From assembly GCA_029210745.1 (NCBI GenBank), contig JARGFI010000003.1, positions 44,381 to 103,604 of the forward strand: a stretch of 59,224 nt of DNA, written 5' to 3'. The DNA is from Desulfuromonadales bacterium. GTDB taxonomy: Bacteria; Desulfobacterota; Desulfuromonadia; Desulfuromonadales; JAHYIW01. Positions within the stretch are counted from its first letter, which is position 1. Every line of letters begins with the position of its first letter. Made by a program: the position numbers and the translations under genes. The notes beneath the pieces were generated by a model. That model worked only from the letters and a program-made list of their open reading frames with translations. It searched no databases and was not told where the DNA came from. Positions 1 through 59,224 of this stretch are shown piece by piece.

Positions 1-5
1 TGGTT

Positions 6-365
6 ATGGACATCAGACCGCATCGAAAGCTTGATGTGTGGAAAACGGCAATGCTGTTGACAAAAGATATTTACGAGATTACAGAGCACTTTCCCCAGGC
101 GGAGAACTACGGACTATCTTCTCAGATGCGCCGTGCTGCTGTTTCGATTCCTAGCAATATTGCCGAGGGTGCCGGACGAAGAAGTGATAAAGAGTTTCTG
201 CATTTCATCGGTATAGCCCAAGGCTCGGCGAGTGAATTGGATACCCAGATTGAGTTGTCAACGATGGTCGGTTATCTGGTTGCAGATAAAGCGCAGGCTC
301 TGACGCAACAGCTGACAAATGTAACAAAAATGCTTTTTGGCCTTACCCGGTCAATAAATAAATGA
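6..365 (+). CDS. Four-helix bundle protein (S23 / 23S-IVP family)
   Basis: This 119-residue protein has the family hallmarks: an N-terminal LDVWKTAMLLTKDIY-type helix, the central SSQMRRAAVSIPSNIAEG motif and helical repeats to the end. Members were first seen encoded in intervening sequences of 23S rRNA but are also common as free genes beside mobile or glycan loci. Their function is unknown; they form pentameric helical bundles. Here it lies directly upstream of the wzt gene. Its stop is followed by a short TTTAACGT-rich tract that recurs inside wzt, suggesting that the gene arrived as a small inserted cassette between exporter genes. The family call is firm, the role unknown. Confidence 0.88.
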   Translation: MDIRPHRKLDVWKTAMLLTKDIYEITEHFPQAENYGLSSQMRRAAVSIPSNIAEGAGRRSDKEFLHFIGIAQGSASELDTQIELSTMVGYLVADKAQALTQQLTNVTKMLFGLTRSINK

Positions 366-387
366 TTCTAAAAGGTTTAACGTTTAA

Positions 388-572
388 CCTTTTACGTTTC
401 ACGGACAAGCGAAGTATGAGCGACACAGTCATAAAAGTTGAAAATTTATCCAAGTCCTACCTGATCAGCCACCAGAGCCAGGAGCGCTACACCGCCCTGC
501 GCGACGTAATCACCAACAGTGCAAAGAGCTTGGCCAAGAGGTTGACCTCACCTTTTACGTCTAACGTTTCAC
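388..572. repeat. Short dispersed repeat, two copies flanking/inside wzt 5' end
   Basis: The 10-mer CCTTTTACGT occurs at 388-397 and again at 551-560. Both copies are followed closely by ACGTTTCAC or TTCAC (393-402 and 564-572), within tracts built from ACGTTTAAC/ACGTTTCAC words. The first tract lies between the four-helix bundle gene and the wzt start. The second is in frame inside wzt and encodes the residues SPFTSNVSPLA. Only these two copies were seen. Confidence 0.55.
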
Positions 573-1726
573 CTTTAGCGGCCACCCAAGAAGAGTTTTT
601 TGCTCTTAAAGATGTTTCTTTTGAGATCAAGCGTGGCGAGCGGGTTGGTATCATCGGGCGCAACGGTGCCGGCAAGTCGACTCTGCTGAAGATCCTTTCA
701 CGGATTACCGAGCCGACATCGGGACGGGTTGAAATCACCGGGCGGGTCGCAAGTCTGCTGGAGGTCGGCACCGGTTTTCACCCCGAACTCACCGGGCGTG
801 AAAACATTTTTCTCAACGGCGCGATCCTCGGTATGTCACGGGTTGATATCAAACGTAAGTTTGATGAGATCGTTGCCTTTGCCGAAGTCGAAAAATTCCT
901 CGACACCCCCGTCAAGCGGTATTCTTCGGGGATGTATGTGCGTTTGGCTTTTGCTGTTGCGGCGCATTTGGAGCCGGAGATATTGATTGTCGATGAGGTT
1001 TTGGCGGTAGGGGATGCGCAATTTCAGAAAAAATGTCTGGGGAAGATGGCTGAGGTTGGTGAAGAGGGGCGGACGGTGTTGTTTGTGAGTCATAATATGC
1101 AGGCCATCCGCAATCTTTGCGACGGGGTGATATGGCTCAATGATGGACAGGTATGCCAGATCGGCCCGACACTGGAGGTGTCCGAAAATTACCTCTGTCA
1201 GTACCTGCACGCGAGATCCCTGGAGGAGGTGCAGTTGGCCATCGACGCCCTCCCTCACGACCCAATATTTCGACTGGAGGAGGTCGCCATTCGACAAAAG
1301 GGGAGTTTGTGTACGACTGTTCTCAATGGTCATCCGGTGGATGTGGAAATCGTTTATAGCGTTTCGCAGCGAACCTCGGGGTTGCGGGTCTACTTTGATA
1401 TTTGCGACGAGGAACGCAATCTTCTTATCCGCACCTTCAACGATGACGACGCAGACAGCATGTCCACCATCGAACCGGGCCGTTATCTCTCCAAGGCAAC
1501 CATCCCAGCCGATCTGTTGGCGCCCCGTAGCTATGAGCTGCGGGTTTACGGAACCATCTACAACGTCCGGAGCATTCCTGCGGGAGGGATAGGCATCCCG
1601 CTGCTGGTGGAGAAGAGTAACGACATCAACCGCGCGTATCCACAGGATCCCATCCGGTCCAAGCTGTTACCGCGTATCCCATGGCAGACTGTGCCAGTGA
1701 AAGAGGAGGGGATCAAAGCATGTTGA
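416..1726 (+). CDS. wzt: ABC transporter ATP-binding protein with C-terminal glycan-binding domain (Wzt type)
   Basis: This is the ATPase of an ABC-2 exporter that moves a finished polysaccharide across the inner membrane. In the 436-residue form, Walker A (GRNGAGKST) lies near residues 81-89, the signature YSSGM near 169-173 and Walker B (ILIVDEVLA) near 189-197. About 180 residues after residue 255 resemble the Wzt carbohydrate-binding beta-sandwich, which recognises the chain end before export. The start is the ATG at 416 (MSDTVIKVENLSKSY); an ATG 18 codons upstream lies in a repeat tract and adds nonconserved residues. The permease partner (wzm) is not in the window and probably lies upstream. 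A repeat-derived insert (SPFTSNVSPLA) sits just before the conserved EEFFALKDVSF block. Confidence 0.9.
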   Translation: MSDTVIKVENLSKSYLISHQSQERYTALRDVITNSAKSLAKRLTSPFTSNVSPLAATQEEFFALKDVSFEIKRGERVGIIGRNGAGKSTLLKILSRITEPTSGRVEITGRVASLLEVGTGFHPELTGRENIFLNGAILGMSRVDIKRKFDEIVAFAEVEKFLDTPVKRYSSGMYVRLAFAVAAHLEPEILIVDEVLAVGDAQFQKKCLGKMAEVGEEGRTVLFVSHNMQAIRNLCDGVIWLNDGQVCQIGPTLEVSENYLCQYLHARSLEEVQLAIDALPHDPIFRLEEVAIRQKGSLCTTVLNGHPVDVEIVYSVSQRTSGLRVYFDICDEERNLLIRTFNDDDADSMSTIEPGRYLSKATIPADLLAPRSYELRVYGTIYNVRSIPAGGIGIPLLVEKSNDINRAYPQDPIRSKLLPRIPWQTVPVKEEGIKAC

Positions 1727-2472
1727 GACGATTGTTGCCGTTTGGCCCCAAGTCGCACCACTGGCAGGACCGGTTTCCGAACCTGGCAGCGAACGTTCTG
1801 GAGGTCAGGAGTCTTGAACACATGAGGAAGGCCATGGGCTGGACGCGGGATCCGATTCTTGAGGGTGAGCACCTCAATGCATTTCAGTACCTGGAAGACT
1901 TGAACGATCGTCGCATTTGCGATGCCGAGGTGCTCGGGGCTGCCTGCTGCAACGGAGATCCGAAAATTCTACTGGAGATCGGCACCTCCCACGGGCGGAC
2001 GACGGCCCTGATGGCGCAGAACGCGCCGGGTGGGATTGTGCACACGGTCAACATCCTGCCCGAAGAGATCGCGGAAGGCGGGAAGAACGTCACCTTCGCC
2101 CCGTCGCGGGACGAGATCGGGAAGTATTACCGGGAGAAGGGGCTGACAAATGTTCGCCAGATCTTCGCCAACACCAAGAATTGGGAGCCTGATTTCGGCC
2201 CCATCGATATTGCCTTTGTGGACGGGTGTCACGATGCCGACTTCGTTTATAACGACACTCGTAAAATTTTGAAGCAGTGCCGTCCGGGCAGTATTGTCAT
2301 GTGGCATGACTTCAACACGGAATTAATGCGGGTCTATCCCTGGATGAGGGACGTTATGACCGGCGTGGAACGACTTTTCGCGGACGGCCTTCTGCGGGGG
2401 CGGATCCTTCATTTGCAGGATTCCTGGATAGGTCTCTATCAGGTACCTAAATTGTCGACCAGGGTTTTATGA
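1720..2472 (+). CDS. Class I SAM-dependent methyltransferase
   Basis: This 250-residue protein has a Rossmann methyltransferase fold: ILLEIGTSHGRTTALMA is the SAM-binding glycine motif, IAFVDGCHDADFVYND matches the acidic loop of the cephalosporin hydroxylase/Methyltransf_24 group, and GSIVMWHDF follows. The ATG at 1720 overlaps the wzt stop by 7 bases and has AAGAGGAGGGG about 10 bases upstream, so this start is preferred over the ATG at 1681. In exporter-dependent glycan loci, methyltransferases can modify sugars or cap the chain end that Wzt then reads; coupling to wzt makes that plausible, but it is an inference. Confidence 0.8.
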   Translation: MLRRLLPFGPKSHHWQDRFPNLAANVLEVRSLEHMRKAMGWTRDPILEGEHLNAFQYLEDLNDRRICDAEVLGAACCNGDPKILLEIGTSHGRTTALMAQNAPGGIVHTVNILPEEIAEGGKNVTFAPSRDEIGKYYREKGLTNVRQIFANTKNWEPDFGPIDIAFVDGCHDADFVYNDTRKILKQCRPGSIVMWHDFNTELMRVYPWMRDVMTGVERLFADGLLRGRILHLQDSWIGLYQVPKLSTRVL

Positions 2473-3389
2473 AGAACTTTTTCCGCAACCTCGGCAAGAA
2501 ATCAGACTTCGGCCTGGTGCTGGACTGGAATTTCCACGTTCGTAACAAGTGGGTAAGCGCCTATACCCCTTACCTCGTCAACGCCATCATCACCGAGTTC
2601 GATCCCGTCATTATCGATTCGCAGCTCATTTACAACCTGAAAAAGGATAATCTTAAATACCTTCTATCCTTCGAGCCCGGTATCCAGTCGCCACGGATCA
2701 CGTACGACGTCAAGGTCAACTGCAAAAAAGGGGTCATTTACAGCGATCCCCATTACAAGCCGGACGAGCGCTACCGCTATGTGATCGAGAACGGTATTGA
2801 TTTCATTTTCTCGCTCTATAAGCGCCCGTTTTTTCACCATTTCAAAGGTTTTCCCGAGGATCGTTTTGTCCACTGGCCTTGGGCCGTGCCCGACCAGTTT
2901 ATTTCCGATCACCCCTTCGAGGTGCGGTCCAACCAAGTGGCCATTTTTGGCGGCAGGCAGAGCGATGCTTACGATGTCCGCAATTGGTGCCGGGAACAGC
3001 CCGGAATAACCAGTTTCGAATTCTCTGGCGTTGAGAACAAAAAGCTCGACGACGTTGAGTTCTACCGATGGATCACCCGCTTCGACGCCATCGTCGCTGC
3101 AGGATCGAGTAACCCTGCCTTCGACCTAGTCACTCCCAAGTATTTCGAGATTGCCGCTGCCGGAGCGCTGCTGATCGGCCAATACTGTGAGGATCTGGCT
3201 GACTTGGGCTTCAGTGCAGCTAACGCTCTGATTTTTACCAAAGAAGAATTCCATCAGTGTCTTGCAGATTACCGGTGCCAGCCGGAGCGATATCTGGGAC
3301 GACGGATCAAGGGGCGGGAGCTGATCCGGGAACGGCACAAGCTCTCCGACCGCATCCGCACCATCCGGGAGGTTTTCGGTGTCTTCTGA
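2469..3389 (+). CDS. Glycosyltransferase (GT1/CgeB-like, GT-B fold)
   Basis: This 306-residue protein has a GT-B-like C-terminal half. The stretch around TPKYFEIAAAGALLIGQY is the donor-binding motif of the Glyco_trans_1_2/CgeB-type group, in which a conserved Glu precedes an A/G-rich loop. The N-terminal half, with DWNFHVRNKW and YSDPHYKPDERYRYV, is less conserved. Its ATG overlaps the previous stop by 4 bases (ATGA), indicating translational coupling. Donor and acceptor sugars cannot be read from the sequence. Confidence 0.72.
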   Translation: MKNFFRNLGKKSDFGLVLDWNFHVRNKWVSAYTPYLVNAIITEFDPVIIDSQLIYNLKKDNLKYLLSFEPGIQSPRITYDVKVNCKKGVIYSDPHYKPDERYRYVIENGIDFIFSLYKRPFFHHFKGFPEDRFVHWPWAVPDQFISDHPFEVRSNQVAIFGGRQSDAYDVRNWCREQPGITSFEFSGVENKKLDDVEFYRWITRFDAIVAAGSSNPAFDLVTPKYFEIAAAGALLIGQYCEDLADLGFSAANALIFTKEEFHQCLADYRCQPERYLGRRIKGRELIRERHKLSDRIRTIREVFGVF

Positions 3390-4137
3390 GCCCCGTACCA
3401 CGCCGGAGTACTGGCAGAAAGAAACCGGAAGGTTCAGTCCGTTCGAAGTGCGCGACAATCCCTTTTCTACAGTGCTGGATCGCTTTCTTCCAAAGGATAG
3501 CGCGTTAACCTGCGTCGAGATAGGTGCCTACCCAGGCGGCAATCTCTGCTATCTAACAAAACGGTTCGGATATAAGCCCTTTGCCATAGAATACAGGAAC
3601 GACACCGAAGACATCGGGCAACTATTCGAGTTCAATGAGCTCCCCCCCCCGGAAATCTTTGAGGAAGATTTCCTTGACTTTAGTGGCAGAACCTTCGACG
3701 TTGTTACCTCTTTCGGTTTCGTAGAACATTTCGATGACCCGCAGGCGGTAATTTGCAAGCATGTCGAATTCCTGAAGCCGGGTGGATATCTAGTGCTATC
3801 AGTTCCACATTTTGGGGGGATGCAGGGCCTTTTGCGTAAATTGGTTCTTACTACGGAAGCAATCGCAGAGCTGTTCGCGACTCACAACATGGACATCATG
3901 CAGCTAGGGGCGGTAAAAAACGCACTACAAGGGCTCGACGTTCTTTTTCTAGAGCATGTGATGAACGGCCGGTTCTGGATCAGTGCGGACTCGCCCAAGA
4001 TCCAACCCAACCGTCGCTGGCTGGCCAAAGCAATAAGCACTTTTGACCGCACATTAGGATCGAAACTCCCCTCCTGTGGTTTGGTTAGTCCGATGATCTT
4101 GGCGGTCGCGAGAAAAACCGGAGTTCAACATGCTTGA
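3379..4137 (+). CDS. SAM-dependent methyltransferase (Methyltransf_11/23 type)
   Basis: This 252-residue protein carries motif I as CVEIGAYPGGNLCYL, an acidic motif II region, motif post-I FDVVTSFGFVEHFDDP and motif III LKPGGYLVLSVPH, all typical of class I methyltransferases acting on small molecules or glycans. It starts with GTG and overlaps the upstream glycosyltransferase by 11 bases. With the methyltransferase at 1720, it makes two such enzymes next to the exporter ATPase, suggesting a methylated glycan. The substrate is unknown. Confidence 0.8.
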   Translation: MSSEPRTTPEYWQKETGRFSPFEVRDNPFSTVLDRFLPKDSALTCVEIGAYPGGNLCYLTKRFGYKPFAIEYRNDTEDIGQLFEFNELPPPEIFEEDFLDFSGRTFDVVTSFGFVEHFDDPQAVICKHVEFLKPGGYLVLSVPHFGGMQGLLRKLVLTTEAIAELFATHNMDIMQLGAVKNALQGLDVLFLEHVMNGRFWISADSPKIQPNRRWLAKAISTFDRTLGSKLPSCGLVSPMILAVARKTGVQHA

Positions 4138-4759
4138 CAGACTCAAGAGACTGCTCGGTGGCCAACAGAAAACCGCCACCACCTCCGAATATCCTTGCCG
4201 GACCCAGGGGCGAGTCCACTTGCTGGAAAGGCATGGCGGTCGAATAGAGGTTGATCCCTCTGCTTTCCTGAATTCCCTGCAGGAGGGGTATCATGTCGGG
4301 ATGCCCTTTGAGACGACCTTGATTGCTGATGCGCCTGAAGCCCTCATTCGAATCGGTGAAGGGTGTCGTATTCACGGCGTGTATATTCATGCGTGGGAAA
4401 GGGTGACTCTAGGCAAAAAGGTTTTAGTTGCGGCCGGAACGACAATTGTTGATTCCAATGGGCACTCCACCAACATTCGTCATGCGCGTTTTCGTCAAAA
4501 TTTCAAGGACCAGGCAAAGCCCATCAATATAGGTGATTATGTCTGGATCGGAATGAACAGCTTGATTTTCAAGGGGGTTGAAATCGGGGAGTGCGCTATT
4601 GTCTCAGCGGGCTCTGTGGTTAAGGATTCCGTCCCTGCTTTTTCTGTTGTAGAGGGAAATCCGGCGCGAGTTGTTCATGTTTATGATCCCAATGAAGCTC
4701 TGCCAGCAGATTACCCTCTTGAAAAACTTTCGTCAGAAAAAGGTTTTTTTATTTATTAA
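4130..4759 (+). CDS. Acyltransferase with left-handed beta-helix (hexapeptide repeats)
   Basis: This 209-residue protein belongs to the hexapeptide O-acetyltransferase (WbbJ/maa-like) group. It has repeated [LIV]-G-x4 turns, the catalytic-type segment TTIVDSNGHSTN (the His probably activates the sugar hydroxyl), INIGDYVWIGMNSLIFKGV, and CAIVSAGSVVKDSVPAFSVVEGNPARVV near the C-terminus. Acetyl-CoA would be the usual donor, acetylating a sugar of the surface glycan. Its ATG overlaps the methyltransferase stop by 8 bases, so both belong to the same operon. Confidence 0.86.
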   Translation: MLDRLKRLLGGQQKTATTSEYPCRTQGRVHLLERHGGRIEVDPSAFLNSLQEGYHVGMPFETTLIADAPEALIRIGEGCRIHGVYIHAWERVTLGKKVLVAAGTTIVDSNGHSTNIRHARFRQNFKDQAKPINIGDYVWIGMNSLIFKGVEIGECAIVSAGSVVKDSVPAFSVVEGNPARVVHVYDPNEALPADYPLEKLSSEKGFFIY

Positions 4760-4782
4760 TGTGATGTGGAGTTCTCGTTAAA

Positions 4783-5784
4783 ATGCGCATTGCTATTCAA
4801 CCTGATGATTATGGTCCCAACGATTCCTCGTCGAAAATCTGGGCGAAGATTCTTACGGAGGTCGGTCATGACGTCATCTTTGTTAATGTGTATCATGCCG
4901 ACATTATTGAACAACTGAGGGGCTGCCACGGGTTTATGTGGCGATTTGCTCATACCCCCGCGATGTGTCAGATTGCGAAAACACTCTTGCCTGCCCTGGA
5001 ACGCCATTCAGGGATTCTTGTTTATCCAGACCAGCATACTTGCTGGCACTATGATGACAAAGCGGCACAGGCAAATCTGTTCGCTCTTACCGGGACCCCA
5101 ACGCCAAAAACTTGGGTCTGGTATGATCAGGCCGCCGCTCTTGACTGGGCGCGTGAGGCAGACTATCCCCTCGTAATGAAGTTACGTAGTGGGGCTGGTT
5201 CGACCAACGTCCGGTTGATCCACTCGTTTGCAGATGCAACATGCTGGATCAAGAAAATATTTTCTGGCGGTGTCGAATCGATTGATCCTCAAAAGAAAAC
5301 GACGAATCGACTGCGTCAGGTTGCTAGACTTCTGGTGAGAGGGGAGGCAAGGCAACCTTGGTCTCTGCATAAAAATTATGTTCTTTTTCAAGAGTTTTTG
5401 CCGGGAAATGACTTTGATACAAGGGTGACTGTAATTGGAAATCGAGCGTTTGCTTTTCGCCGCTTTAACCGTGGTGATGATTTTCGCGCGAGTGGAAGTG
5501 ACCGTCTTGACCATAACCCTGATCACATATCGTCGGAAATGATTCAGCTTGCGCTTCAGACTGCTGAAAAACTTGACATGCAAAGTTGTGCGATGGACTT
5601 CCTGTGGCGTGACGAAGAACCGGTGATAGGTGAAATCAGTTACACCTATGCGAGTTGGGCAGTACATAAATGTCCCGGCCATTGGGATAAAAATTTAACT
5701 TGGCATAAAGGTCAGATGTGGCCCGAAGAGGCTCAGGCGACTGATTTTATGGCGAGGTTAACTGCAACGTTTGGCGAAAAATGA
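4783..5784 (+). CDS. ATP-grasp family protein (RimK-like ligase fold)
   Basis: This 333-residue protein has an ATP-grasp arrangement: WHYDDKAAQANLFALTGTPTPKTW at the lid/pre-ATP region (KxxxxxLF...GIPTP type), YPLVMKLRSGAGSTNVRLI (nucleotide-binding lysine and glycine loop), LFQEFLPGNDFDTRVTVIGNRAFAFRR, and CAMDFLWRDEEPVIGEISYT carrying the metal-binding acidic residues. Such enzymes form an amide or similar bond through an acyl-phosphate. Its place among glycosyltransferases suggests that it adds an amino acid or other carboxylate to the glycan or a precursor, but no substrate can be assigned. A 23-base gap separates it from the acyltransferase. Confidence 0.75.
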   Translation: MRIAIQPDDYGPNDSSSKIWAKILTEVGHDVIFVNVYHADIIEQLRGCHGFMWRFAHTPAMCQIAKTLLPALERHSGILVYPDQHTCWHYDDKAAQANLFALTGTPTPKTWVWYDQAAALDWAREADYPLVMKLRSGAGSTNVRLIHSFADATCWIKKIFSGGVESIDPQKKTTNRLRQVARLLVRGEARQPWSLHKNYVLFQEFLPGNDFDTRVTVIGNRAFAFRRFNRGDDFRASGSDRLDHNPDHISSEMIQLALQTAEKLDMQSCAMDFLWRDEEPVIGEISYTYASWAVHKCPGHWDKNLTWHKGQMWPEEAQATDFMARLTATFGEK

Positions 5785-6983
5785 GAATCGCCTTTCTGAC
5801 TCCGGAGTATATCACCGAGACTAACTTTGATGGTGGTCTGGCAAATCATCTGGGGCGTGTCTGCCCCGGATTGGTGGCCATGGGGCACGAGGTTGCGGTT
5901 TTTGTGGTGAGTGAGAAGGAGGGGCGGACCGTTCACGAGGGCGTTGAGGTTTATCGCGTTAATGTCAACAATACCCTTCTTATCTGGTTAAAACGGCTCG
6001 CATTGCGAAGGTTGACCTTGTCGGTGGACTGGATTGTAAAAAGCTGGGCCATGAACCGTGTGTGTGCTCGCGTTCATCGTGAACAGCCTTTTGACCTGGT
6101 GCAATATGCCAGTCACACTGCGACCGGGTTACTAAGAAACCCTAAAATCCCCTCTGTGGTGCGCCTGTCAAGTTACGAGCCCCTATTGCGGAGTGCCTAT
6201 AACTTGCCCTCTACGTTGGACCGCGTTGCGTCAGGCTGGCTGGAAAAAACAGCTATGTTCAGGTGTGATGCAGTGTTCAGCCCGAGTCAATTCATTGCCG
6301 AGATCGTGACAAAAAAAACCGGGAAGGCTGTTGAGGTGATTGAGCCACCTTTTATGGTCAACAGTCAAAAATGGGACGACAGTGTTTATCGGGGGAGCCT
6401 GGCAGGAAAAAGGTATCTGCTGTTTTATGGTACGCTGGGACGCCTGAAAGGAGTCGCGACCATTGCTGAGATCATTCGTCCTTTGCTGACTCAAAACCCT
6501 GAACTGTATTTTGTGTTTATCGGCAAGGATTTTGGATTTTCAGGTCGTTCGATGATGGAACAGGTATGGGAAAAAGCTGATGATTGCCGTGCTCGTGTCC
6601 TTTATCGGGGAAAGATGCAGCATGCTCAACTTTATCCGATTCTGTCCAATGCGCATGCTGTGGTCCTTCCTTCTTTGGTCGATAATCTCCCGAATACCTG
6701 CCTGGAAGCAATGGCCTTCAAGCGTGTTGTCATTGGTACCCGTGGGGTCAGTTTTGAGCAGTTGATTGATGATGGTGTCAGCGGTTTTTTGTGCGAACCG
6801 GATAATCCGCAAGATCTGCTGAGGGTTACGAATCAAGTGTTGTCTTTAACTGATGCTGTTGCTGCTGATGTGGGTGAAAACGCTGCGCGCAGGATTAAAA
6901 AGTTATCCCCGGAAAAAGCATTGGGGCGACTGGTCAGTTATTATCAGTCGGTTTGTGACGCCTTTACCCGCAGGAATGTGTAG
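5781..6983 (+). CDS. Glycosyltransferase family 4
   Basis: This 400-residue GT-B enzyme begins with the MRIAFLTPEY start typical of GT4, followed by the GGLANHLGRVCPGLVAMGHEV glycine-rich acceptor loop. The C-terminal half has YLLFYGTLGRLKGVATIAE and the donor-site ALVLPSLVDNLPNTCLEAMA-like block (the first Glu of the EX7E pair). It overlaps the ATP-grasp gene by 4 bases (ATGA). The linkage it makes is unknown. Confidence 0.88.
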   Translation: MRIAFLTPEYITETNFDGGLANHLGRVCPGLVAMGHEVAVFVVSEKEGRTVHEGVEVYRVNVNNTLLIWLKRLALRRLTLSVDWIVKSWAMNRVCARVHREQPFDLVQYASHTATGLLRNPKIPSVVRLSSYEPLLRSAYNLPSTLDRVASGWLEKTAMFRCDAVFSPSQFIAEIVTKKTGKAVEVIEPPFMVNSQKWDDSVYRGSLAGKRYLLFYGTLGRLKGVATIAEIIRPLLTQNPELYFVFIGKDFGFSGRSMMEQVWEKADDCRARVLYRGKMQHAQLYPILSNAHAVVLPSLVDNLPNTCLEAMAFKRVVIGTRGVSFEQLIDDGVSGFLCEPDNPQDLLRVTNQVLSLTDAVAADVGENAARRIKKLSPEKALGRLVSYYQSVCDAFTRRNV

Positions 6984-6988
6984 AGAAT

Positions 6989-7126
6989 ATGGCTGAGGAG
7001 TTTATTGCGAAAAAATGTGTTGCTCCAGAAGTTTCAATTATTGTCCCCTGCTATCAACAGGGGCACTACTTAGCAGATTGGGATTGCTGGATGCAGATCT
7101 TCTCAACAACAAATAATGTTTTTTAG
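6989..7126 (+). pseudogene. Truncated family 2 glycosyltransferase (N-terminal stub)
   Basis: An ATG five bases after the preceding stop opens a 45-codon frame whose residues 15-30 (VSIIVPCYQQGHYLAD) are the classic first beta-strand and nucleotide-binding start of a GT2 enzyme. After residue 30 the similarity is lost and a TAG ends the frame at 7126, followed by dispersed repeats. A real GT2 would continue for roughly 250-300 residues. This is the surviving 5' end of a gene removed by deletion or repeat insertion. Confidence 0.75.
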
Positions 7127-7153
7127 TAACTATTCACCTACCCGTCCAAGGGT

Positions 7154-7238
7154 CGTCATCCCCGAAGGATCCTGTCGGGGATCCAGACTTTCAACCCTGA
7201 AAAATCTGGATTCCGGCTAAAATCATGCCGGAATGACG
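7154..7238. repeat. Dispersed intergenic repeat, paired inverted (CGTCAT...ATGACG)
   Basis: The outer ends CGTCATCCCC (7154-7163) and GGAATGACG (7230-7238) are inverted, and inner copies of a CTGGAT core face each other (GGATCCAGA at 7180-7188 and TCTGGATTCC at 7205-7214). The left half also has its own hairpin, CCCCGA...TCGGGG. This resembles the widespread 'CGTCATTCCCGC...' extragenic element present in many proteobacteria as head-to-head pairs. It lies just after the broken GT2 gene. Confidence 0.7.
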
Positions 7239-7291
7239 CTGTAGGAGTCGCCTTCAGGCGCGATGATTCGCGGCTAAAGCCGCTCCTACAG
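7239..7291. repeat. REP-like palindromic element with CTGTAGGAG/CTCCTACAG ends
   Basis: A 53-base element is bounded by perfect 9-base inverted ends CTGTAGGAG (7239-7247) and CTCCTACAG (7283-7291). Inside are two small hairpins, GCCTTCAGGC and CGGCTAAAGCCG. A second, inverted copy is at 58890-58944 and a half copy at 58838-58863, so this is a repeated element and not a unique terminator. Such palindromes are typical substrates of REP-associated tyrosine transposases, a relative of which lies at 40196. Confidence 0.75.
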
Positions 7292-7361
7292 AAGAGCTGA
7301 ACAGTTACGTTTTTTATTCCAAAGAGGAACTTGCTATCAGAAAGAGTATGCGAGCTGACGT

Positions 7362-8366
7362 ATGAAGAAGAGGGTCCTTGTCATTGGTGGTGCCGGTTAT
7401 ATCGGTTCGCACATGGTACTGGCGTTGCAGGATGCCGGTTATGCAGTGGTTGTCTTTGATAACCTATCGCGCGGTTTTGCTGATGCTGTAGGTGCGGTGC
7501 CTCTGGTGGAGGGTGACTTGCGTTCGCCTGCGAATCTGGACGCCTGTTTCTCGGCTGGGCGATTCGATCTGGTCATGCACTTTGCTGCGCTGGCATACGT
7601 CGGCGAGTCGGTTGCCCACCCTGAACTCTATTACCAAAACAATGTGATCGGTACCCTCAACCTGCTGGCGGCGATGCGCAAGTATCGCGTCAATCGAATT
7701 GTCTTCTCCTCTAGTTGCGCGACCTACGGCGAGCCGGAGATTGTGCCGATAGCCGAAAGCCATTCGCAGCGGCCGATCAATCCCTATGGACGTACTAAGC
7801 TCATAATTGAGGAGGCTCTGCGCGATTACAGCGCGGCATATGCTTTCCAAAGTATCAGCTTGCGCTATTTTAATGCGGCTGGATGCGACCCAAAAGGGCG
7901 GCTGGGGGAACGACACGACCCTGAAACACATTTAATCCCGTTGGTCCTTGCTGAGGCGCTACGCGTCAGAACCGGAAACGCCCCCGAGAAGACAACCCTC
8001 AAAGTGTTCGGAGATGACTTTTCGACCCAAGACGGCAGCTGTGTCCGGGACTATATTCATGTTGCCGATCTGTGTCGTGCCCACTTGCTGGCAGCTGAAC
8101 GGTTATTTGCGGATAAATCTGTTGGTTGTGAGTTTTTTAATCTCGCCAACGGGAGTGGTTTCAGTGTTTTTGATGTCATTAACGTGTGCCGCGAGATAAC
8201 CGGTCAACCGATCAACTATCAGCTGGTATCGCGGCGAGCCGGTGACCCTGCCGTGCTGGTCGGAACTGCTGATAAGGCCGCTGAGGTTTTGGGGTGGAAA
8301 CCAGAGATAATCACTTTAGCTGAAATTGTTGAGACTCACTGGCGGTGGATTTGTGGTGATAAATAA
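7362..8366 (+). CDS. galE: UDP-glucose 4-epimerase
   Basis: This 334-residue short-chain dehydrogenase interconverts UDP-glucose and UDP-galactose with bound NAD, supplying galactose donors for the glycan. The sequence shows GGAGYIGSH (NAD-binding, residues 9-17), the catalytic Ser in VFSSSCATYG (about 114-123) and the YxxxK pair Y142/K146 in NPYGRTK. SLRYFNAAGCDP and the late RRAGDPAVLVGTADKA region are typical of GalE. Length and motifs match the family closely. It follows a repeat-filled gap, so it probably has its own promoter. Activity on UDP-GlcNAc/GalNAc is also possible. Confidence 0.93.
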   Translation: MKKRVLVIGGAGYIGSHMVLALQDAGYAVVVFDNLSRGFADAVGAVPLVEGDLRSPANLDACFSAGRFDLVMHFAALAYVGESVAHPELYYQNNVIGTLNLLAAMRKYRVNRIVFSSSCATYGEPEIVPIAESHSQRPINPYGRTKLIIEEALRDYSAAYAFQSISLRYFNAAGCDPKGRLGERHDPETHLIPLVLAEALRVRTGNAPEKTTLKVFGDDFSTQDGSCVRDYIHVADLCRAHLLAAERLFADKSVGCEFFNLANGSGFSVFDVINVCREITGQPINYQLVSRRAGDPAVLVGTADKAAEVLGWKPEIITLAEIVETHWRWICGDK

Positions 8367-8393
8367 GCCTTTCAGGTTTTTTCGGAGCTTGTT

Positions 8394-9587
8394 TTGAATT
8401 CATCTGAAAAAAATAAATTAAATATTTTATTTATCAGTCATGATGCAAGCCGTACGGGAGCACCAATTATGCTCTTGAATTTGCTCCGATATTTTAAAAA
8501 ACATCATATTTTGTCCTTTAATGTCTTGCTTAATTACACCGGGCCTCTCGAAAGTGAATTTTCAACGCTAGCCCCCACTAAATTTTTCAGGCTGAAGCGC
8601 GAAGTCGTTAGAAAATTATTGAAAATTTTAAAGATTAATTTTTTTGTTCAGGAAATCAAGAACAAACGTCTTTTGAAATATTATAAAAACGCGAATTTTG
8701 ATTTAATTTATTCAAATACAATTGTTAATGGAGATGTCCTCAATGTTTTGTCAAAACTAAATATACCAATCATTACTCACGTTCATGAGCTTGATTCCTC
8801 CATCGATTATTATGGACATGAAAACTGGAAGAATGTAAAAAAATGTTCCAAACATTTCATTGCCGCCTCACATGCAGTGGCCGATAGTTTGGAGAGGAAA
8901 AGGGGGGTTGATCGTCATTTGATAGACGTGGTCCACTCGTTCATATCGGCGTCACCGGAACATTCTTCAATTAAGAGACGTCAGGAAAATCGCCGACACC
9001 TTAATATTTCGTCGCGCGCTTTTGTTGTTTGTGGCTCCGGTCGTTGCTGTGTGCAAAAGGGAACGGATTTATTTGTTCGTCTTGCGAAGGTTGTTCTGGA
9101 GAAAAAAAGGGAAGGTGATATTTTCTTTGTATGGGTTGGAAGGCGCCCTACGGGGGAGGGACTACAGGCTGAACTGGACGCTTTTATAGACAGAAACCAC
9201 TTAGGTAAAAATGTGCTTTGGGTTGGTGAAGTGGATAATCCCTTTGATTATTTCTCTGGAGCTGATGCTTTTGTCTCAGTTTCAAGGGAGGACTCCTTCC
9301 CTTTGGTTTGTCTTGAAGCCGCCTCTTTTGGCAAACCAGTTCTCTGTTTTTCCGGTGCCGGCGGGATGCCCGAATTTGTCGAGGATGATGCCGGATATGT
9401 TGTTCCGTACCTTGATGTGGAACTCATGGCTGAGAAGATTGTCGAACTGGTGTCAAATACGAAAAAATTGAATCAATTGGGGGAGTGTGCGCGGGTAAAG
9501 GTGCATAAATATTATAAAACTTGTGCCGGTGCTGCGAAGATTATGGAGGTCATCCACCGGGTTGTGGGTGGCGGGGGTGGCCTGTGA
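8394..9587 (+). CDS. Glycosyltransferase family 4 (AT-rich gene, TTG start)
   Basis: This 397-residue GT-B enzyme opens with LNILFISHDASRTGAPIMLLNLL, the GT4 acceptor-side start with the motif SRTGAP. Its donor half has FVVCGSGRCCVQKGTDLFVRLAKVV and DAFVSVSREDSFPLVCLEAASFGKPV, carrying the EX7E glutamates. The start is TTG at 8394, preceded by CGGAG seven bases upstream; no ATG lies nearby. The first 600 bases are clearly richer in A+T than galE before it, which suggests separate acquisition. Substrate unknown. Confidence 0.86.
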   Translation: MNSSEKNKLNILFISHDASRTGAPIMLLNLLRYFKKHHILSFNVLLNYTGPLESEFSTLAPTKFFRLKREVVRKLLKILKINFFVQEIKNKRLLKYYKNANFDLIYSNTIVNGDVLNVLSKLNIPIITHVHELDSSIDYYGHENWKNVKKCSKHFIAASHAVADSLERKRGVDRHLIDVVHSFISASPEHSSIKRRQENRRHLNISSRAFVVCGSGRCCVQKGTDLFVRLAKVVLEKKREGDIFFVWVGRRPTGEGLQAELDAFIDRNHLGKNVLWVGEVDNPFDYFSGADAFVSVSREDSFPLVCLEAASFGKPVLCFSGAGGMPEFVEDDAGYVVPYLDVELMAEKIVELVSNTKKLNQLGECARVKVHKYYKTCAGAAKIMEVIHRVVGGGGGL

Positions 9588-10558
9588 AGTTATCTATCGC
9601 AATGACCACATATAACGGAGCAGCTTTTCTTTCAGGACAGCTTGAAAGCTTTGTCAAGCAATCTCGTCTCCCTGATGAATTGATTGTTTGCGATGATGGC
9701 TCAACCGACGAAACAGTGAATATTTTGCGAGCATTTCAAAATCATGCTCCGTTTGAAGTTCATATCTACCAGAACGAATGCAATCTTGGGGTGGTAAAAA
9801 ATTTTGCAAAAGCACTCTCTTTTTGTCAGGGTGATGTGATTTTTTTGAGTGATCAGGATGATTTTTGGCTGGCTGAAAAGGTGGAGATTGTTGAGACATA
9901 TTTCACAGAAAATCGTGAGGTACTGCTTACAGTTAATGATTGCTGGTTGAGTAAGAATGCATTATTTCAGCAAGACTTTACCCTGTACGGCCAAATTAAA
10001 TCACTTGGTTTGCCTGATAAGGTCTATACCCACGGTTGCTGCATGTCACTGCGACGTGAGTTGCTGGACATGGTGTTGCCGATTCCTGATTTTGAAAAGG
10101 GGCATGATGTCTGGTTCGGCTTCATCGCTCAGGCCCTCACTGGTTTTCAAATAATTAATCAGCCGCTCCAGTATTATCGTCGTCATGGTGGAAATGTGTC
10201 TCAGTGGTTCGGTGCGCGTCCTGAACCACTTGTTAAAAAAGATTTTATTGAAGCCTGCGCCAATGAAAATCCTCTTGCTTGCTGTGAAAAACGGTTGGCC
10301 AGGCTTGACGTTTGTGAACAGAGGATTTCTGCCAAGGGGGTGGATGCGCTGAGGGCTTTTGGTCTGGAATCGCGAGTGCCTTTGGCTTTGCGGCATCTGG
10401 CACAACAAAAAAAAGCGGTTGAATGTCGTTTGAGAATCTTGCGACGCAGCCGTTTGCGGCGTATTGTGCCATCGTTACTGATGTTTTTTCGTGGGCAGTA
10501 TGGCTATTTCAGTGGCTGGAAAAGTCTTGTTAAGGATTTGTTGATGGGATCAAATTGA
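9584..10558 (+). CDS. Glycosyltransferase family 2
   Basis: This 324-residue GT-A enzyme starts at GTG 9584 (VKLSIAMTTYNGAAFL), overlapping the previous stop by 4 bases; codons upstream in this frame lie inside the neighbouring gene and lack family residues. DELIVCDDGSTDETV is the UDP-binding motif and FLSDQDDFWL supplies the DxD-like metal site. The DQDDFWL form is common in rhamnosyltransferase-like GT2 enzymes of O-antigen loci, but the donor sugar cannot be assigned. It abuts the next gene directly. Confidence 0.87.
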   Translation: MKLSIAMTTYNGAAFLSGQLESFVKQSRLPDELIVCDDGSTDETVNILRAFQNHAPFEVHIYQNECNLGVVKNFAKALSFCQGDVIFLSDQDDFWLAEKVEIVETYFTENREVLLTVNDCWLSKNALFQQDFTLYGQIKSLGLPDKVYTHGCCMSLRRELLDMVLPIPDFEKGHDVWFGFIAQALTGFQIINQPLQYYRRHGGNVSQWFGARPEPLVKKDFIEACANENPLACCEKRLARLDVCEQRISAKGVDALRAFGLESRVPLALRHLAQQKKAVECRLRILRRSRLRRIVPSLLMFFRGQYGYFSGWKSLVKDLLMGSN

Positions 10559-13126
10559 ATGTTTTTTATTCTCCAGCTTTTTTCATTCTTTTTCCTTTCT
10601 GTAATCATTACCCTTAAAATAAAAAACAGGATGACACGTTTTTTAGTCGGATCCGTCTTTGTTTCTTATTTGACACTTGAATCCCTCTCTTTTTATTTGA
10701 CGGGTAATTTTGTAGATTACCGTTTTTATTTTCATCTAAATATTAATTCATTGAGATGGCATGGTTTTCAATTTTATTACCATGCTCTTTTTTTGTTTTT
10801 TATATCAACGCTTCTACTCATTTTACTGATGCTAATACAAAAGAAATTCAAGAGGACTAAATTTGATAACAGGTTGGCGATTATATTGTCGTTTATTGTT
10901 TTATTGTTTTTGTTTTTCCCTTCAGGAATGTTGGGCGAAAAATACCAGCTTTTTAAGCTGTTGAAATCAAAAATCGACACATTCGACGAGGCTTTACGCG
11001 ACTTGCACATTGATCCAGACGTGTATGTTCAGCCGAGAGATGTTGTTGCGGAAAAAGGTAAAAATATTATTGTAATTTCTGTTGAATCACTTGAACGGGG
11101 GTTTTTAAGCCCTCGTTTCAGCAGTATTACACCACATCTGCAGAAGTTGATAAAGAACTGGACATACTATCCGAAACTGAAACAGGGGGACGGGGGCGGG
11201 TGGACGGTTGCGGCGCTTTACAATCAACAGGCCGGCATGCCGGCGTTTTTTCGGGGGCAAGGTAATACGCTTTTTCAGCATACCGCCGGTGTGAAAATAA
11301 CCGGTTTGGGGCATGTTCTTGAGCGAGCCGGGTATCAGCGAGTTTATTTGATGGGCAATGCCGATTTTGCTGGTTCCGCCGATTTGCTGGCTGCGTATCG
11401 CATGCCGGTTGTTTCAGAGCGTAATACTTTGGGGGAATACCCCACAGTGCAAAGCGGTTTGCACGACTATGATTTGTTTCGAGAAGCAAAACTGCACATT
11501 AAAGAGATGTCGGCAGATACCGATAAACCTTTCGCCTTGTTCGTTTCAACGGTCGGTACGCATTTCCCTGATGGAATTTATGACGCCAGGATGGAGGAGA
11601 TTCTCTCAGTCGATAAAAACAAGGGGCTGGAGTACGCTGTGGCAACGGTTGATTTCCTGATTGACGACTTTATCAAGTTTTTGGAACAAAGTGGTCTTAG
11701 TGAAAATACAGCCCTATTTATTTTCCCCGATCATAAGCTGATGGGGACAACGGGAGATGTTATACGTGCGTTGAACCAGGAGGAAAGGCAACTTTTTTTC
11801 CTTACCAATATTGGGCAAAAATCGTTTAAGAAGGATACCTCTCAAGACATTTATCAGATCGAGCTTCCTGAAATGATTCTTGATGGCGCAGGGGTTAAAA
11901 CCAACGCTAAGTTTCTGATTGATTTTATCAGAGACAAAGATGTTGAAAATTTTTTGAAGACTGAAAAAATTAAACTGGCGAAGTTAAACAGCGCCTCGCT
12001 TCAACGTATAAGCTACGCTGAAGAAATCGAAGTATTCATTGACAGAAATTTATTTACCAAGGATGTGCTGACCGTTAAATCGGGTTCTCATTCAGTAAAA
12101 AAAACTATCGACAATGATGGATTTGATAAATTTTTTTCTGTCAGCTTCAGCGATGATGTTGTCCCTGTAGACTATCGTGAGGTTAGCGAAAGAAATGCCT
12201 ACTCATTTAATAAATTTGATATAAATAATAAGCGATTACACCTGGTTGTCGAAATGAAAAATAATAAAATTAATAAAGTTTATTTCGGGAATAAATTTCG
12301 TTCCAGAATGATAAAAAGGGGTTCTTACGTCCGTTTCAGCAGCAAAGAGATTGATTCAATTATTGACAGTAATCATCACTCAGACATTGTAAGTGCGACA
12401 GAGTACTCCCTGGACAGGAATCGTTTTATTGCCCATGCCGGAGGGAGCGTTGAAGGTAAAAAATATACAAATTCGCTGGAGGCATTGGATTTAAGCTATG
12501 GTGAAGGTTATCGTCTTTTTGAACTCGATATTATAAAAACAAAAGATGATGTTTTTGTTGCGGCGCATGATTGGAAACATTGGGCTGATATTGCTGATTA
12601 TACGGGGGAGCTTCCACCAGGCAGAGCGGAGTTTATGCGGCGGAAGATTTTTGGAAAATTTACACCGCTCGATATTCAAGCGATAAACCAGTGGTTTGAT
12701 CGCCATGCTGACGCTATTTTGGTAACAGACAAGGTGAATGAGCCGGTCGCTTTTGCTCGCCAGTTTACTGACAAAACCAGATTGATGATGGAGCTTTTCT
12801 CGTGGGAAGCGATACTGGCTGCCGTGGGTGAGGGGATTAAGTCGGCCATGCCCACCGGAGCGTTGCTTAAATCTTTGGGTGATGAGCGGATCAAGATGTT
12901 GCCTCAGCAGGGAATAGTCGATGTCGTCGCAGATTATCGCATGATTACAGCCGACAGCAAGCGGGTGCAAAGTTTGGTTGAGTCAGGTATTCATGTTTAT
13001 GCATTTCGCCCCGACCTCAATAAAGCAATTGATGAAAAATATATTATCTGTCATCAACGTGCGCATGTATACGGACTCTATGTTGATAATTGGGATTTCT
13101 CCTCATCGTTTGAATGTGTTGATTGA
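10559..13126 (+). CDS. Membrane phosphoglycerol transferase-like (MdoB/OpgB) fused to a GDPD-like domain
   Basis: This 855-residue protein appears to join two activities. The N-terminal ~125 residues hold about four membrane segments. Residues ~165-445 form an alkaline-phosphatase/sulfatase fold: IIVISVESLERGF is the metal/nucleophile region and resembles the ESLER motif of OpgB, GGGWTVAALYNQQAGMP matches the next OpgB block, VSTVGTHFPDG and FIFPDHK supply later metal ligands. Residues ~450-615 have no domain I recognise. Residues ~622-850 look like a glycerophosphodiester phosphodiesterase: FIAHAGGS, NSLEAL, LFELDIIKTKDDVFVAAHDW. Together these suggest transfer and trimming of glycerol-phosphate on a periplasmic glycan. 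The gene is AT-rich and its stop overlaps a MITE-like repeat. The GDPD HRG/EN pair is modified (HAG, TN), so hydrolytic activity is uncertain. Confidence 0.78.
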   Translation: MFFILQLFSFFFLSVIITLKIKNRMTRFLVGSVFVSYLTLESLSFYLTGNFVDYRFYFHLNINSLRWHGFQFYYHALFLFFISTLLLILLMLIQKKFKRTKFDNRLAIILSFIVLLFLFFPSGMLGEKYQLFKLLKSKIDTFDEALRDLHIDPDVYVQPRDVVAEKGKNIIVISVESLERGFLSPRFSSITPHLQKLIKNWTYYPKLKQGDGGGWTVAALYNQQAGMPAFFRGQGNTLFQHTAGVKITGLGHVLERAGYQRVYLMGNADFAGSADLLAAYRMPVVSERNTLGEYPTVQSGLHDYDLFREAKLHIKEMSADTDKPFALFVSTVGTHFPDGIYDARMEEILSVDKNKGLEYAVATVDFLIDDFIKFLEQSGLSENTALFIFPDHKLMGTTGDVIRALNQEERQLFFLTNIGQKSFKKDTSQDIYQIELPEMILDGAGVKTNAKFLIDFIRDKDVENFLKTEKIKLAKLNSASLQRISYAEEIEVFIDRNLFTKDVLTVKSGSHSVKKTIDNDGFDKFFSVSFSDDVVPVDYREVSERNAYSFNKFDINNKRLHLVVEMKNNKINKVYFGNKFRSRMIKRGSYVRFSSKEIDSIIDSNHHSDIVSATEYSLDRNRFIAHAGGSVEGKKYTNSLEALDLSYGEGYRLFELDIIKTKDDVFVAAHDWKHWADIADYTGELPPGRAEFMRRKIFGKFTPLDIQAINQWFDRHADAILVTDKVNEPVAFARQFTDKTRLMMELFSWEAILAAVGEGIKSAMPTGALLKSLGDERIKMLPQQGIVDVVADYRMITADSKRVQSLVESGIHVYAFRPDLNKAIDEKYIICHQRAHVYGLYVDNWDFSSSFECVD

Positions 13127-13273
13127 TGGCGTCGCAAAAAGTCCGGCCTACGGCGTTACGCTGGTTTTTCAGGACCTCGACCTACCTGATGTAGGCCTTC
13201 GCCCCTGAAAAACCACCAAGCCTTGCAGGACGAAATTTTTGCTTAGCCATCTAATTCTTTTTGCGAGTTCATC
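13125..13273. mobile_element. MITE-like element with inverted ends
   Basis: A 149-base noncoding element is bounded by inverted ends GATGGCGTCGCAAAAAG (13125-13141) and CTTTTTGCGAGTTCATC (13257-13273), which match at 13-14 of 17 positions. Inside, GGTTTTTCAGG and CCTGAAAAACC form a second inverted pair. It encodes no protein, and its left end overlaps the stop codon of the preceding gene. I recall similar GTCGCAAAAAGTCCG sequences as common intergenic repeats in Geobacter-type genomes, which could not be checked here. Confidence 0.65.
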
Positions 13274-13310
13274 ATGATTGAGAGTCCGACACCTTGGGTT
13301 TCACGTAAGA

Positions 13311-14432
13311 ATGAATTTTTTGGCGAATAATAAAAATATCCTGATTGTCACCCAGGAGTTGCCCCCACATGGTGGAGGGGCAGGTGTTGTGGCGTTCCAG
13401 AATGCCGTCGGGTTGACCGAGGCCGGTCATCGGGTCACTCTTGTTGCGGTCTCTGATGGTTCCCCTTGCCCGTTAAATGTTGAGTTGACCCTTATCACTG
13501 TTCCACGGGTGAAAAAGCTCTGGACATATATGCTTGCGCGGAAACTGCGGCAACTGCCCCTTGCAGAGTACGACACAATTATCCTGAATGATGTTGGGGC
13601 GGTTCTCACTTTTGCACTTTTTTTTACGCGTTTTTCTTATATCGAGAAGGCGCTTATCTATCTGCATGGTGGTGAAGTCGACAGTGTTTTCGAGCGACCC
13701 TGCCGCCTTTTTAAATGGGTGGGGTTTCGCGGGAAGTATGTTGAGCTTTTGCGTCGCTCTCGGCAGGTTGTCGCGGTGAGTGAGTACATGAAGCGCTACT
13801 TTGTTGAGCGGTGCCCTGACGTGATCGACGCGCAAAAAATTGCGGTTGTTTATGCCGGTATTGATGAGCAATTGTTTTTTCGACAGGAGGTTGATTTGCG
13901 TGCCGCATTGGGGATCCCGCCGGAGCGTACGCTGTTGCTGTCGGTAAGCCGTATCGTCAAGGTGAAAGGCTTTGACGTGATGGTCGATGTGTTCGAGCAG
14001 ATGGTCAACCGGGATCCTCATTTCCATTGGATTATTGTTGGTGATGGCCCATATCTGCCTGAGCTAAAATATCAAATCAACGCTAAAAAGTTGCAGGATC
14101 ATGTGACATTTTCCGGTTCATTGGAGCGCCGCCAATTGTCACGCTATTACAGCGGCGCTGATCTTTACTGGCTACTTTCGGCGCGGGAAGGCTTTGGTCT
14201 CGTTTATGGTGAAGCTCAGGCCTGCGGTTTGCCGGTTTTGGGCCTTCGTCGTAGCGGAGTGATTGAAGCGGTGGATGATGGTGTCAGTGGCTATTTAGTG
14301 GATGACGACAATGAATGCGTACCGATCATTTCTGCAAGGGATTACTTGAGTTTGGACAAAAAGGCAATCGTTTCTTTTGCCGAAAAGTTTTCTTTATCGA
14401 GACAGGTGGAAAAGCTTGAGCAGGTGCTATGA
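13311..14432 (+). CDS. Glycosyltransferase family 4
   Basis: This 373-residue GT4 enzyme has an N-terminal ILIVTQELPPHGGGAGVVAF acceptor loop and a C-terminal half with LLLSVSRIVKVKGFDVMV, WIIVGDGPYLPEL and the donor-site block LLSAREGFGLVYGEAQACGLPV (EX7E). The ATG at 13311 is chosen because upstream codons fall next to the MITE-like repeat; the Shine-Dalgarno match is weak (GTAAGA). The C-terminus overlaps the next gene by 4 bases. Confidence 0.87.
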   Translation: MNFLANNKNILIVTQELPPHGGGAGVVAFQNAVGLTEAGHRVTLVAVSDGSPCPLNVELTLITVPRVKKLWTYMLARKLRQLPLAEYDTIILNDVGAVLTFALFFTRFSYIEKALIYLHGGEVDSVFERPCRLFKWVGFRGKYVELLRRSRQVVAVSEYMKRYFVERCPDVIDAQKIAVVYAGIDEQLFFRQEVDLRAALGIPPERTLLLSVSRIVKVKGFDVMVDVFEQMVNRDPHFHWIIVGDGPYLPELKYQINAKKLQDHVTFSGSLERRQLSRYYSGADLYWLLSAREGFGLVYGEAQACGLPVLGLRRSGVIEAVDDGVSGYLVDDDNECVPIISARDYLSLDKKAIVSFAEKFSLSRQVEKLEQVL

Positions 14433-15385
14433 CTGGTACAGAGGTTTCTCAAATGATAAAGTCAACGGACGGATTGCCAATCACTATCTTTACGCCCACG
14501 TACAATCGTGCGCATTTGCTGCATCGTGTCTATCAAAGCCTTTGTCAGCAATCGTTTAAGGATTTTGAATGGATCGTGGTCGATGATGGATCTACAGACA
14601 ATACGGCATCTTTGATCACTGTATTCAGTGAATCATCTGATTTTTCAATACGTTACGAGTATCAGCCTAACTCCGGAAAGCATTTTGCTACCAACAGGGG
14701 TGTCTCGCTGGCAAAAGGGGATCTTTTCGCGGTTTTGGATTCGGATGACTGGTTTGATCCAGATGCAATCAAGACAATTTTGGATGAGTGGCAGCATATA
14801 GATGAGACTAAACGTCAGGATTATAGTGGTTTGGTTTTTCTTTATGCCTATAGTTCGGGGAAACATGATATCGTTGGAACAGCTTTTCCACGCGACATTC
14901 TTGATTCTAATGCCATTGAAATTAGAACAGTACATGGAGTAAAAGGAGATAATTTTGGTGTGCTGCGGCGGGATGTTCTGGAAGAGAACCCCTTTCCAGA
15001 GGAGTTTTGTGGTTTTGTTATGGAATCGCTTATCTGGAACAGGTTGGCGCTACGTTACAAGCAACGTTTTGTTAACAAGGTTGTTGCATACACTGAATAT
15101 CAGGCGGATGGGCTGAGTGCAAATGGTTTGCAAAAACGGGTCGAGTCGGCTCCTGCAACTGTGCTACGTTACAAAGAATATATTCTTTGTGCAGAGACAC
15201 GGTATATCTCGCCGTGGGGGCTATTGAAAGCCCATGTTAACTATTATCGTTATCAGTTTCACGCTGGGAATCTTGCCCTGTTTGATGCAGAATTACCTTG
15301 GCATTATAGTAAATTACTCGCTTTCCCTTTAGCGGCTTTTGTTTGGTCTTTTGATTACTTTAAACTTAAAAAACGCATCACTTGA
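14429..15385 (+). CDS. Glycosyltransferase family 2
   Basis: This 318-residue GT-A enzyme shows PITIFTPTYNRAHLLHRVYQSL, the UDP-site motif FEWIVVDDGSTDNT, and AVLDSDDWFDPDAI as the DxD metal site. It is coupled to the previous gene through an ATGA overlap. The acceptor half resembles those of capsule and O-antigen GT2 enzymes. Sugar specificity is unknown. Confidence 0.87.
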   Translation: MTGTEVSQMIKSTDGLPITIFTPTYNRAHLLHRVYQSLCQQSFKDFEWIVVDDGSTDNTASLITVFSESSDFSIRYEYQPNSGKHFATNRGVSLAKGDLFAVLDSDDWFDPDAIKTILDEWQHIDETKRQDYSGLVFLYAYSSGKHDIVGTAFPRDILDSNAIEIRTVHGVKGDNFGVLRRDVLEENPFPEEFCGFVMESLIWNRLALRYKQRFVNKVVAYTEYQADGLSANGLQKRVESAPATVLRYKEYILCAETRYISPWGLLKAHVNYYRYQFHAGNLALFDAELPWHYSKLLAFPLAAFVWSFDYFKLKKRIT

Positions 15386-15386
15386 A

Positions 15387-16475
15387 ATGAAAAAAATCCT
15401 TTATGCAACTTCGACCCTTGGTCGTTCCGGGCCGACAAACCAACTTTACAATGTAGTGAAGTATCTGGATCGGCAGCAATTTGAACCGCATATTGTCACT
15501 CTTTCTGCCGAACCTCAAGGTAGTCGTTGGGGAGACTTTGACTCACTGGGGGTTAATTTACATTCACTGGGGCTTTCACGGATTCAAGGGGTTTTTTGGG
15601 GGAAGATACGTCTGCAACAGCTGATCGACCTGATTCAGCCTGACTTGATACATTCTCAGGGGATTCGGGCTGATTCCCTGATTGCAAAGATGAACCCGGA
15701 AGTCCCGTGGTTTATTACTTCCCATAACAATCCTCGGCATGATTACCCCATGAAGTTTGGCAGGCTGAAGGGGCGTTTTATGGCATGTTGGCACCTGTCT
15801 GTGATGAAAAAAAGTCATCACGTTGTTGCCTGCTCCCGAACGATTGCGGAATCGTTGGCAGGGCATGGAATCGGAGCTTTTCCAATCCAGAATGGGGTCG
15901 AGTTGCCCGCAGGTTCCTTTGAGAATATTGCCAGGCTTCCCGCTATGGAAAAACCAGTTTTTATCTCGGTTGGCAGCCTGATTCCACGAAAAAATATGGC
16001 GCTGGTGATCGAAGCCTTCCATCACTATTCTTGCCACCACAAAGGGAGTCTGGTTGTTTTAGGTGACGGCCCGCAAATGGAGGCTCTTGCATCTGTTTCA
16101 CCTGATCGTGTTCATTTTTTCGGAAACGTAACTAACGTCGAAGATTATCTTGCCATTGCTGATTGTTTTATCTCTGCTTCGCTCTCCGAAGGTTTACCGA
16201 ATTCGGTGCTTGAAGCTTTAGCTGCGGGCGTTCCCGTGATATTGTCCGACATCCCCTCTCACCTGGAAGTCTTCCGAGAATGCACTGGATCTTGCGAGGT
16301 GTTTTCTCTTGATGGTGGCGTGACGGCGTTGGCTGCAAAAATGACTGATTTGTCTTCGCTTTTTTCGAGTGAATCCAAAGCTGAAGCGCAGCGCGTCGCA
16401 AGCAGTGTTTTTTCGGCCAAAGTTATGTCGCAGCATTATCAAGAAAACTATCTGAACGTTTTGGACGACAGATGA
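15387..16475 (+). CDS. Glycosyltransferase family 4
   Basis: This 362-residue GT4 enzyme begins MKKILYATSTLGRSGPTNQLYNVVKYL; the ATG lies one base after the previous stop codon, while an in-frame ATG 48 bases upstream lies wholly inside the preceding gene. Motifs include FISVGSLIPRKNMALVIEAF, LVVLGDGPQMEAL and the donor block SASLSEGLPNSVLEALAAGVPVI. It belongs to the tight run of overlapping glycan genes. Confidence 0.88.
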   Translation: MKKILYATSTLGRSGPTNQLYNVVKYLDRQQFEPHIVTLSAEPQGSRWGDFDSLGVNLHSLGLSRIQGVFWGKIRLQQLIDLIQPDLIHSQGIRADSLIAKMNPEVPWFITSHNNPRHDYPMKFGRLKGRFMACWHLSVMKKSHHVVACSRTIAESLAGHGIGAFPIQNGVELPAGSFENIARLPAMEKPVFISVGSLIPRKNMALVIEAFHHYSCHHKGSLVVLGDGPQMEALASVSPDRVHFFGNVTNVEDYLAIADCFISASLSEGLPNSVLEALAAGVPVILSDIPSHLEVFRECTGSCEVFSLDGGVTALAAKMTDLSSLFSSESKAEAQRVASSVFSAKVMSQHYQENYLNVLDDR

Positions 16476-17731
16476 GCACTGCCTATAGTCCTCTTGAAAA
16501 GGCGGTTGCACGCTTTCTGTCACAAATGCCTGCGGTAAAAAGAGTGGCGAAGGCGACTTATGGACGACTGGTCTATTTGAAGTTCGGGCAGAAGGAACGT
16601 GCGCAGACAGCGTACCAGGTAGTAAAAATCGGTGCGGGCGGCGAGAATTTTTTTGGCTACTATGATGTTTCACCTTGGGATCGTGTTGGCGCACAAATGA
16701 TCTACCATCGTCCGCTTGATTCCAAAAGTGTCGGTATTGAGCTGTTTGATATATCTTCTGGCAAGGCGCACTGTTTGTCCAGGACGACTGCATGGAATTG
16801 GCAGCAGGGAGCCAGGCTCCAATGGTTGCCCGGTAAAAACAGCATTGTTTTTAACGTGGTCGCTGAAGGCCGGTTGATTTCCAAAATCCTGAATCTTGAT
16901 ACGGGGCACGAGTTTTTGAGCCAGATGCCGGTGCAGACGATTCATCCTGACGGCTGTCAGGCACTTTCGATCAATTATCGTCGTTTATTTATACAGGATT
17001 CGGCATACGGATATAGCGAAGCGGTTGATAATTTTTCCCCGGATCAATCGCCGGATGCGGATGGTATTTGGCATGTTCATTTGCTGCGTGGAGAGTGTCG
17101 TCTGATTTTAAGCATCTCGCAGCTGATGCAACAATGCCCTGAAAGTGAAATGCGGGGTGCGGCACACCACGTTAATCATGTCATGTACTCACCGGGCGGA
17201 AAACGTTTTGCGTTCATGCACCGCTGGTCAACAGCCCGCATGAAGTTTTCACGACTTTATGTAGCGCAAAACCCTGATGCTTCGCAGCTTCGGTTGCTGA
17301 TGGATGAGCAGATGGTTTCGCACTATTGTTGGTTGGATGATGATCGACTGCTGGTCTATGGACGAACAGCGGAGGAGGGCGACCATTATTACCTGATTGA
17401 TGTTACTTCCGGTCATCGGCAAATTATCGGCCAAGGTGTGCTGGACTGTTATGGTGACGGTCATCCAGGTTATTCGCCGGATGGGCGCTGGATTTTGATT
17501 GATACTTACCCGGATCGGGCGCGCATGCGCCATTTGCTGATTTATGACACATTTAAAGAGTGTTTGCACCATATTGCCAGTTTCTTCGCTCCGTGGCAGT
17601 TTGACGGGGAAAACCGGGTGGATCTGCATCCGCGTTGGAGTCCATGCGGTAAACGAGTGTGTGTTGATTCCGGGCACGAGAATCAACGGGGGGTGTACCT
17701 GCTGGATGTCGAAGACGTTGTGTGTTTATGA
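16472..17731 (+). CDS. Predicted beta-propeller (TolB/WD40-like) protein of the glycan locus
   Basis: This 419-residue protein is built from repeated blade-like motifs such as YSPGGKRFAFMHRW, YSPDGRWILIDTYPD and WSPCGKRVCVDSGH, the S-P-[DGC]-G-[KR] turn seen in TolB-type propellers. An N-terminal ENFFGYYDVSPWD stretch is a motif I associate with propeller proteins of capsule loci, related to oligogalacturonate lyase-like folds. No signal peptide is evident. It overlaps both neighbours by 4 bases, so it is part of the biosynthetic operon. It may bind or process the glycan, but no catalytic assignment is possible. Confidence 0.65.
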   Translation: MSTAYSPLEKAVARFLSQMPAVKRVAKATYGRLVYLKFGQKERAQTAYQVVKIGAGGENFFGYYDVSPWDRVGAQMIYHRPLDSKSVGIELFDISSGKAHCLSRTTAWNWQQGARLQWLPGKNSIVFNVVAEGRLISKILNLDTGHEFLSQMPVQTIHPDGCQALSINYRRLFIQDSAYGYSEAVDNFSPDQSPDADGIWHVHLLRGECRLILSISQLMQQCPESEMRGAAHHVNHVMYSPGGKRFAFMHRWSTARMKFSRLYVAQNPDASQLRLLMDEQMVSHYCWLDDDRLLVYGRTAEEGDHYYLIDVTSGHRQIIGQGVLDCYGDGHPGYSPDGRWILIDTYPDRARMRHLLIYDTFKECLHHIASFFAPWQFDGENRVDLHPRWSPCGKRVCVDSGHENQRGVYLLDVEDVVCL

Positions 17732-18636
17732 ATAAGCAGACAGACTGTGCCGTAGCTGAACCGGTCGCGGTGCTGATCTCGGTCTATGCCGGTGACCGTC
17801 TGGCGTGGTTTGCAGCGGCGATTGAATCGATTCTGAAGCAGGATTATCGGGGCGAAATCCGTATCTATCTGGGGGTAGATGGTCCGCTGGGCGAAGACAT
17901 TGAAGGGTGGATCGCCTTGCAGTCGGCAACTTTTTATCGAGTTGTCAGGAATCCATGTAATCTCGGTTTGAGTAAAACCCTGAATCGATTGCTCGCGGTT
18001 CTGGCTGATGAGGACTATCTGTTTCGTATGGATGCCGATGATTTGTGTGCTCCTTACCGGTTTTCACGCCAGGTTGAATTTCTGTGTGTACATCCCGAGG
18101 TTGATGTCGTGGGAGGGGCGATTTGGGAGTTTAGTGATCATGCCGGTGTCTCGTGGCTGAGAAAATATCCCACTGCACATGCGACAATTTGCCGACACCT
18201 TGTCAAAGCCAACCCAATGGCTCATGTTACAGTTTGTTTTCGTCGTCGGTTTTTTTTCAGGATTTCAGCATATCCCGAAAGATATCGTTATAACCAAGAT
18301 CTTGCGCTGTGGGTAGAGGGGTTGCGCCGAGGAGTGACATTGGCCAATCTCAGTATCCCGTTGGTCAGTGTCAGGACCTCAGAGGATTTTTTTCGGCGGC
18401 GCGGTTATGCCCGGGCAGTGAGTGAACTGCATTACTACTCCATGGCTATTTATGATTTATATGGATTCAATTGGCGGATCATTTTTCCGCTGGCGCGTTT
18501 TTTCGTGCGCATGTTACCATCTTCTTTTGCACAGAAAATTTATCACAGCAGGGCCAGATCATGGCTGCGCAAGGTTGATGACAGAATTGGGACCAACCGG
18601 ACTGGCAACTCCCGCATCGACGGTGAACAACGATGA
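17728..18636 (+). CDS. Glycosyltransferase family 2
   Basis: This 302-residue GT-A enzyme has VAVLISVYAGDRLAWFAAAIESIL at the N-terminus, IRIYLGVDGPLGED in place of the usual DDGS motif, LFRMDADDLCAPYRF for the DxD metal site and VDVVGGAIWEF after it. This pattern suits the galactosyl/amylovoran-type GT2 subgroup. The ATG at 17728 overlaps the previous stop (ATGA); a GTG two codons earlier is an alternative. Confidence 0.85.
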   Translation: MNKQTDCAVAEPVAVLISVYAGDRLAWFAAAIESILKQDYRGEIRIYLGVDGPLGEDIEGWIALQSATFYRVVRNPCNLGLSKTLNRLLAVLADEDYLFRMDADDLCAPYRFSRQVEFLCVHPEVDVVGGAIWEFSDHAGVSWLRKYPTAHATICRHLVKANPMAHVTVCFRRRFFFRISAYPERYRYNQDLALWVEGLRRGVTLANLSIPLVSVRTSEDFFRRRGYARAVSELHYYSMAIYDLYGFNWRIIFPLARFFVRMLPSSFAQKIYHSRARSWLRKVDDRIGTNRTGNSRIDGEQR

Positions 18637-19904
18637 ATAGTGGTGATCTGTTCCACGCGCTCAACCGCTCTGTTCGGCAACCCTCGCGCCAGTTGTGGTT
18701 GATGGCCGGGGCGTGGTTGTTGCTGGCGTTGCCGGTGGCGTCCCGCACGACCTGGGGTACGTGGTTGTTCTGGCATTTTGAAAGAGGCTGGCCGCTGGTC
18801 ATTCTTTGTGCTACGGCGTTTTGGGTCGCGGCAGGGATTGTTTCACGATTGCAGTTGTTGCCGCGTTCGGGAGGCTGGGGGGGGGCGGTGCTGTGTCTGA
18901 GCGTGACCTTTTTGAGCGTGATCTTTATTGTCACTTTTTGGCGTTTATATTATTCGCGGACGTTTCTCGCAGTGATTTATCCGTTGAGTCTGGTGATTTT
19001 GCTGATTGGCTGCCGCAACGGTGGTCGTGGGGCGGTGCGACGGATGGCGGTCATTCCGGGAGGACAGGGGGAGGCGCTGATGACCTTGCCCGGTTTTGCG
19101 TGGCAGCTCCTGAAACGCCCGGAACTTGCCGAACCGGTTGATGGGGTGGCGGTCGATTTGCATCGTGAGTTGCCTTTTGAGTGGAGCCTTTTTTTGTCCG
19201 ACTGCGCGCTGAAACGCATTCCAATCTATCATTCCGCCGTTATTTTTGAACACGAAACCGGCCGTGCGTCGCTGGCTCATTTTTCAGAGGGCTTGCTGGG
19301 GGCGGTGCATGGTGCGGCGCTGCACGCCGCATTGAAACGTGTGGTTGATGTGCTGATGATCGTTACCACCGTGCCGCTTTGGCTGCCGCTGCTGCTCTGT
19401 GTCGCGCTGGCGATTCGTCTCGATTCCGCCGGGCCGGTGCTGTTTTGGCAGACGCGGGTCGGCCAGGCCGGGCAACCGTTTCAATTGGTGAAGTTTCGCA
19501 GCATGTTAACTTCCGCCGAACAGAACGGTAGCGCTTTTGCGCAGCGCCAGGACGATCGGGTGACTGCGGTGGGGAGGATGATTCGTACCTTCCGGATTGA
19601 TGAACTGCCGCAATTCTGGAATGTTTTGCGCGGGGAGATGAGTCTGATCGGGCCGCGTCCTGAACAGACCGAGTTTGTAGAGAGATTTAAAAAAGAAATC
19701 CCCTATTACGATTATCGTCACCTGGTCAAACCGGGGATTACCGGGTGGGCGCAAGTCAATCACGGTTATGCGGCAGATAAGGATGCGACGCTACGCAAGG
19801 TTGAGTTTGATCTGTACTACATCAAGCATTTATCGTTCTGGCTCGACTTTCTAATCTTTATTAAAACGATGCGGACCGTTGTGACTGGGTTCGGGGCGCG
19901 TTAG
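18633..19904 (+). CDS. Polyprenyl-phosphate sugar-1-phosphate transferase (PGT, WcaJ/WbaP type)
   Basis: This 423-residue membrane protein starts glycan assembly by moving a sugar-1-phosphate from a nucleotide sugar to undecaprenyl phosphate. Hydrophobic segments fill the first ~130 residues, and the soluble catalytic C-terminus follows a re-entrant helix: LKRVVDVLMIV, QLVKFRSML, IDELPQFWNVLRGEMSLIGPRPE and VKPGITGWAQV. These are hallmark bacterial sugar transferase motifs. It closes the glycan operon with a 4-base overlap at its start. Sugar specificity (glucose, galactose or an N-acetyl sugar) cannot be read. Confidence 0.9.
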   Translation: MNSGDLFHALNRSVRQPSRQLWLMAGAWLLLALPVASRTTWGTWLFWHFERGWPLVILCATAFWVAAGIVSRLQLLPRSGGWGGAVLCLSVTFLSVIFIVTFWRLYYSRTFLAVIYPLSLVILLIGCRNGGRGAVRRMAVIPGGQGEALMTLPGFAWQLLKRPELAEPVDGVAVDLHRELPFEWSLFLSDCALKRIPIYHSAVIFEHETGRASLAHFSEGLLGAVHGAALHAALKRVVDVLMIVTTVPLWLPLLLCVALAIRLDSAGPVLFWQTRVGQAGQPFQLVKFRSMLTSAEQNGSAFAQRQDDRVTAVGRMIRTFRIDELPQFWNVLRGEMSLIGPRPEQTEFVERFKKEIPYYDYRHLVKPGITGWAQVNHGYAADKDATLRKVEFDLYYIKHLSFWLDFLIFIKTMRTVVTGFGAR

Positions 19905-19930
19905 TTTTTCTCTGAAAAGGATTTTATAAC

Positions 19931-20713
19931 GTGGAACAGGCGTGGATACTTCCGGTTTTTGCCGGGCTGCTCGGTGCGGTGGTCGGGTCTTTTCTCAATG
20001 TGTGTATTTATCGATTGCCGCGCGGGAAATCGATCGTTTCCCCCCCGTCAAGTTGTCCTGAGTGCGGTGCCCGGATTCCGTGGTATCTGAATGTGCCGCT
20101 CGTCAGTTTTCTGGCATTGAGGGGGCGCTGTCGTGTGTGTAAAACCCCTATTTCGATGCGTTACCCTGCGATTGAACTCCTGAACGGGCTGCTTTTCTGG
20201 GTTATTTTTGACCGCTTCGGGATAAGTTGGTTGACGCCGGTGTTCTGGCTTTTTGCCGCGGCACTGGTGGTGATCGCCTTGATTGATCTGGACCATCAGA
20301 TTATTCCCGACGTGATCAGCCTGCCTGGTATTGTGGCCGGTTTCCTTTGTTCGTTCCTTATCCCCTGGTTGTCGTGGTCCGATGCGGCGTTGGGGATTCT
20401 GCTTGGTGGCGGCAGTCTGTTTGTGATTGCAACCGGGTATCAGCTGTTGACCGGTCGCGAAGGGATGGGAGGGGGGGATATCAAGTTGCTGGCGATGGTC
20501 GGTGCGTTCATGGGCTGGAAGGCGGTGCTGCCGATCATCTTTCTGGCTTCGCTGCTGGGTACGCTGGTTGGTGTCCCGCTGATGCTGGTGCAGCGCAAAA
20601 ACGCACGGCTGGCGTTGCCGTTCGGGCCATTTATTGTTTGCGCAACACTTGTTTTTCTGCTCTGGGGAGGGCTGCTTTTTAATTATTATCTGCGCTTGAT
20701 CGGATATTCGTAA
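19931..20713 (+). CDS. pilD: Type IV prepilin peptidase/N-methyltransferase
   Basis: This 260-residue inner-membrane aspartic protease cleaves leader peptides of type IV pilins and methylates the new N-terminus. GSFLNVCIYRLPRG is near residues 19-32, the zinc-type cysteines C42, C45, C67 and C70 form the cytoplasmic loop, and the two catalytic aspartates are D119 in IDLDHQIIPD and D183 in GMGGGDIK (GxGD). About seven to eight membrane helices follow. The start is GTG at 19931, with AAAAGG upstream. It precedes the pilMNOPQ cluster and may share function, although an XRE gene with its own promoter lies between. Confidence 0.94.
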   Translation: MEQAWILPVFAGLLGAVVGSFLNVCIYRLPRGKSIVSPPSSCPECGARIPWYLNVPLVSFLALRGRCRVCKTPISMRYPAIELLNGLLFWVIFDRFGISWLTPVFWLFAAALVVIALIDLDHQIIPDVISLPGIVAGFLCSFLIPWLSWSDAALGILLGGGSLFVIATGYQLLTGREGMGGGDIKLLAMVGAFMGWKAVLPIIFLASLLGTLVGVPLMLVQRKNARLALPFGPFIVCATLVFLLWGGLLFNYYLRLIGYS

Positions 20714-20757
20714 CGATCCATGGGCCATCTCTTGCCGTATAACTTAATATTAATTGC

Positions 20758-20785
20758 TTGACACTTCCTATAATTATCTTATAAT
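20758..20785 (+). promoter_or_regulatory. Sigma-70 promoter for the XRE regulator and probably pilM-Q, with tandem TATAATTA
   Basis: A perfect -35 TTGACA (20758-20763) and a perfect -10 TATAAT (20780-20785) are separated by 16 bases. A second TATAATTA copy lies at 20769-20776, exactly 11 bases (one helical turn) before the -10 copy at 20780-20787, so an operator for the downstream regulator could overlap the promoter. This is the best promoter seen in the window. Confidence 0.72.
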
Positions 20786-20826
20786 TAGCCCAAATTTACC
20801 CTAAATTGGTGTAATTGGACAGGCTA

Positions 20827-21030
20827 ATGACGACAAACAAAGTGAAAGAGATCAGAGAATCCCTGCTGATGAGTAAGGCTGAACTGGCGCGTAAGGCAGG
20901 TGTTTCCCCCTTGACGATTGATCGAATCGAGAAGGGTGCGCCATGCCGGATGGCGACGATGCGCAAGCTGATTCTGGCGTTTGGTTTGAAACTGGAAGAC
21001 AGGGAACAGGTTTTCCCTGCCGACGACTGA
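20827..21030 (+). CDS. Small XRE-family helix-turn-helix regulator
   Basis: This 67-residue DNA-binding protein is essentially one HTH_3 domain: VKEIRESLLMSKAELARKAGVSPLTIDRIEKG contains the helix-turn-helix, followed by the recognition-helix tail and KLILAFGLKL. The start is ATG 20827; a TTG four codons upstream lacks support. It lies 41 bases upstream of pilM and downstream of a strong promoter with tandem repeats. It probably controls itself and the pilus assembly genes; the target is an inference. Confidence 0.85.
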   Translation: MTTNKVKEIRESLLMSKAELARKAGVSPLTIDRIEKGAPCRMATMRKLILAFGLKLEDREQVFPADD

Positions 21031-21071
21031 TGCGCTTCTCTTTGAATAACAATAGTGGTTTTTAAAAAGTT

Positions 21072-22130
21072 ATGTTTTTTAAGAAGAAGAAAGAAATAGT
21101 TGGTTTTGATATCGGCTCAAGCTCCGTTAAGTTCGTCTATTTACGCGAGGCTAAAGGGTCTTATCAACTGGTTGATTTCGGTATGGCAAAATTGTCTGAC
21201 GAAGCAATTGTCGACAACGCCATTATGGATTCGAGTGCTGTTGTCGATGCCGTGCAGGAGCTGATCGCGACCCATTCAATCAAGGTTAAGAATGTCGCAA
21301 CATCAGTTTCTGGCCATTCGGTTATCATCAGAAAGATTCAGATGTCGATTCGCACTGAGGAGGAGATGGAGTCTTCCATTCAGTGGGAAGCCGAGCAGTA
21401 TATTCCTTTTGAAATCTCGGAAGTCAATATCGATTATCAGGTTCTTGGTCCCGATGAGAATGATCCCTCACAAATCAATGTCATTCTGGTGGCGGCCAAG
21501 AAAGACTTTGTCGGTGACTATCTGGCCGTTTTCAAGGAGTGCGGGTTGACGCCGCTGGTTCTTGATATTGATTGTTTCGCACTGGAAAACGCTTTTGAGG
21601 CAAATTATTCGGTTGCTGAAGATGAAATTGTCGCCTTGATCAATATGGGCAGTGAAGCGATGAATGTCAATGTCCTCAAGGGCGGAGCCTCGGTCTTTAC
21701 GCGCGATATTCAGTCTGGCGGCAAGTTGTATGATGAAGAAATCCAGAAACGCTTTGGACTGAGCGCCGAAGATGCAGACCGGGCAAAGCTGGGGGAGGAA
21801 GTTGGTGGTGCTGATCCCGCCGAGGTCAGACAGGTGATTGATGAGACAACAGAAAATCTGACTCAGGAAGCCCAGCGCTCAATCGATTTTTTCTCAGCGA
21901 CTTCAGCTGATGAAAAGGTGCAGAAGGTTTATATTGCGGGCGGAGTTGCCAAGGTTCCAAATGTTGTGGAGATGCTTGCTGAGAAGCTTGGTGTTCCCGT
22001 TGAAATTATCGATCCATTTAAACAGATTACGGTGGATGAGAGTTCTTTTGATCTGGATTATGTGGCAGATGTTGCCCCGATGTACGTGGTCGCGGTCGGT
22101 TTGGCTATGCGGCGGTTGGGGGACAAATGA
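21072..22130 (+). CDS. pilM: Type IV pilus assembly protein PilM
   Basis: This 352-residue cytoplasmic actin-like protein links the pilus motor to the inner-membrane PilN. It has the ATP-binding fold of FtsA-type proteins: VGFDIGSSSVKFVYL (phosphate 1), ALINMGSEAMNVNVL (phosphate 2) and VYIAGGVAKVPNVVEML (adenosine). The length is normal for the family. It overlaps pilN by 4 bases (ATGA). Confidence 0.96.
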   Translation: MFFKKKKEIVGFDIGSSSVKFVYLREAKGSYQLVDFGMAKLSDEAIVDNAIMDSSAVVDAVQELIATHSIKVKNVATSVSGHSVIIRKIQMSIRTEEEMESSIQWEAEQYIPFEISEVNIDYQVLGPDENDPSQINVILVAAKKDFVGDYLAVFKECGLTPLVLDIDCFALENAFEANYSVAEDEIVALINMGSEAMNVNVLKGGASVFTRDIQSGGKLYDEEIQKRFGLSAEDADRAKLGEEVGGADPAEVRQVIDETTENLTQEAQRSIDFFSATSADEKVQKVYIAGGVAKVPNVVEMLAEKLGVPVEIIDPFKQITVDESSFDLDYVADVAPMYVVAVGLAMRRLGDK

Positions 22131-22681
22131 TCAGAATAAATCTTCTTCCGGTTAAGGAAGCACAAAAAAAAGAGATGCTGATCGGTCAGGTGGTGATCCT
22201 GGCCGTGGCGGTGAGTATCGTTGTCCTTGGCTGTTTGGGTGGTTACCTGTGGTTACAAGGGCAGGTTAAAGAACAACAGCGGCAGGTCGATGAAAAACAG
22301 ACAGAAATAAACCAGCTCAAGAAAGTACTGGGCAAGGTTCGGGAGTTTGAGAAAAAGCAAAAGGAGTTGCGTTCTAAACTGGATGTCCTTGGTAGGTTGA
22401 AGGAAAATCGCTCCGGCCCGGTGCATCTGCTGGATGAACTGAGCGCTGCTCTTGCTGAAGGTGTCTGGGTGGAATTGTTCAACGAAAAAGGGGGAGCGAT
22501 AGCGATCTCGGCGATCGGCTTGTCGCAGGAAGCTGCCGCCGTGTTTTTGCGCAATCTGGAGGCATCCCCCTATTTTAAGAACGTTTCCTTGCTGGTGATC
22601 AATCAGAAAAGCCAGGGGGACGTTGTGCTCCACCAGTTCAAGGTGATTTGTGCGGTTGAAACGCCGCCAAAGAAAAAGTGA
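22127..22681 (+). CDS. pilN: Type IV pilus inner-membrane protein PilN
   Basis: This 184-residue bitopic protein has the conserved cytoplasmic N-terminus IRINLLPVKEAQKKE (the INLLP motif binds PilM), one membrane helix at about 25-45, a coiled coil rich in Lys/Glu at ~45-85 and a periplasmic ferredoxin-like domain. It pairs with PilO to form the alignment complex. Confidence 0.96.
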   Translation: MIRINLLPVKEAQKKEMLIGQVVILAVAVSIVVLGCLGGYLWLQGQVKEQQRQVDEKQTEINQLKKVLGKVREFEKKQKELRSKLDVLGRLKENRSGPVHLLDELSAALAEGVWVELFNEKGGAIAISAIGLSQEAAAVFLRNLEASPYFKNVSLLVINQKSQGDVVLHQFKVICAVETPPKKK

Positions 22682-23295
22682 CGACGATGGATCCTCGTGT
22701 AGAAAAAGTATTGAAGCTGCCACTTTATCAACGCTGGATCATCCTGGGTGTGATCTGTGCCACGATCATTGCGGCCAGCGTCTATCTTGTTTACCTCCCG
22801 CAGCTTGAAGAGTGTGACAAGCTGCAGAAAAAGAATGAGGAACTGGAGACCCAACTGGTCAAGGATCGGCGGATCGCTAACAATCTGTCTAAATTCAAGC
22901 TCGAATACGAAAAAATGCAGGGACAACTTAATGCGGCTTTGAAAGAGCTTCCCAATCAGCAGGAGTTGCCGGCGTTGCTTACCAGTATTGCTTCGTTGGC
23001 CAAAAATAATCGTTTGGAAATCTTGACGTTTAAACCGGGGAAGGAAGTCCCGAAAGGTTTTTACGCCGACGTTCCGGTTTCGTTGAAACTGCTGGGGTCT
23101 TATCATGATGTTGCGGAGTTTTTTCAGGCGGTCGGTGATCTTTCGCGCATTGTAAATATCAGCGGACTGAGTATCAAGGAAGGTCGATCGAAGGAACGGG
23201 AAGATGTTCTGGCCGTTGATTGCACGGCGACGACGTTCCGTTTTATTGACAGTGCTGCTCAGGCAGCAGGTAAGAAGGGCGTGAAGAGGCGTTAG
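22678..23295 (+). CDS. pilO: Type IV pilus inner-membrane protein PilO
   Basis: This 205-residue bitopic protein has a short cytoplasmic tail, a membrane helix at about residues 20-42 (WIILGVICATIIAASVYLVY), a coiled coil and a periplasmic domain with the PilO signature GSYHDVAEFFQAVGDLSRIVNI. It forms heterodimers with PilN. The start is GTG at 22678, overlapping pilN (GTGA); ATG at 22687 is equally possible. Confidence 0.95.
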   Translation: MTTMDPRVEKVLKLPLYQRWIILGVICATIIAASVYLVYLPQLEECDKLQKKNEELETQLVKDRRIANNLSKFKLEYEKMQGQLNAALKELPNQQELPALLTSIASLAKNNRLEILTFKPGKEVPKGFYADVPVSLKLLGSYHDVAEFFQAVGDLSRIVNISGLSIKEGRSKEREDVLAVDCTATTFRFIDSAAQAAGKKGVKRR

Positions 23296-23299
23296 TTTG

Positions 23300-23851
23300 A
23301 TGTGTGCTACTCATTACAGGCTGTTTTTATTGTTATATCTGTGTTTCGTGCTGAGTGGCTGTGGTGACGCCCCGGTTGCGAATCCATCTGCCGATGGTGG
23401 GGCCAAGGTGTCGGTAGATAAAAACAAACCACCGGTCGTCAAGGAAGAGCAGGAACAAGAGGTTGTCGTCAAGTATCGCTATCCACGAATGGACAAGCGC
23501 GATCCGTTCAAACCGCTGGTCGAGATCAAAAAGAAGGTTCAACAGGCACCAGTGCGGGAGTCTGCCGCTGTGCCGGAGGATGAGCTGACACCGTTGCAAA
23601 AAGTCGATATTGAGAGATTGCGGTTGCTGGGCATTATTGTGGGTAAAAACGCGCCACGCGCTATGGTCGATGCGCCTGATGGGAAATCGTATATTTTGAA
23701 AAAAGGAACCAAGGTCGGGAAGAATAATGGCGAGGTTGTTGACATTGCCGCAGAGGTCGTTCTGGTTCGAGAGAGATACCAGGATTTCACCGGCGAAATG
23801 CATGAAAATATAGTTGAAATAAGACTTCCTGCGCGGGAAGGAGATCGTTGA
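23300..23851 (+). CDS. pilP: Type IV pilus lipoprotein PilP
   Basis: This 183-residue periplasmic lipoprotein has a signal peptide ending in the lipobox LSGC (Cys at about residue 21), a Pro/Lys/Glu-rich linker, and the PilP beta domain: DPFKPLVE, LQKVDIERLRLLGIIVG, and AMVDAPDGKSYILKKGTKVGKNNGEVV. It connects PilNO to the secretin PilQ. The start is taken at ATG 23300 directly after a TTG. The end overlaps pilQ by one base. Confidence 0.95.
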   Translation: MCATHYRLFLLLYLCFVLSGCGDAPVANPSADGGAKVSVDKNKPPVVKEEQEQEVVVKYRYPRMDKRDPFKPLVEIKKKVQQAPVRESAAVPEDELTPLQKVDIERLRLLGIIVGKNAPRAMVDAPDGKSYILKKGTKVGKNNGEVVDIAAEVVLVRERYQDFTGEMHENIVEIRLPAREGDR

Positions 23852-26559
23852 TGTCTATTTATGGTATGTTCTCTGGGCGGATAAAGGATGTGTTGACGTG
23901 CTTTAAGTTGGCGCTTCTGCCGTTGCTTGTCCTTGTGTTGATGGTGGGGGCGGAGCGTGGACATGCTCTTGACCCCGGGACCACGAACACTCTTGAGGAT
24001 ATCAGGGTGAGCACGCAGGATGGCACGACTGCTGTAGATATTGTCACCGCCATGCCGATTGGCTATCGCTATACCGTCTATGATTCTTTGCAGCCGGTCC
24101 GGGTGGTTATCGATTTGCCGGGTACCGATGTGAGCGCAGTTCGACCTGCCGCCGTGAATTCCCCCGTTGTCAAAAGCATCCGCACGACTCCATTTGATCT
24201 GACTTCGGGGAAACTGGGACGTATCGAACTGCTTCTTTCCCGGAGCGTGCATTATCAGGTAGAACCCGGCCCGAGTGGCTTGTCAATTGTGTTTGATGCC
24301 GTTGATGAGGCCGGTGCTGCCGCAGTGCCTGTTGCCAGCCCCCCGGTTGAAACAACGGGAGAGGCTGTGTCCGTCCCCCCGATCCCGGTGCCGGAAACGA
24401 TCGCACCCGGCACCAAAAAAAAATCGGATTCAAGCCAGAGCAGCCCTTCTTCGCCAGGCACCAAAGCGACAAAGATAGAGATTGACGAGCAGATGTTTGT
24501 GGTGCACATGGACGGTTCTGCCAGTGAGGTCAAATCGTTCTCCCTGGGGGCTCCGCCTCGCTTTGTTGTCGATCTCTTCAGCGTTTCTCCAACCTTCAAG
24601 GAACGTGAATTCCCGCTCAAATCGGGATTCAAAAAACTCCGGGTTGGTGTTTATAAAGATAAACTGCGCCTGGTTCTTGATGCAGAGGAGCGTGTGCCAC
24701 CGAGTTCTGTGGAGACAGCATCCGGTGCGGTGAGCGTCCGTTGGGGCGAAAGCAGAAATACAACGGTTCGCACGGCAGCACCTTTGGCCTCGACACCGGT
24801 AACGATTGAGGCGGTTGATTTTAAAGTGGACAACGGCCATTCAATTCTGGAGATCAGATCGTCGGCCCCGTTCAGAAGTAGCAAACCTGAACAGCATGGA
24901 AATATTGTTCAGTTCGGTATTGAAAATGCCTTGATCCCTCAGTTAATTAAACGTGTGATCGATACCTCATCCTTCCCCAGTGCGGTGCGCTTGATCACCC
25001 CCTATACAGTCACCGACGGTGACAAACAAAATGTACGTTTCGCGGTTGAGCTGAAGGGCCCGGTCAAATATTCATTTTCTGCGGTCGGCAACTCCCTGAA
25101 GATGGTGGTTGTGGATGGTCCTTTTGCAGAGGCCGTTCCTGCCCAGCCGAGCACTTTGGATGTGGTGACCTCTCGCGACACTGTCACCAGAGATAAGCCC
25201 GTGACCAATCGTGAGCCTGCCGTAAAGGAGGCACTGTCGGCGTCATCGTCTGATGCTGATGCCCCGCTTGCAGAGGCTGCTGTGCCCGTCGCTGGCACCG
25301 AAAAAGCTGCTGCTTCACCACCAGCAATGCAAGAGGGACGTTATATCGGGCAAAAAATCTCCCTGGTCTTTGATGATGCCGATATTCGTAAAATACTGCA
25401 GCTGATCGGCGAGGTCAGCGAGATGAATATTATTGCCAGTGACGACGTTAAAGGTTCTGTCACGCTGAGGTTGATCGATGTTCCCTGGGATCAGGCACTT
25501 GACCTGATTATGGAAATTCAGGGGTTGGGGATGATCCAGCAAGGGAATATCCTGCGTGTCATGCCGAAGGACAAGATTTCTGAAATGCAGCAAAAAGCCT
25601 ACAGTGCTGCACGTACTCAGGAGAAGATGGAAGATCTGGTCACCGAGGTTATCAGTATCAGCTATACCGAACTTAAAAATGTTTCTGAGCCTATCAAGGG
25701 GCTTCTGACCGCGCGAGGCAAGGTTGCCGAAGACAGCAGAAACAAGCAGATAATTATTACCGATATTCCAAGCGTGATCGCGGAAGCAAAAAATCTGGTT
25801 AAAATTCTGGATACGCCGGAACGTCAGGTGCTGATTGAGGCACGTATCGTCGAGGCCAACGCCAGTTTCAGCCGTGACCTCGGCGTGAAGTGGGGGCTGT
25901 CAAAAACCAATCCGAATGCCGGTTCCAACGATCCGAGTGCAATCAATGTCGGCCTCGGGGGGAGTTTCCTGATCGCTCCGCCGACGGCCGGATCGGTTGG
26001 ACAGGCTGGTTTTGCAACGGGGATTACCTTTGGCCAGCTTGGTATTGACAGCACCATTCTCGATATGCGTATTTCGGCCCTTGAATCCTCAGGACGGGGG
26101 AAGGTCGTTTCGTCACCACGCATCACCACGCTGAACGGTCTGGCTGCCAAGATCAGTTCGGGTACGAAAATCCCTTATCAGTCGACCGATGACAGTGGCA
26201 ATGCAAAGACCGAGTTTGTTGATGCGAACCTTTCCCTTAATGTGACGCCGGTGATTAACCCTGACAACAGCGTTATTCTGACCATCTCTGCGTCAAACAG
26301 TTCGATCGGCTCGACGGTGAGTACCGGGGCCGGAACCGCACCGAGCATCGATACCAAAGATGCCAATACGACGGTGCTGGTGAAGGATGGACAGACAACA
26401 GTTATTGGTGGTATTTTTGTCGAGCAGGAGGTTGAATCGATTGCCGGAGTGCCATTGCTGCAAGACATACCGATGATTGGACATCTGTTTCAATCGAAGA
26501 GCGTACAGAATTCACGCTCCGAACTGTTGATATTCATCACGCCAAGAATTATTGATTAA
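23851..26559 (+). CDS. pilQ: Type IV pilus outer-membrane secretin PilQ
   Basis: This 902-residue protein forms the outer-membrane ring through which the pilus passes. It has a signal sequence with a long n-region (hydrophobic core ~20-36), at least two AMIN peptidoglycan-binding domains (about 45-135 and 205-285, with a third-like block to ~430), a low-complexity Ala/Pro linker (~430-490), an N0/STN domain (ISLVFDDADIRKILQLIGEVSEMN), a secretin N domain and the C-terminal secretin pore (VLIEARIVEAN ... GGIFVEQEVESIAGVPLLQDIPMIGHLF). A Rho-independent terminator follows, so it ends the pil operon. Confidence 0.96.
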   Translation: MSIYGMFSGRIKDVLTCFKLALLPLLVLVLMVGAERGHALDPGTTNTLEDIRVSTQDGTTAVDIVTAMPIGYRYTVYDSLQPVRVVIDLPGTDVSAVRPAAVNSPVVKSIRTTPFDLTSGKLGRIELLLSRSVHYQVEPGPSGLSIVFDAVDEAGAAAVPVASPPVETTGEAVSVPPIPVPETIAPGTKKKSDSSQSSPSSPGTKATKIEIDEQMFVVHMDGSASEVKSFSLGAPPRFVVDLFSVSPTFKEREFPLKSGFKKLRVGVYKDKLRLVLDAEERVPPSSVETASGAVSVRWGESRNTTVRTAAPLASTPVTIEAVDFKVDNGHSILEIRSSAPFRSSKPEQHGNIVQFGIENALIPQLIKRVIDTSSFPSAVRLITPYTVTDGDKQNVRFAVELKGPVKYSFSAVGNSLKMVVVDGPFAEAVPAQPSTLDVVTSRDTVTRDKPVTNREPAVKEALSASSSDADAPLAEAAVPVAGTEKAAASPPAMQEGRYIGQKISLVFDDADIRKILQLIGEVSEMNIIASDDVKGSVTLRLIDVPWDQALDLIMEIQGLGMIQQGNILRVMPKDKISEMQQKAYSAARTQEKMEDLVTEVISISYTELKNVSEPIKGLLTARGKVAEDSRNKQIIITDIPSVIAEAKNLVKILDTPERQVLIEARIVEANASFSRDLGVKWGLSKTNPNAGSNDPSAINVGLGGSFLIAPPTAGSVGQAGFATGITFGQLGIDSTILDMRISALESSGRGKVVSSPRITTLNGLAAKISSGTKIPYQSTDDSGNAKTEFVDANLSLNVTPVINPDNSVILTISASNSSIGSTVSTGAGTAPSIDTKDANTTVLVKDGQTTVIGGIFVEQEVESIAGVPLLQDIPMIGHLFQSKSVQNSRSELLIFITPRIID

Positions 26560-26581
26560 GCAGACCAGCTGTGATTGACAC

Positions 26582-26615
26582 AAAGGGGACAGGCGCGGAG
26601 TCTGTCCCTTTTATT
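26582..26615 (+). terminator. Rho-independent terminator after pilQ
   Basis: The arms AAAGGGGACAG (26582-26592) and CTGTCCCTTTT (26602-26612) pair around a short GC-rich loop, followed by TTATT. It lies 23 bases after the pilQ stop and upstream of the aroC ribosome-binding site. Confidence 0.75.
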
Positions 26616-26637
26616 GTCATCCTTGTGGAGCCAGATA

Positions 26638-27795
26638 ATGATCAGATATTTGACTGCCGGAGAGTCGCACGGCCCTGAGCTGACAGCGATTGTTGAAGGA
26701 ATTCCGGCGCATCTCGAACTCAGTCATGAAGACGTCAACGGGCATCTGGCGCGCCGCCAACAGGGACATGGGCGGGGCGGACGGATGATGATTGAGTCTG
26801 ATACGGTCGAGTTCACGTCGGGAGTACGGTGGGGCAAGACCCTTGGTTCACCGTTGACCCTGAAAATAATCAATCGTGACTGGGTGAACTGGAATCAGAA
26901 AATGTCTCCGCTGGCTGGCGACCGGATCGATGGTATCGAGGTGACGCGTCCCCGCCCCGGTCATGCGGACTTGTCAGGCAGTATCAAATACCGTCAGGAC
27001 GATATTCGCAATATTCTGGAAAGATCGAGCGCGCGTGAAACGGCGGTGCGCGTCGCCGTTGGCGCGGTGTGTCAAAAGCTGTTGGCTGCTTTTGCTATCA
27101 AGGTTGCCGGGTATGTGACAGAAATTGGCCCGGTTGCAGCCCCGGGGCGTGACATTGATTATGATCTGAAGATCAAACGCAGTGCAGAATCTCCCTGTCG
27201 TACATTTGACCCTGCTGCCGAGCAACAGATGATTGCTGAAATTGATCAGGCAAAAGAGCAGGGGGATACCCTTGGCGGTGTTGTTGAGGTTGTTGTCCTT
27301 GGTGCCCCGATCGGTCTGGGTAGTTATGTCCAGTGGGATCGTAAACTGGATGCCAAACTGGCAATGGCAATCATGAGTATTCAGGCGTTCAAGGGGGTTG
27401 AAGTCGGGCTGGGTTTTGCTGCCGCGCGGACTCCCGGCTCCCAGGTTCACGATGAAATTTTTTATGATGGTGAAGGGTACACGCGCCCAACGAACCGTGC
27501 GGGTGGAATCGAAGGGGGGATGAGCAACGGCGAGGCCATTATTGTTCGCGGTGCGATGAAGCCGATCCCGACCTTGTACAAGCCGTTGAAGTCGGTTGAC
27601 ATTCAGTCTAAACAGGCATTTGAAGCAACCGTCGAGCGTTCCGATGCCTGTGCTGTTCCCGCCGCCGCCGTTGTTGCCGAGGCGGTTGTCGCGATAGAAA
27701 TCGCCAATGCCATGCGCGAAAAGTTTGGCGGTGATTCGGTTGGGGAAATGCTGTCAAACTTTCAGCATTACCAACGGTACGTCAGTGAACGCTGA
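26638..27795 (+). CDS. aroC: Chorismate synthase
   Basis: This 385-residue enzyme converts 5-enolpyruvylshikimate-3-phosphate to chorismate with reduced FMN, the last step of the shikimate pathway. Signatures include [38 protein letters not shown] and [16 protein letters not shown]. The start is ATG 26638 with GGAG seven bases upstream; upstream in-frame codons cross the pilQ terminator. Its end overlaps aroB. Chorismate also feeds MqnA, encoded at 34860. Confidence 0.97.
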
Positions 27796-28906
27796 TCAGA
27801 CAAAGGAAGTGAGACAAACACAGTTGACGGGTGAAAGAGTTGTTGTGGGGCTTGCTGAGCGAAGCTACCCGATCCTGATTGGCCACGGGACCCTTGATCA
27901 TGTTGGGACGACCTTCCAGTCCGTGTCTTTTCCGTCACGGGTTGCGCTGATCACGAATCCCACGGTTGCGTCCTTTTATCAGGATCGGGTTGAGAAAAGT
28001 TTGCGTTTGGCCGGTTTTGATGTACTGACGATCACTGTTCAAGATGGTGAAATTTATAAATCGCTGGCAACGCTTGAGTCGATTTATGATCAGCTTATCG
28101 CCGCCCGTTTTGATCGTAACTGCGGACTTGTTGCACTCGGTGGGGGTGTGGTGGGGGATATGACCGGGTTCGCTGCCGCGACTTTTTTGCGTGGTATTCC
28201 GTTTGCGCAAATTCCCACGACCTTGTTAGCTCAGGTCGACAGTTCCGTCGGCGGCAAGACCGCAGTCAATCACCGCTCAGGAAAAAATCTGATCGGTGCC
28301 TTTTATCAGCCGAAACTGGTATTTATCGATGTTGCTACGCTCGCGACTTTGCCGGAAAGGGAGTATCTTGCGGGGCTTGCAGAGGTTGTCAAATACGGGA
28401 TTATCAGCGACCACGATTTTTTTCTGCAACTCGATGCCGAGGCGTTACGACTCCTTGCCCGTGAGCCGGAAGTTCTTGTCGCTGTGGTTAAGAGGTCTTG
28501 CCAAATAAAAGCGAATGTTGTAGAACTTGACGAGACTGAAACGTCGCTCCGCGCTATTCTGAACTTTGGGCACACTTTCGGTCATGCGGTTGAAACAGCC
28601 ACAGGTTATGTCGATTATTTGCATGGTGAAGCGGTTGCTGTCGGCATGTTGGTCGCGGCAAAAATCTCCGCGCGGATGGGGTTCTGCACCGCCGCCGATG
28701 TGGCAACGATCGAGAGGGTTTTTGAAAAACTCAAACTGCCTGTGGTTCCACCGCACTACCCGCTGGAGACATATCTGGCGGCAATGATGAGAGACAAGAA
28801 GGTCAAATCCGGGGTGTTGCGTATGGCCCTTAATAAGGGGATAGGCGATTGTACAATCGTTGATATTGAACATCCCGAAAAGATCTTCGCGCAGATACTC
28901 GCATAA
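27785..28906 (+). CDS. aroB: 3-dehydroquinate synthase
   Basis: This 373-residue NAD- and metal-dependent enzyme makes 3-dehydroquinate from DAHP. Motifs include [10 protein letters not shown], the NAD loop [44 protein letters not shown], and the metal histidines in [11 protein letters not shown] and [14 protein letters not shown] at 27785 is preferred: it overlaps aroC by 11 bases, while the longer frame starts well inside aroC. Confidence 0.95.
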
Positions 28907-28931
28907 TTGTTATCAGGTTCTGGAGCAATGC

Positions 28932-29732
28932 ATGGCCGTTGATTACGATATTCTCTACAAAAAAATAGCCGAATGCACCGAGCTGCTGGCAATGAACCGC
29001 CAGTCGCCGGTTTTTGTTGATCTCTGCGAGGCATATCGACAGCTGGGAATGCTTGAAGATGCCGCCAATATTGCCAGACAGGGACTGGCGCTTGCTCCGC
29101 ACAGTGTGCCGGGGCTGGTTTCGCTGGGGCGGGTTCTTGCTCAGCAGGGCGACCTTTCCGGCGCAGTCGATGTGTTTAGCAATGCTGTGGCTATTGACGG
29201 CACCGCAATGCCCGCTCTGACCGGCCTGGCTCGTGTGTTGGTGATGCAAGGCAACAAACTTCGCGCTCGCGAGGTTATTCAGCGCGCCGCACAGATCAAT
29301 CCGCACGATTCAACGGTTAAAAAAATTTTTTCAGCGTTGGGGAATGCCGCAATGCAACCGCCGTCAGCCACTCCCGCACCGCCCCCTCCCGCAGAACCTG
29401 CTACCGAGGGTCATCTTGATCCGATTGCGACGCAGACTATCGCACAGCTATACGAACGTCAGGGGTTGGTGGAGCGTGCGCTTAAAGTGTATCGAGATCT
29501 CTTGCACAAAGAACCTGAAAACGAGCTGCTGCGGAGCAAGGTTGCCCGGTTGCAAGACCGTCAGGCTACCGTTGAGGGGGGCGCCGAAAATGCAGAAACG
29601 CCTGATAACGCGCCAGGGCAGGCCGTTCCCCCTCCTCAAATAACCGCATCAATTCCTGAAATTAATGGCGTCTACCTTGCTATGCTCAACCGCTGGTTGG
29701 ACGCTATTCAGCAGAGGAGGGCTCATGTTTGA
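28932..29732 (+). CDS. Tetratricopeptide repeat protein
   Basis: This 266-residue protein contains two groups of TPR motifs: residues ~20-140 (LCEAYRQLGMLEDAANIARQGL, LGRVLAQQGDLSGAVDVF, LARVLVMQGNKLRAREVI) and about 180-215 (IAQLYERQGLVERALKVYRDL). They are joined by a Pro/Ala-rich linker. It has no signal peptide, so it is cytoplasmic. The start ATG 28932 has TGGAG six bases upstream. It overlaps the Roadblock gene that follows, so the two probably work together as an adaptor pair. No enzymatic motif is present. Confidence 0.85.
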   Translation: MAVDYDILYKKIAECTELLAMNRQSPVFVDLCEAYRQLGMLEDAANIARQGLALAPHSVPGLVSLGRVLAQQGDLSGAVDVFSNAVAIDGTAMPALTGLARVLVMQGNKLRAREVIQRAAQINPHDSTVKKIFSALGNAAMQPPSATPAPPPPAEPATEGHLDPIATQTIAQLYERQGLVERALKVYRDLLHKEPENELLRSKVARLQDRQATVEGGAENAETPDNAPGQAVPPPQITASIPEINGVYLAMLNRWLDAIQQRRAHV

Positions 29733-30084
29733 TGAAATCCTTTGTCGCATTGTTGATGAAACAAAAGGCGGCATCGGTGCTGTCCTGATGGGGTATGACG
29801 GCATTGCTGTCGATCAGTACTTTCTTCCGCGAGAAGGGTTTGATTTACAACTCGTTGCGGTTGAATACGCCAATATCCTCAAAGAAGTTCGCAAGACTGC
29901 CGAGATTTTACGTTCCGGTGAAACCGAAGAAGTTTCTATCCGCACCGAGAAATATTATGTGATTATCCGCACCGTGGGCGATGAATACTTTGTGGTGATG
30001 ACGCTTGAGCGCGACGGTAATTATGGCAAGGCACGCTATCTGCTGACACGTGAGGTGCCACAGCTACTCTCGGCACTGGCCTGA
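29725..30084 (+). CDS. Roadblock/LC7 domain protein (MglB-like)
   Basis: This 119-residue protein is one Roadblock/LC7 domain, with [30 protein letters not shown] at the N-terminus and [31 protein letters not shown] toward the end. This fold regulates small Ras-like GTPases such as MglA, which controls cell polarity and pilus location. Start ATG 29725 overlaps the TPR gene by 8 bases. No GTPase gene is in the window. A link to pilus polarity is an inference from location near the pil genes. Confidence 0.8.
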
Positions 30085-30088
30085 ATCA

Positions 30089-30523
30089 ATGAAAATTCTT
30101 GTCCTGCATGGCCCCAACCTCAATTTACTGGGAACGCGTGAACCTGACATCTACGGATCCCGGACCCTTGCCGAGATCGACTCCGAGCTGACTGCATATG
30201 CTGCCGAATGCAGCGTGGAAGTGGAGATTCACCAGTCAAATCATGAAGGAATTCTGGTCGATCTGATTCAAGCGGCTGCCGCTGCAAATATCTCGGGGCT
30301 GATCATTAATCCTGGGGCCTATACCCATACCAGTATTGCTTTACGTGATGCAATCGTCGGTACCGGCATCCCTGCCGTCGAGGTTCACCTGAGCAACATC
30401 CATGCCCGCGAATCATTCCGCGGCAAGTCGTTTATTGCTCCGGTGGCGGTTGGTCAGATCAGTGGTTTTGGCGCGAGGGGGTATCGACTGGCGCTTGACG
30501 GGTTGCTTTCCCGTTTGAGATGA
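30089..30523 (+). CDS. aroQ: 3-dehydroquinate dehydratase, type II
   Basis: This 144-residue enzyme dehydrates 3-dehydroquinate to 3-dehydroshikimate. Hallmarks: [21 protein letters not shown] with the catalytic Tyr, [32 protein letters not shown] and [12 protein letters not shown](S)FR. The start is ATG 30089, four bases after the previous stop. It forms dodecamers in known members. It overlaps the peptidase gene downstream by 4 bases. Confidence 0.96.
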
Positions 30524-31611
30524 AGTCAGCTTATTGTCGTGAAGATTTGCTACACCGCCAACAGCGGGCGTCGGGACTGTTGACTGAAGGCCTGGATGCC
30601 GTTGTTTTTTTTGATCTCCACTCAGTGCGCTACCTGTGTGGCTTCACGGGTACCGACGGCGTTGTGGTGGTGTCTGCAACAGGGGTAGAATTTCTGACTG
30701 ATTCGCGGTACGTCGTTCAGGCTGAAGCAGAAGTTCTCGCCACGCGGATTACCCGCTATAATGAAAAAAATTCCGGCATTGCTGATTGCCTCAAGCGTGT
30801 GCAGGCACAGCGGGTTGGCTACGAGGCGAACGCGATAACCTGTTCCAGCTTCGCAGAACTTGAAAATCACGTTGACGTTTCCTGGGTCGGCATGTCCGTG
30901 GAACTCAACGCAATGCGTGCCTTGAAAAGCCCCGCTGAGATTGCTGCTATTGAATCTGCAACAACCCTTTCAGCACAGGCTTTCGCTGCCGTTGAACCGT
31001 TGCTGACCCCTGGTCAAGTTGAGCGAGACATTGCCCTGGAGCTCGAAATTGAGCTGAGACGGCTGGGTGCCGATGCTCGGGCCTTTGAATTTATCGTTGC
31101 ATCGGGGGAGCGTGGCGCACTCCCTCACGGGGTGGCGTCAACCAAACGACTGGCAGCCGGTGAACTGGTGACAATCGACTTTGGCTGTCGCTTCGCTGGT
31201 TATCATTCCGATGAAACGGTGACTGTTGCCATTGGTGATGTATCGGCCCGGTTGCGAGCGATGTACGATACGGTCCTCGAAGCGCATGACCGGGCGCTGC
31301 AATGTGTTGCTCCGGGAGTGCCACTGCGTGAAATTGATGCGGTTGCCCGCGATTATATTCGCGTCGCCGGTTACGGTGATTATTTCGGTCATGGTCTGGG
31401 GCACGGGGTTGGTTTGAAGGTTCATGAAGCGCCGGTGGTATCGCCACGCAGCGAATCTTTGGCCGAAGTCGGTATGGTGTTTACAATTGAGCCCGGAATC
31501 TACATTCCGGGGTGTGGCGGGGTGAGAATTGAAGATATGGTTGTGGTGACCGATGACGGTTTTCGGACTCTCACCCGGATTCCCAAAAAATTTCGTAGTT
31601 TGGTGGCGTAA
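30520..31611 (+). CDS. pepP: Xaa-Pro aminopeptidase family (M24B)
   Basis: This 363-residue metallopeptidase removes an N-terminal residue before proline. An N-terminal creatinase-like domain ([26 protein letters not shown]) is followed by the pita-bread catalytic domain with metal ligands in [20 protein letters not shown] (two Asp), [15 protein letters not shown] (His) and [23 protein letters not shown] (two Glu). The position between aroQ and accB is a conserved order in many bacteria. Confidence 0.9.
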
Positions 31612-31667
31612 ATATTATCAAGTCGCTTTGTTTACATACATCGACTGATCCTGAAAGGAGTAACCTC

Positions 31668-32141
31668 GTGGATATTAAAGATCTGAAAACATTGATAAAG
31701 CTGGTAACTGATACGGATATTACGGAGTTTGAAATCGAGAACAGCGAAGAAAAGATTCTGATCAAACGTGGCTCGCAGCCTGAGGTGATTCACATGGCTG
31801 CGCCGCAGCCGTTCGCCGCTGCTCCGTTGCCGGTTGCTCCGGCTGCCGCCACTGCCGTTGCGACAACCTCAGCGGCTCCGGTTGTCGCTGTCGACGACAA
31901 GTATGAGACGATCACCTCCCCGATTGTCGGCACTTTTTATCGCAAGCCGGGTCCCGATGCGGATTGCTATGTTGAAGTCGGTACCACCGTTGATGCGGGA
32001 GCCACTGTTTGCCTGGTCGAGGCGATGAAAATGTTCAACGAAATTGAGGCGGAATTCAAATGTCGTATCGTTGAAATTCTGAAAGAAGATGCGGCTCCGG
32101 TCGAGTATGGTGAACCGTTATTCAAAGTTGAGCGGATTTAA
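31668..32141 (+). CDS. accB: Biotin carboxyl carrier protein of acetyl-CoA carboxylase
   Basis: This 157-residue carrier holds the biotin that shuttles CO2 for malonyl-CoA synthesis. The biotinylation motif EAMKMFNEIEAE is near residues 121-132, after an Ala/Pro-rich linker (~45-75). The start is GTG 31668, preceded by AAAGGAG seven or eight bases upstream, which decides the start. It is followed 33 bases later by accC. Confidence 0.97.
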   Translation: MDIKDLKTLIKLVTDTDITEFEIENSEEKILIKRGSQPEVIHMAAPQPFAAAPLPVAPAAATAVATTSAAPVVAVDDKYETITSPIVGTFYRKPGPDADCYVEVGTTVDAGATVCLVEAMKMFNEIEAEFKCRIVEILKEDAAPVEYGEPLFKVERI

Positions 32142-32174
32142 TTCTCGTTTGCAGTTTCAATCGAAGGAGTTCTA

Positions 32175-33518
32175 ATGTCGATGTTTCATAAAATTCTGAT
32201 TGCCAACCGTGGTGAAATCGCGTTGCGAATCATCCGGGCCTGCAAGGAACTCGGAATTAAAACCGTAGCGGTACACTCAGATGTTGATAGTGAGGCCCTG
32301 CACGTCAAGATCGCTGACGAAAGCGTTTGCATTGGACCCGCTAAAAGCGCAGACAGTTATCTGAATATCAAGGCGATTATCAGTGCCGCAGAATTGACTG
32401 ACGCCGACGCTATTCATCCTGGTTATGGCTTTTTATCTGAAAATGCCGAGTTTGCTGACGTCTGTGAAAAATGCCGGATCACTTTTATCGGGCCAACGCC
32501 GCGGAACATGCGCCTGATGGGGGACAAGATCACTGCCCGACAAACCGTCATCAAGGCCGGAGTGCCGATCCTCCCAGGGACGACCGATGGTGTCGACAGT
32601 GTTGACGAAGCGCAGCAGATCGCTGCTGAAATTGGTTTTCCGATTATTATCAAGGCAACGGCGGGGGGTGGCGGTCGCGGCATGAAGATTGTTCATTCTC
32701 CGGCTTCGCTGCCCAATGCGTTTGCTGCCGCTCGCACCGAGGCTCTGGCAGGATTCGGTAACGCTGACGTCTACATCGAAAAGTACTGTGAACGCCCCCG
32801 TCACGTTGAAATTCAGATCATGGGGGATAAACATGGCAATGTCATTCATTTGGGGGAACGGGATTGTTCCATTCAGCGCCGCCACCAAAAGCTGATTGAA
32901 GAAGCTCCGTGTTCAGTGTTGACAGCTGAGCTGCGCGAGAGAATGGGGAATGCCGCTGTTGCTGCCGCCAAGTCTGTTTCTTATGCCAGCGCCGGCACGG
33001 TCGAGTTTTTGCTCGACAAAAACATGAACTTTTATTTCATGGAAATGAATACCCGGGTTCAGGTTGAGCACCCGGTGACAGAGATGGTTACCGGGATCGA
33101 CATTATCAAAGAACAGATTCGCTCTGCTGCCGGGTTGCCGCTGCGTTTCAAGCAGGAAGACATAAAAATTCAGGGGCACTCCATCGAGTGTCGGGTCAAC
33201 GCCGAAGACCCGGTCAAATTCACTCCGTTTCCGGGTAAAATCAATGGTTATCACACCCCCGGCGGGATGGGCGTTCGCGTCGACAGTGCGGTCTACGATC
33301 AATACACCGTTTTGCCACACTACGATTCGATGATTGCCAAGCTGATTGTTCATGCGGAAACCCGTGAGGAAGCGATCAAACGCATGGCACGGGCACTTGA
33401 TGAATATATTATCGAGGGGATCAAGACGACGATCCCGTTTCATCGTAAAATTATGGCGAACAAAGATTTTATCGATGGCGACATTGATACCAGTTTTCTG
33501 GAAAATGTCATCCTTTAG
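32175..33518 (+). CDS. accC: Biotin carboxylase subunit of acetyl-CoA carboxylase
   Basis: This 447-residue ATP-grasp enzyme carboxylates biotin on AccB. It shows [35 protein letters not shown], the glycine-rich ATP loop [44 protein letters not shown], and [16 protein letters not shown]. Length and motifs are those of a typical AccC. RBS GAAGGAG precedes ATG. Confidence 0.98.
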
Positions 33519-33533
33519 TCTTTTTTTGTCGTG

Positions 33534-34367
33534 ATGTCGCCCTTGTCCTGGCGGTTGATTCGTAGCGGATATCTGACCGCCAGTGACAATATGGCCCTCG
33601 ATCAGGCGTTGCTTGAGTCGGTGTCTGCCGGTATCTCTGAACCAGTGCTGCGCTTGTATCGATGGGCACCTGCTGCCGTGACGATTGGCTACGCGCAGCC
33701 GTCCAGGACGGTTAACCTTGCCGCCTGCCACAGGTTGGGGATTGATGTTGTGCGGCGCTGCACCGGCGGTCGCGCGGTCTTGCACGGCGACGAAGTCACT
33801 TACTCGCTCATTGCCCCGGAGCGGGGTGCTTCGTTTCCGGCCGATATTCCGGGCAGTTACCGAAGCATAGCCGACGCACTGCTCGATGCACTTGATGATT
33901 TGGGGTTGCAGGCGACGCTGTCTCCCGGGCGTGAGCGTCACACCGCGAGCTTGAGATATTCCAGTGCCTGCTTTATCACCCCCTCCAGCTATGAACTTGT
34001 GTATGACGGGTGCAAGATAACCGGCAGCGCTCAAAAACGTAACGGCTCGGCCTTTCTGCAACACGGGTCGATTCCGCTGATGCTTGATCCCTATTTACTG
34101 AGTTGCGCACTTAACCCGGACGATTGCGATCACCATGCGGCCGCTGTTCACTTCAAGAGTAAAATTGGTTGGCTGAATCGCTGGCTTGCCTGCCCAACAA
34201 CTGTATCTGCGGTCGAGACTGCCCTGGTTGCGGCATTTGTGCGACATTTCAATTTTCCCGTGATTGAATGCGCTCCGACCGCTGCTGAACTGGAGAGGAT
34301 GCGCCAGCTCTCAGCGACACGCTACGCAAAGATTCTTGCGGAAGCAGTCAGCAGACAGAAGGAATGA
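33534..34367 (+). CDS. Lipoate-protein ligase A-type (BPL/LplA family) protein
   Basis: This 277-residue protein belongs to the LplA/LipM family that attaches lipoate or octanoate to E2 and GcvH lysines. NMALDQALLES, RRCTGGRAVLHGDEVTYSLI (substrate-binding RR/GGR.V.H motif) and YDGCKITGSAQKRNGSAFLQHGSIPL (catalytic lysine in GxKxxGSAQ) are present. Whether it is a ligase or an octanoyltransferase cannot be told. It follows accC by 15 bases; GTG at 33531 is an alternative start. Confidence 0.85.
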   Translation: MSPLSWRLIRSGYLTASDNMALDQALLESVSAGISEPVLRLYRWAPAAVTIGYAQPSRTVNLAACHRLGIDVVRRCTGGRAVLHGDEVTYSLIAPERGASFPADIPGSYRSIADALLDALDDLGLQATLSPGRERHTASLRYSSACFITPSSYELVYDGCKITGSAQKRNGSAFLQHGSIPLMLDPYLLSCALNPDDCDHHAAAVHFKSKIGWLNRWLACPTTVSAVETALVAAFVRHFNFPVIECAPTAAELERMRQLSATRYAKILAEAVSRQKE

Positions 34368-34369
34368 TT

Positions 34370-34780
34370 ATGAATTCACGATTAGCGCGGATGATCCTGT
34401 TGTTTTCGGTTGTGGTGCTGTTGGGCATGGGGGGTATGGGCGGTGTGCCTGAAGGAACAATTCCCGAAGTCGAAGAAAATTATTCGGCCCAAATCGTTGA
34501 TCGTGAGGGGGTTGTTACCGCCGTTGAGAATTTTTCAATCGACGGCAATCTCTATCTGGTCGGAATGCGGGGCCAGGGACAGGTGACTGTTTCGTTGCAC
34601 GATTTGAAGAAACTCCAGTTCGAAAATGTTGACGCGGTTAACGTACAAGTCCGCTGTGTGCTGCGTGATGATACATCGATTGAGATCAACGTCCGGCGGC
34701 GCTCGGTTTTTTATGGCAAGGGCGATTTTGGTGTTTTTCAGATTTATGCGCGACACATCAAGCAGATTGTTTTTCCCTGA
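34370..34780 (+). CDS. Small exported protein of unknown function
   Basis: This 136-residue protein has an N-terminal hydrophobic segment at about 8-25 (ILLFSVVVLLGMGGMGGVPEG) that reads as a signal peptide or anchor. The rest is beta-rich (YSAQIVDREGVVTAVENFSIDGNLYLVGMRG), with no catalytic pattern I recognise. The start at 34370 has AAGGA six bases upstream; ATG 34364 is an alternative. It overlaps the end of the ligase gene closely, indicating one transcript. Confidence 0.7.
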   Translation: MNSRLARMILLFSVVVLLGMGGMGGVPEGTIPEVEENYSAQIVDREGVVTAVENFSIDGNLYLVGMRGQGQVTVSLHDLKKLQFENVDAVNVQVRCVLRDDTSIEINVRRRSVFYGKGDFGVFQIYARHIKQIVFP

Positions 34781-34859
34781 ATCGAAGCTTGTGGCACTGG
34801 TTGTATTTGTTTCATCTGTTCGACAGCTTATGGCATTCCCCCGAAAGTTCTGAACAAAG

Positions 34860-35678
34860 ATGACCTTGCGTCTTGGTTGCATCACCTACTCGAACTGCGT
34901 TCCGTTTTTTTACTTTATTCGTGAGGCCGGTTTCGACGGAGAGATTATTCCAGGGGTTCCCGCTGAACTGAATCGCTTGCTCGCTTCCGGCGCAATCGAT
35001 GCCAGCCCTTCGTCGTCGTTCGAATATGCACGTAACTGGCGCAATTATCTTCTCCTGCCTGATTTGTCGGTGAGTGCGGATGGTCCGGTGTGGAGCGTTT
35101 TATTATTCAGTGAAAAATCACCTGAACAGCTCGATCCGCTGACGAAAATTGCGATTACCGGCGAATCGGCAACATCGGTCAACTTGTTGCGCGTCATCCT
35201 GCGGGAATATTATGGCTGGGATCATGTTTGCACCTATGTCCCCGGTGAGCCGCTTGAGCAGATTGTTGCCTCCGGACGTCCTGTCCTCCTTATCGGGGAT
35301 CGTGCCCTGCGGTGTGCATATACAACAAATCACCGGGCCTTTGATCTGGGAACGATGTGGAAAGAATTAACCGCTTTGCCCTTTGTGTTTGCTTTATGGA
35401 TTGTCCGGCGTGAATTTGCTGAAAAAAACGCAGTCGCTCTTGATTTGTTAAAAAAACAGTTGCAGCAGGCCAAAGAGAAAGCCTTTTCGCAATTATCACT
35501 CCTTGCCAGGCGGACAGGCGAAGCAACGGCCATGACAGAAAAACAACGTGTTGAGTACTGGCGCCTGATTGAGTACGGGTTGCCTGCGTCCTGTTTGGAG
35601 GGGATGCAGTTGTATTTTCGGCTGGCGGCAAAATACCAATTGCTTGATGATGTGCCGGAAATACGTTTTGCCCGCTGA
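34860..35678 (+). CDS. mqnA: Chorismate dehydratase of the futalosine pathway
   Basis: This 272-residue periplasmic-binding-protein-like enzyme dehydrates chorismate to 3-enolpyruvylbenzoate, the first committed step of menaquinone synthesis by the futalosine route. LGCITYSNCVPFFYFI, IIPGVPAELNRLLASGAIDASPSSSFEYARNW, and ITGESATSVNLLRVILREYYG are family signatures. The gene shows that the host makes menaquinone by the MqnA pathway; the other mqn genes are elsewhere. ATG 34860 is preceded only by a weak AAAG. Confidence 0.92.
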   Translation: MTLRLGCITYSNCVPFFYFIREAGFDGEIIPGVPAELNRLLASGAIDASPSSSFEYARNWRNYLLLPDLSVSADGPVWSVLLFSEKSPEQLDPLTKIAITGESATSVNLLRVILREYYGWDHVCTYVPGEPLEQIVASGRPVLLIGDRALRCAYTTNHRAFDLGTMWKELTALPFVFALWIVRREFAEKNAVALDLLKKQLQQAKEKAFSQLSLLARRTGEATAMTEKQRVEYWRLIEYGLPASCLEGMQLYFRLAAKYQLLDDVPEIRFAR

Positions 35679-35692
35679 CAAGCCGTATTTTA

Positions 35693-35721
35693 TTGACAGG
35701 GTGGAGGGAATAAACTAAAAA
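35693..35721 (+). promoter_or_regulatory. Candidate promoter of tRNA-Leu
   Basis: TTGACA at 35693-35698 matches the -35 consensus; TAAAAA at 35716-35721, 17 bases later, is a fair -10. The tRNA starts at 35734, a suitable distance downstream. Confidence 0.5.
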
Positions 35722-35733
35722 AATAGCACATTT

Positions 35734-35820
35734 GCCTGGGTGGTGGAATTGGTAGACACTGGGGACTTAAAATCCCCTGACGGAAACGTCGTGCGGGTTC
35801 GATTCCCGCCCCAGGTACCA
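35734..35820 (+). tRNA. tRNA-Leu (anticodon TAA)
   Basis: An 87-base cloverleaf with a long variable arm, as expected for tRNA-Leu. The acceptor GCCTGGG pairs with CCCAGGT at the 3' end, with a G-T first pair; the anticodon stem GGGGA/TCCCC encloses loop CTTAAAA giving anticodon TAA. The T-arm CGGGTTCGATTCCCG and an encoded CCA are present. It is a typical integration target, with an integrase stub beginning 182 bases downstream. Confidence 0.95.
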
Positions 35821-35854
35821 TTAGACAATCCAAGACCGTTCAAGAAAGTCCAGA

Positions 35855-35887
35855 AAACCCGCTAACCATGCGGGTTTAGCTGTTTTT
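35855..35887 (+). terminator. Hairpin terminator after tRNA-Leu
   Basis: AAACCCGC (35855-35862) and GCGGGTTT (35870-35877) form a perfect 8-base stem with a 7-base loop, followed by AGCTGTTTTT. It lies 35 bases after the tRNA CCA. Confidence 0.7.
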
Positions 35888-35929
35888 AGCGTCCGCCGTT
35901 GTCCTACGCAATCCATTGACATATACCCC

Positions 35930-35985
35930 CTTATGGGGTGCTTTTTTGGGGAAACATTTTTTTGCTGAAAAAAGTACCCCATAAG
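35930..35985. repeat. 18-base inverted repeat upstream of the integrase stub
   Basis: CTTATGGGGTGCTTTTTT (35930-35947) and AAAAAAGTACCCCATAAG (35968-35985) are inverted copies with one mismatch, around a 20-base spacer. They lie between the tRNA and the integrase ATG. They could be arm-type integrase-binding sites, an operator for integrase, or a hairpin. Confidence 0.7.
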
Positions 35986-36001
35986 AGAGGAGTATTGACC
36001 T

Positions 36002-36060
36002 ATGGCGCTATCTGATACGGTTATTTGGAACGCAAAAGCAGGGGACAAGCTGCGTATTCC
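36002..36060 (+). pseudogene. int: P4-type phage integrase, N-terminal stub
   Basis: An ATG with GAGAGGAG nine bases upstream opens MALSDTVIWNAKAGDK, which matches the start of P4-like tyrosine integrases (the usual form is ML[ST]D[TK]xIRNAKPxEKPYKL). The match ends at about codon 16; the frame runs on to 36277 without integrase similarity. A full integrase is about 400 residues. Together with the tRNA-Leu and the hairpin upstream, this is the scar of an excised or deleted genomic island; the catalytic domain is not in the window. Confidence 0.72.
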
Positions 36061-36064
36061 GACG

Positions 36065-36122
36065 AATTCGTCCACTCATTCCAACGGAAACCGGCCACTC
36101 ATTCCGAGGCAATTCGTCCACC
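36065..36122. repeat. Interleaved short direct repeats at the integrase break point
   Basis: AATTCGTCCAC occurs at 36065-36075 and 36111-36121, and CCACTCATTCC at 36072-36082 and 36095-36105. They form a 58-base block starting just where the integrase similarity stops. It may be the end of a deleted mobile element. No known IS end was assigned. Confidence 0.5.
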
Positions 36123-36178
36123 TTTTGGAGCGCAGATTCGAGAACACTACAGAGACATTTGCGGCAGTGTACCCGAGT

Positions 36179-37189
36179 TCAGCTGCAATGAGTGGTCAAC
36201 TTCCAGGCCTTGTGCAATGCCGCAAGGGTGCGCCTCTGCATGCAGAGGCGCTTTCCCCCTCTTGCCTCCCATTGTGAAATACTGCTGGTACTTATTTTCA
36301 GACGAGCGGCAAACTGGCTCTGGGTCTCGTTAAGGTCTGAGCGCCATGCGCGGATGACGTCGCCGGTGAGGGGCTCGGGGAAGGGGTTTTCATGTAGCGT
36401 CCCCTGGTTCTCTGCCTTCGCCGCCCTTTTGGGTGTCGACTTTTGGGCCCCACGGGCGGGCGGTTGCGGTACGACCTTGGCCTCGGCCAGATCGATTCCG
36501 AAAACATCGGCAATTCCTGTCGCGGCAATCCGGCGGCGTGAGCTGCCTTTTTGGCCGGCTTCACTTACGGCGGCGGTCACATCGACCAGTTCTTCATGCT
36601 TGACGCCGCGCAGTAAAAATAGCATTTCAGGCGAATCGTCGAGCCTGGTTCCTACGCCATACAAGACCGCGGCTACATGCTTGCACATATCTGCCCAGTC
36701 GGGACAATCGCAGGCGAATTTCATTTCACCGGGGAGGGGAAAGAGCCCTTCTTTGCGGTCCGAGACAACCTCCATGGTGCCCTTGTCGAGTTTTCCGCGT
36801 AACAGGTCGATCAGCGAGGCAATCTTGCCCGAGCAGGCGCGTTTGACCGCAGCCCATCTGTTTTTGGCCAGGGGAGTAATCGTAATTCTAACGTTATACA
36901 GCGTTGAGCCACTGACGATCGCCTTGATCTGGCCACTCTCGATGGCCAGATGGCAGACCGAGCCGTTTCTGACATAGGTGCGACCACGGGGCAGGCGGTT
37001 AGCATAATCGCTGAAAGATTCCATATGGTCGCACCAGCCCTTGCCCCAGAAGGATGCGGCGATCTTGCGCCCGCCCGTTTCGACCGGTTGCACCGCAAGC
37101 CCCTTTTTTTTCAATTTTTCCATCTGTTTGCGCGCATTGGCGCGTCGCTGTGCGACAGACACATAGGGTGCCCAACCGTAATCACGCAT
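36179..37189 (-). CDS. SWIM zinc-finger protein with C-terminal helix-turn-helix
   Basis: This 336-residue protein contains the SWIM zinc motif CDCPDWADMCKH (C160, C162, C169, H171), a domain found in partners of SNF2-type helicases. Residues 40-145 are the conserved N-terminal part (GKGWCDHMESFSDYANRLPRGRTYVRNG). After a Lys/Pro-rich linker, residues ~277-327 (IRAWRSDLNETQSQFAARLKISTSSISQWEARG) look like an XRE-type helix-turn-helix, which is unusual for the family. It lies 18 bases downstream of the SNF2 gene on the same strand, so the two are probably cotranscribed. Confidence 0.85.
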   Translation of the reverse strand: MRDYGWAPYVSVAQRRANARKQMEKLKKKGLAVQPVETGGRKIAASFWGKGWCDHMESFSDYANRLPRGRTYVRNGSVCHLAIESGQIKAIVSGSTLYNVRITITPLAKNRWAAVKRACSGKIASLIDLLRGKLDKGTMEVVSDRKEGLFPLPGEMKFACDCPDWADMCKHVAAVLYGVGTRLDDSPEMLFLLRGVKHEELVDVTAAVSEAGQKGSSRRRIAATGIADVFGIDLAEAKVVPQPPARGAQKSTPKRAAKAENQGTLHENPFPEPLTGDVIRAWRSDLNETQSQFAARLKISTSSISQWEARGGKRLCMQRRTLAALHKAWKLTTHCS

Positions 37190-37207
37190 AGTGAATCTCT
37201 CCTATCT

Positions 37208-39889
37208 TCATAACGCGGCCTTTTCCAGATCCAGCGATACCAGGTGCAGCAAGGCCTCGTCATCCATCTCGGTCAGCAGGGTCTCGGCACCTTCCAGCAA
37301 TTCGGTTGCCAGATCGGCCTTGGCGGTGATCAAGGCATCGATCTTTTCTTCCACCGTCCCTTTACAGACAAATTTATGCACCACGACGTTCTTTTTTTGG
37401 CCGATACGGAAGGCGCGGTCAGTCGCCTGATTCTCTACCGCTGGATTCCACCAGCGGTCAAAATGGATGACATGGCTGGCAGCGGTCAGGTTGAGCCCGG
37501 TACCGCCGGCTTTGAGGGAGAGGACAAAGAACGGTGGACCGTCCTCAAGCTGAAAGCGGTCGACGAGTTTTTTCCTCTCAGCCACCGGTGTGCCGCCATG
37601 CAAAACCAGGCCCGGCTGGCCGAATAGCTGGGTCAGGAAGACCGCCAGCGGGGTGACCATGGCGCGAAACTGGGTAAAAATCAAGAGCTTTTCCTGGCGG
37701 GCGGAAATCTCATTGGCCAGTTCGCGCAAGCGGTCGAATTTACCGCTCTGTTCAGCGACAAAGTCACCGTCACCCAGGGCATGATCGGGATGATTGCAGA
37801 TCTGCTTGAAGCGCATCAGTGACGACAGAATCAGGCCGCGACGCTTTATCCCCTCTTGTTGCTCTTTGAGGGCTTGGCTTAAATCCTTCACCGCCTGCGT
37901 GTAGAGACGGGCCTGAATTTTACTGAGTCCGCACCAGGCGGTCATCTCAACCTTGTCAGGCAGGTCACTGATAACGCTGCGATCGGTCTTGAGGCGGCGC
38001 AGAATATACGGCTGGACGAGTCTGCGCAAGGGCGCATAGGAGGGATGTTCGCCCCCCTCCAGGGCAGAGATGAATTTTTTAAAGCGGGACGCCGACCCCA
38101 ACAGGCCGGGGCTGACAAAATCGAACAGCGACCAGAGGTCGGAAAGCCGGTTCTCCACCGGGGTTCCGGTCAAGGCGATACGCGCTCGTCCCGACAAGGT
38201 CTTGACCGCCCTGGTCTGTTGCGTGCCGGGATTTTTAATCGCTTGCGCCTCGTCCAGCACAATCAGGTTCCAGGTCGGTTTTCGAAGCCATTCCTGGCGT
38301 TGCAGCATGCCGTAGGTTGTCAGTACCACATCGTAGCAACTCAGGTGCATTTCGGCATCTGTCGCGATGCGCGCGAGTTCGCTGCGCTCGATTTCGGCCT
38401 GGTGCAGGCAAATGACCTTGAGGGAGGGGGCAAAGTGTTGCAACTCATCTTTCCAGTTGGAAATAAGCGAGGCCGGCAGTACCAGCAGACTGGGACGCTT
38501 CTGCCCTCCTCGTCCCTGCTGAGCCAGCAACAGGGAGATAACCTGGATGGTCTTGCCCAGGCCCATGTCGTCGGCCAGACAGGCCCCGAGACCCAGTTCC
38601 GACAGAAACCAAAGCCAGTTGAGGCCGGTCTGTTGATAGGGGCGCAGCGTCGCTTGCAGGCCGCAAAGATTCTGAATCGTGTCGAGTTGACTCGGATCAC
38701 GCAGCCCGGCCAATAGTTCTCGCAACTGATCGCCCGCTTCCACATAGGCCCAGCCGGTTTCATCCAGCATCTGGTCATGCTCGGAAAGATCACGCTGGGC
38801 CCCTGCCAGCAGGCGCATCCCTTCAATAAACGAAAGGCCATCCGCCCCGGCCTCCAGCTGTATCTTTTGCCAGTGTTCGAGCGCCTGCGAAAGTTTTTCA
38901 GCGTCGACCTCGACCCACTGGCCCCGCACCATGGCAAGCCCCTCTCCGGCGGCTGTCAGGGCGGCGATTTCGTCCGCAGTCAACGCCTCACCGTCCAGGG
39001 TCAGTTGCACCTGAAAATCGAGCATGGTCTGCGCCGAGAGGGTGCTGCCGAGCTTGGACCCGACGGCAATCTGGACCTTGGGACGGGGGCGTTTTTTCCA
39101 CCAATCGGGCAGTCGTACAATGAGTCCGCTCCCCTCAAGCAGCGGAACATCCTGCAAAAACAGATAGGCTTCCTCCGGGCTCCAGGCCAGGGGGTGATAG
39201 ATATCATTGCTCTCGAACAGCTCCTTCACCCAGGGGCAGCAGGTACTTGCGACGGAAACCGGTTCCAGTAACCGCAACAATGCGTCGCGATTGTTGCTTC
39301 CTGCGAATTCGCGCAAGGCCTGACTTAAAGGGAGATGTTGGGCCCGGGCACTTTTACCAAGACGAGGGATATAGGTTGCCATGAAGGCAAATGGGAATTC
39401 AGGGTCTTGCCGATTTTCGGCCAGATGGAAACAGACTCTTCCAACCTGCCGCCAGAGCGGCGCATGTTGCTGCAGAAACCCGGACAGACCATCGGCATCC
39501 CGGGCAATCGCTGCCCGCACCCAGGTATCCAGATTCCGCCAGATTTCAGCCAGCACCTCGGGGCTGCAGTATTCGGCGCCCGGCATCGGCGGGAGACTCA
39601 AATGAAGGCTGGCAAGGGTTGCGGCATCTAGCGGTGCCGAAGGGGCAAGTCGTTTGAGGGTGGTTTGGTTTTGACAGAGTTGCAGCAGGTAGCGGGCGCC
39701 AAAGTCCCGCCAGTAGTACCACGCGAGTGGCCAATCTGGCCCCGATTTCCCCCCTGCCAGCGCGATGATGCCAGCCGCAGGCGACTCCGCAAAAGCCCGA
39801 GCTATTTGAAGAGGGAGCTGCGCTGAGGATAAAGTCGCTGAGGTCTCGACCATCACCAGCCGACCGGAGGGATTAAGTGTCAGTTCCAC
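37208..39889 (-). CDS. SNF2-family DEAD/DEAH-box ATPase (HepA/RapA-like)
   Basis: This 893-residue ATP-driven DNA translocase has an N-terminal SNF2-associated region (1-400), then ADDMGLGKTIQ (Walker A), VLDEAQAIKN (DEAQ box), LTGTPVENRLSDLWSLFDF, and a C-terminal helicase half with VLHGGTPVAERK, LKAGGTGLNLTAASHVIHFDRWWNPAVENQATDRAFRIGQ. The start is GTG at 39889 (VELTLNPSGRLV). It is coupled to the SWIM-domain gene. Such pairs are widespread in bacteria without a settled role; links to repair or defence are unproven. Confidence 0.92.
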   Translation of the reverse strand: MELTLNPSGRLVMVETSATLSSAQLPLQIARAFAESPAAGIIALAGGKSGPDWPLAWYYWRDFGARYLLQLCQNQTTLKRLAPSAPLDAATLASLHLSLPPMPGAEYCSPEVLAEIWRNLDTWVRAAIARDADGLSGFLQQHAPLWRQVGRVCFHLAENRQDPEFPFAFMATYIPRLGKSARAQHLPLSQALREFAGSNNRDALLRLLEPVSVASTCCPWVKELFESNDIYHPLAWSPEEAYLFLQDVPLLEGSGLIVRLPDWWKKRPRPKVQIAVGSKLGSTLSAQTMLDFQVQLTLDGEALTADEIAALTAAGEGLAMVRGQWVEVDAEKLSQALEHWQKIQLEAGADGLSFIEGMRLLAGAQRDLSEHDQMLDETGWAYVEAGDQLRELLAGLRDPSQLDTIQNLCGLQATLRPYQQTGLNWLWFLSELGLGACLADDMGLGKTIQVISLLLAQQGRGGQKRPSLLVLPASLISNWKDELQHFAPSLKVICLHQAEIERSELARIATDAEMHLSCYDVVLTTYGMLQRQEWLRKPTWNLIVLDEAQAIKNPGTQQTRAVKTLSGRARIALTGTPVENRLSDLWSLFDFVSPGLLGSASRFKKFISALEGGEHPSYAPLRRLVQPYILRRLKTDRSVISDLPDKVEMTAWCGLSKIQARLYTQAVKDLSQALKEQQEGIKRRGLILSSLMRFKQICNHPDHALGDGDFVAEQSGKFDRLRELANEISARQEKLLIFTQFRAMVTPLAVFLTQLFGQPGLVLHGGTPVAERKKLVDRFQLEDGPPFFVLSLKAGGTGLNLTAASHVIHFDRWWNPAVENQATDRAFRIGQKKNVVVHKFVCKGTVEEKIDALITAKADLATELLEGAETLLTEMDDEALLHLVSLDLEKAAL

Positions 39890-39949
39890 AGTCGAAGCAT
39901 CTTCCTGATATTCTCTTGAAGGACATTAGGGGGACAATATATAACGTTA

Positions 39950-40126
39950 TTAACTTTGTAAACCAGAAACAGCGGCCTGTAACTCCCGGCTCCGCTGATA
40001 GATCTCTTCGCCCCTTCGCGCGGCCAGGCTGACTCCGGCGCGACTGATGTTCAACATTCTCGCAACCGCCGCACCGCTCATTCCCATTTTAACGACAGCA
40101 ACATAGCATAATGCGCCCCTGGCACA
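39950..40126 (-). pseudogene. REP-associated tyrosine transposase (RAYT), C-terminal remnant
   Basis: On the minus strand a stop at 39950-39952 ends a frame reading ARGALCYVAVVKMGMSG and AAVARMLNISRAGVSLAARRG, followed by EEIYQRSRELQ. This is the C-terminal helix-turn-helix of RAYT/Y1-transposase proteins; the family pattern is roughly GMS[GT]xE[LV]ARxLGISxxAVS. The N-terminal HUH domain is absent: similarity stops near 40126, where the divergent RAYT gene's promoter begins. It is a 59-codon relic of a different copy from the one at 40196. Confidence 0.7.
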
Positions 40127-40195
40127 AATTACAAAAATTCATGATACTCTCTACGAGAATGATAGAAGAACAGTTATCATTTGAGGGAGGAGACT

Positions 40196-41026
40196 ATGGC
40201 ACGCCCGTTAAGGATTGCGTATCCAGGAGCATTTTATCATGTCACATCGAGAGGCAATGAGCAGAAGGCTGTCTTCAAGAGTCGACGCGACAGGGAAAAG
40301 TTTCTCGAATATTTAGAATCGGCGACGCAGCGTTATGGAGCTGTGATCCATGCCTATTGTCAGATGAGCAATCACTACCATCTTCTTTTGGAGACCCCGG
40401 CAGGAAACCTTTCGCAAATCATGCAGCATATAAACAGCGCCTACACGACCTATTTCAACGTTAAGAGGAAGCGGTCGGGACATCTTTTCCAAGGGCGGTA
40501 CAAAGCATTACTGGTTGAAGCCGACGAATATGCAACCGAACTTTCTCGCTACATTCACCTGAATCCCGTAAGGGCGGCAATGGTCGCCAGACCAGAGGAT
40601 TGGCCATGGTCCAGTTACCGAGGCTTCATCGGTCAAGATCGTGCGCCGGACTGGCTCAAAAGAGAATTCATTCTCAGCTATTTTGGAAAAAAAGCTGCTG
40701 CCGAGAAGAAATACCGCGGATTTGTCGAAGGTCTGCTCAATACAGCATATGAAAGCCCCCTAAAAGATACAGTTGGCACGGCAATACTTGGGTCGGCCGG
40801 GTTCGTTGAAGCGATTACGGCGGAACATCTTACGACAAGAAAGGCGGAAAGGGATCTCCCCGCATTAAACCAATTCGTCCCGCGTCCTACGCTAGAGGAG
40901 ATAGTGCGCGCAGTAAATTTGGTCATAGGCAGCGATGAGAAGTTGGCAAGACAGGCCAGCATGTATCTATGCCACCGGTATAGCGGCGAAAAACTCCGCA
41001 TGATCGGCAAGTTGTTTAAAGTGTGA
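40196..41026 (+). CDS. REP-associated tyrosine transposase (RAYT, Y1_Tnp), truncated by a nonsense codon
   Basis: This 276-residue protein has the single-strand HUH nuclease fold of IS200/IS605-like enzymes: MARPLRIAYPGAFYHVTSRGN, the metal HxH pair H60/H62 in MSNHYHLLLETP, and the catalytic Tyr119 in SRYIHLNPVRAAM, then EDWPWSSYRGFIG. The start ATG 40196 has GAGGGAGGAG upstream. After MIGKLFKV the TGA at 41024 interrupts a frame continuing ESAISEASRLFPRK for 37 codons to TAG 41138; the family motif is xVGESAVSQAS, so GGA has probably become TGA. HUH residues are intact, but the C-terminal helix is lost. Confidence 0.85.
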   Translation: MARPLRIAYPGAFYHVTSRGNEQKAVFKSRRDREKFLEYLESATQRYGAVIHAYCQMSNHYHLLLETPAGNLSQIMQHINSAYTTYFNVKRKRSGHLFQGRYKALLVEADEYATELSRYIHLNPVRAAMVARPEDWPWSSYRGFIGQDRAPDWLKREFILSYFGKKAAAEKKYRGFVEGLLNTAYESPLKDTVGTAILGSAGFVEAITAEHLTTRKAERDLPALNQFVPRPTLEEIVRAVNLVIGSDEKLARQASMYLCHRYSGEKLRMIGKLFKV

Positions 41027-41140
41027 GAATCTGCGATATCGGAAGCAAGCCGCCTGTTTCCCCGAAAGATGAAAAAGGACAAATTGTTGGAAAAAGCGAT
41101 TGAAAAGATTAAGGACGAGTTGAGTATTTGTAATTTGTAG

Positions 41141-41472
41141 GTCTGACCCTTTGGTTTTTTGCAACAATGGTTGCCCGCTGCCAGGCAACAGTCGGACCGG
41201 GCACCAGTATAAATTGCCCCACACTCTCCCCGCAGTCACCGGAACTCATAAAAAAAACCAATTTTTATCGCAATTATCCCATCTATTGTTGTCGTTATTT
41301 TCCAGACATGGGATTAATTTCACCATTTGATGGGTCGACTAATCTGGACCGTTTCCGTCCGTCTTCGGAACCCCTTGATTTTACGGCATTTATATATAAG
41401 GTGCTGATTTATATACGTTTTTAGTTGCATATAATTTAGGCAAAAGGCTATCAACCTACTGGTTGTAACGAG
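41141..41472. other. Intergenic stretch with no supported gene
   Basis: After the transposase frame there is a GGTCTGACCC sequence (41141-41149 region), a common tail near such transposases, then about 300 bases with no gene I can support on either strand. From about 41389 it is very rich in A+T (TTTATATATAAG, ATTTATATACGTTTTTAG), leading into the DnaA-box cluster. Confidence 0.5.
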
Positions 41473-41608
41473 TTATCCGGGTCAGAAGAATGCTCTTCTA
41501 CCAGTTATCCACATCGCGTGTGGACAACTTTCAGACCCCGAGGTAAAAGTTAATTCGCACTGCAAGGGATTAACCAAACGGAGGCGTGTGACGGTATACT
41601 GTGGACAA
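41473..41608. promoter_or_regulatory. Cluster of DnaA-box-like sites beside AT-rich DNA
   Basis: TTATCCACA (41505-41513) is a perfect DnaA box. TGTGGACAA at 41519-41527 and again at 41600-41608 are TTGTCCACA on the minus strand, a common one-mismatch variant. TTATCCGGG at 41473-41481 is a weak match. The first two strong boxes face each other within 23 bases. A 50-base A+T-rich tract (41389-41440) lies on the left side. No dnaA gene is present. Confidence 0.55.
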
Positions 41609-41674
41609 TGTGTCGCGATGCGATCACTGCTTGTTCGTTCGACATACAACAAAATCCGGGGCTGGGGTACAAAT

Positions 41675-41713
41675 GAATTGAGCCCCGTGCATGTAAAGCA
41701 CGAGGCTCAATTC
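41675..41713 (-). terminator. Long hairpin terminating the caspase/transglutaminase unit
   Basis: GAATTGAGCCCCGTGC (41675-41690) and GCACGAGGCTCAATTC (41698-41713) form a 16-base stem with one mismatch and a 7-base loop. It lies 17 bases beyond the stop of the minus-strand gene at 41731. The following T-run is weak, but the stem is one of the strongest in the window. Confidence 0.65.
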
Positions 41714-41730
41714 CGGGAACAGATAAACAG

Positions 41731-43452
41731 CTAGATCTTGAAGCGAATGATTTCCGGGTTGACCGCTTTGAACTGTGGCATCATCATCCCGATATTCGCG
41801 TTGATGTAGGTCGGGTCACAAACGACAAAGCGTTTTCCATCGACAAGGATTGCATCCCCTTCGACCTTTTCGGTGAAGTTGACGGCAGTCGCAATATGTC
41901 CGGGGAAGTGGACGCCAACCACGTCCAGTCCAACAATCCTGGTCACCAGATAGCTGAACAGAATTGATCGATCCTCGCAATCGGAATAACGAAACGCAAC
42001 CGTCTCTTCGGCAAACATGTATTTTTCGCGACCGAATTGCTCATCGTCCGTTTGATATTCAAAGGCCGTCTGCGCAAAGCGCAACAGCATATTAACCGCT
42101 TCAGTTTCACTCTTGCCAGCGACCAGTTTGCCCAGGCCATCGATCAAGCTTTGTTCAGCCTCGGTGGCCAACGGAGCGGCAAAATAGATTGCCCAGTCAG
42201 TCTGGGGATAACTATTGTAAAAAACGAGGGCGTTCCGGTTGTAGCTAACGGGGACGGTAAATTCCTTGTTTTGATAAAGGAAATGCAAGCTCCGCACTTC
42301 ATGTCCCTCGCCAACGCGCGGCACGAGAGGCAACTTGAGTGACAGCAGGCGCTCGGCGCGGGGATAGTCTTTACTGTACGTGTAAACCTTGCCCGGCTTG
42401 CGCTGATCACGAAAATAACTGATGTTGTAATATCTGGTTCCATCCAGCGTGTAGTAGGGTGCCTGATAAACCAGACTGTCGATCGGAGCGAGCAGAAAAA
42501 CGCGATTGTCGCTGTAACCAACCCTGACTCGATAGCCTGACTTCGTCAGCGCGAACCAGGCAAAGAGCTGCGCATCATTCCCCGGACCGTGCAACGCTTC
42601 CCCCGCTTCCTGCACAAACTGGAAGTAGCCCCAGTCGTTCAACTGCAAGGCTTCCTTGACTGTCAACAGGCTGGATAGCATCGGTTCAAAGTCGGCCGTG
42701 CTAATTTTTTCCCAATAAGCGCTGATTTCACGATTGGTGATCTTTGCTCCAGTCGTAACCGCCAACGATCGATCGCACACCACACGCAGTGTACGCCCCA
42801 GATAAGCAACCTCAATCGTTGCTGGCTGCGGAACGTCGGTCGGGGGTTCAGGTTGTGACGGGACAACAATAACCGGCGGTTCAGGTTCAGGTTGTGACGG
42901 GACAACAATAACCGGCGGTTCAGGTTCAGGTTGTGACGGGACAACAATAACCGGCGGTTCAGGTTCAGGCTGTGACGGGACAACAATAACCGGCGGTTCA
43001 GGTTCAGGCTGTGACGGGACAACAGCAACCGGTGGTTCAGGCTGTGGCAGGACAACAACCGGCGGTGGTGGAAGAACCGGGGTGGAAGGTGGCGGGACTG
43101 TCTGTCCCAGCGGCGCAATCACATCGTCAGGTTTTTTAGCCGCCTTGGGAAACTTGACCGGTTTGGGGGTTGGATCTTTGACCAACCCCTCGAACTCGTC
43201 AAACGCCTGCCATTTTTCTTTCAAAAATTCAGCAAAATCGCGGTCACGCTCATCCTTGAACGACTGGATTTCCTGGGCTGATTCAGCATAGAACGCATCC
43301 ATCTCGCGCCGCATTTCATCCTCAATGCTGCCGAAACGCGCCGCTTCCTGATCAGTATCTGAAAAAAACCGGTCAACATCACTGCCCTGTGCGTACGCCA
43401 AACTGCTCATGCAGACAATCATCAGAATGCCATGCCACAATTTAACCCTCAT
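41731..43452 (-). CDS. Exported transglutaminase-like protein with Pro/Glu repeat region
   Basis: This 573-residue protein has a signal peptide (about 1-21, cleaved near AYAQG), a charged coiled-coil-like segment (~25-90), a Pro-rich tract (~95-215) built on the 13-residue repeat PSQPEPEPPVIVV, and a C-terminal domain (~255-573). In the last part RYSDCEDRSILFSYLV, FPGHIATAVNF and VVCDPTYINANIG place Cys492, His519 and Asp546 in the order of the transglutaminase/papain triad. This fold can act as a protease or as a crosslinking enzyme. The start at 43452 has GAGGAG seven bases upstream. It is last in a four-gene minus-strand unit. Substrate unknown. Confidence 0.75.
   Translation of the reverse strand: MRVKLWHGILMIVCMSSLAYAQGSDVDRFFSDTDQEAARFGSIEDEMRREMDAFYAESAQEIQSFKDERDRDFAEFLKEKWQAFDEFEGLVKDPTPKPVKFPKAAKKPDDVIAPLGQTVPPPSTPVLPPPPVVVLPQPEPPVAVVPSQPEPEPPVIVVPSQPEPEPPVIVVPSQPEPEPPVIVVPSQPEPEPPVIVVPSQPEPPTDVPQPATIEVAYLGRTLRVVCDRSLAVTTGAKITNREISAYWEKISTADFEPMLSSLLTVKEALQLNDWGYFQFVQEAGEALHGPGNDAQLFAWFALTKSGYRVRVGYSDNRVFLLAPIDSLVYQAPYYTLDGTRYYNISYFRDQRKPGKVYTYSKDYPRAERLLSLKLPLVPRVGEGHEVRSLHFLYQNKEFTVPVSYNRNALVFYNSYPQTDWAIYFAAPLATEAEQSLIDGLGKLVAGKSETEAVNMLLRFAQTAFEYQTDDEQFGREKYMFAEETVAFRYSDCEDRSILFSYLVTRIVGLDVVGVHFPGHIATAVNFTEKVEGDAILVDGKRFVVCDPTYINANIGMMMPQFKAVNPEIIRFKI
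42851..43039. repeat. 39-base tandem repeat array (four full units and one partial)
   Basis: Four contiguous units begin at 42851, 42890, 42929 and 42968, and a 33-base partial unit begins at 43007. Units differ only by C/T changes and are near identical. They encode the Pro/Glu repeat of the transglutaminase-like protein in frame (39 = 13 codons). Such arrays often change copy number by replication slippage. Confidence 0.92.
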
Positions 43453-43558
43453 TGCAAAGCTCCTCATTCACATCATTTTCGCGCATCCTCGCGCGTCGGC
43501 AACCGGGACAGGGCGGACGCCCCCTCACCGGAAGAAGGGGCGTCACCAACCATCTAAC

Positions 43559-44212
43559 CTATTCGATCAGACCTTGTTCCTGCATATCCTTGAAGAAGGC
43601 AGCCTGCTTTTCAGCCTGTCTTTTGGCAAACTCATCATTCTCTTCTTTGGCTTTTTGCGCGGCCTTGTTTGCTTCACGAGCCATGTTCTTCACGGTGTCC
43701 TTGTAGGCCAGATCAATCTCTTCGGTCGGCACATAGCCGAGCGCAAAATACTGAAAATACGACCCGGTGGGGTTGCGGTATTTTTCAAAGTAATATTCCT
43801 TGACCTTGACCCGTTTCGCCATATTGGTGGCAAGTTGTTTGGTAAACTCTCGGGCAGCAGCAGTCGGATCGATAGCGTCACTTTCCTGACCATAGGAAAC
43901 CTTGGCCTCTTCAAACTTCTTTTTGACCAGCGTCCCCATATACTTGACAACTTCCTCGGTCACACCGCGCCCGGCACTTTCCCGCGCGGAGGCTTCGGTC
44001 TTGTATCGATCGGAGGTGCCGACAAAGAACATCTTGCCCCCCTCGGCATCAGGAATCGACATCGTCCAGACCGGACGCTGTGGCTGCGAGGTCTGAATGA
44101 GCTCCTCAGTATCCATCGCAGCTTTCATTTCAGGCTGAACGGTACCGCCGCCGCAGCCAAAGAGCAGAAACATCGCCAGACCGGCCATTAAAAACCCACT
44201 GAGCTTCTTCAT
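43559..44212 (-). CDS. LPP20-family outer-membrane lipoprotein
   Basis: This 217-residue protein has a lipoprotein signal ending in LFGC (Cys at about residue 20) and an LPP20-like domain: RPVWTMSIPDAEGGKMFFVGTSDRYKTEASARESA, then VKEYYFEKYR and YFALGYVPTEEIDLAY. A charged helix rich in Lys/Glu ends the protein. The domain is a shorter paralogue of the one in the next gene upstream (44259). The start MKKLSGFLM has GAGGAAAAA upstream. It lies 46 bases after its upstream neighbour; an 8-base-stem hairpin (43516-43523 with 43537-43544) lies in the 106-base gap before the transglutaminase-like gene. Confidence 0.8.
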   Translation of the reverse strand: MKKLSGFLMAGLAMFLLFGCGGGTVQPEMKAAMDTEELIQTSQPQRPVWTMSIPDAEGGKMFFVGTSDRYKTEASARESAGRGVTEEVVKYMGTLVKKKFEEAKVSYGQESDAIDPTAAAREFTKQLATNMAKRVKVKEYYFEKYRNPTGSYFQYFALGYVPTEEIDLAYKDTVKNMAREANKAAQKAKEENDEFAKRQAEKQAAFFKDMQEQGLIE

Positions 44213-44258
44213 TTTTTCCTCCTGAGTAGTTTCGGCCAAAGCCGATGTGTTAATAAGA

Positions 44259-46352
44259 TTAGTTTGCAACAGTCGTGATCATCGAATGCGCTTCGCCGTA
44301 AGCAGAACCATTAAGTTCTGCTGATTTTCTGAGGGTGTCCCGGATTGAGCTGAAAGAACCGTGCAACAGTTTCAGACCATTTTCCAGCTCGTCTCCAGCC
44401 AATTCTGGAAATTTTTGCGTCGCCGCAAAAGCCCAGACATGTTCCAGCCCGAAAGGCTCGGCAATGGTGAATTCAAAGCGCTCACGATCTGCTTTGTCGG
44501 GCACTTCGAGATAGGTCCCCTTTGGGTAGAACCCCGCGCCGGAATAACGGTTCGGCAGCAGCTGAATCAGATTCCCGGCAACATCCTCATAAATCAGCAG
44601 GAGATACGCATCGGTGTCAGAGTTGACCAGATAGGAAATCGTCTCCCCGGAGCGGTAAGTCTGACCGTCGCCAAGATGCGAGGTCACCTCAAGTTTGATC
44701 GCATTGACTGCGGGGGGTGCAGAGGTGTCAAACGGCTGCCTTGCCTGCGGCGGAACAAGGTCGGTTCCAGGGGGGAGCAGGGCGCTGTCAAAGCTGGTAT
44801 TTGCGGCCCCCAGCAGCCGGTCACTCCCGGCCTCCTTCAACTCCACATTGAGAAAAACGTCGCGACCCTTCAGGGCATAAATTGCGTTGAGGGCCGCATC
44901 GGCCCCATCAACCGCGGCATGGGTCGCGGCGGCACCCAGCCCCCCCTTGGCAACGACGCTAATCCCGCGCGTTTTAATTGCATGCTCAATCATGTCCTGA
45001 CGATCACCGGTTTGCGGAACGATCACCTCCAGACCGTCGATATTCGCCAACTGTTCGTTGATGCGCCGCTTGAGTTCCAGGGCAAAACCGCTGCCGCAAT
45101 GGGTGTCACCATAGGTGATCGAACCTATTTCCAGCTTTTTCACGGTCAGTTTCTCGTAAGTGGAGCCGGCAAACAACTTTCGCACCATGTTTTTGACTGC
45201 GAGATCGACCCCCGGTTGCCCCTGAATCACCAAAAATTCGGTGCCGACATTTCTCAGCGCGAGGCCGATCATCGGCTCCAGATTATCTTCTTTTTCAAAG
45301 TCAATGTTCACGTAATACTGGCCAGGTTCAATCGCCGGCAGATAAAACGTCGCTTCACCTGAACTACCGGTTCTGGTATCGGCAATCTCAGCCCCGTGTG
45401 CTGCATTGATGCTCAGCGGCAGTCCGGCAACCGGGAGCAACGCCCCGTCATCACTTTTGAACCATCCCCAGGCTTTAAAAACAACATCCTGCGCAGCACC
45501 GATCTCGGTCGTCCCGAACCGCCCTGAGTCCAATATCAGCCGCGAACTTACGGCCCTCGCCCGGCCAGGCAGAAGCGCCTGAAGTTCGCGCGCTTTGGCG
45601 GTCACCGCATCTTCTGCAGCGGAATCTAGCAGCGACTGCAAACGACGGTGTTCAGCGCTAATCGCGGACAACGCCGCCAGCGCCTGCCCATTGGCAATAT
45701 AATTATCCACTTGCGACAATCCTGTCGCATTGGCAGCCACGACTGCGGCAACTTTTTCACTGCGTGATTTATTCTGGGCCTCCGCCTGCTGCCGTGCCCA
45801 CTCCCTGACCCGGTCATACTCAGTCAATGGCACGGAGGCCTTGACGTAATATTTGTAGACATTTTTTTCATGAATACCGTTGCGGGAGATATCATACTGT
45901 TCGAAATAGAAGTCCGTGGCCTTGATCCGGCTGACAAAGGCATCGGCCCCCATTTTGACCATTTTTTCACCGGATACAGACCCATCAAGCCCCTGACTGA
46001 GTTGCCCGGAAATCGACTTGCGGATCGTTTCCTTAACAGACACATTCACCCCGGTGTAATTGACGAATTGTTCAACCGCATCACGCAACGCATCACTGCG
46101 CGCCTCTTTCTCGGAGACAACCCCTTCGGAAGATACGCCGACGAAAAACGCGTAGTGATCATTTTTTTCGGGAGGAGAGAAAACCCACGCAGGTTTATCT
46201 GTCGGCACTGCACGGAGCAGTGTTTTTACCGGCGGATACTGCGTGGCAATCTGCAGTTCTTTTTTCGTGACCGGGTGAGGAGCCGATGCGCAGGACGCGA
46301 GAAACACCGCAACAGGCAACAGACAGCACAGGCTCAATCTGAAAAATAACAT
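44259..46352 (-). CDS. Large lipoprotein with LPP20-like and DUF4384 domains
   Basis: This 697-residue protein has a lipoprotein signal (lipobox LASC, Cys about residue 21), an LPP20-like domain at about 50-190 (KPAWVFSPPEKNDHYAFFVGVSS, FYFEQYD), an alpha-helical segment (~190-275), a central beta region (~275-420) and a C-terminal DUF4384 domain at ~575-690 (YRSGETISYLVNSDTDAYLLLIYEDVAGNLIQLLPN). DUF4384 is often found fused to or beside caspase-like proteases; here it follows the caspase gene in transcription order. The start at 46352 has GGGGGA six bases upstream. Its biochemical role is not known. Confidence 0.8.
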   Translation of the reverse strand: MLFFRLSLCCLLPVAVFLASCASAPHPVTKKELQIATQYPPVKTLLRAVPTDKPAWVFSPPEKNDHYAFFVGVSSEGVVSEKEARSDALRDAVEQFVNYTGVNVSVKETIRKSISGQLSQGLDGSVSGEKMVKMGADAFVSRIKATDFYFEQYDISRNGIHEKNVYKYYVKASVPLTEYDRVREWARQQAEAQNKSRSEKVAAVVAANATGLSQVDNYIANGQALAALSAISAEHRRLQSLLDSAAEDAVTAKARELQALLPGRARAVSSRLILDSGRFGTTEIGAAQDVVFKAWGWFKSDDGALLPVAGLPLSINAAHGAEIADTRTGSSGEATFYLPAIEPGQYYVNIDFEKEDNLEPMIGLALRNVGTEFLVIQGQPGVDLAVKNMVRKLFAGSTYEKLTVKKLEIGSITYGDTHCGSGFALELKRRINEQLANIDGLEVIVPQTGDRQDMIEHAIKTRGISVVAKGGLGAAATHAAVDGADAALNAIYALKGRDVFLNVELKEAGSDRLLGAANTSFDSALLPPGTDLVPPQARQPFDTSAPPAVNAIKLEVTSHLGDGQTYRSGETISYLVNSDTDAYLLLIYEDVAGNLIQLLPNRYSGAGFYPKGTYLEVPDKADRERFEFTIAEPFGLEHVWAFAATQKFPELAGDELENGLKLLHGSFSSIRDTLRKSAELNGSAYGEAHSMITTVAN

Positions 46353-46497
46353 CAAAAATCCCCCAACAAACAAGTTGAAACGACAACGCAAGCAACAGAT
46401 CCATTCAAAGGCAGGCGGAAAACTGCATCAAGGGTCGATCATCAAGCTGCATCCCGATTTTCGTAAAAAATGATGTCAGCAAGAAACAAACACTGGC

Positions 46498-47844
46498 TTA
46501 TTGCTCACCGACAAAAATGACTTTCTTCGCATTCCCCGTAACTTGTGGCGTCTGATCACGCCCGTAGAGTCGACGCGCTTTGTAGGTCACTTCCTCACTG
46601 AGAAATTTTTTCAACTCGGCGACCGTAACGCGGCCATCCTCGTTGCCGAACCCCTCTGCATCCGCCGCCCCGGTTGCACCCTCAAGAAAATTCCTGGTCA
46701 GCAACCCCATTTCAGCCTCTTTGTCCCATGACGCAACTTCCGAAAGTCCGGCGGCAGTGATGACCGTCGCTTGCGGCACACTGGTCTCCGCCTTGACCAC
46801 TTTAAGCGAGATCGACGATGCGTTGCTCACCACGGACCCGCTCGCTGAACCGCCGGAGAAACAGGCATCAATGACCATGGTCACATTCCTGGCGGGGAGT
46901 TGACCAATATTGGCGTAGAGCGTATCGAGAGGATAGCCGTTCAGTTCAACCTTCATCGGGTCGGCATCGACCGGCAACAGATAGCCGCGACCATCCCTGA
47001 GCCCGGGCGCACCATGCCCCGAATAAAAAACAAAAACGTCCGATTCATCAGGGCGCAGCCAATCGTAGAGCTTTCCTTTATAATTTCCCCTGGCCCCGAA
47101 CGTACTGATCAAATCAGCCTGGGTGGCGTCCTTGAGCAGGATCACATTCCCCTCACGATAACCGAGCGTTTCGGTGACGTAACGGTACATGGCATCGGCG
47201 TCGTTAATCGCAAAATCGACATTGGGCACATCCTTATTTACGGCGGAATAGTTGCGATTACCAACAATAACCGCGATACCGTAACGATTCTGCTCCGCCG
47301 CCTTCGGCATGTTGATAGTGAATTTTCCGGTGCCGCCGGGGGACGCCTGTGCTGAACGGGCGATCTGTCCCACCGGCACAACCTCCGCCTCAACCTTCCC
47401 CGCCAGCTTTGCGGCATAAGCGCGCAATTTGGGGTGTGCATCCTGCTGCCCGGATTTTTGTAACGCCGCGAAATAATCTGACCCGCGATAACCGATCTTG
47501 TAGATCGCAACCAGCGCCGCTTTGCGCGTATTGGCATCACGATCATCGGCCATCACCTGGAGCAGGCGCGGCACGGCGCTCTCGGCAGCCGGGCCAATCT
47601 TGCTCAAGATCCCCGCAGCGGATTTGCGCACCCGCGCGTCGCGATCAGCCAGCGCTTCGATCATCTTCGGTACGGCAGTGGGGGCCGTCAGTTCATGCTT
47701 GTCATGAATACCGTAGGCCTCGTACCACTGCCGCCGTGCCTCACTTTGCGCAGGAAAAGTAATGACTAGCAAGCACGCTACAATACACAAAACGGCATTT
47801 CTGACCATCATTCGAGCCTCTGTCCCTTGTGCCAACCATTTCAT
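46498..47844 (-). CDS. Exported caspase-like protease (C14) with HEAT repeats
   Basis: This 448-residue protein has a signal peptide (~1-36, hydrophobic core IVACLLVITF), two to three HEAT-like helical repeats (~55-140: VPKMIEALADRDARVRKSAAGILSKIG) and a caspase-fold domain (~185-448). It opens NRYGIAVIVGNRNY; His277 in VFYSGHGAPG and Cys328 in MVIDACFSGG form the catalytic dyad. A late GNEDGRVTVAEL loop resembles a calcium-binding EF-hand turn. The start at 47844 has GGAGG six bases upstream, which decides against the longer frame. It is first in the four-gene unit. Cleavage targets are unknown, but the neighbouring lipoproteins and transglutaminase-like protein are candidates. Confidence 0.86.
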   Translation of the reverse strand: MKWLAQGTEARMMVRNAVLCIVACLLVITFPAQSEARRQWYEAYGIHDKHELTAPTAVPKMIEALADRDARVRKSAAGILSKIGPAAESAVPRLLQVMADDRDANTRKAALVAIYKIGYRGSDYFAALQKSGQQDAHPKLRAYAAKLAGKVEAEVVPVGQIARSAQASPGGTGKFTINMPKAAEQNRYGIAVIVGNRNYSAVNKDVPNVDFAINDADAMYRYVTETLGYREGNVILLKDATQADLISTFGARGNYKGKLYDWLRPDESDVFVFYSGHGAPGLRDGRGYLLPVDADPMKVELNGYPLDTLYANIGQLPARNVTMVIDACFSGGSASGSVVSNASSISLKVVKAETSVPQATVITAAGLSEVASWDKEAEMGLLTRNFLEGATGAADAEGFGNEDGRVTVAELKKFLSEEVTYKARRLYGRDQTPQVTGNAKKVIFVGEQ

Positions 47845-48139
47845 CACGTCCTCCAGTACACTCAACCGCGTCAAACTGAAAAAACCTTGTCAGACATAAA
47901 GATGCATATCTTTGAAGGGGAATTCTACAACAAATATAAATCCTCCGCAACATAAAGCCCTGCCGCCACAACCCCTCCCTTCTTCCTGAACCGACACTGC
48001 AAACGATAGCTGATGACAACATCCGGCACTGCAGATCGATTGCCACGCACGCATGAAAGAGATTTACAATTTATCACAAAATATGCGAGTATGCGTGTTT
48101 TCAAACGATCCCGACAACAGTTAATGGATTTTATCTGAA
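47845..48139. promoter_or_regulatory. Divergent promoter region between the caspase unit and the radical SAM group
   Basis: This 295-base gap separates two outward-facing gene groups and must hold both start regions. AAAGAT...ATCTTT (47898-47913) is a small inverted repeat upstream of the caspase gene. No near-consensus -35/-10 pair is clear on either strand. Confidence 0.4.
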
Positions 48140-49486
48140 ATGTTGCAGAGTAATCACACAATGACACCGGACCCTGCCGCACTCCCGGCCATGCGCGTCC
48201 TTCTCATCAATCCTCCCAACAGTGGCCGCAGCATCCCCGAGGAAGAGTATGGCATCGATGCGATAAAGCCTATTTTTCGCGGCGAACCCTTGGGGCTCGA
48301 AGCCCTTGCCGGTGCTCTTCCCGAGCATGAGGTGCGTATCTTCGACATGAAATCGACGGCAGATCCCGTCGTCGATGAGGTGAACACCTTCGCCCCGGAC
48401 ATTGTCGGCATCACCGGCATGACCTGCGAAGCCAACACCATGCTTAAAATCGCCCGCGAAATTCGCGCAGTCAGCCGGGCCAGGATTGTCGTCGGGGGGA
48501 TTCACGCCAGCAACAATCCCGAATTTTTTAATCGTGAAGAAATCGATTTTATTGTTATCGGCCTCGGCAAGCGCAGCTTTCGCGATCTGATCACGCAACT
48601 GGGAAACGATTCGACCTCCCCCGTTCCTGACGGTATTGCCCGCACCGCACCCGGTCGCACATTGTCGTTCACCCCGCGCCAGTACGGAAAAGCGGATCTG
48701 GATGAAGACTATCCGCCGCGTTATGACCTGGTCGAAAAATACCGTTCCAAATACCTTCTTTCCGCTGTCGGTGCCCAATTCGGGATGGTTGTTTCCGCTT
48801 ACGGCTGCCCTTATCGGTGTAATTTCTGTTGCATAGAGCCGCTCACCGGGGGACGTTATCTGACCAATGAAATCGCATCCACCGTCAGAGACATAAAACT
48901 GCTCCCCGACGTTAATTTTATTCGCCTGGTCGATGCCAATTCGTTCGGCGACCCGGACCATGCAATGGCTCTGTGTGCGGCTCTGCGCGAAAGCGGCATC
49001 AATAAGCAATTCATGGCCGATGCCCGCGCTGACACAATCGTCAAGCACCCAAAGATGATGCGCGCCTGGAAAGAGATTGGATTGCGTTCCGTCATCGTCG
49101 GTTTTGAAAATATTAACAATGAGGGGCTGGAGGCCCTGAACAAAGGCAATACAGCTTATCATAACACCGAAGCAATTCGTATTCTTCACGACATCGGCAT
49201 TTCCATCGTCGGCGATTTTATCGTCTCCCCCGACTACGATCACACCGACTTTGATTTACTTGAGCAGTACCTTGCCGACAACATAATCGACTTGCCGATT
49301 CTGACCGTATTAACCCCGTTGCCCGGAACTGCGGTTTATTATAAAATGAAGGATCGAATCACCAACCATGATCTCGACTATTACACCCTGACGAACGCTG
49401 TCATGCCGACCAGGTTGTCCGAAAAAGAATTTTATCTGCGCTATGCAAACATTCTGCAGCGGACCCTCCACGGTGCCAAACTGTAG
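48140..49486 (+). CDS. B12-binding-type radical SAM enzyme
   Basis: This 448-residue protein has an N-terminal cobalamin-binding-like Rossmann domain (MRVLLINPPNSGR, DIVGITGMTCEANTMLKIA, RIVVGGIHASNNPEFF) and a radical SAM barrel with the iron-sulphur motif YGCPYRCNFCC (C223, C227, C230). ADARADTIVKHPKMM, GFENINNEGLEALNKGN and LTPLPGTAVYYKM are typical of this group, which includes methyltransferases and ring-forming enzymes. The start is uncertain (ATG 48140 or 48161). It opens a divergent group with a ketosynthase 20 bases downstream. Its substrate is unknown. Confidence 0.85.
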   Translation: MLQSNHTMTPDPAALPAMRVLLINPPNSGRSIPEEEYGIDAIKPIFRGEPLGLEALAGALPEHEVRIFDMKSTADPVVDEVNTFAPDIVGITGMTCEANTMLKIAREIRAVSRARIVVGGIHASNNPEFFNREEIDFIVIGLGKRSFRDLITQLGNDSTSPVPDGIARTAPGRTLSFTPRQYGKADLDEDYPPRYDLVEKYRSKYLLSAVGAQFGMVVSAYGCPYRCNFCCIEPLTGGRYLTNEIASTVRDIKLLPDVNFIRLVDANSFGDPDHAMALCAALRESGINKQFMADARADTIVKHPKMMRAWKEIGLRSVIVGFENINNEGLEALNKGNTAYHNTEAIRILHDIGISIVGDFIVSPDYDHTDFDLLEQYLADNIIDLPILTVLTPLPGTAVYYKMKDRITNHDLDYYTLTNAVMPTRLSEKEFYLRYANILQRTLHGAKL

Positions 49487-49506
49487 TAAAAAGGGAATTT
49501 GTTCTC

Positions 49507-50652
49507 ATGGATGTGTTTATTTCCGATATCTCGGTATTCTTGCCTAACGCTCCGGTTGAAAACGATCAGATCGAGCATATCCTCGGGATGGTGCATGACA
49601 CACCCTCCCGCACCAAAAATATAGTCCTGCGCAACAACCGGATTAAACGGCGCTACTATGCCATCGACCCCGCTACCGGCGCAACAACGCACTCCAATGC
49701 ACAGCTGGCTGCGGAGGCGATTCGTGCGCTGCATCCATACCCGGGGTTCTCTCCTGATGACATGACCTGTCTGTGCTGCGCAACATCACAAGCAGACCAA
49801 TTGATGCCGGGACATGCCTCCATGGTTCACGGCGAACTGGCCAGCCGCCCGTGCGAAATCGTCAGCACTGCCGGAGTCTGCGTCTCCGGAATGATGGCGC
49901 TCAAATATGCGTTCATGAATGTCGCCCAGGGGTTGCACGCCAGTGCGGTCGCCTGTGCCTCCGAGCTGGCTTCACCAACCATGCGGGGACGCATGTCCGA
50001 GTTTTCCGACCCCCCGCATGGCGATCTGGAAAATAACCCTGAACTGGCGTTCAATGCCGACTTTCTCCGCTGGATGCTTTCCGACGGTGCCGGGGCAGCC
50101 TATCTCACCGCTGAACGCCCGCCCGATCGTCTGGCACTGCGCATTGACTGGATTGAAATCATCTCCTATGCCAATGAGATGGAAACCTGTATGTATATGG
50201 GGGCAAACAAAAATCCCGATGGTTCCCTGACCTTCTGGCGTGATTCCGCTTCTCCACAGGATATTATTCGCGACCGGATGCTTCTTTTGCAGCAGGATGT
50301 CAAGCTGCTGAATGAAAAGGTCATTCCGCTGACGGTGGGACGCCCACTCACCAGCCTGATACAAAAGTACGGGATCAGCGGAGAAGACTTTGACTGGTTT
50401 TTGCCCCACTTTTCATCGCACTATTTTCGTCAGCCGGTTTACGATCAGATGAAGGCTGTCGGCTGCGAAATTCCTGATCAGCGCTGGTTCACCAATTTAT
50501 ACGAGAAGGGGAATACCGGTTCAGCCTCGATCTTTGTCAGCATGGAGGAACTGCTCCATTCCGGGAGGCTTAAAGCAGGCGAACGGATCCTCTGCTACAT
50601 TCCGGAAAGCGGGCGTTTCGCAACCTGTTTTGTCCAACTGACCGTGGTTTGA
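49507..50652 (+). CDS. Ketosynthase III-like enzyme (StlD/DarB-type)
   Basis: This 381-residue thiolase-fold protein has a Cys nucleophile at 125 (STAGVCVSGMM), His301 (FLPHFSSHYF) and Asn336 (KGNTGSASIFVSMEELL), the Cys-His-Asn triad of FabH-like enzymes. Its N-terminus, FLPNAPVENDQIEHILGM and RNNRIKRRYYAIDPATG, resembles from memory the StlD/DarB subgroup, which condenses two acyl chains toward cyclohexanedione or resorcinol lipids. It follows the radical SAM gene by 20 bases. Product unknown. Confidence 0.82.
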   Translation: MDVFISDISVFLPNAPVENDQIEHILGMVHDTPSRTKNIVLRNNRIKRRYYAIDPATGATTHSNAQLAAEAIRALHPYPGFSPDDMTCLCCATSQADQLMPGHASMVHGELASRPCEIVSTAGVCVSGMMALKYAFMNVAQGLHASAVACASELASPTMRGRMSEFSDPPHGDLENNPELAFNADFLRWMLSDGAGAAYLTAERPPDRLALRIDWIEIISYANEMETCMYMGANKNPDGSLTFWRDSASPQDIIRDRMLLLQQDVKLLNEKVIPLTVGRPLTSLIQKYGISGEDFDWFLPHFSSHYFRQPVYDQMKAVGCEIPDQRWFTNLYEKGNTGSASIFVSMEELLHSGRLKAGERILCYIPESGRFATCFVQLTVV

Positions 50653-50752
50653 CGACAAATTATCCGCCTGAAATTTCAACTTGCAATCGACCTGAACATT
50701 AATTACCATCAATCCTGGTGTTAATATTTCCCCGATATGGATAAAGTCAACG

Positions 50753-51685
50753 ATGTCGATGACACAAAACAAACCCCTTGACCTTGCCGCGCTCCTCGAT
50801 CATCGCGATCCGCAATCCATTCTCAACGAAGTTCTGTTGATCTGGAAACAGATTTATCCTACTGAAAATACAGATAAAATTTTCGCAGCGTGGGCATGGA
50901 CAGTGCGTCTCTACCGGGGTGAAGTTGCGGGATACGCCGCATGTCGCACCGAGTATCATGATCTGCAGCACGCCACGGACACGACCCTTGCGCTGATGCG
51001 CATGATTCACGGTGCGGCCCGTTTCGGCATCGCAGTCCCCGCAGCAATTGCGCAAATCTCGATCGCGGCGGCATTACTGCACGATGCCGGATTCATCCAG
51101 AACGCAAAGGACGTGCAGGGAACCGGGGCAAAACACACCAAGGTTCACGTTCAGCGCAGTCAGATGTTTTTTAAACTTTTCACCGCCGCGCATCAATGGT
51201 CCACCGAAGAGCTGTCGCTGGGATGTCGTTTGATCGATTGTACCGACCTCGCAATCGAACCGGAAAAGGTCGATTTTCCCGAAGCAGCCAGCGCCCTGAC
51301 GGCAAGGATGTTGGCCGCCGCCGACCTCTGGGCACAAATGGCTGATCGGGTCTATCTCGAAAAACTTCTTTTTCTCTTCTTTGAACTGCGCGAGGGGGGA
51401 ATCAACGTGTTTCTGGATGAGGAGGATCTACTGACAAAAACTCCGGACTTTTATGCTCTGGTCGAGCAACGGCTGAGGCTCCTTGCTCCGGTCATCGACG
51501 GGTTTCTGACGATCCATTTCCGCGAACGCTGGAATATTGAGGGCAACCTCTATCGACAGGGAATTGAGCGTCAACGCGCCTACCTGGAGAAAATCATGAA
51601 AGTTGCGACGGATTTCCCGTCACGTCATCTGCGCCGTGACGGAATCGTCGATCGCGTCAAGGCACATTTTTCGACCGTGTCGTGA
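50753..51685 (+). CDS. HD-domain phosphohydrolase
   Basis: This 310-residue protein has metal-binding histidines in TEYHDLQHATDT (H69, H73) and ALLHDAGF (H110, D111), the H...HD arrangement of HD and cyclic-nucleotide phosphodiesterase folds, and GTGAKHTKVHV after it. Later helices match no other domain. It begins 100 bases after the ketosynthase; the gap contains ATTAATTACCA...TGGTGTTAAT (50698-50722), an imperfect inverted repeat. Whether it belongs to the same transcript is not clear. The substrate is unknown. Confidence 0.8.
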   Translation: MSMTQNKPLDLAALLDHRDPQSILNEVLLIWKQIYPTENTDKIFAAWAWTVRLYRGEVAGYAACRTEYHDLQHATDTTLALMRMIHGAARFGIAVPAAIAQISIAAALLHDAGFIQNAKDVQGTGAKHTKVHVQRSQMFFKLFTAAHQWSTEELSLGCRLIDCTDLAIEPEKVDFPEAASALTARMLAAADLWAQMADRVYLEKLLFLFFELREGGINVFLDEEDLLTKTPDFYALVEQRLRLLAPVIDGFLTIHFRERWNIEGNLYRQGIERQRAYLEKIMKVATDFPSRHLRRDGIVDRVKAHFSTVS

Positions 51686-51714
51686 GGGGTGTGACCGGCA
51701 GCAATCGGCAACGG

Positions 51715-52452
51715 TCAAAGGTGCCGCTGGCGAACAATTTCATAGAGCGCAACAGCCGCGGCCGAAGCCACATTGAGCGATTCAACCCCGCCGGCCATCG
51801 GAATTGCCAGCAAATGATCGCAATGCTCGCGAACCAGAGGACGTAACCCCTTCCCTTCACTGCCAACCACCAGCGCCATATCCCCGTGCAGATCAGTGGC
51901 ATAGAGATCGGCGGCGGCCTCTCCGGCCAGGCCGTAAATCCACACACCAGCCTTTTTCAGTTCATCAAGGGTTCGCGCCAGATTCGTCACCTGACAGATC
52001 GGCAGATGATCGATCGCCCCGGAGGCGGCTTTATCCACCACCCCGGTCACCGGACACCCGCGATCTCTGGTCACAATCACCCCGTGACAACCGGCACCGT
52101 CAGCGTTACGCAACAAGGCACCAAAATTATGCGGATCGGTGATACCATCAAGGATCAGGAAGAATGCCGGGCGGGCCGAAGCCTGCCAGCAATCGAGTAA
52201 TTCGTCCAGCGCGGCATAGTTGAACGGCGTAACTTTAAGGATCGCCCCCTGATGATGAGGGTTCCCGGCAAGGCGCTCCAGCTGAACTTTTTCACAGCCA
52301 CGCACCGGGACACCGGCGGCGGCCGCAGCTTCTCGCAATTCATCGATTCGCCGGGAGCGGAGGTCGCGCTGCAACAACAGTTCAAGCGGCTTGCGCCGAC
52401 GGTTCTTCAATCCTTCGTGGACCGGGTTGATCCCGTACACATATTCACTCAT
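51715..52452 (-). CDS. rlmB: 23S rRNA Gm2251 2'-O-methyltransferase
   Basis: This 245-residue SpoU-family enzyme methylates the ribose of G2251 in 23S rRNA with SAM. An N-terminal RNA-binding domain (YGINPVHEGLKNRRRKPLELLL) precedes the knotted domain: ILDGITDPHNFGALLRNADGAG, ALVVGSEGKGLRPLV and IPMAGGVESLNVASAAAVALYE. It overlaps pyrF by 4 bases. Confidence 0.92.
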   Translation of the reverse strand: MSEYVYGINPVHEGLKNRRRKPLELLLQRDLRSRRIDELREAAAAAGVPVRGCEKVQLERLAGNPHHQGAILKVTPFNYAALDELLDCWQASARPAFFLILDGITDPHNFGALLRNADGAGCHGVIVTRDRGCPVTGVVDKAASGAIDHLPICQVTNLARTLDELKKAGVWIYGLAGEAAADLYATDLHGDMALVVGSEGKGLRPLVREHCDHLLAIPMAGGVESLNVASAAAVALYEIVRQRHL

Positions 52453-53186
52453 CAGGATGCCCGCAGCCCCTGTGCCATTTCGACGAGAATCTTATCAGCA
52501 GCAGCAGCCGGATCAGCAGCAGCGGAAATCGGGCGACCGATCACCAGATAGTCGGCTCCGGCGACGATTGCTTCAGCGGGAGTCATGACCCGGTTCTGAT
52601 CGTCAAGGGCAGCACAGGCCGGACGCACACCGGGAGTGACGATGACAAAATCGGGGCCACAGGCGGCACGAATCAGCGCCGCTTCACGCGGTGAAGCAAC
52701 AACGCCGTCCATCCCGGCGGACTGCGCCAGCTTCGCCAGCCGCACCACCATCTCGTCCACCGGATGATCGATGCCAACCTCGCGCAACGTCTCTTCATCA
52801 GAGGAGGTCAAAATCGTCACGGCCAGCAGCAACGGGCGTTCGGCACTGCCGCGCGGATAGTGCGCATCAATTTCAGCAACGGTTGTTTCCATCATCGCCC
52901 GCCCGCCGAGCGCATGGACATTGCACATCCTGACCCCGAGCCGTGCCGCTTCGAGAGCCGCCTTGGCCACCGTGTTGGGGATATCATGATATTTGAGATC
53001 GAGAAAAATATCTCCGCCAACCGCACGTGCCATCTTGACCACTTCGGGACCGCAGCGGGTAAAGAGTTGCTTGCCGATTTTAAAGACTCCGACCTTGTCA
53101 TGCAGCTGTCGCACCCACTTTTCCGCCACCGCAAAACTATCGACATCGAGGGCAAAAATCAGCCGTTCCCGGACCTTTTCGTTCAT
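52452..53186 (-). CDS. pyrF: Orotidine 5'-phosphate decarboxylase
   Basis: This 244-residue enzyme decarboxylates OMP to UMP in pyrimidine synthesis. It shows LIFALDVDSFAVAEKWVR, VFKIGKQLF, the catalytic DLKYHDIPNTV (Asp-x-Lys-x-x-Asp), and TPGVRPA ... DYLVIGRPIS phosphate loop. It overlaps both neighbours by 4 bases, within the operon proS, DUF4388, pyrF, rlmB. Confidence 0.96.
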   Translation of the reverse strand: MNEKVRERLIFALDVDSFAVAEKWVRQLHDKVGVFKIGKQLFTRCGPEVVKMARAVGGDIFLDLKYHDIPNTVAKAALEAARLGVRMCNVHALGGRAMMETTVAEIDAHYPRGSAERPLLLAVTILTSSDEETLREVGIDHPVDEMVVRLAKLAQSAGMDGVVASPREAALIRAACGPDFVIVTPGVRPACAALDDQNRVMTPAEAIVAGADYLVIGRPISAAADPAAAADKILVEMAQGLRAS

Positions 53187-54409
53187 TCATTTCTCCCGAT
53201 CAAATTCTTGACCCGCGCCGTAATATCCTGGACCCGGCGAGTCAGTTCATCCGCCTCGGCTACGGCGAGTTCACGCCGGGCCAACAGACAGTACATAAAC
53301 ACCAGCTCGTTGAGAGCATCGACCAACAGCGTGCGGCGATCCCCTTCCGCCAGTCCGGACAAATGGCCGAGCAGCCGGGCGGCATCAAACATCCCGTCAC
53401 GAGCCGGTTCCAGGTCGCCGAAAACATGTGCATACGGCTGCGGCAAAGCCCGCAAAAACTGGTGAACCTCACGCGTCACATCCACATCAAGATCCAGCAA
53501 CCGCCGCGTCAACAAGGCCAGCACACCATTATAGAGTTGCACAACCTCGCCGCATACTCCGCCGATATCAACCGACGGCGCGTCCTCAAGCGTAATGCAA
53601 TTCTTCTCGATCAACTGATGCAGAATGCGCAGCGCTTCAAATTCGCCCATCCCGACCCGGCGCAGGATATCGCGCACGGTCACCTTTCCCTCGGCCGCCA
53701 AGCGGGCAATCGTCGCCTCACCACCGGCCAGTTCATCGAGTCGATCGAGATCAACGATTGCCTGCATATCAAAGGAGGGAATACGCCGCCGAAACAATTC
53801 AGCTTCATCTGTCCGGCGCAACCCTTCCATGATCATATTCTGGGTTGACATCGACAGCTTGGTCAACTCGGCACCGGGCAGCACTGCCGCGACAAAACTG
53901 AACCCCCCACCCGGGTGAGTAAAAAGATCATAAACGATCTTCTCGACCAGGTACCTGGCGGCCTGCCAAAGATCTTTCGATTCGATCAGCCCGGCGGCAA
54001 CGAGCTCTTTGCCAAGAGTCTGCTCCGAGCGATGCCTTTTACGCATGCGCAGCAGTGTTTCCCGTTCGACCTTCCCCAGTTCACACAGGCAGTCACCGAG
54101 ATTTTCCGCCAACAATGTACTGCTGGCGGCGACGATTTCCCCCTGTTGCAGGTAAATGGCCTTTTCCCCGCCGGGCAACAGCACCCGCAGCACCCCGGTC
54201 TTGCGGAACATGTTCAAAAACGAGAGTATATCGACGATTGAGACTTCACCGAATCTTCCCGCCAGGCAGAGTCCCCCCGAGAGATCACCCGGAGTCAGCA
54301 ACAGATGGCTGGAGGTCGCCGAGACCAACGCGGCCCCCCCGGTAAAGGCACGACATTCCCCCGCAGGAAGAACAATACGCCCCTGATCATCCGGTTTGAA
54401 AGTTTTCAT
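53183..54409 (-). CDS. DUF4388 (PATAN-type) domain protein
   Basis: This 408-residue cytoplasmic protein has a DUF4388 domain at about 50-230: GRFGEVSIVDILSFLNMFRKTGVLRVLLPGGEKAIYLQQGEIVAASS, followed by a helical LGKELVAAGLIESKDLWQAARYLVEKIVYDLF segment. The rest is mostly helical (AEGKVTVRDILRRVGMGEFEALRILHQLIEKNCI, a winged-helix-like stretch). Similar proteins occur in gliding and chemosensory systems of deltaproteobacteria. ATG 54409 is ten bases after proS. Specific function unknown. Confidence 0.8.
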   Translation of the reverse strand: MKTFKPDDQGRIVLPAGECRAFTGGAALVSATSSHLLLTPGDLSGGLCLAGRFGEVSIVDILSFLNMFRKTGVLRVLLPGGEKAIYLQQGEIVAASSTLLAENLGDCLCELGKVERETLLRMRKRHRSEQTLGKELVAAGLIESKDLWQAARYLVEKIVYDLFTHPGGGFSFVAAVLPGAELTKLSMSTQNMIMEGLRRTDEAELFRRRIPSFDMQAIVDLDRLDELAGGEATIARLAAEGKVTVRDILRRVGMGEFEALRILHQLIEKNCITLEDAPSVDIGGVCGEVVQLYNGVLALLTRRLLDLDVDVTREVHQFLRALPQPYAHVFGDLEPARDGMFDAARLLGHLSGLAEGDRRTLLVDALNELVFMYCLLARRELAVAEADELTRRVQDITARVKNLIGRNE

Positions 54410-54419
54410 CGCTTCAGTT

Positions 54420-56144
54420 TCAGCGCCAGGCGGCAAGTTCGGCATCGACTCTCGCTACAATCCGTTGCGCCGCCTCAGCGAGCGGCAACGAATCCTTGCT
54501 GCCATCGGCACGCACCTGCAATTCCAGCGCACCCTCCTTGATACCGCGTCCTCCGACCGTCACCCGCAACGGAATACCGAGCAGGTCGGCGTCCTTGAAC
54601 TTGCTCCCCGGCCGCTCATCGCGGTCGTCGAGCAGGACTTCGATCCCGGCTGAGCGGAGATCGGTGTAGAGCTGCTCCGAGGTTTGACGCACAGCATCAT
54701 CTTTCGGGTTGAGCATGGTGATCATCACCTGGAACGGTGCAATTGGCAGCGGCCAGATGATCCCGTTTTCATCGTGGTTCTGCTCAATTGCGGCAGCTAC
54801 CGACCTTCCGATACCGATTCCGTAACAGCCCATGAAGAGCGTTCGCTCTTTCCCGTCAGCGTCAAGGACCACGGCGTTGAGCGCTCTGGAATACTTGTGA
54901 CCGAGCTTGAAAACATGGCCAACCTCAATACCGCGCCAGCTTTCAAACGTCCCCCCGTCACAGCGCGGACAGCGATCACCCGCCTCGGCCTGACGCAGGT
55001 CGGCAAAGGTCGCAACGGCAAAATCGCGGCCGTTATTGACCCCGGTGTAGTGGGTATCGACAGCATTGGCACCGACCACAAAATCGGCCATGGCACTAAC
55101 CGCATGATCGGCAATGACCCGCAGCTTGAGCCCCACCGGGCCGGCAAACCCGACCGGCGCACCGGTCACCTGGGTGACGGTCGCGTCATCGGCCATGAGG
55201 ACCTCATTACAGCCGAGCACGCGGCAGAGCTTGATCTCATTCAGTTCGTGGTCTCCGCGAAGGAGCACTGCCAGCGTTTCATCGCTATCGGTCTTGACAA
55301 TCAACGTCTTGACCAGTTGAGATTGAGCTATCTTGAGGAACGATGCAACGTCGGCAATCGACCGCTGAGCCGGGGTCGAAACTTCGGTCAGCGGGTGCGT
55401 TGCCAGCGGGGTAGCTCCCGCGGTGAACAGAATCTCGGCCTTCTCGACATTGGCCGCATATTCACAGCTGTCACACGAAACGATGGCGTCTTCCCCGGAC
55501 TCCGCCAGAACCATGAATTCGTGCGAGGCGCTGCCGCCGATATTGCCGGTATCGGCCTCGACGGCGCGGAACTTCAGCCCGCAACGCTCAAAAATCCGTC
55601 GGTAAGCCTGGTACATTTTGTCATAGGCAATATCCGCTCCGGCTTCATCAACATCAAACGAATAGGCGTCTTTCATGATAAATTCACGCCCGCGCATCAG
55701 ACCGAAACGGGGGCGAATCTCGTCGCGAAATTTGGTCTGAATCTGATAGAGGTTGAGCGGCACCTGCCGGTACGATTTGACCTCGCGACGGACAATATCG
55801 GTAATCACTTCCTCGTGGGTCGGTCCGAGGCAGAATTCCGTATCTTTACGATCCTTCAGCCGCAGCAGCTCCTTGCCGTACTGCTCCCAGCGCCCCGATT
55901 CGGACCACAGGTCAGCAGGGGTCACCATCGGCATCAGCAGCTCAATCGCTCCGGCACGATCCATCTCTTCACGCACAATCTGCTCAACCTTGCGCACCGC
56001 CCGCAGACCGAAGGGAAGATAACTGTAAATCCCGGCCGCCACCTTGCGGATCATTCCGGTGCGCAGCATCAGCTGATGGCTGATCACTTCGGCATCGGCC
56101 GGAGTCTCTTTGAGGGTGTTAAGCAAGTACTCGGTATAGCGCAT
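54420..56144 (-). CDS. proS: Prolyl-tRNA synthetase, bacterial type
   Basis: This 574-residue class II enzyme charges tRNA-Pro. TGMIRKVAAGIYSYLPFGLRAVRKVEQIVREEM is motif 1, FRDEIRPRFGLMRGREFIMKDAYSF is motif 2, and GCYGIGIGRSVAAAIEQ is motif 3. The ~180-residue insert between motifs 2 and 3 is the editing (INS) domain that hydrolyses Ala-tRNA-Pro. The C-terminal anticodon-binding domain ends with VTVGGRGIKEGALELQVR. Full length. Confidence 0.97.
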   Translation of the reverse strand: MRYTEYLLNTLKETPADAEVISHQLMLRTGMIRKVAAGIYSYLPFGLRAVRKVEQIVREEMDRAGAIELLMPMVTPADLWSESGRWEQYGKELLRLKDRKDTEFCLGPTHEEVITDIVRREVKSYRQVPLNLYQIQTKFRDEIRPRFGLMRGREFIMKDAYSFDVDEAGADIAYDKMYQAYRRIFERCGLKFRAVEADTGNIGGSASHEFMVLAESGEDAIVSCDSCEYAANVEKAEILFTAGATPLATHPLTEVSTPAQRSIADVASFLKIAQSQLVKTLIVKTDSDETLAVLLRGDHELNEIKLCRVLGCNEVLMADDATVTQVTGAPVGFAGPVGLKLRVIADHAVSAMADFVVGANAVDTHYTGVNNGRDFAVATFADLRQAEAGDRCPRCDGGTFESWRGIEVGHVFKLGHKYSRALNAVVLDADGKERTLFMGCYGIGIGRSVAAAIEQNHDENGIIWPLPIAPFQVMITMLNPKDDAVRQTSEQLYTDLRSAGIEVLLDDRDERPGSKFKDADLLGIPLRVTVGGRGIKEGALELQVRADGSKDSLPLAEAAQRIVARVDAELAAWR

Positions 56145-56308
56145 CGTCAGTCCTCATTCATTGAATTGATTTGGCGGATAAAATTAGCTTATTTCCGGCG
56201 AGATTGCAAGGAGATCAACGTGAAGGGAAAATGTATACAATTGTCCAGTTTATGATTAGGATGGTCGCCGACAACCTCCCCACAGTGAAGGGGGCACCAT
56301 CGGTAAAA

Positions 56309-57205
56309 ATGATAACTGCACCTGTCCAGCGCACCCGAACAATCCTTGCCACCCTGCTCGCCCTGCTTGCATTTGCGGCGAACTCACTGTTGTGCCGCAT
56401 GGCCTTGAGTCCAGGAACAGGCGGGAGCGAACCGGCAGCAACAAGCGCAATCGATGCGGCGAGCTTCACCAGTGTCCGGCTGATCTGCGGCGCATTGACC
56501 CTGTTACTGCTGGTGATCCTGCGCGAACGACGGCTGCCGACCGGGGGTGGCTGGGGTTCGTCAGCACTGCTCTTTCTCTACGCCAGCACTTTTTCCTTCG
56601 CATACCTCAAACTGCCAACCGGAACCGGTGCATTGCTGCTCTTCGGGGCGGTTCAGCTGACAATGCTGTGCGCGGCCCTTCGGAGTGGTGAACGCCCGCG
56701 CCGTGCCGAATGGTCTGGTCTGTTCCTCTGCGCGGGCGGCCTGGTCTGGTTGGTGCTGCCGGGGATCAGTACCCCGCCACTCGGCAGCACGGCGTTGATG
56801 CTCATCGCCGGGATCGCCTGGGGCATCTATTCACTCCGTGGACGCGTGGCAACACGACCGCTGCACGAGACCACCGGCAACTTTTTACGTTCGATTCCGC
56901 TAACCCTGGTGTTCAGTCTGCTGTTCTTTTCGCAGGGGCAGCTATCGCCAACCGGACTGCTGCTGGCCGCCCTCTCCGGGGCACTTGCCTCGGGGGTCGG
57001 GTATGCCGTCTGGTACGTCGCCCTGGGCGGGCTCACTGCCGCCCGTGCGGCACTGATACAATTGGCGGTACCGGTGCTGGCCGCGTGTGGAGGTGTTCTG
57101 GTTCTGGCGGAGGACGTGACGCCACGGCTGGTGGTGGCCTCGGCGCTGATTCTGGGCGGAATCGGGTTAGCCATGCAAAGACGAAAACATGGGGAGACAA
57201 ACTGA
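56309..57205 (+). CDS. EamA-family (DMT) membrane transporter
   Basis: This 298-residue protein has about ten membrane helices in two EamA halves, starting TILATLLALLAFAANSLLCRMALS and including SFTSVRLICGALTLLLLVIL, GIAWGIYSLRGR and AGAL/ASGVGYAVWYVALGGLTAARAALIQLAVPVLAACGGVLVL. The start was set at ATG 56309 because the family usually begins just before the first helix; ATG 56231, with GAAGG upstream, would add 26 residues. Substrate (metabolite efflux) is unknown. Confidence 0.83.
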   Translation: MITAPVQRTRTILATLLALLAFAANSLLCRMALSPGTGGSEPAATSAIDAASFTSVRLICGALTLLLLVILRERRLPTGGGWGSSALLFLYASTFSFAYLKLPTGTGALLLFGAVQLTMLCAALRSGERPRRAEWSGLFLCAGGLVWLVLPGISTPPLGSTALMLIAGIAWGIYSLRGRVATRPLHETTGNFLRSIPLTLVFSLLFFSQGQLSPTGLLLAALSGALASGVGYAVWYVALGGLTAARAALIQLAVPVLAACGGVLVLAEDVTPRLVVASALILGGIGLAMQRRKHGETN

Positions 57206-57527
57206 GAGTCAATCCTTCAAAGCTCAATCTTCAGCACTGGTGACCCGTTAAAATATTCATATCCCGCGTTATTTCTTCCAAAGCCTCAATGCGATCTATC
57301 AGATGAGACAATAACGTCATATATGACGGCCAGCTCTCCCTGCCTCACCTCTCTTTTTACCTGTTAAATCAAGATCCTGCATCTACAGCGACAGGGCCCC
57401 ATCTCTGGCACGTTGGTTGAGTCTAGGGACTGTCCAGCACAGACGCAGGGACCGGGACCATCGTGCATCAAAGTGCGTACCCGCAGGCCGGAAAAGATCC
57501 ATCACCCTTTTGAAAAGGAACACTGCC
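57206..57527. promoter_or_regulatory. Intergenic region with a palindrome and a sigma-54-like site
   Basis: A perfect 14-base palindrome, CGTCATATATGACG (57315-57328), could be an operator. TGGCACGTTGGTTGAG (57406-57421) resembles a -24/-12 sigma-54 promoter (TGGCAC, five bases, TTGC), but the essential GC at -12 is GA here. No gene is evident. Confidence 0.4.
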
Positions 57528-58163
57528 ATGAAACTTGAATTTCGCTCTCTCTACTCTTTGTGCACCGTGGTTTTCATATTCATCATCGTTCTGAGCGGTT
57601 GTGCAATTACCGGCAGGGAGCGGGCCGCAGATACCGCCACCTCGATGCAGGCCGTGGAAGAAGATTACCAGCAAGCCCTGGTGCAGATCGATGAGACCAA
57701 CGCCGCCCTGGAGGCTCTCGTCAGGCCGCAGCAGGACGACACAAAAGATGCGTTTGACGTCTACACCAAAAATGTCCGTGAGATGGAGAAGCTGGGCGAA
57801 GAGCTGACCAAGCATACCGAAAAGATGTCGACTCAGGGCAACACCTATCTGGCGGAGTGGGAAAATGCCTACACCGGCTCCGAAATCCGGGCGCCCAGCG
57901 AACAAAGACGCATTGAGGTGCGGGAGCTCTACGCAAAAATACCTAATGCCAGCGTAGGGGTTAAGGGCGCGCTACAGTCCTACTTGACGGACATCAAGGA
58001 AATCCAGATGTATCTCGCCAACGACCTTACCCCCCAGGCGATCGATGCCATCAGACCGGTCACCCGGAAGACTGTCGTCGACGGCGATAATCTGAAGACC
58101 GCCATCAGGCCCGTGCTCAGCGCTTTTGACAGGATCAGGGCGGTGACTGGCGCGAAGGAATAA
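57528..58163 (+). CDS. DUF2959 family lipoprotein
   Basis: This 211-residue protein has a lipoprotein signal with lipobox LSGC (Cys about residue 25) and a mainly helical body (AVEEDYQQALVQIDETNAALEALV ... YTKNVREMEKLGEEL), matching DUF2959 envelope proteins of unknown function. Start MKLEFRSLYS has AAAAGGAAC upstream. It ends 22 bases before the convergent methyltransferase gene. Confidence 0.83.
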   Translation: MKLEFRSLYSLCTVVFIFIIVLSGCAITGRERAADTATSMQAVEEDYQQALVQIDETNAALEALVRPQQDDTKDAFDVYTKNVREMEKLGEELTKHTEKMSTQGNTYLAEWENAYTGSEIRAPSEQRRIEVRELYAKIPNASVGVKGALQSYLTDIKEIQMYLANDLTPQAIDAIRPVTRKTVVDGDNLKTAIRPVLSAFDRIRAVTGAKE

Positions 58164-58185
58164 TCTATAAAATTGCAGGGATTAA

Positions 58186-58713
58186 TTACGGTGAAGATGC
58201 CCACTGACGCACATATTCATACATGGCCACCGAGGCGGCGACACTTACGTTCAAACTTTCAACGTTACCGAACTGAGGAATCGACACCGCGCGCACAGCG
58301 GGATAATCCGCTGCATCGAAACCGAACCCGAACTCCTCGTGGCCAAACACAAATGCCGTCTTGCGCGGCAGCGCGATATTTATCATCGATTCCCTGGCTT
58401 TTGCGTCAAGGAGAAAGAAGACATATCCCTGTGCTGTCAAATCGGCATAACAGTCAGAAAATGTCTCATGAAACCGGGCCGGGACCTTGCGAAAAGAACC
58501 TTTTGCGGGAGCGGGATCGAAGGGGCCAATATTGATCAGATGCACGGCATGAAGTCCGAACGCTTCGGCGCTGCGAAAGATCTTCGCCACATTATAACCC
58601 GGTTTGAGCGTGTCGAGCACCACCACGCACCCATGCGGCCCCGGCTGGGCCAGCAGGTTCCGGTTGCGTTCTTTCTGATAGGCGGTGACGATCTGTTTAT
58701 ATCCGCGACGCAT
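58186..58713 (-). CDS. TrmH/SpoU-family RNA 2'-O-methyltransferase
   Basis: This 175-residue knotted SAM methyltransferase lacks the N-terminal RNA-binding domain of RlmB. VVLDTLKPGYNVAKIFRSAEAFGLHAVHL, FVFGHEEFGFGFDA and SIPQFGNVESLNVSVAASVAMYEYVRQ are motifs 1-3. Start MRRGYKQIV has AGGAG six bases upstream; the longer frame extends into repeats. The modified RNA position is not evident. Confidence 0.88.
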   Translation of the reverse strand: MRRGYKQIVTAYQKERNRNLLAQPGPHGCVVVLDTLKPGYNVAKIFRSAEAFGLHAVHLINIGPFDPAPAKGSFRKVPARFHETFSDCYADLTAQGYVFFLLDAKARESMINIALPRKTAFVFGHEEFGFGFDAADYPAVRAVSIPQFGNVESLNVSVAASVAMYEYVRQWASSP

Positions 58714-58785
58714 CGACTCTCCTGAGGTTGATTTGTTGAAGCGGCAGTATACTGAGCGGGGGATAAAAACCACAAGTTCTTTCAC

Positions 58786-58811
58786 CACGGAGAGCACAAA
58801 GGACACGGAGA
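58786..58811. repeat. CACGGAGA direct repeat pair
   Basis: CACGGAGA occurs at 58786-58793 and 58804-58811 (CCACGGAGAGCACAAAGG...). It matches from memory a common degenerate intergenic sequence in related genomes. It lies next to the REP-like elements. Confidence 0.45.
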
Positions 58812-58837
58812 AAGAGCAAAAGCATAAACGCAGACCC

Positions 58838-58863
58838 TTCGCGGCTGAATGCCGCTCCCACAG
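58838..58863. repeat. Half copy of the TGTAGGAG REP-like element
   Basis: The 26 bases match the right half of the 7239-7291 element: both have TTCGCGGCT, then an A-rich loop, GCCGCTCC and CACAG/TACAG. It is truncated on the left. Confidence 0.6.
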
Positions 58864-58889
58864 GGACTGGGCTGCGATAATGGTATTGT

Positions 58890-58944
58890 TGTAGGAGCGA
58901 CATCCCTGTTGCGAATGGGTCGTGCCTGAAGGCAACACCTACAG
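58890..58944. repeat. Second REP-like element, inverted relative to 7239-7291
   Basis: Ends TGTAGG (58890-58895) and CCTACA (58938-58943) enclose 55 bases. On the minus strand it reads TGTAGG...GCCTTCAGGC...ATTCGC...CGCTCCTACA, sharing these blocks in order with 7239-7291. Confidence 0.7.
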
Positions 58945-59224
58945 GAAAATCCCATGAGGAATAACCTGGCCCCCTGATGGTGTTCTATCGCTGGAGCGAA
59001 GTGCATAAGCAAATAAGTGGATGTCCCCCGAAGTGCCCAAAATGTCAAAATATCGGCTACGTCCCCTTGGTCCCCCCAGCGTTTAACTTGATCGAATACC
59101 CTCATTTATAGCGTTCACACCTCCCTCAGTTATCGTGTTTACTCTCAGTCGGAGCGGAATCTCGGAGGTCACCGGGATGTGAGGAATGTTCCAGCGCTAA
59201 AGCAACTGACGCAGCGACTGTCAA
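58945..59224. other. Window tail with no supported gene
   Basis: About 280 bases follow the REP-like elements without a credible gene. A minus-strand frame from 59105 (MRVFDQVKRWGDQGDV) runs through the REP-like repeats to 58782 and has no ribosome-binding site I trust, so it is not called. Confidence 0.45.

Follow-up and report, generated by a model that had tools for sequence, protein, structure and literature searches.

The outer-membrane lipoprotein LpoB is the activator of PBP1B, a peptidoglycan synthase, and its fold class is also found in domains of CsgG, TolB, and FlgT. Discussion of bacterial caspases (C14) almost always casts them as proteases of cell death or defence. One of their groups, the cyanobacterial orthocaspases, is known to carry DUF4384 as an accessory domain (PMC7475262). 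An SHS2-like fold is common to LPP20, FlgP, and FlgT, and some of its members form rings (PMC12222027). The locus described here resembles each of these systems, as well as the LapG (BTLCP) cysteine peptidases, in one of its genes or domains.

The stretch of DNA analysed (the window, 59,224 nucleotides from a Desulfuromonadales bacterium) carries four genes on the minus strand, running from 47844 to 41731, which, judged from their sequences, are one candidate exported operon. Its features are as follows.

46498–47844, minus strand: gene 1, exported caspase, 448 residues, with signal peptide, HEAT repeats, C14 domain and His277/Cys328 (Pfam, homologues, tree, N-termini)
46534–47280, minus strand: Peptidase_C14 (caspase) domain of gene 1, residues 189–437 (Pfam; dN/dS of the gene 0.16)
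44259–46391, minus strand: gene 2, lipoprotein, 710 residues, TTG start or ATG at 46352 (Pfam DUF4384, model, homologues)
45828–46229, minus strand: LPP20-like domain of gene 2, residues 55–188 (HHalign)
44784–45215, minus strand: LpoB-fold domain of gene 2, residues 393–536 (predicted structure comparison)
44415–44660, minus strand: DUF4384 domain of gene 2, residues 578–659 (Pfam)
43559–44212, minus strand: gene 3, small LPP20-like lipoprotein, 217 residues (homologues, HHalign)
41731–43467, minus strand: gene 4, exported protein with a predicted transglutaminase fold, 578 residues (triad conservation, weak fold model)
42845–43041, no strand assigned: tandem repeat with a 39-bp unit in 5.1 copies, which codes for the PEPEPPVIVVPSQ linker of gene 4 (repeat analysis)
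41675–41713, minus strand: hairpin of 16 pairs, 3' of gene 4, terminator-like but U-poor (folding energy)

The initial annotation had proposed these four minus-strand genes, with export signals on all the products, lipoboxes on two of them, and a 16-base-stem hairpin closing the unit. All four open reading frames are in place, reading of the N-termini confirms the signals, and the hairpin folds at −29.8 kcal/mol (z −6.3, no U-tract). The genes are separated by 106 bases (genes 1 and 2; 145 if gene 2 starts at its ATG), 46 bases (genes 2 and 3), and 91 bases (genes 3 and 4). Relative to the sister species, their dN/dS values range from 0.11 to 0.31 (0.13–0.20 for two neighbours), which indicates purifying selection on all four genes. 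In the sister species, the corresponding position holds another hairpin, of larger size. The hairpin stem is single copy, and an origin as a REP element was rejected for this genome, as no second copy exists.

The four proteins and their described relatives

Gene 1 combines an N-terminal signal peptide with HEAT repeats at residues 52–113 (HEAT_2, E 7.5e-9), absent from the initial annotation, and a Peptidase_C14 domain (E 1.2e-14, 55 bits for a curated cut-off of 21.4). The putative catalytic dyad, His277/Cys328, had been proposed at the outset and is invariant in six homologues. C14 domain, His/Cys dyad, and HEAT repeats liken the protein to orthocaspases and bacterial metacaspases, from which it differs by being exported, by having DUF4384 on a separate lipoprotein, and by its coupling to a transglutaminase-like gene. 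In the tree, the caspases of loci of this type all belong to one subfamily (95/97), in which they do not form a single clade. Nearly all members of this subfamily start with a signal peptide or a lipobox.

Gene 2 is a large lipoprotein (lipobox LASC, Cys34), in which the LPP20-like domain is followed by a helical region, an MG/Ig-like domain, the LpoB-fold domain, and DUF4384. Homologues with 34–39% identity occur in three other genera, and the pLDDT of the model is 70.7. DUF4384 (PF14326) is matched with an E-value of 4.7e-18 (65.5 bits, cut-off 27) and is the sole copy of this domain in the genome. The fold of residues 393–536, missing from the initial annotation, was revealed by comparing the predicted model with solved structures: it superimposes on 4q6z with a Z-score of 12.1 and an rmsd of 2.9 over 122 of 135 residues (Foldseek E 1.3e-5). 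Pfam LpoB (PF13036) gave no match in gene 2, and no sequence-profile link was found between this domain and the true LpoB profile (HHalign 0.3%). Sequence homology to LpoB was, therefore, rejected at the present profile depth. Gene 2 thus resembles LpoB as a lipoprotein with a predicted LpoB-like domain, but this domain is set among LPP20-like, MG/Ig-like, and DUF4384 domains, and the operon is devoid of a PBP gene; a class A PBP gene is present in the genome.

Gene 3 encodes a small lipoprotein (lipobox LFGC, Cys20), with homologues of 49–53% identity in three other genera. The LPP20 label initially given to genes 2 and 3 is upheld by profile comparison but not by Pfam. HHalign scores the gene 3 family at 93.8% against the LPP20 profile, and the gene 2 domain at 90.5% against neighbouring Pfam-LPP20 proteins and 99.4% against the gene 3 family; LPP20 (PF02169) was not matched by either protein among the window proteins at E-values up to 1, so the label rests on the profiles. 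By profile comparison, both proteins are akin to Helicobacter Lpp20, Campylobacter FlgP, and Vibrio FlgT, lipoproteins with the SHS2-like fold, whereas they remain below the Pfam LPP20 threshold and lack linkage to flagellar genes.

Gene 4 consists of a signal peptide (cleavage AYA|Q), an N-terminal helix motif, a proline-rich linker, and a core with a Cys-His-Asp triad. The linker has another length in the sister species. The triad residues pointed out initially (as Cys492/His519/Asp546) are real and are invariant in eight homologues from two phyla; their numbering is C497/H524/D551 when counted from the upstream ATG. The transglutaminase label relies on profile or fold comparison, since the Pfam cut-off was not reached (Transglut_core2, 13.1 bits for 23.5). 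In a weak model (pLDDT 46), the core comes closest, among solved folds, to LapG (Z 8.2, rmsd 4.5, 119 residues aligned), and true transglutaminases score about 7. Gene 4 resembles LapG and other transglutaminase-like cysteine peptidases in its triad and, as far as the weak model shows, in its predicted core fold, but differs by its long N-terminal helix and proline-rich tether, the lack of a Pfam match above cut-off, and its gene neighbourhood. Profile searches against solved structures yielded no useful match for genes 3 and 4.

Recurrence of the gene set in other genomes

The sister species, JAJRQB010000085, and RIFOXYD12_FULL_50_9 each have all four genes clustered, and three different arrangements occur among them; the records are G104, G070 (JAJRQB010000085), and MGTA01000022. 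The initial idea of a conserved set in fixed order, thus, stands for the set, which recurs across genera, but not for the order, which is kept only within the genus. In G128 (GWC2_61_20), a caspase-transglutaminase pair and a gene 2-gene 3 pair each end at a contig edge. When genome contigs were scanned with the gene 3 alignment, the strictness of the peptide patterns limited the result to four loci.

Genes of the set occur in few genomes of the order (5, 6, and 13 of 136). Caspases were detected in 13 genomes, an undercount that missed G070. Of the five genomes with gene 2, four have a caspase at the locus (in one of these four, G128, it lies beside gene 4 on the other contig), which would not be expected by chance given this rarity. 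The caspase is, however, not obligatory: several transglutaminase-like loci (G178, G319, Bacteroides) have none nearby, and members of its exported subfamily also stand alone elsewhere.

The transglutaminase-like gene adjoins LPP20 lipoproteins in two phyla, often together with LpoB or DUF4384; outside the order, its LPP20 neighbours are usually accompanied by LpoB, COG3014-type proteins, MltC, or DUF4384. The G319 run comprises LPP20-like, LPP20, MltC, COG3014-like, LpoB (Pfam E 6.5e-40), LPP20, and transglutaminase-like genes. In the distant G214, the run is GNA1162-like, LpoB, COG3014-like, LPP20, LPP20+DUF4384, transglutaminase-like, TRL lipoproteins, and caspase, if two contigs are joined within the transglutaminase gene. 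Bacteroides finegoldii, from a phylum represented by two records, has LpoB/FlgT_C-like, DUF6175, LPP20, LPP20, hypothetical, and transglutaminase-like genes. Related loci resemble LPP20-LpoB-COG3014 clusters and have a true LpoB gene next to these LPP20 and transglutaminase-like genes. This linkage to LpoB, MltC, and COG3014, which the initial annotation lacked, points to the peptidoglycan interface.

An MltC-like lytic transglycosylase also lies directly upstream of the gene 2-gene 3 pair in G096. MltC is a different enzyme from gene 4; the resemblance of their N-terminal helical stretches is weak and composition-biased (E 0.0085), and a shared domain was not retained. Scans of viral contigs with gene 2 and with the gene 4 alignment detected no relatives. 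Phage origin was rejected, the only 'phage' match, MT839828, being an unverified 4-kb gut contig judged bacterial, whose 149-residue protein is weakly LPP20-like (HHalign 18%).

Readings of the locus

The locus is probably an LPP20/LpoB-linked envelope system. We lean towards regarding it as a condensed form of an uncharacterised but widespread type of LPP20/LpoB envelope locus, to which an exported caspase is an optional addition. It likely serves controlled proteolysis or remodelling where the outer membrane meets peptidoglycan, with the biochemical roles inferred as follows. Genes 2 and 3, probable outer-membrane lipoproteins, would assemble into a scaffold lining the outer membrane from within, and the LpoB-fold arm of gene 2 would extend into the peptidoglycan layer and dock a wall enzyme. 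Tethered by its helix and proline-rich linker, gene 4 may be a cysteine-dependent hydrolase or transferase, with wall peptides or proteins of the envelope as its substrates. The HEAT-caspase would be a facultative regulator which, upon an envelope signal, cuts a component of the complex or some other protein of the envelope and so turns remodelling on or off. That the system acts on or through peptidoglycan is about evenly poised, and processing of an operon partner by the caspase, a possibility raised initially, is doubtful. The envelope proteolysis first suggested is supported in part, as regards a recurrent exported gene set and a cell-envelope system, but not as regards fixed order and strict LPP20 membership. 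In agreement with the initial annotation, no characterised system of this composition was described in the literature searched (caspase with LPP20, LpoB with transglutaminase-like proteins, LPP20 family lipoproteins).

The nearest fold and the export of gene 4, with its triad, would also suit a LapG-like surface system, in which this periplasmic cysteine protease trims outer-membrane-anchored adhesins or lipoproteins, the caspase being the second protease of a cascade with no role in peptidoglycan. This is unlikely: true transglutaminases score nearly as well on a weak model, and it is LpoB, MltC, COG3014, and LPP20 that recur as neighbours.

Cell death is a frequent theme in discussions of caspase homologues, and PADLOC weakly matched the gene 1 caspase domain (E 1.4e-9). 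An activated caspase could let the wall-linked enzyme open the envelope, in programmed lysis or fratricide; functions at the surface or in fratricide were put forward for exported caspase homologues in a 2012 survey (PMC3501461). Such self-killing is highly unlikely, as a PADLOC scan of the four operon proteins matched none of the other three, revealing no companion from an established defence system among them, the operon contains no toxin, pore, or NTPase sensor gene, and the lipoproteins and gene 4 recur without caspase, beside housekeeping wall genes. The locus looks like an uncharacterised cell-envelope system, not a cell-death or phage-defence cassette.

Comparably improbable is a motor or ring accessory, in which genes 2 and 3 would form outer-membrane rings or disks like FlgP and FlgT while the enzymes remove peptidoglycan from around a trans-envelope machine. 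The shared SHS2-like fold (PMC12222027) and the FlgT_N and FlgT_C domains of related loci fit this proposal, but neither the surroundings of the operon in the window nor the related loci examined showed recognisable flagellar, pilus, or secretion genes. Finally, that unrelated exported genes are neighbours by accident is scarcely credible, even with an optional caspase and an order lost beyond the genus, because a set of rare genes recurs, clustered in at least three lineages and in different orders.

Within the favoured envelope reading, a periplasmic caspase switch is quite unlikely: cleavage by the exported HEAT-regulated caspase, directed at a component of the LpoB-like/LPP20 outer-membrane complex or at the tethered transglutaminase-fold enzyme, would control the remodelling of peptidoglycan or the outer membrane. 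If true, the caspase would serve neither death nor defence but the homeostasis of the envelope. Clusters of LPP20/LpoB-type lipoproteins are widespread, and beyond E. coli and Helicobacter they are little understood. The locus sets an exported caspase in an envelope context, gives DUF4384 a physical context, and offers a small, testable set of partners, namely, an LpoB-fold lipoprotein, an LPP20-like lipoprotein, and a tethered cysteine enzyme.

The four-gene unit and its terminal hairpin

The genome holding the window comprises 2.72 Mb in 118 contigs, and its named relatives within the same order are Desulfuromonadales MAGs. The four minus-strand reading frames proposed in the initial annotation are present at the positions given there; their products carry export signals, and the catalytic residues are conserved.

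46498-47844, minus strand: gene 1, caspase with a signal peptide, HEAT repeats and a Peptidase_C14 domain
44259-46391, minus strand: gene 2, lipoprotein with DUF4384
43559-44212, minus strand: gene 3, small lipoprotein
41731-43467, minus strand: gene 4, exported transglutaminase-like protein bearing a Cys-His-Asp triad

The 16-base-stem hairpin reported after the unit was also recovered (16 pairs at 41675-41713, -29.8 kcal/mol, z -6.3), without a U-tract. In the sister species G104, a 25-pair perfect hairpin (locus L028, 12750-12840; -56.9 kcal/mol) directly follows gene 4, in the same position, longer and unrelated in sequence. As no further copy of the window stem occurs genome-wide, and a different hairpin takes its place in G104, a terminator role is plausible. 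Comparison with G104 indicates purifying selection on each of the four genes, at a level resembling that of two neighbouring genes.

An IS200-like Y1 transposase of the REP-associated type (40181-41026) lies about 650 bases from the hairpin. The divergent neighbours at 48140-51685, retained in the sister species, encode a B12-binding radical SAM protein, a ketoacyl-ACP-synthase-III-like protein and a 310-aa protein without Pfam match.

Profile comparison, though not Pfam, backs the LPP20-like label of genes 2 and 3. The AlphaFold2 model of gene 2 (pLDDT 70.7) shows, in order, an LPP20-like N-terminal domain, a helical stretch, a macroglobulin/Ig-like domain, an LpoB-like domain and DUF4384. 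Among solved structures, the LpoB-like domain comes closest to the C-terminal domain of LpoB (4q6z, Z 12.1, rmsd 2.9, 122/135; Foldseek E 1.3e-5). HHalign found no sequence similarity to LpoB (0.3%); the domain, therefore, shares a predicted fold with LpoB rather than family membership.

Recurrence and genomic context

Among 136 genomes of the order, five hold gene 2 relatives matching over most of their length, six hold gene 4 relatives (one weak), and 13 hold caspases, an undercount, as the G070 caspase was missed. Conserved co-occurrence in a fixed order had been anticipated: gene content is indeed conserved, but order is not, as the same genes cluster in differing arrangements. G104 retains the window order (caspase, gene 2, gene 3, gene 4), G070 (JAJRQB010000085) reads gene 4, gene 2, gene 3, caspase on a single strand with gaps of 27-76 bases, and in MGTA01000022 (RIFOXYD12_FULL_50_9), gene 4 is divergent from gene 2, gene 3 and caspase. 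G128 (GWC2_61_20) likely holds the full set, since its caspase-gene 4 and gene 2-gene 3 pairs both stop at contig edges. In G096, an MltC-like lytic transglycosylase (SLT E 1.3e-22) sits upstream of gene 2-gene 3, about 1 kb before the contig end.

The main clue to context comes from gene 4 relatives beyond close kin. G319 encodes, on one strand, LPP20-like, LPP20, MltC (Mltc_N and SLT), COG3014-like, LpoB (E 6.5e-40), LPP20 and transglutaminase-like proteins. In G214, the order is LptD, a FlgT_N protein, GNA1162-like, LpoB, COG3014-like, LPP20, LPP20+DUF4384 (DUF4384 E 7e-11), gene 4, two TRL lipoproteins, a DUF6567-like lipoprotein and a caspase. Gene 4 is broken there within its proline-rich stretch across two contig ends, which we infer to be joined, as each bears one half. 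COG3014-like is our label for lipoproteins that lie between LpoB and LPP20 and lack any Pfam match. LPP20 genes also adjoin gene 4 in G178 and G132.

Bacteroides finegoldii (NZ_OY725910.1) carries LpoB/FlgT_C-like, DUF6175, LPP20, LPP20, a hypothetical protein and a gene 4 relative that shares the N-terminal helix motif of gene 4. This 101-kb "plasmid 8" holds ordinary chromosomal genes (e.g., dprA, peptidase U32), and may be a fragment of the chromosome that was mis-assembled or excised. On the human-gut contig MT839828.1, a DUF4384-like protein (E 2.4e-4) adjoins another gene 4 relative. Labelled "Bacteriophage sp.", this contig looks like a bacterial chromosome fragment; its transglutaminase-like gene lies beside an ORF resembling phosphate acetyltransferase.

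LPP20-LpoB-COG3014 clusters without gene 4 are also present in the order, where 67 of the 136 genomes encode LpoB. In the literature, Helicobacter HP1457 counts as a homologue of LpoB (PMC11394524).

The exported caspase

In a tree of 30 caspase domains, all six module-linked caspases fall inside one 13-member subfamily (95/97), nearly all of whose members have signal peptides or lipoboxes by inspection. The six are not monophyletic: they imply three changes, a count as low in 1 of 500 shuffles. Other members of the subfamily stand alone in their genomes. The caspase is, therefore, a facultative component of exported type, recruited to the locus on more than one occasion or lost from it repeatedly. 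The window's genome holds four caspases, three of them in this subfamily.

G007, another genome of the order, shows an unusual expansion, with ten caspase-domain matches. A DUF4384/gene 2-like protein (L121:5214-6653, E 6e-5) lies there close to a stand-alone exported caspase, possibly a second type of caspase-DUF4384 pairing.

Possible function and significance

The lipoproteins would form an outer-membrane scaffold extending to peptidoglycan, gene 4 would act as a cysteine enzyme on a tether (its proline-rich stretch is encoded by a 39-bp tandem repeat), and the exported protease may have a regulatory role. LapG-like surface proteolysis may offer another explanation; it is retained mostly because the poor model of gene 4 (pLDDT 46) has a core matching both LapG (Z 8.2) and transglutaminases (Z ~7), compatible with either a protease or a transferase. 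A lysis system is less likely, as the core recurs without the caspase, adjoining housekeeping wall genes. That such rare genes cluster repeatedly speaks against a coincidental neighbourhood.

Each component belongs to a known family or resembles one. Their combination with an exported caspase is not described in the literature searched, which included few subscription journals. The locus reads as a variant of an already known sort of envelope locus.
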